The notes below the pieces were generated by a model. The model had not been told where the DNA came from and made no database searches. It saw nothing but the letters and a program-made list of their open reading frames with translations. From Nitrosopumilaceae archaeon (lineage in GTDB: Archaea; Thermoproteota; Nitrososphaeria; Nitrososphaerales; Nitrosopumilaceae), in contig JACENB010000100.1 of NCBI GenBank assembly GCA_013867245.1, forward strand, positions 1-8,903: a DNA stretch of 8,903 nt. The letters are read 5' to 3'. Made by a program: the position numbers and the translations under genes. Each line of letters opens with the position of its first letter. Position 1 is the stretch's first letter. Below are positions 1 through 8,903 of the stretch, piece by piece.

Positions 1-882
1 TTGGCATCTGTATTACATAGAGAAATTTTAGACAGAGAAGCACTAATTCTTGAGATTTTTGAAAGTAGAGCATCAAGTGCAGAATCAAAGTTGCAAGTAA
101 AGTTAGCTCAGCTAAGATATGAAATGGCCAGAGCAAAAGAGAAGGTTCGACTTTCAAGTATGGGTGAACAGCCAGGATTTATGGGAATTGGAAAATTCGA
201 AGTTGATGTTTACTATAACGATATCAAACACAGAATGAATACTGTTAGATCAAAATTAGAAAAAGCTGGAAAACAAAGAGAACTACACAGACAAGGAAGA
301 AAAAGAATGGGATTCAAGACAATCTCGCTTGCAGGATACACTTCAGCAGGAAAAACCACCTTGTTTAACAAGATGACAGGCGAGACAAGAGACCAAAGTA
401 GGGAATTGTTTACAACACTTTCAACTACCACACGTAGAGTTACAATTAATCAAGAACCATTTTTGATATCAGATACGGTAGGTTTTATCAGTAAATTGCC
501 TGCATACATGATTGACGCATTCAAATCAACTTTAGAAGAATTGGGACATACGGATATCATTATTGTTGTAATTGATATTAGTGATTCAATTTTTGAATTA
601 AAAAAGAAATTTTCAAGCTGTATGAGAACACTAAGTGAATTAGGAGTTGAGAAAGACAAAATGGTATATGCACTAAACAAATCAGATTTGCTACAAGATA
701 GTGAAATTGAAGAAAAAATTGAGACATTAAATTTAGTAGACAACAAAAAGTGGATCCCAGTTTCTGCAAAAACAGGAAAAAATGTAAATCAACTCAAAGA
801 GTTGATAGCAGATATTTTAGAAAGTTACAATTCGCACAAATTTGAAAAAAAGTTGGGGGTTGAAAAGACATTTGGAAATTGA
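1..882 (+). CDS. hflX: HflX-family ribosome-associated GTPase, 5' end cut by window
   Basis: HflX is a cytoplasmic translational GTPase of the Obg-HflX class that binds the large ribosomal subunit and, in bacteria, splits stalled ribosomes. The visible 293 residues contain the end of the N-terminal HflX domain ([16 protein letters not shown] near residues 10-25), a basic helical linker (about 75-105), then the G domain: P-loop GYTSAGKTT (112-120), switch [11 protein letters not shown] (138-147), DTVGF (158-162), NKSD (226-229) and SAK (255-257). Family members are usually 350-430 residues and have roughly 100 more residues before this point, so the TTG at base 1 is probably not the true start and the gene continues upstream. 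The glycine-rich loop before the linker reads [12 protein letters not shown] rather than the bacterial GGPGE form, probably an archaeal variant. The stop overlaps the next gene, trm56, suggesting co-transcription. Family assignment is firm; the role in archaea is less well known. Confidence 0.93.
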
Positions 883-1405
883 AGTAGTACGTATAGGACA
901 GAGACTCGTCAGAGACGACAGAGTAACAACCCATGTTGCACTAGTATCCAGAGCATTTGGTGCAAAGACAATTTTCATGACTGAAGTCAATCCAGAAATC
1001 AAAGATACACTGGGGAAAATTAACGAAACATGGGGAGGTAATTTTGAAATTGAATTCATAGAGAGTTGGAAGCCAATTATCAAACAGAAAAAAGCAGATG
1101 GTTTCAAAATAGTTCACTTGTCGATGTATGGAGAAAAAATCAATGAGGCTCAAGAAACAATTCGAAATGAAGAAAAATTGTTAATTGTTGTTGGTGCTGA
1201 AAAAGTACCTAGGGAAATTTACGAGTTGGCAGATTACAACGTAGGAATTGGGAGTCAGCCTCATTCAGAGATAAGTGCACTTGCCATTCTTTTGGATCGT
1301 ATTCAAGAGGGTCAACAGTTTGAGAAAGAATTTCCAGATGCAAAACGCAAGATCATACCCACAAAAACAGGCAAAAATGTACAGGTAAAAGAAACAAGGG
1401 ATTAA
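872..1405 (+). CDS. trm56: tRNA (cytidine(56)-2'-O)-methyltransferase (aTrm56)
   Basis: This archaeal SPOUT-class enzyme uses S-adenosylmethionine to 2'-O-methylate C56 in the T loop of tRNA. Family hallmarks are the N-terminal block [20 protein letters not shown] (about residues 7-26) and the C-terminal trefoil-knot segments [19 protein letters not shown] (106-124) and [18 protein letters not shown] (126-143). The longest open frame begins at TTG 842, but homologues begin directly at the [13 protein letters not shown] block. I therefore choose TTG 872, giving 177 residues, a normal length; a GGGGGT run lies 12-17 nt upstream. TTG 860 is a third possibility. From 872 the gene overlaps the hflX stop by 11 nt (41 nt from 842), so the two are probably translationally coupled. 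tfe follows after 26 nt. Identity is firm; the exact start is moderately certain. Confidence 0.93.
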
Positions 1406-1417
1406 TAATAGAAAATC

Positions 1418-1422
1418 AGGAG
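1418..1422 (+). promoter_or_regulatory. Shine-Dalgarno-like site for tfe
   Basis: AGGAG lies 9 nt before the TTG at 1432. It supports that TTG as the start of tfe, with the gene read from a transcript shared with trm56 rather than from a leaderless one. Confidence 0.55.
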
Positions 1423-1431
1423 AAATTAGAG

Positions 1432-1947
1432 TTGGTAGACAAGTACGAAGATCCTTTTGTCAGAATTGCTTCAATGATTGGAGGAGATGAATATCTCAAA
1501 GTAGCTCGTTCATTGCTAAAAGCAGAAGATGCAACTGATGAAGAAATTGCCAGCTCTACAGGACTCAGAATCAACATGGTAAGAAAAGTTCTCTATGATC
1601 TCTTTGGTAAATCACTGATTACAGGAATTAGAGTAAAAGATGAGAGAAAAGGATGGTTTGTCTATAGATGGAGAACACGAAGAGAGGAAGTAGAGCACTT
1701 TATTGAGAATCAGAAAAAGAAAATTGAAGAGAGACTACAACAAAGACTCGACTATGAAAATGCATCTGATTTTTACCATTGTGGAAATGAAGATTGTCCT
1801 AGAGTAACATTTGAAGACGCTCTTGAAGGTATGTTCAAATGTCCTTCATGTGGAAATGTCCTTAATCTAAAAAAGAATGATAAATCAAAGAAAGCATATC
1901 AAAAGAAAATTGATGAAATCAAAAAAGATATGCAGCAAGTATTCTAA
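1432..1947 (+). CDS. tfe: Transcription factor E, alpha subunit (TFIIE-alpha homologue)
   Basis: TFE is the archaeal counterpart of the TFIIE large subunit; it joins TBP, TFB and RNA polymerase at the promoter and helps open the DNA. The 171-residue product has the usual two-domain layout. An N-terminal winged-helix domain (about 5-85) includes the segment EEIASSTGLRINMVRKVLYD and a basic wing KGWFVYRWRTRR (73-84). A charged helical linker (85-108) follows, then a zinc ribbon with C117, C122, C137 and C140 (CGNEDCP and CPSCG). The C-terminus is a short Lys-rich helix. The start is TTG, backed by AGGAG 9 nt upstream; the protein then begins MVDKYEDPFVRIAS, as expected for the winged helix. It is the last gene of the hflX-trm56-tfe run. 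Confidence 0.95.
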   Translation: MVDKYEDPFVRIASMIGGDEYLKVARSLLKAEDATDEEIASSTGLRINMVRKVLYDLFGKSLITGIRVKDERKGWFVYRWRTRREEVEHFIENQKKKIEERLQQRLDYENASDFYHCGNEDCPRVTFEDALEGMFKCPSCGNVLNLKKNDKSKKAYQKKIDEIKKDMQQVF

Positions 1948-1953
1948 TCAAAT

Positions 1954-1982
1954 TAGTAACAATTTTGAATTTTAGGTTACTA
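1954..1982. repeat. Inverted repeat between tfe and the aldehyde dehydrogenase gene
   Basis: TAGTAAC (1954-1960) and GTTACTA (1976-1982) are perfect 7-bp complementary arms around a 15-nt A/T-rich loop. A smaller hairpin CTAAT-CAA-ATTAG (1944-1956) overlaps the tfe stop. The larger repeat abuts the TATA-like box of the next gene, so it could be the tfe 3' end or an operator; the sequence alone does not decide. Confidence 0.4.
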
Positions 1983-1992
1983 GAATAAATAA
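1983..1992 (+). promoter_or_regulatory. TATA-like box for the aldehyde dehydrogenase gene
   Basis: GAATAAATAA is centred about 26 nt upstream of the CTG at 2014, the spacing expected between an archaeal TATA box and the transcription start. This would place the transcript 5' end at or next to the proposed start codon (leaderless mRNA). The match to a consensus TATA box is only fair. Confidence 0.35.
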
Positions 1993-2013
1993 GAGAGATT
2001 ATTCTGAGAAATC

Positions 2014-3405
2014 CTGAGTCAGATTACTACAGTAAATCCTGCAACAGGTGAAGATATCACCACATTTACAGCGATGAATCAAGATCAAGTTTTTGAATTA
2101 GTTAGAAAAGCTAAAAGAGCATTTCCTGAATGGAAAAAAGATTATGAAAAACGTAGAAGTTACATTTACAATTTAGTTGAACATTTGAAGAAAAACAAAA
2201 CAGAATTGGCAAAAGTTGCAACTAAGGAAATGGGAAAAGCACTAAAAGAATCAATTGGTGAAGTTGAAAAATGTGCTTGGGCTTTAGAATTTTATGCAGA
2301 CCATGGAGATAGTTTTCTTTCTGATGAAGTACTTAACACAGATGCAAGAAAGAGTTTTCTAACATTTGAGCCACTAGGAGTTATTGGTTCCATCATGCCA
2401 TGGAACTTTCCATACTGGCAAGCTCTAAGATTTGCAGCTCCATGTTTGATGGCAGGAAATGTAATTGTAATGAAACCATCTCGAGTAACCATGCAATCAG
2501 GAATTGAAATTGAAAAAGCATTTGCAGATGCTGGGATTCCTGAAGGAGTATTCTCAACGGTAGTTGGAAGTGTAGATTCTGCGAATCATCTTATTGATTC
2601 AGAGGTTAATGCTGTGACATTTACTGGAAGTACTAATGCAGGAGCAAAAGTTGGTGAGAGAGCTGCTATGAATCTAAAAAAATGTGTTTTAGAATTAGGA
2701 GGCAGTGATCCTTTCATAGTTTTAGATGATGCCATTATAGAAAAAGCTGCTGAAGGGGCAGCAAAGGGAAGATTCATCAATTGTGGCCAAAGTTGTGTAG
2801 CCTCAAAAAGATTCTTTGTAGGCAAGAACATTGCTGAAGATTTCATTGAACAATTTATCAAAAAGGCATCTGAGCTCAAGGTTGGAGACCCAATGTCTAT
2901 TGAGACTGATATTGGGCCACTATCAAGCAAAGATGGATTAGAAACAATTTCTGGAATTGTTGAGGATGCAAAGGCAAAAGGTGCAGAAGTATTACTTGGA
3001 GGAGAAGAGATGGATGGAAAGGGATATTTCTACAAACCAACAATTCTCACAAAAATTACACCAGATATGAGAATTGCAAAAGAAGAAACATTTGGACCAG
3101 TTGCACCAATTACAATTGTTGAGAATGAAAGTGATGCAATCAAGATGGCAAATGATAGTGAATTTGGATTAGGAGCAAGTATTTGGACAAAAGATCTTGC
3201 TAAAGCAGATAAAATGTCAAGAAGAATTGAATCAGGAATTGTTAGCGTAAATAATGTTGTAATTTCAGATCCAAGAATTCCTTTTGGCGGAATAAAACAC
3301 AGTGGATTTGGAAGAGAATTATCAAGATACGGAATGCTAGAATTTGTAAATCTAAAATCAGTTAGATTTTATGATAACTTAACTCATCATCACTACGTAG
3401 AATAG
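2014..3405 (+). CDS. gabD: NAD(P)+-dependent aldehyde dehydrogenase, succinate-semialdehyde (GabD1) type
   Basis: The product belongs to the NAD(P)-dependent aldehyde dehydrogenase superfamily and resembles GabD1-type succinate-semialdehyde dehydrogenases, which oxidise the aldehyde to succinate. Numbered from ATG 2074, visible motifs are PWNFPYW (109-115), the cofactor lysine in MKPS (133-136), FTGST (183-187), catalytic Glu207 in LELGGSDPF, nucleophile Cys241 in NCGQSCVASKRF, EETFGPVAP (337-345) and PFGGIKHSGFGREL (403-416). The retained Glu argues for the hydrolytic rather than the CoA-acylating class. The conserved ALDH N-terminus TTVNPATGEDITTF lies in frame upstream of this ATG, after a TGA at 2005. 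I therefore place the start at CTG 2014 (MSQITTVNPATGE, 463 residues); ATT 2023 is an alternative and ATG 2074 would clip about 20 residues. It is monocistronic. Substrate is inferred from family resemblance only; if the cell runs the hydroxypropionate/hydroxybutyrate cycle, succinic semialdehyde would be available to it. Confidence 0.88.
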   Translation: MSQITTVNPATGEDITTFTAMNQDQVFELVRKAKRAFPEWKKDYEKRRSYIYNLVEHLKKNKTELAKVATKEMGKALKESIGEVEKCAWALEFYADHGDSFLSDEVLNTDARKSFLTFEPLGVIGSIMPWNFPYWQALRFAAPCLMAGNVIVMKPSRVTMQSGIEIEKAFADAGIPEGVFSTVVGSVDSANHLIDSEVNAVTFTGSTNAGAKVGERAAMNLKKCVLELGGSDPFIVLDDAIIEKAAEGAAKGRFINCGQSCVASKRFFVGKNIAEDFIEQFIKKASELKVGDPMSIETDIGPLSSKDGLETISGIVEDAKAKGAEVLLGGEEMDGKGYFYKPTILTKITPDMRIAKEETFGPVAPITIVENESDAIKMANDSEFGLGASIWTKDLAKADKMSRRIESGIVSVNNVVISDPRIPFGGIKHSGFGRELSRYGMLEFVNLKSVRFYDNLTHHHYVE

Positions 3406-3410
3406 TTTTT

Positions 3411-3426
3411 CATAATTGAAATTATG
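3411..3426. repeat. Short inverted repeat after the aldehyde dehydrogenase gene
   Basis: CATAATT-GA-AATTATG, two perfect 7-nt arms, begins 5 nt after the stop codon and follows a run of five T. It may contribute to the 3' end of the mRNA. The 2-nt spacer means the innermost pairs could not form in RNA, and archaeal termination depends mainly on T tracts, so a terminator role is only possible. Confidence 0.35.
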
Positions 3427-3433
3427 AGGATCC

Positions 3434-3444
3434 TTTAAGTATAA
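3434..3444 (+). promoter_or_regulatory. TATA-like box of the putative structured RNA
   Basis: TTTAAGTATAA is a good archaeal TATA-like element. Its centre lies about 23-25 nt before 3462-3463, where the terminal helix of the downstream RNA begins. The spacing fits a transcript that starts at or just before the helix. No open frame with plausible protein content begins here. Confidence 0.5.
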
Positions 3445-3461
3445 TTTTAGCGTATTATATG

Positions 3462-3578
3462 GTGACGAGGACACTCGATGACGTGTTATTGAGTGAAGAT
3501 CAAAGAGATCTTGGGAACGCCTTGAGCTTTGAGATACATTCAGAGTTCATGATTCCTCTGGGACAAAGTCCTCGTCAT
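3462..3578 (+). ncRNA. Putative structured non-coding RNA with a closing terminal helix
   Basis: About 117 nt between the aldehyde dehydrogenase gene and a convergent gene look like a free-standing RNA. TGACGAGGAC (3463-3472) is perfectly complementary to GTCCTCGTCA (3568-3577), with one more G-U pair outside. Inside, hairpin A (3473-3494) has 7 pairs including one G-U, ACTCGAT with ATTGAGT, and an 8-nt loop. Hairpin B (3496-3512) has 6 perfect pairs, AAGATC with GATCTT, and loop AAAGA. The remaining arm can form CTTTGAG-ATACA-TTCAGAG (3527-3545) or, alternatively, CAGAG with CTCTG (3541-3560). The stretch is visibly richer in G/C than its flanks, as structural RNAs in AT-rich archaea are, and a TATA-like box sits at the right distance. 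It lacks the conserved motifs of 5S rRNA, tRNA, SRP RNA, RNase P RNA and C/D guides that I know. Function unknown; existence inferred from sequence only. Confidence 0.5.
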
Positions 3579-3582
3579 ATTC

Positions 3583-3900
3583 TTAATCATCATCTTCGTC
3601 ATCATCTTCGTCATCATCTTCGTCATCATCTTCGTCATCATCTTCGTCATCATCATCACATTCTTCCAATTCCACATGTGTTGCAATACCATCATCCCCA
3701 AAGAAAATTTCAATGCAGATATCAGTAGATAATGTAGATACTAGAGTTTCAGCTAATTCTTTTGGAAAGTTTCCTAGTCTGCTTGGATCAGATGAATATC
3801 GATATTCAGTGACTATATCATCATGATAGAAATCAAGTTCAATGTCACCATTTGCAAATTTTCGTACAGCAACTACTTGACCAAATATGCTGTCAGCCAA
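3583..3900 (-). CDS. Small protein of unknown function with a repetitive Asp/Glu tail
   Basis: I do not recognise the family. The 105-residue product has an N-terminal part of about 80 residues rich in predicted beta segments (IFGQVVAVRKFANGDIELDF, VTEYRYSS, ICIEIFFGDDGIATHVELEE). It ends in an acidic tail of about 24 residues made of repeated DDDE units. There is no signal peptide or membrane segment. The start is TTG (3898-3900), only 2 nt after the stop of the hemerythrin-like gene and preceded by AAGGAA at 6 nt spacing, so it is probably co-translated with that gene. The tail is encoded by a perfect 12-bp tandem repeat and ends in TAA directly after the repeat. Asp-rich tails can bind metal ions or basic proteins; neither is shown here. 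The + strand reading of the repeat (His/Leu/Arg) is an artefact. Confidence 0.72.
   Translation of the reverse strand: MADSIFGQVVAVRKFANGDIELDFYHDDIVTEYRYSSDPSRLGNFPKELAETLVSTLSTDICIEIFFGDDGIATHVELEECDDDDEDDDEDDDEDDDEDDDEDDD
3591..3650. repeat. 12-bp tandem repeat, five perfect copies, coding for the acidic tail
   Basis: CATCTTCGTCAT occurs five times without mismatch, followed by a degenerate CATCATCA stretch. On the - strand each unit encodes the four acidic residues of the DDDE pattern. A unit of 12 bp keeps the reading frame, so copy-number changes by slippage would lengthen or shorten the tail without disrupting the gene. Confidence 0.9.
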
Positions 3901-3902
3901 GC

Positions 3903-4460
3903 CTAATTTCCTTGCTCAGCAACATCTCGTGTGAGATTTTCAGCAAGATCTTCATAATGTTGTCGAGTTTTTCCCAAGTCTTTGAGTTTGGTAGCTTCAA
4001 TTTCATTTAATTCACCATCAACCTTCTGTGCAACATACTGTAATCTAGCTTCGGCCATCATGAATAATCGATTGTTTTCTTTCCAAAGATGTTCAGTGAT
4101 ATGTTCAACATATTGTTTCATATCAGAAATCAATTTTGCTGAATCACCTGAAGAAAGATATTCTTTTGCAGAAGCCTCCATGCTTGTTGCAATTTCTCTA
4201 GAACGTTCATGATCTATTAACATCATTGCAATTGGACCCATATTTTTTGGCAGTCCAGCTTGTTCTAATGCTGGGAACAAGGAATTTTCTTCTTTGCTAT
4301 GATGACAAACATCTGTAAAGTTTTTTGAAAAATCAATAACAGGAAGTAAGATTGATTCAGGAATTTTTTTATTTTCATTTAATAATTGAATGGTTGCATC
4401 CATTGCTTTGACAACTTTTTCAATTAATTCATGATCACGTCTTAATGATGCAGTTGACAT
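3903..4460 (-). CDS. Hemerythrin HHE-domain protein
   Basis: The 185-residue product resembles the hemerythrin-like HHE cation-binding family, four-helix-bundle proteins that hold a di-iron centre and take part in O2, NO or iron sensing, storage or repair. Candidate iron ligands lie in the expected order: His10 (RRDHELIEKV), His53/His54 with Glu57/Glu58 (CHHSKEENSLFPAL), His84 (LIDHERSRE), His120 and His124 (YVEHITEHLWKENNRLF). A C-terminal helical extension (about 140-185, charged) goes beyond the domain. There is no signal or membrane segment, so it is probably cytoplasmic. The start ATG has a TATA-like box about 29 nt upstream, which predicts an almost leaderless transcript. The acidic-tail gene follows after 2 nt and is probably in the same operon. 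The specific role cannot be told from sequence. Confidence 0.88.
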   Translation of the reverse strand: MSTASLRRDHELIEKVVKAMDATIQLLNENKKIPESILLPVIDFSKNFTDVCHHSKEENSLFPALEQAGLPKNMGPIAMMLIDHERSREIATSMEASAKEYLSSGDSAKLISDMKQYVEHITEHLWKENNRLFMMAEARLQYVAQKVDGELNEIEATKLKDLGKTRQHYEDLAENLTRDVAEQGN

Positions 4461-4483
4461 AATGAATTTACATTATTTCGGGT

Positions 4484-4494
4484 ATCTATATCTT
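4484..4494 (-). promoter_or_regulatory. TATA-like box of the hemerythrin gene
   Basis: On the - strand this reads AAGATATAGAT, centred about 29 nt upstream of the ATG at 4460. The spacing predicts a transcript beginning a few nt before the start codon. The AT-rich inverted sequence TTATTTT-TTT-AAAATAA (4493-4509) lies just upstream. Confidence 0.45.
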
Positions 4495-4524
4495 ATTTTT
4501 TTAAAATAATTAAAAGATAGAAAG

Positions 4525-4546
4525 TGTTAACGATTTTTCGTTAACA
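4525..4546. terminator. 9-bp inverted repeat with TTTT loop, terminator or operator
   Basis: TGTTAACGA and TCGTTAACA are perfect 9-nt complementary arms around TTTT. The hairpin lies 7 nt past the stop of the Lys-rich gene (4554) and, on the - strand, is followed by T-rich sequence, which fits a 3' end for that gene. It is also about 65-85 bp upstream of the hemerythrin start, so a regulatory protein site is an alternative. A partial third copy, TTTAACGA (4553-4560), overlaps the gene's stop codon. Confidence 0.5.
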
Positions 4547-4553
4547 AATGGGT

Positions 4554-4826
4554 TTAACGATTAGAAAGGCGTTTTGATTTTACAAATGCCCAAATCTTTT
4601 TGGTCATTTCACTTGGAGCAATTGGTTTTTTACCAAATATTTGTTCAGCAGTTTCTTTGCGACCTGCAAAACTAATTGCATATCCACCAAATGCTGGTTT
4701 CTTTGCTCTTGATTTGGTTGCTTTCTTTTTTGGTGCAGCCTTTTTCTTTGGTGCAGCCTTTTTCTTTGGTGCAGCCTTTTTCTTTGTAGTAGTTTTTCTT
4801 TTTGTTGTTTTCTTTTTTACTGCCAA
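4554..4826 (-). CDS. Small Lys-rich protein with KKKAAP-repeat tail, probable DNA-binding protein
   Basis: This 90-residue, strongly basic protein has two parts. Residues 1-43 are a Lys/Thr/Ala/Pro tail in which KKKAAP occurs three times in a row (15-32) followed by KKKATK, much like the tails of linker histone H1 and some bacterial nucleoid proteins. Residues 44-90 form a small folded-looking region with FGGYAISFAGRKETAEQIFG and a final helix PSEMTKKIWAFVKSKRL. That helix resembles the first helix of SWIB/MDM2-type domains, but the rest of such a domain is missing. I infer nucleic-acid binding, perhaps chromatin or ribosome associated; no function is established here. The start is TTG, with a TATA-like box about 29 nt upstream overlapping the space after arfC, so it is probably transcribed on its own. 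Confidence 0.8.
   Translation of the reverse strand: MAVKKKTTKRKTTTKKKAAPKKKAAPKKKAAPKKKATKSRAKKPAFGGYAISFAGRKETAEQIFGKKPIAPSEMTKKIWAFVKSKRLSNR
4723..4786. repeat. 18-bp tandem repeat coding for the KKKAAP units
   Basis: TTTTTCTTTGGTGCAGCC is present in two perfect adjacent copies (4741-4758, 4759-4776). A partial copy lies on the right (4777-4786) and a copy with two mismatches on the left (4723-4740). The unit is a multiple of three and encodes KKKAAP on the - strand, so the tail probably grew by in-frame duplication. Confidence 0.85.
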
Positions 4827-4849
4827 TTTCTTGTAGTTGTATTCGAAAG

Positions 4850-4861
4850 AAAGTATAAGAA
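4850..4861 (-). promoter_or_regulatory. TATA-like box of the Lys-rich protein gene
   Basis: On the - strand this reads TTCTTATACTTT and lies about 25-35 nt before the TTG at 4826. It suggests a separate promoter between arfC and this gene and a near-leaderless transcript. It is a fair match only. Confidence 0.35.
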
Positions 4862-4862
4862 C

Positions 4863-5519
4863 TTAGAGCTTTACATAATGCAAAACTAGATGATTTTTGA
4901 GCCTCTTTACTGATTTGAGTCTGAGATGTGGAGAATTAGAAATTTTACTAAACCCAATACCACGCAAATAGGAAATTGAATCATTACCACCAATCAAGAA
5001 TGGAGACAGAGTTAGAATCATTTCATCAAATAGTTCATGTTTGACAAATTCCCAATTTACAGTTCCTCCTCCCTCAACTAAAATTGTCTTGATTTTCTTT
5101 TTTGCTAATTTTTTCAATAACAATTTTAGATTGACAGAATCATTACCAGCAATAATTATTTCAACAGGAAATTTCTCTAATTGTTCAAGATTTTTTTTTG
5201 AAATTTTTTTGGATACTGCAATTATAGTCGGAATTGTGTTACTTGATTCTATGATTTTTGATTTTTTTGAAATTGTTCCTTTAGAGTCTAAAATAATTCT
5301 AATAGGGTTTTTTCCTTTAACATGACGAACAGTTAGAAGAGGATTATCACGAGAAACAGTATTTTTTCCAATAAGAATCGCATCTACACTTGAACGTAAT
5401 TTATGAAGTCGTTGAATATCTTTTTGTGATGAGAGTTTTGAATCGTTTTTACTGGTTGCAATTTTTCCGTCTATGGAAATTGCTCCACTTAGTATAACAC
5501 GTGGTCTAGATTTTTCCAT
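4863..5519 (-). CDS. arfC: 2,5-diamino-6-ribosylamino-4(3H)-pyrimidinone 5'-phosphate reductase
   Basis: This is the third enzyme of the archaeal riboflavin branch (EC 1.1.1.302). It uses NAD(P)H to reduce the ribosyl group of the diaminopyrimidine phosphate to ribityl. The 218-residue product is a stand-alone RibD C-terminal (dihydrofolate-reductase-like) domain. Visible are SGAISIDGKIA (11-21), the DAILIGKNTVSRDNPLLTVR block (46-65, including the cofactor-contacting GKNTV), LVEGGGTVN (147-155) and the SPFLIGG segment (172-178). The zinc deaminase domain that precedes this domain in bacterial RibD is absent. The ATG start overlaps the end of the amidohydrolase gene by 14 nt, indicating co-transcription. 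It is the last gene of the riboflavin cluster. Confidence 0.92.
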   Translation of the reverse strand: MEKSRPRVILSGAISIDGKIATSKNDSKLSSQKDIQRLHKLRSSVDAILIGKNTVSRDNPLLTVRHVKGKNPIRIILDSKGTISKKSKIIESSNTIPTIIAVSKKISKKNLEQLEKFPVEIIIAGNDSVNLKLLLKKLAKKKIKTILVEGGGTVNWEFVKHELFDEMILTLSPFLIGGNDSISYLRGIGFSKISNSPHLRLKSVKRLKNHLVLHYVKL

Positions 5520-6696
5520 GAACTATTTTACCTCCAATCATTACTGCTTGTATTGCAGACTCTGAAGCTCTGTGGACAATAGATGCGTAAGGTTCATGCA
5601 TTGGTTCTAAATCTAATGCATGTTTATTGAGAAATATACAATCAGCAATTTTTTTGGTTTCAATTACTCCAATCTCTTTTTTTAGAATCTTTCCACCATT
5701 TACGGTAGCCATCTTTAGAATTTCTTTGGGAGCGATTCTTTTTTTATGAATGCCCATTGTTACTTTCCAAAGATAATCCATTTCTCTGAACATGTCAGGA
5801 GAATTTATCATGACATTGTCTGTGCCTAATCCTAGCGTACAACCAGCTTTTTGCATCAGAGTAATATCAGGAATTCCTTCTGCCAATGAAGAATTTGCTC
5901 TTGGACAAACAACTATTCCTCGAACTTTTTTTGCTGCCAAATGAAGATCACTTTTTGATGCATGAGTCATATGAACAAGAAAATGTGGTTTTAGTGATAA
6001 TGCACGAATAACTTCAGATTTTCCAGTCATTTTTTTAGATGTTGAAACACTCTGTTTTGTTTCAGCAGAATGAATTGCCCTAATCTTTGATGTTTTTGAA
6101 TAATGATTCAAAACTGATGTACTATTTTCATTTGCACCACTAACTCCAATACCATCACATTTTTGGAGAATTAGAGGCAGTTCCTGGGCTTTTTCTTGGG
6201 GGATTGGGAGATTTTTTTTAATTTGAGCAGAATTTTGGTAAAAATCTACCCTACCTAAGATAATTGATCGAATTGGAATTTCAGATAATGTTTTTTTTAA
6301 TAAAATAACACCATCTAATCCCCCTTCTCTAAAATCAACAAAAGTGGTAATTCCTTTTCTAATCATAGAATGACAAGTGTTTTTCATAAAATTAGACAAA
6401 TTTTCAGGAGGAGTATTTTTTAGAATTTTTGATTTTGCCCCAAAAACAGGATGTATTTTTTTATCTACTGAACTCTCCAGAGTGACATCTTTTCCAATTG
6501 AATCACCTATGTGAGTATGTGCGTTGATAAATCCAGGAATCATTAAGAGTCCTTCACAATCAATAGAATCCTCTTTGCCGCTTGGTTTAATGTTAGGTTG
6601 AATTCGTTTGAATCTATCATTTTGAATTTGAACATTTGTTTTTGCAACAAAATCTAGTTCTTTTCCTAGAAGAAGGCTGATGTTTTTGATTAACAT
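5506..6696 (-). CDS. Amidohydrolase-superfamily protein, deaminase-like, in the riboflavin operon
   Basis: The 396-residue protein has the composite layout of the cytosine/guanine/SAH-deaminase branch of the amidohydrolase superfamily: a small beta domain at both ends (about 1-55 and 345-396) around a metal-binding TIM barrel. Visible are the HxH pair His60/His62 in PGFINAHTHIGDS, His209 and Glu212 in the HxxE motif IHSAET, His242/His245 (LVHMTHAS), the VCPRANSSLAEG segment (263-274) and Asp293 in LGLGTDNVMINSPDMFREM. The HxxE and GTDN motifs are those of enzymes that hydrolyse an amino group off a heterocycle with one metal ion. It overlaps arfA by 7 nt and arfC by 14 nt, so it is translated with them. 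I infer a role in riboflavin synthesis, most likely as the pyrimidine deaminase step that archaeal RibD-like reductases lack. Deformylation of the ArfA product (the ArfB step) is the main alternative. The family is firm, the substrate an inference. Confidence 0.85.
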   Translation of the reverse strand: MLIKNISLLLGKELDFVAKTNVQIQNDRFKRIQPNIKPSGKEDSIDCEGLLMIPGFINAHTHIGDSIGKDVTLESSVDKKIHPVFGAKSKILKNTPPENLSNFMKNTCHSMIRKGITTFVDFREGGLDGVILLKKTLSEIPIRSIILGRVDFYQNSAQIKKNLPIPQEKAQELPLILQKCDGIGVSGANENSTSVLNHYSKTSKIRAIHSAETKQSVSTSKKMTGKSEVIRALSLKPHFLVHMTHASKSDLHLAAKKVRGIVVCPRANSSLAEGIPDITLMQKAGCTLGLGTDNVMINSPDMFREMDYLWKVTMGIHKKRIAPKEILKMATVNGGKILKKEIGVIETKKIADCIFLNKHALDLEPMHEPYASIVHRASESAIQAVMIGGKIVHGKI

Positions 6697-7442
6697 GATA
6701 ATTCATAAACTTCAGGTTTTTCTTTTCCTGAATCTCGAATTTCACGAATTGTGTCAAGTGATTTTGTGGCTAATTTAACAGCATCTCTACATGTTGGGGC
6801 ATTACCAATACCGCAATTCAGAAAGATCTTATCGTCATTTTTAATCATGTTAATGAAATCCTGTACAGAATTTTTTCCAGCATCGCTTGCCACAACCATA
6901 AAGTTGTCACCACCCATGAAAAATGTGAGTGAATTTTTTTCTAGAAAATATTTTGACATTTTTGAATACAAATCAAAGATTATTGATGAAATCTCATATG
7001 GAGAGTTTGTTGTTCCTTTAGATGTAAGATCATCAACATCCAAATGCATGACGGTTACTTTGAGGTCAGGTGTATCATTAACAAAACCAAAGATATTGTA
7101 TTGTTTATCTAAAATAACTTCATTTTTTCTTCCTTCATACGCTTTCAAATTTGCTTCAAATGGGGATTCGCCAAAGCCAATTGAGATTGTCAGGTGTATT
7201 TCAAAAGATTTTTCAAGAGTTTTTTGAATTTCAATATGTTCTTCTAATCCAATACCGTTTGAGACTACAAAAAATTCATCAGCCCTATTTAAAAAAACAA
7301 GGCAGTTTTTTTCTGAAAACAATTTTTGTAATTGTTTGTACAAAGATGCCTGAAGCATTTGTAATTCATGCTCTCTGTCACTTCCCAAAGTCAAAGTCCA
7401 TGGACCATAACCTGTAATTTTTAAAATACTTAGTTGAATCAT
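6690..7442 (-). CDS. arfA: GTP cyclohydrolase III (GTP cyclohydrolase IIa)
   Basis: ArfA opens the riboflavin (and in some archaea F420) pathway by hydrolysing GTP to the formylamino-pyrimidine ribosyl monophosphate and pyrophosphate, keeping the formyl group (EC 3.5.4.29). The 250-residue product shows the archaeal signature GYGPWT (11-16), the DEFFVVSNGI block (55-64) and the TISIGFGESP strand-turn (85-94). The palm-like second half has MHLDVDDLTS (132-141) and FMGGDNFMVV (175-184), the metal-binding GGDN resembling nucleotide-cyclase GGDEF sites. The family length is about 230-270, so the gene is intact. It overlaps ribH by 4 nt (ATGA) and the amidohydrolase gene by 7 nt. It is archaeal-specific and unrelated in fold to bacterial RibA. 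Confidence 0.95.
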   Translation of the reverse strand: MIQLSILKITGYGPWTLTLGSDREHELQMLQASLYKQLQKLFSEKNCLVFLNRADEFFVVSNGIGLEEHIEIQKTLEKSFEIHLTISIGFGESPFEANLKAYEGRKNEVILDKQYNIFGFVNDTPDLKVTVMHLDVDDLTSKGTTNSPYEISSIIFDLYSKMSKYFLEKNSLTFFMGGDNFMVVASDAGKNSVQDFINMIKNDDKIFLNCGIGNAPTCRDAVKLATKSLDTIREIRDSGKEKPEVYELSC

Positions 7443-7855
7443 TTTTGAATCCTTTTTAGTTCTGATGAAATTTTGACTACTGCCTCTACAGCACGTTCGG
7501 CTACAGGTCTAATTCTAGCATGAGCGTGTCTTTCTTGCATACCTGGACCAGATATTCCTAAAGATACAGGTTTTTGGTGTTTTATGGATAAATCAGTAAG
7601 TGCCTGAGCAGCAGCATGAGAAATTACTTCATCATGCTTTGTTTGTCCTTTGATAATTGCACCCAGAGTAACTACAGCATCAACATTATCTTTTTTCAAT
7701 AACGCATCGGCAATTATGGGCATATCATATGCACCAGGAACATAACAGGTGTGAGTTATTTTTAATTTTAGTGAATCAGCTTTTTCTTGGGCCACTGAAA
7801 GCATTCTAGATGTCACTTCGTCATTGAATTCCGAAACTACTATAGCAATATTCAA
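7439..7855 (-). CDS. ribH: 6,7-dimethyl-8-ribityllumazine synthase
   Basis: RibH condenses 5-amino-6-ribitylaminouracil with 3,4-dihydroxy-2-butanone 4-phosphate to give lumazine, the penultimate riboflavin precursor (EC 2.5.1.78). The 138 residues carry SEFN (8-11), which stacks on the substrate ring, VPGAYDMP (39-46), GAIIKGQTKHDEVIS (65-79) including conserved His74, and the archaeal-type LGISGPGM segment (99-106). A basic stretch with Arg114 lies near the usual phosphate-binding position. The length is typical. The ATG follows the ribB stop by 2 nt and the gene ends in an ATGA overlap with arfA. It probably forms a multimeric shell or pentamers, as in the family. Confidence 0.95.
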   Translation of the reverse strand: MNIAIVVSEFNDEVTSRMLSVAQEKADSLKLKITHTCYVPGAYDMPIIADALLKKDNVDAVVTLGAIIKGQTKHDEVISHAAAQALTDLSIKHQKPVSLGISGPGMQERHAHARIRPVAERAVEAVVKISSELKRIQK

Positions 7856-7857
7856 AA

Positions 7858-8523
7858 TTAATGCACCTTAGCGTATTCTAATAGTTCTTTGCCATCAATT
7901 AATGGAATTCCATTTTGTTTTGCAAATTTTTCTGCTTTATCAACAGATAATGCAGTATATGTTTCAGCATCCATCATTTCACATATTGCAGTTACTGGTG
8001 TCAAACCTGCAATTTGTGCAAGATAAACAGACATTTCTGTATGTCCTTGACGTGCTGCTAGCAAACCTTTTGATGCAATTAGTAAAGGAACATGTCCTGG
8101 AGTTTTAAAAGACGATGCAAACTTTTTTTGTTTATTTTCAACATTGTAGATATTTGCCATTTCTCTTATTGTTAATGATCTGTCATTATCAGTAATTCCG
8201 GTATACGTTTGATAATGATTTACGGATAATGAAAATGTGGGATGATCACCATAAGGTGCTAATCCCATAATCATTTCTTTGTTAGAAATTGAAGAGTCAG
8301 CTAAAATTTCGTGCATGTATTTTAGTTCAAGTGATTTTGCAAATTGATTGTCTATTGCAATACATAGTAATCCGCCTGCATGTTGACGCATTCGTGCAAC
8401 ATGCTCAGGAGTAACAAATTCTGCTGCAACCATCATATCAATCTCATTTTCTCTTCCAGCAGAATCAAACAAGAGCACAAATTCACCTCTTTTTAGAGAT
8501 TGTAGTGCAGTTTCTAGAGACAT
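7858..8523 (-). CDS. ribB: 3,4-dihydroxy-2-butanone 4-phosphate synthase
   Basis: RibB converts ribulose 5-phosphate to 3,4-dihydroxy-2-butanone 4-phosphate and formate with Mg2+ (EC 4.1.99.12), supplying the four-carbon unit used by RibH. From ATG 8523 the product has 221 residues. It carries the acidic metal and substrate loop GRENEIDM (23-30), RQHAGGLLCIAI (46-57), TGITDNDRSLTI (108-119), TPGHVPLLIAS (141-151) and GHTEM (160-164). The frame is open to a TTG at 8541, but that codon overlaps the GAGGA motif and the family begins near the ATG, so I prefer 8523. There is no RibA fusion, as expected for an archaeon. It heads the tightly packed part of the cluster and has a TATA-like box upstream. 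Confidence 0.95.
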   Translation of the reverse strand: MSLETALQSLKRGEFVLLFDSAGRENEIDMMVAAEFVTPEHVARMRQHAGGLLCIAIDNQFAKSLELKYMHEILADSSISNKEMIMGLAPYGDHPTFSLSVNHYQTYTGITDNDRSLTIREMANIYNVENKQKKFASSFKTPGHVPLLIASKGLLAARQGHTEMSVYLAQIAGLTPVTAICEMMDAETYTALSVDKAEKFAKQNGIPLIDGKELLEYAKVH

Positions 8524-8534
8524 AAACAAAAAAA

Positions 8535-8539
8535 TCCTC
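8535..8539 (-). promoter_or_regulatory. Shine-Dalgarno-like GAGGA ahead of ribB
   Basis: GAGGA on the - strand lies 11 nt before ATG 8523 and overlaps TTG 8541, which argues for the ATG as the start. Its use requires a transcript that begins upstream of it; if the nearby TATA box sets a leaderless start, the site would not be in the mRNA. Confidence 0.4.
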
Positions 8540-8544
8540 AAACT

Positions 8545-8554
8545 GATTATAAAG
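8545..8554 (-). promoter_or_regulatory. TATA-like box ahead of ribB
   Basis: CTTTATAATC on the - strand is a good archaeal TATA-like box centred about 27 nt from ATG 8523. The predicted start is at or very near the ATG. It suggests that ribB-ribH-arfA-amidohydrolase-arfC can be transcribed separately from riboflavin synthase. Confidence 0.5.
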
Positions 8555-8567
8555 TTTACTTAAAAAT

Positions 8568-8579
8568 TGGTAATTACCA
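8568..8579. promoter_or_regulatory. Perfect 12-bp palindrome, candidate operator of the riboflavin operon
   Basis: TGGTAATTACCA is a perfect palindrome in the 78-bp space between the riboflavin synthase stop and ribB, about 14 bp upstream of the TATA-like box. That is where archaeal regulators, especially activators, often bind. No regulator is identified from this window. Confidence 0.4.
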
Positions 8580-8601
8580 CTAAAGTTGTAGATTAACAGG
8601 T

Positions 8602-8903
8602 TTATTTTAGAATGTATTTTCCAAGAATGTCAGTTTCAATATTAACTTTGTCGCCTACTTTTTTTGTTTGAAAATTTGTGACTTCAATTGTATGAGGGAT
8701 CAGTGATACAGATGCAAGATTTTTTTTAATGTCAGTTACAGTCAGGCTGATTCCATCAACTGCAATTGAGCCCTTTTTGACTACATATTTTGATAATTTT
8801 TTAGGTACTTCAAACCAAACTTGAACCTCTTTAGGCTTTTTTAGAATTTTTTTGATAATTCCTACACCATCAACATGACCTAAAACAAAATGTCCTTCTA
8901 ATC
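8602..8903 (-). CDS. ribE: Riboflavin synthase, bacterial-type (alpha chain), N-terminal half outside window
   Basis: Riboflavin synthase dismutates two lumazine molecules to riboflavin and 5-amino-6-ribitylaminouracil (EC 2.5.1.9). The last 99 codons are visible, reading from the right edge to TAA at 8602-8604. They contain LEGHFVLGHVDGVG at the start, then GSIAVDGISLTVTD, VSLIPHTIEVTNF and GDKVNIETDILGKYI. These are hallmarks of the C-terminal beta-barrel of the two-barrel (alpha-chain) enzyme, about 200 residues in full, so roughly 95 residues lie outside. This is the bacterial or eukaryotic type, not the lumazine-synthase-like riboflavin synthase of methanogens. It is followed by a 78-bp spacer with a promoter before ribB. 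Confidence 0.92.
   Translation of the reverse strand, partial: LEGHFVLGHVDGVGIIKKILKKPKEVQVWFEVPKKLSKYVVKKGSIAVDGISLTVTDIKKNLASVSLIPHTIEVTNFQTKKVGDKVNIETDILGKYILK

Follow-up and report, generated by a model that had tools for sequence, protein, structure and literature searches.

The amidohydrolase gene between arfA and arfC in the Nitrosopumilus riboflavin operon very probably codes for the deaminase of riboflavin synthesis in archaea relying on the GTP cyclohydrolase III route, with the product of ArfC as its putative substrate. This reading is the best supported one because the gene shows conserved linkage to arf genes and co-occurrence with arfA, because no RibD protein scored above cut-off in the Thermoproteota genomes scanned, and because its product has a cog0402-type sequence and predicted fold. 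The initial annotation of this DNA had proposed such a deaminase as a non-orthologous replacement for RibD, and the same evidence supports that proposal.

The window, that is, the whole analysed stretch of 8,903 nucleotides from a Nitrosopumilaceae archaeon, carries a tightly packed minus-strand operon of the marine ammonia oxidiser Nitrosopumilus in the order ribE-ribB-ribH-arfA-amh-arfC, where amh is the amidohydrolase gene. It begins with the 3' part of a bacterial-type riboflavin synthase gene truncated by the window edge (ribE, 8602-8901; PF00677 Lum_binding, 98.6 bits), followed by ribB (7858-8541, start position approximate; PF00926, 201.9 bits; TIGR00506, 220.6 against a cut-off of 177.45), the lumazine synthase gene ribH (7439-7855; PF00885, 117.8 bits; TIGR00114, 131 against 84.6) and arfA for GTP cyclohydrolase III (6690-7442; PF05165 GCH_III, 168.4 bits). 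The amidohydrolase gene (5506-6696, minus strand) starts with ATG, encodes 396 amino acids and shares 7 nt with arfA and 14 nt with arfC, so that its coordinates confirm the position and overlaps first described. arfC (4863-5519) encodes a reductase of archaeal type (TIGR01508 rib_reduct_arch, 192.2 bits versus a cut-off of 186.45; PF01872 only), and Pfam and NCBIfam scans found RibD_C alone in this protein and no deaminase domain, as the initial annotation had stated. The amidohydrolase is the sole gene of the operon without an assigned pathway step, and neither a deformylase nor a phosphatase gene is among the operon genes seen. Its best named matches are from Nitrosopumilus, the N. maritimus protein being 95% identical.

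Immediately after arfC lies a gene for a small Lys/Ala-rich protein (ORF 4554-4826, minus strand), whose position is kept in most relatives and which contains a perfect 18-bp tandem repeat of 3.2 copies (4729-4786) encoding KKKAAP units. Further along, an imperfect 12-nt tandem array (3572-3658) in ORF 3583-3900 (minus strand) gives rise to a C-terminal Asp/Glu run, DDDEDDDEDDD; the small protein concerned had no match in the Pfam scan. No RNA family reached the gathering score in the window, and a sigma-70-type promoter scan is uninformative for an archaeon.

The amidohydrolase passes PRK07213 (NCBIfam NF005552, 'chlorohydrolase') with 329.5 bits against a curated cut-off of 294; no tested function was seen attached to this family name, and some family records are called 'chlorohydrolase' or 'cytosine deaminase'. 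The Pfam scan gave PF01979 and PF07969 only, with neither a PF02633 (ArfB/creatininase) match nor a PF00383-type domain, and TIGR00326 was not among the 25 of 43 NCBIfam matches listed. The nearest PDB folds to the predicted structure (model mb46b5086e9a1; pLDDT 95) are those of cog0402-type deaminases acting on MTA/SAH, isocytosine or guanine, together with triazine hydrolases. Deaminases of this type have a TIM barrel with an HxH motif, a strand 5 His within HxxE, a strand 6 His and a strand 8 Asp, and the amidohydrolase matches this motif with H60/H62, H209-x-x-E212, H242 and D293 in GTDN, the strands being placed from the predicted model. All the residues singled out initially (His60/His62, His209-x-x-Glu212 and Asp293 in GTDN) are as described, and H242 on beta-strand 6 completes the catalytic set. 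The six residues are invariant across 42 aligned sequences, the window's own included, with identity down to 20%, and likewise among 18 paralogues.

Beyond the catalytic set, the family carries residues of its own. D65, K88, E124 and N294 occur in 46 of 46 family rows and in none of the 18 Thermoproteota paralogues, and with R266 and R376 they make six positions at which the residues differ between the family and these paralogues. The cog0402-type enzymes compared (TM0936, 1p1m; the MTA/SAH deaminase 4f0s; the isocytosine deaminase Vcz, 7ww2 and 8is4; guanine deaminase, 2i9u; AtzA; TrzN) show 15-22% identity to the window protein and differ from it at D65 and R266 in all five alignments listed; K88 and E124 are matched by a K and an E in TM0936, and GTDN is also present in AtzA. 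It is very unlikely that the enzyme is merely co-transcribed and acts on some other substrate, such as SAH, 5'-deoxyadenosine, guanine, isocytosine or a triazine-like ring. Enzymes of that kind do provide the closest solved folds and the NCBIfam models ranking next, but the six distinguishing positions argue against it, and the scores fall far below the curated cut-offs: the protein reached none of those of the SAH/MTA, 5'-deoxyadenosine, 8-oxoguanine and guanine deaminase families, and did not pass PRK08393 (122.7 bits versus 617), PRK07228 (103.4 versus 522), PRK08203 (92.7 versus 532), guan_deamin (63.2 versus 375.4) or PRK15493 (61.5 versus 779). Clear kinship with a characterised deaminase of different substrate, which the initial annotation had named as grounds for giving up the idea, was not found among these NCBIfam families. 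The genomic context described below, with its recurrent association with arfA and arfC in different gene orders and its near-total co-occurrence, also speaks against such mere co-transcription.

A profile built from 42 sequences (A2) and run over 151 Thermoproteota genomes delimited the family by a gap in scores, with 62 genomes scoring at least 278 bits and the next match at 190 bits. The family is single-copy, as none of the 62 genomes has two matches above this gap. NF005552 itself found some match in 113 of the 151 genomes and exceeded its cut-off in 27. In a quick maximum-likelihood tree of 46 family rows, the 18 Thermoproteota paralogues and a borderline protein from genome G070, a branch with 100% SH-aLRT divided the paralogues from the family plus the G070 protein; long branches were flagged for L141, L144 and G070. 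The G070 copy (385 aa) scores 154 bits to profile A2 and just 29.7 bits to PRK07213, has no Pfam match, and carries D65, K88, E124 and N294 without R266 and R376. For ten homologues, nine distant members and P0206, PRK07213 was clearly the best NCBIfam model in every case, two scoring above its cut-off and eight below (77 to 213 bits).

The gene order recurs widely. Alignment A1, scanned against genome contigs, yielded 246 stretches encoding relatives, and among the best 80 of these the amidohydrolase open frame is present in all 80, with arfA directly upstream in 78, arfC directly downstream in 78 and both in 76. The four loci missing one neighbour all lie at contig ends, where the neighbour or the gene is cut. 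The overlap with arfA is 7 nt at 58 of 78 junctions and that with arfC 14 nt at 41 of 78. Since arfA, arfC or both adjoin the gene throughout these best 80 of the 246 relatives, the arrangement is not due to chance, and the adjacency that the initial annotation wished to see examined in related genomes is conserved far beyond the genus. One contig, filed as 'Phycisphaerae bacterium' (L037), has a Nitrosopumilus rib operon at 77% identity and is probably misbinned.

More distant members keep the association in other arrangements. Their gene stands after arfA (L127, L131, L133-L138), before arfC (L125, L126, L132) or after arfC (L128, L129); it diverges from the ribB of a ribB-riboflavin synthase-ribH-arfA cluster (L141, L142), and it ends an arfC-arfA-ribB-riboflavin synthase-ribH cluster (L144), NCBIfam having confirmed the riboflavin synthase in L141 and L144 as well as ribB in the latter. 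Such varied gene orders argue against simple inheritance of a single cluster. The distance to arfA or arfC is at most 200 bp in 14 of 37 distant members and at most 5 kb in 17, in contrast to the paralogues, for which none of 22 matches lies within 5 kb of arfA or RibD_C, with 16 of the 22 on a contig that carries one of them. No fusion of the amidohydrolase with ArfC was seen, the largest listed RibD_C open frame in the 151 genomes being 336 aa; a 407-aa frame in G139 was considered as a fusion candidate and rejected, as it contains a stop. As a separate observation, the riboflavin synthase at 8602-8901 is of lumazine-binding type, whereas the rib clusters of L141 and L144 have the archaeal RibC type (TIGR01506), a difference that, as far as sequence goes, is a second enzyme replacement within the riboflavin pathway.

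Family and arfA are also distributed together. The family is present in 59 of the 60 genomes with PF05165 over cut-off, and the sixtieth is G070 with its divergent copy; in the 91 genomes without PF05165 over cut-off it occurs in only three (G022, G102 and G096), each time adjoining arfC. Fisher's test over the 151 Thermoproteota genomes gives p = 4e-37, a value that overstates independence as the genomes are related. RibD_C was found in 61 of the 62 family genomes. The exception, G080 (L157, L195), has arfA, a creatininase and the family with no RibD_C match, so that its reductase is missing or replaced. Conversely, 17 genomes have RibD_C without the family, 16 of them without arfA and the remaining one being G070. 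RibA (PF00925) was considered as a substrate source in RibD_C genomes without arfA and discarded, being present in none of 22 such genomes. In three RibD_C loci without arfA or the family (L209, L210 and L214) the reductase stands beside an anthranilate phosphoribosyltransferase-like gene, with a creatininase too in L214, hinting that this reductase serves a different pathway.

Bacterial RibD (TIGR00326) exceeded its cut-off in none of the 151 Thermoproteota genomes, as against 10 of 14 control genomes, and the TIGR00326 matches above 50 bits span the reductase half. The deaminase half of RibD is matched in 4 of the 62 family genomes (G072, G113, G119 and G096) at 18.6-24.1 bits, by stand-alone PF00383 proteins; the two highest such matches overall (45.5 and 44.2 bits) come from G017 and G025, which lack both arfA and RibD_C. 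A cytidine deaminase (CDA)-fold protein encoded elsewhere, resembling ComEB or dCMP deaminase, might be the riboflavin deaminase and leave the amidohydrolase another role in the pathway, which we consider extremely unlikely. PF00383 proteins do exist in 13 of the 18 family genomes examined, Nitrosopumilus types included. Nevertheless, the other five (G070, G082, G064, G117 and G102) have none while all carrying RibD_C, the family copy of G070 being the divergent one, and two control genomes, M. jannaschii and S. acidocaldarius, match PF05165 and not PF00383. By coordinates, the PF00383 genes of G001, G095 and G101 lie more than 100 kb from arfA, and their products are similar to ComEB or cytidine deaminase, each scoring below the cut-off; Nitrosopumilus-type genomes have a ComEB/dCMP-deaminase-like protein, and G095 a cytidine-deaminase-like one as well, again all under cut-offs. 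PF00383 occurs in genomes with and without the family alike, giving no contrast between them. The evidence against a CDA-fold enzyme is strong and not final, because PF00383 is narrower than the CDA superfamily.

The fallback of the initial annotation, that the amidohydrolase is an ArfB-type deformylase of the ArfA product (2-amino-5-formylamino-6-ribosylaminopyrimidinone 5'-phosphate), is disfavoured. It draws on the gene directly following arfA in many genomes, on the ability of amidohydrolases to cleave amides, and on the failure of the Nitrosopumilus creatininase to pass the ArfB model NF033501 (39.7 bits versus 180). However, a PF02633 creatininase is separately present in 61 of the 62 family genomes and lies within 300 bp of arfA in G092, G062, G013, G133 and G072, five genomes in which arfA and the amidohydrolase gene are not adjacent; in G022 and G102 the latter gene accompanies arfC and arfA is missing; and the HxxE/His pair of ring deaminases is retained. 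Since PF02633 creatininases are widespread (112 of 151 genomes), their presence is weak counter-evidence, and deformylation is put no lower than unlikely despite the 61 of 62. The initial suggestion that genomes with the gene might lack a creatininase-type arfB or a RibD deaminase domain held for RibD, which was nowhere over its cut-off in the 151 genomes, and not for the creatininase superfamily. The one creatininase found in the Nitrosopumilus genome G001 (L178, 4480-5202) is nearer to the mycofactocin MftE model (129.7 bits, cut-off 172) than to that of archaeal ArfB, and it misses both cut-offs. Creatininase-type proteins can act as formamidases, as the available part of PMC9478397 describes for BrbF. 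ArfB (NF033501) and BrbF share the pathway with the amidohydrolase and belong to a different superfamily.

As a pathway deaminase, the protein would be an amidohydrolase-fold (cog0402-type) metalloenzyme, in which one divalent metal, bound by H60, H62, H209 and D293, would activate water, with E212 and H242 shuttling protons. The hydroxide could attack C2 of the 2-amino-4-oxopyrimidine (isocytosine) ring of the ArfC product, 2,5-diamino-6-ribitylamino-4(3H)-pyrimidinone 5'-phosphate, and ammonia would leave to give 5-amino-6-ribitylaminouracil 5'-phosphate. D65, K88, E124, N294, R266 and R376 may read the substrate through its ring substituents, ribityl chain and phosphate. The same step could also be taken in another order, the ribosylamino compound being deaminated before reduction by ArfC as in bacteria, a possibility of small probability that overlaps with the best explanation. 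The gene sits between arfA and arfC, and sequence cannot reveal the order, but ArfC is of the archaeal reductase type, with TIGR01508 over cut-off, and reduction is put before deamination in archaea in the accessible passages of PMC13028884 and PMC3403918. Reduction followed by deamination would be the preferred order.

Among 14 control genomes, PRK07213 was over cut-off in two and gave some match in ten, M. jannaschii, H. volcanii and M. acetivorans among them. HVO_2483 is presumably an amidohydrolase. In the parts available, PMC8305020 (2021) describes the riboflavin pathway of Haloferax as having three gaps, two of which have candidates from Rodionova et al. 2017, namely HVO_1235 (arfB) and HVO_2483, the latter 'also predicted for MJ0699'. 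The row of HVO_2483 falls between arfC and the phosphatase gap, from which we read it and MJ0699 as the deamination step, the word 'deaminase' being absent from that portion of the text. HVO_2483 and MJ0699 probably belong to the amidohydrolase family found in the window. Two protein searches meant to identify MJ0699 as PRK07213 gave no named methanogen among their best 120 matches. Given this published prediction, the archaeal step was not as fully unassigned as the initial annotation took it to be. No experimental proof of the family's deaminase role was found in the open-licence literature, among the matches listed. In the passages accessible, PMC9478397 (2022) assigns the deamination to RibD in bacteria and archaea, and PMC13028884, a 2026 review, calls the later pathway steps conserved; for Thermoproteota, conserved RibD chemistry as there described is contradicted by the absence of any RibD above cut-off from the 151 genomes. 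The family has probably already been proposed for this step in Euryarchaeota, and the present analysis adds the operon in Nitrososphaeria, the co-occurrence across Thermoproteota, the marker residues and the evidence from the fold.

Among the matches listed by a plasmid search are haloarchaeal homologues (L206-L208), which reach 273-290 bits with profile A2 and have all 15 checked residues; L208 is the Halobacterium salinarum plasmid PHS3, and the three stretches contain no annotated rib gene. If no chromosomal copy exists, these plasmids would be needed for riboflavin synthesis. More broadly, archaea of the GTP cyclohydrolase III route probably deaminate the riboflavin/F420 precursor ancestrally by an amidohydrolase-fold enzyme in place of RibD/Rib2, through a family co-inherited with arfA, marked by D65, K88, E124 and N294 and reaching Asgard archaea and Halobacteria.

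For archaeal synthesis of vitamin B2 (and F420), the deamination is listed only as a prediction in the available part of PMC8305020. The question becomes testable now that ammonia-oxidising archaea offer a firm candidate, which has marker residues and accompanies arfA almost without exception. If the assignment is true, the record names 'chlorohydrolase' and 'cytosine deaminase' would be corrected, and two unrelated folds, the amidohydrolase fold and the cytidine deaminase type of bacterial RibD and fungal Rib2, for which the same type of reaction is proposed, would solve the same pyrimidine deamination.
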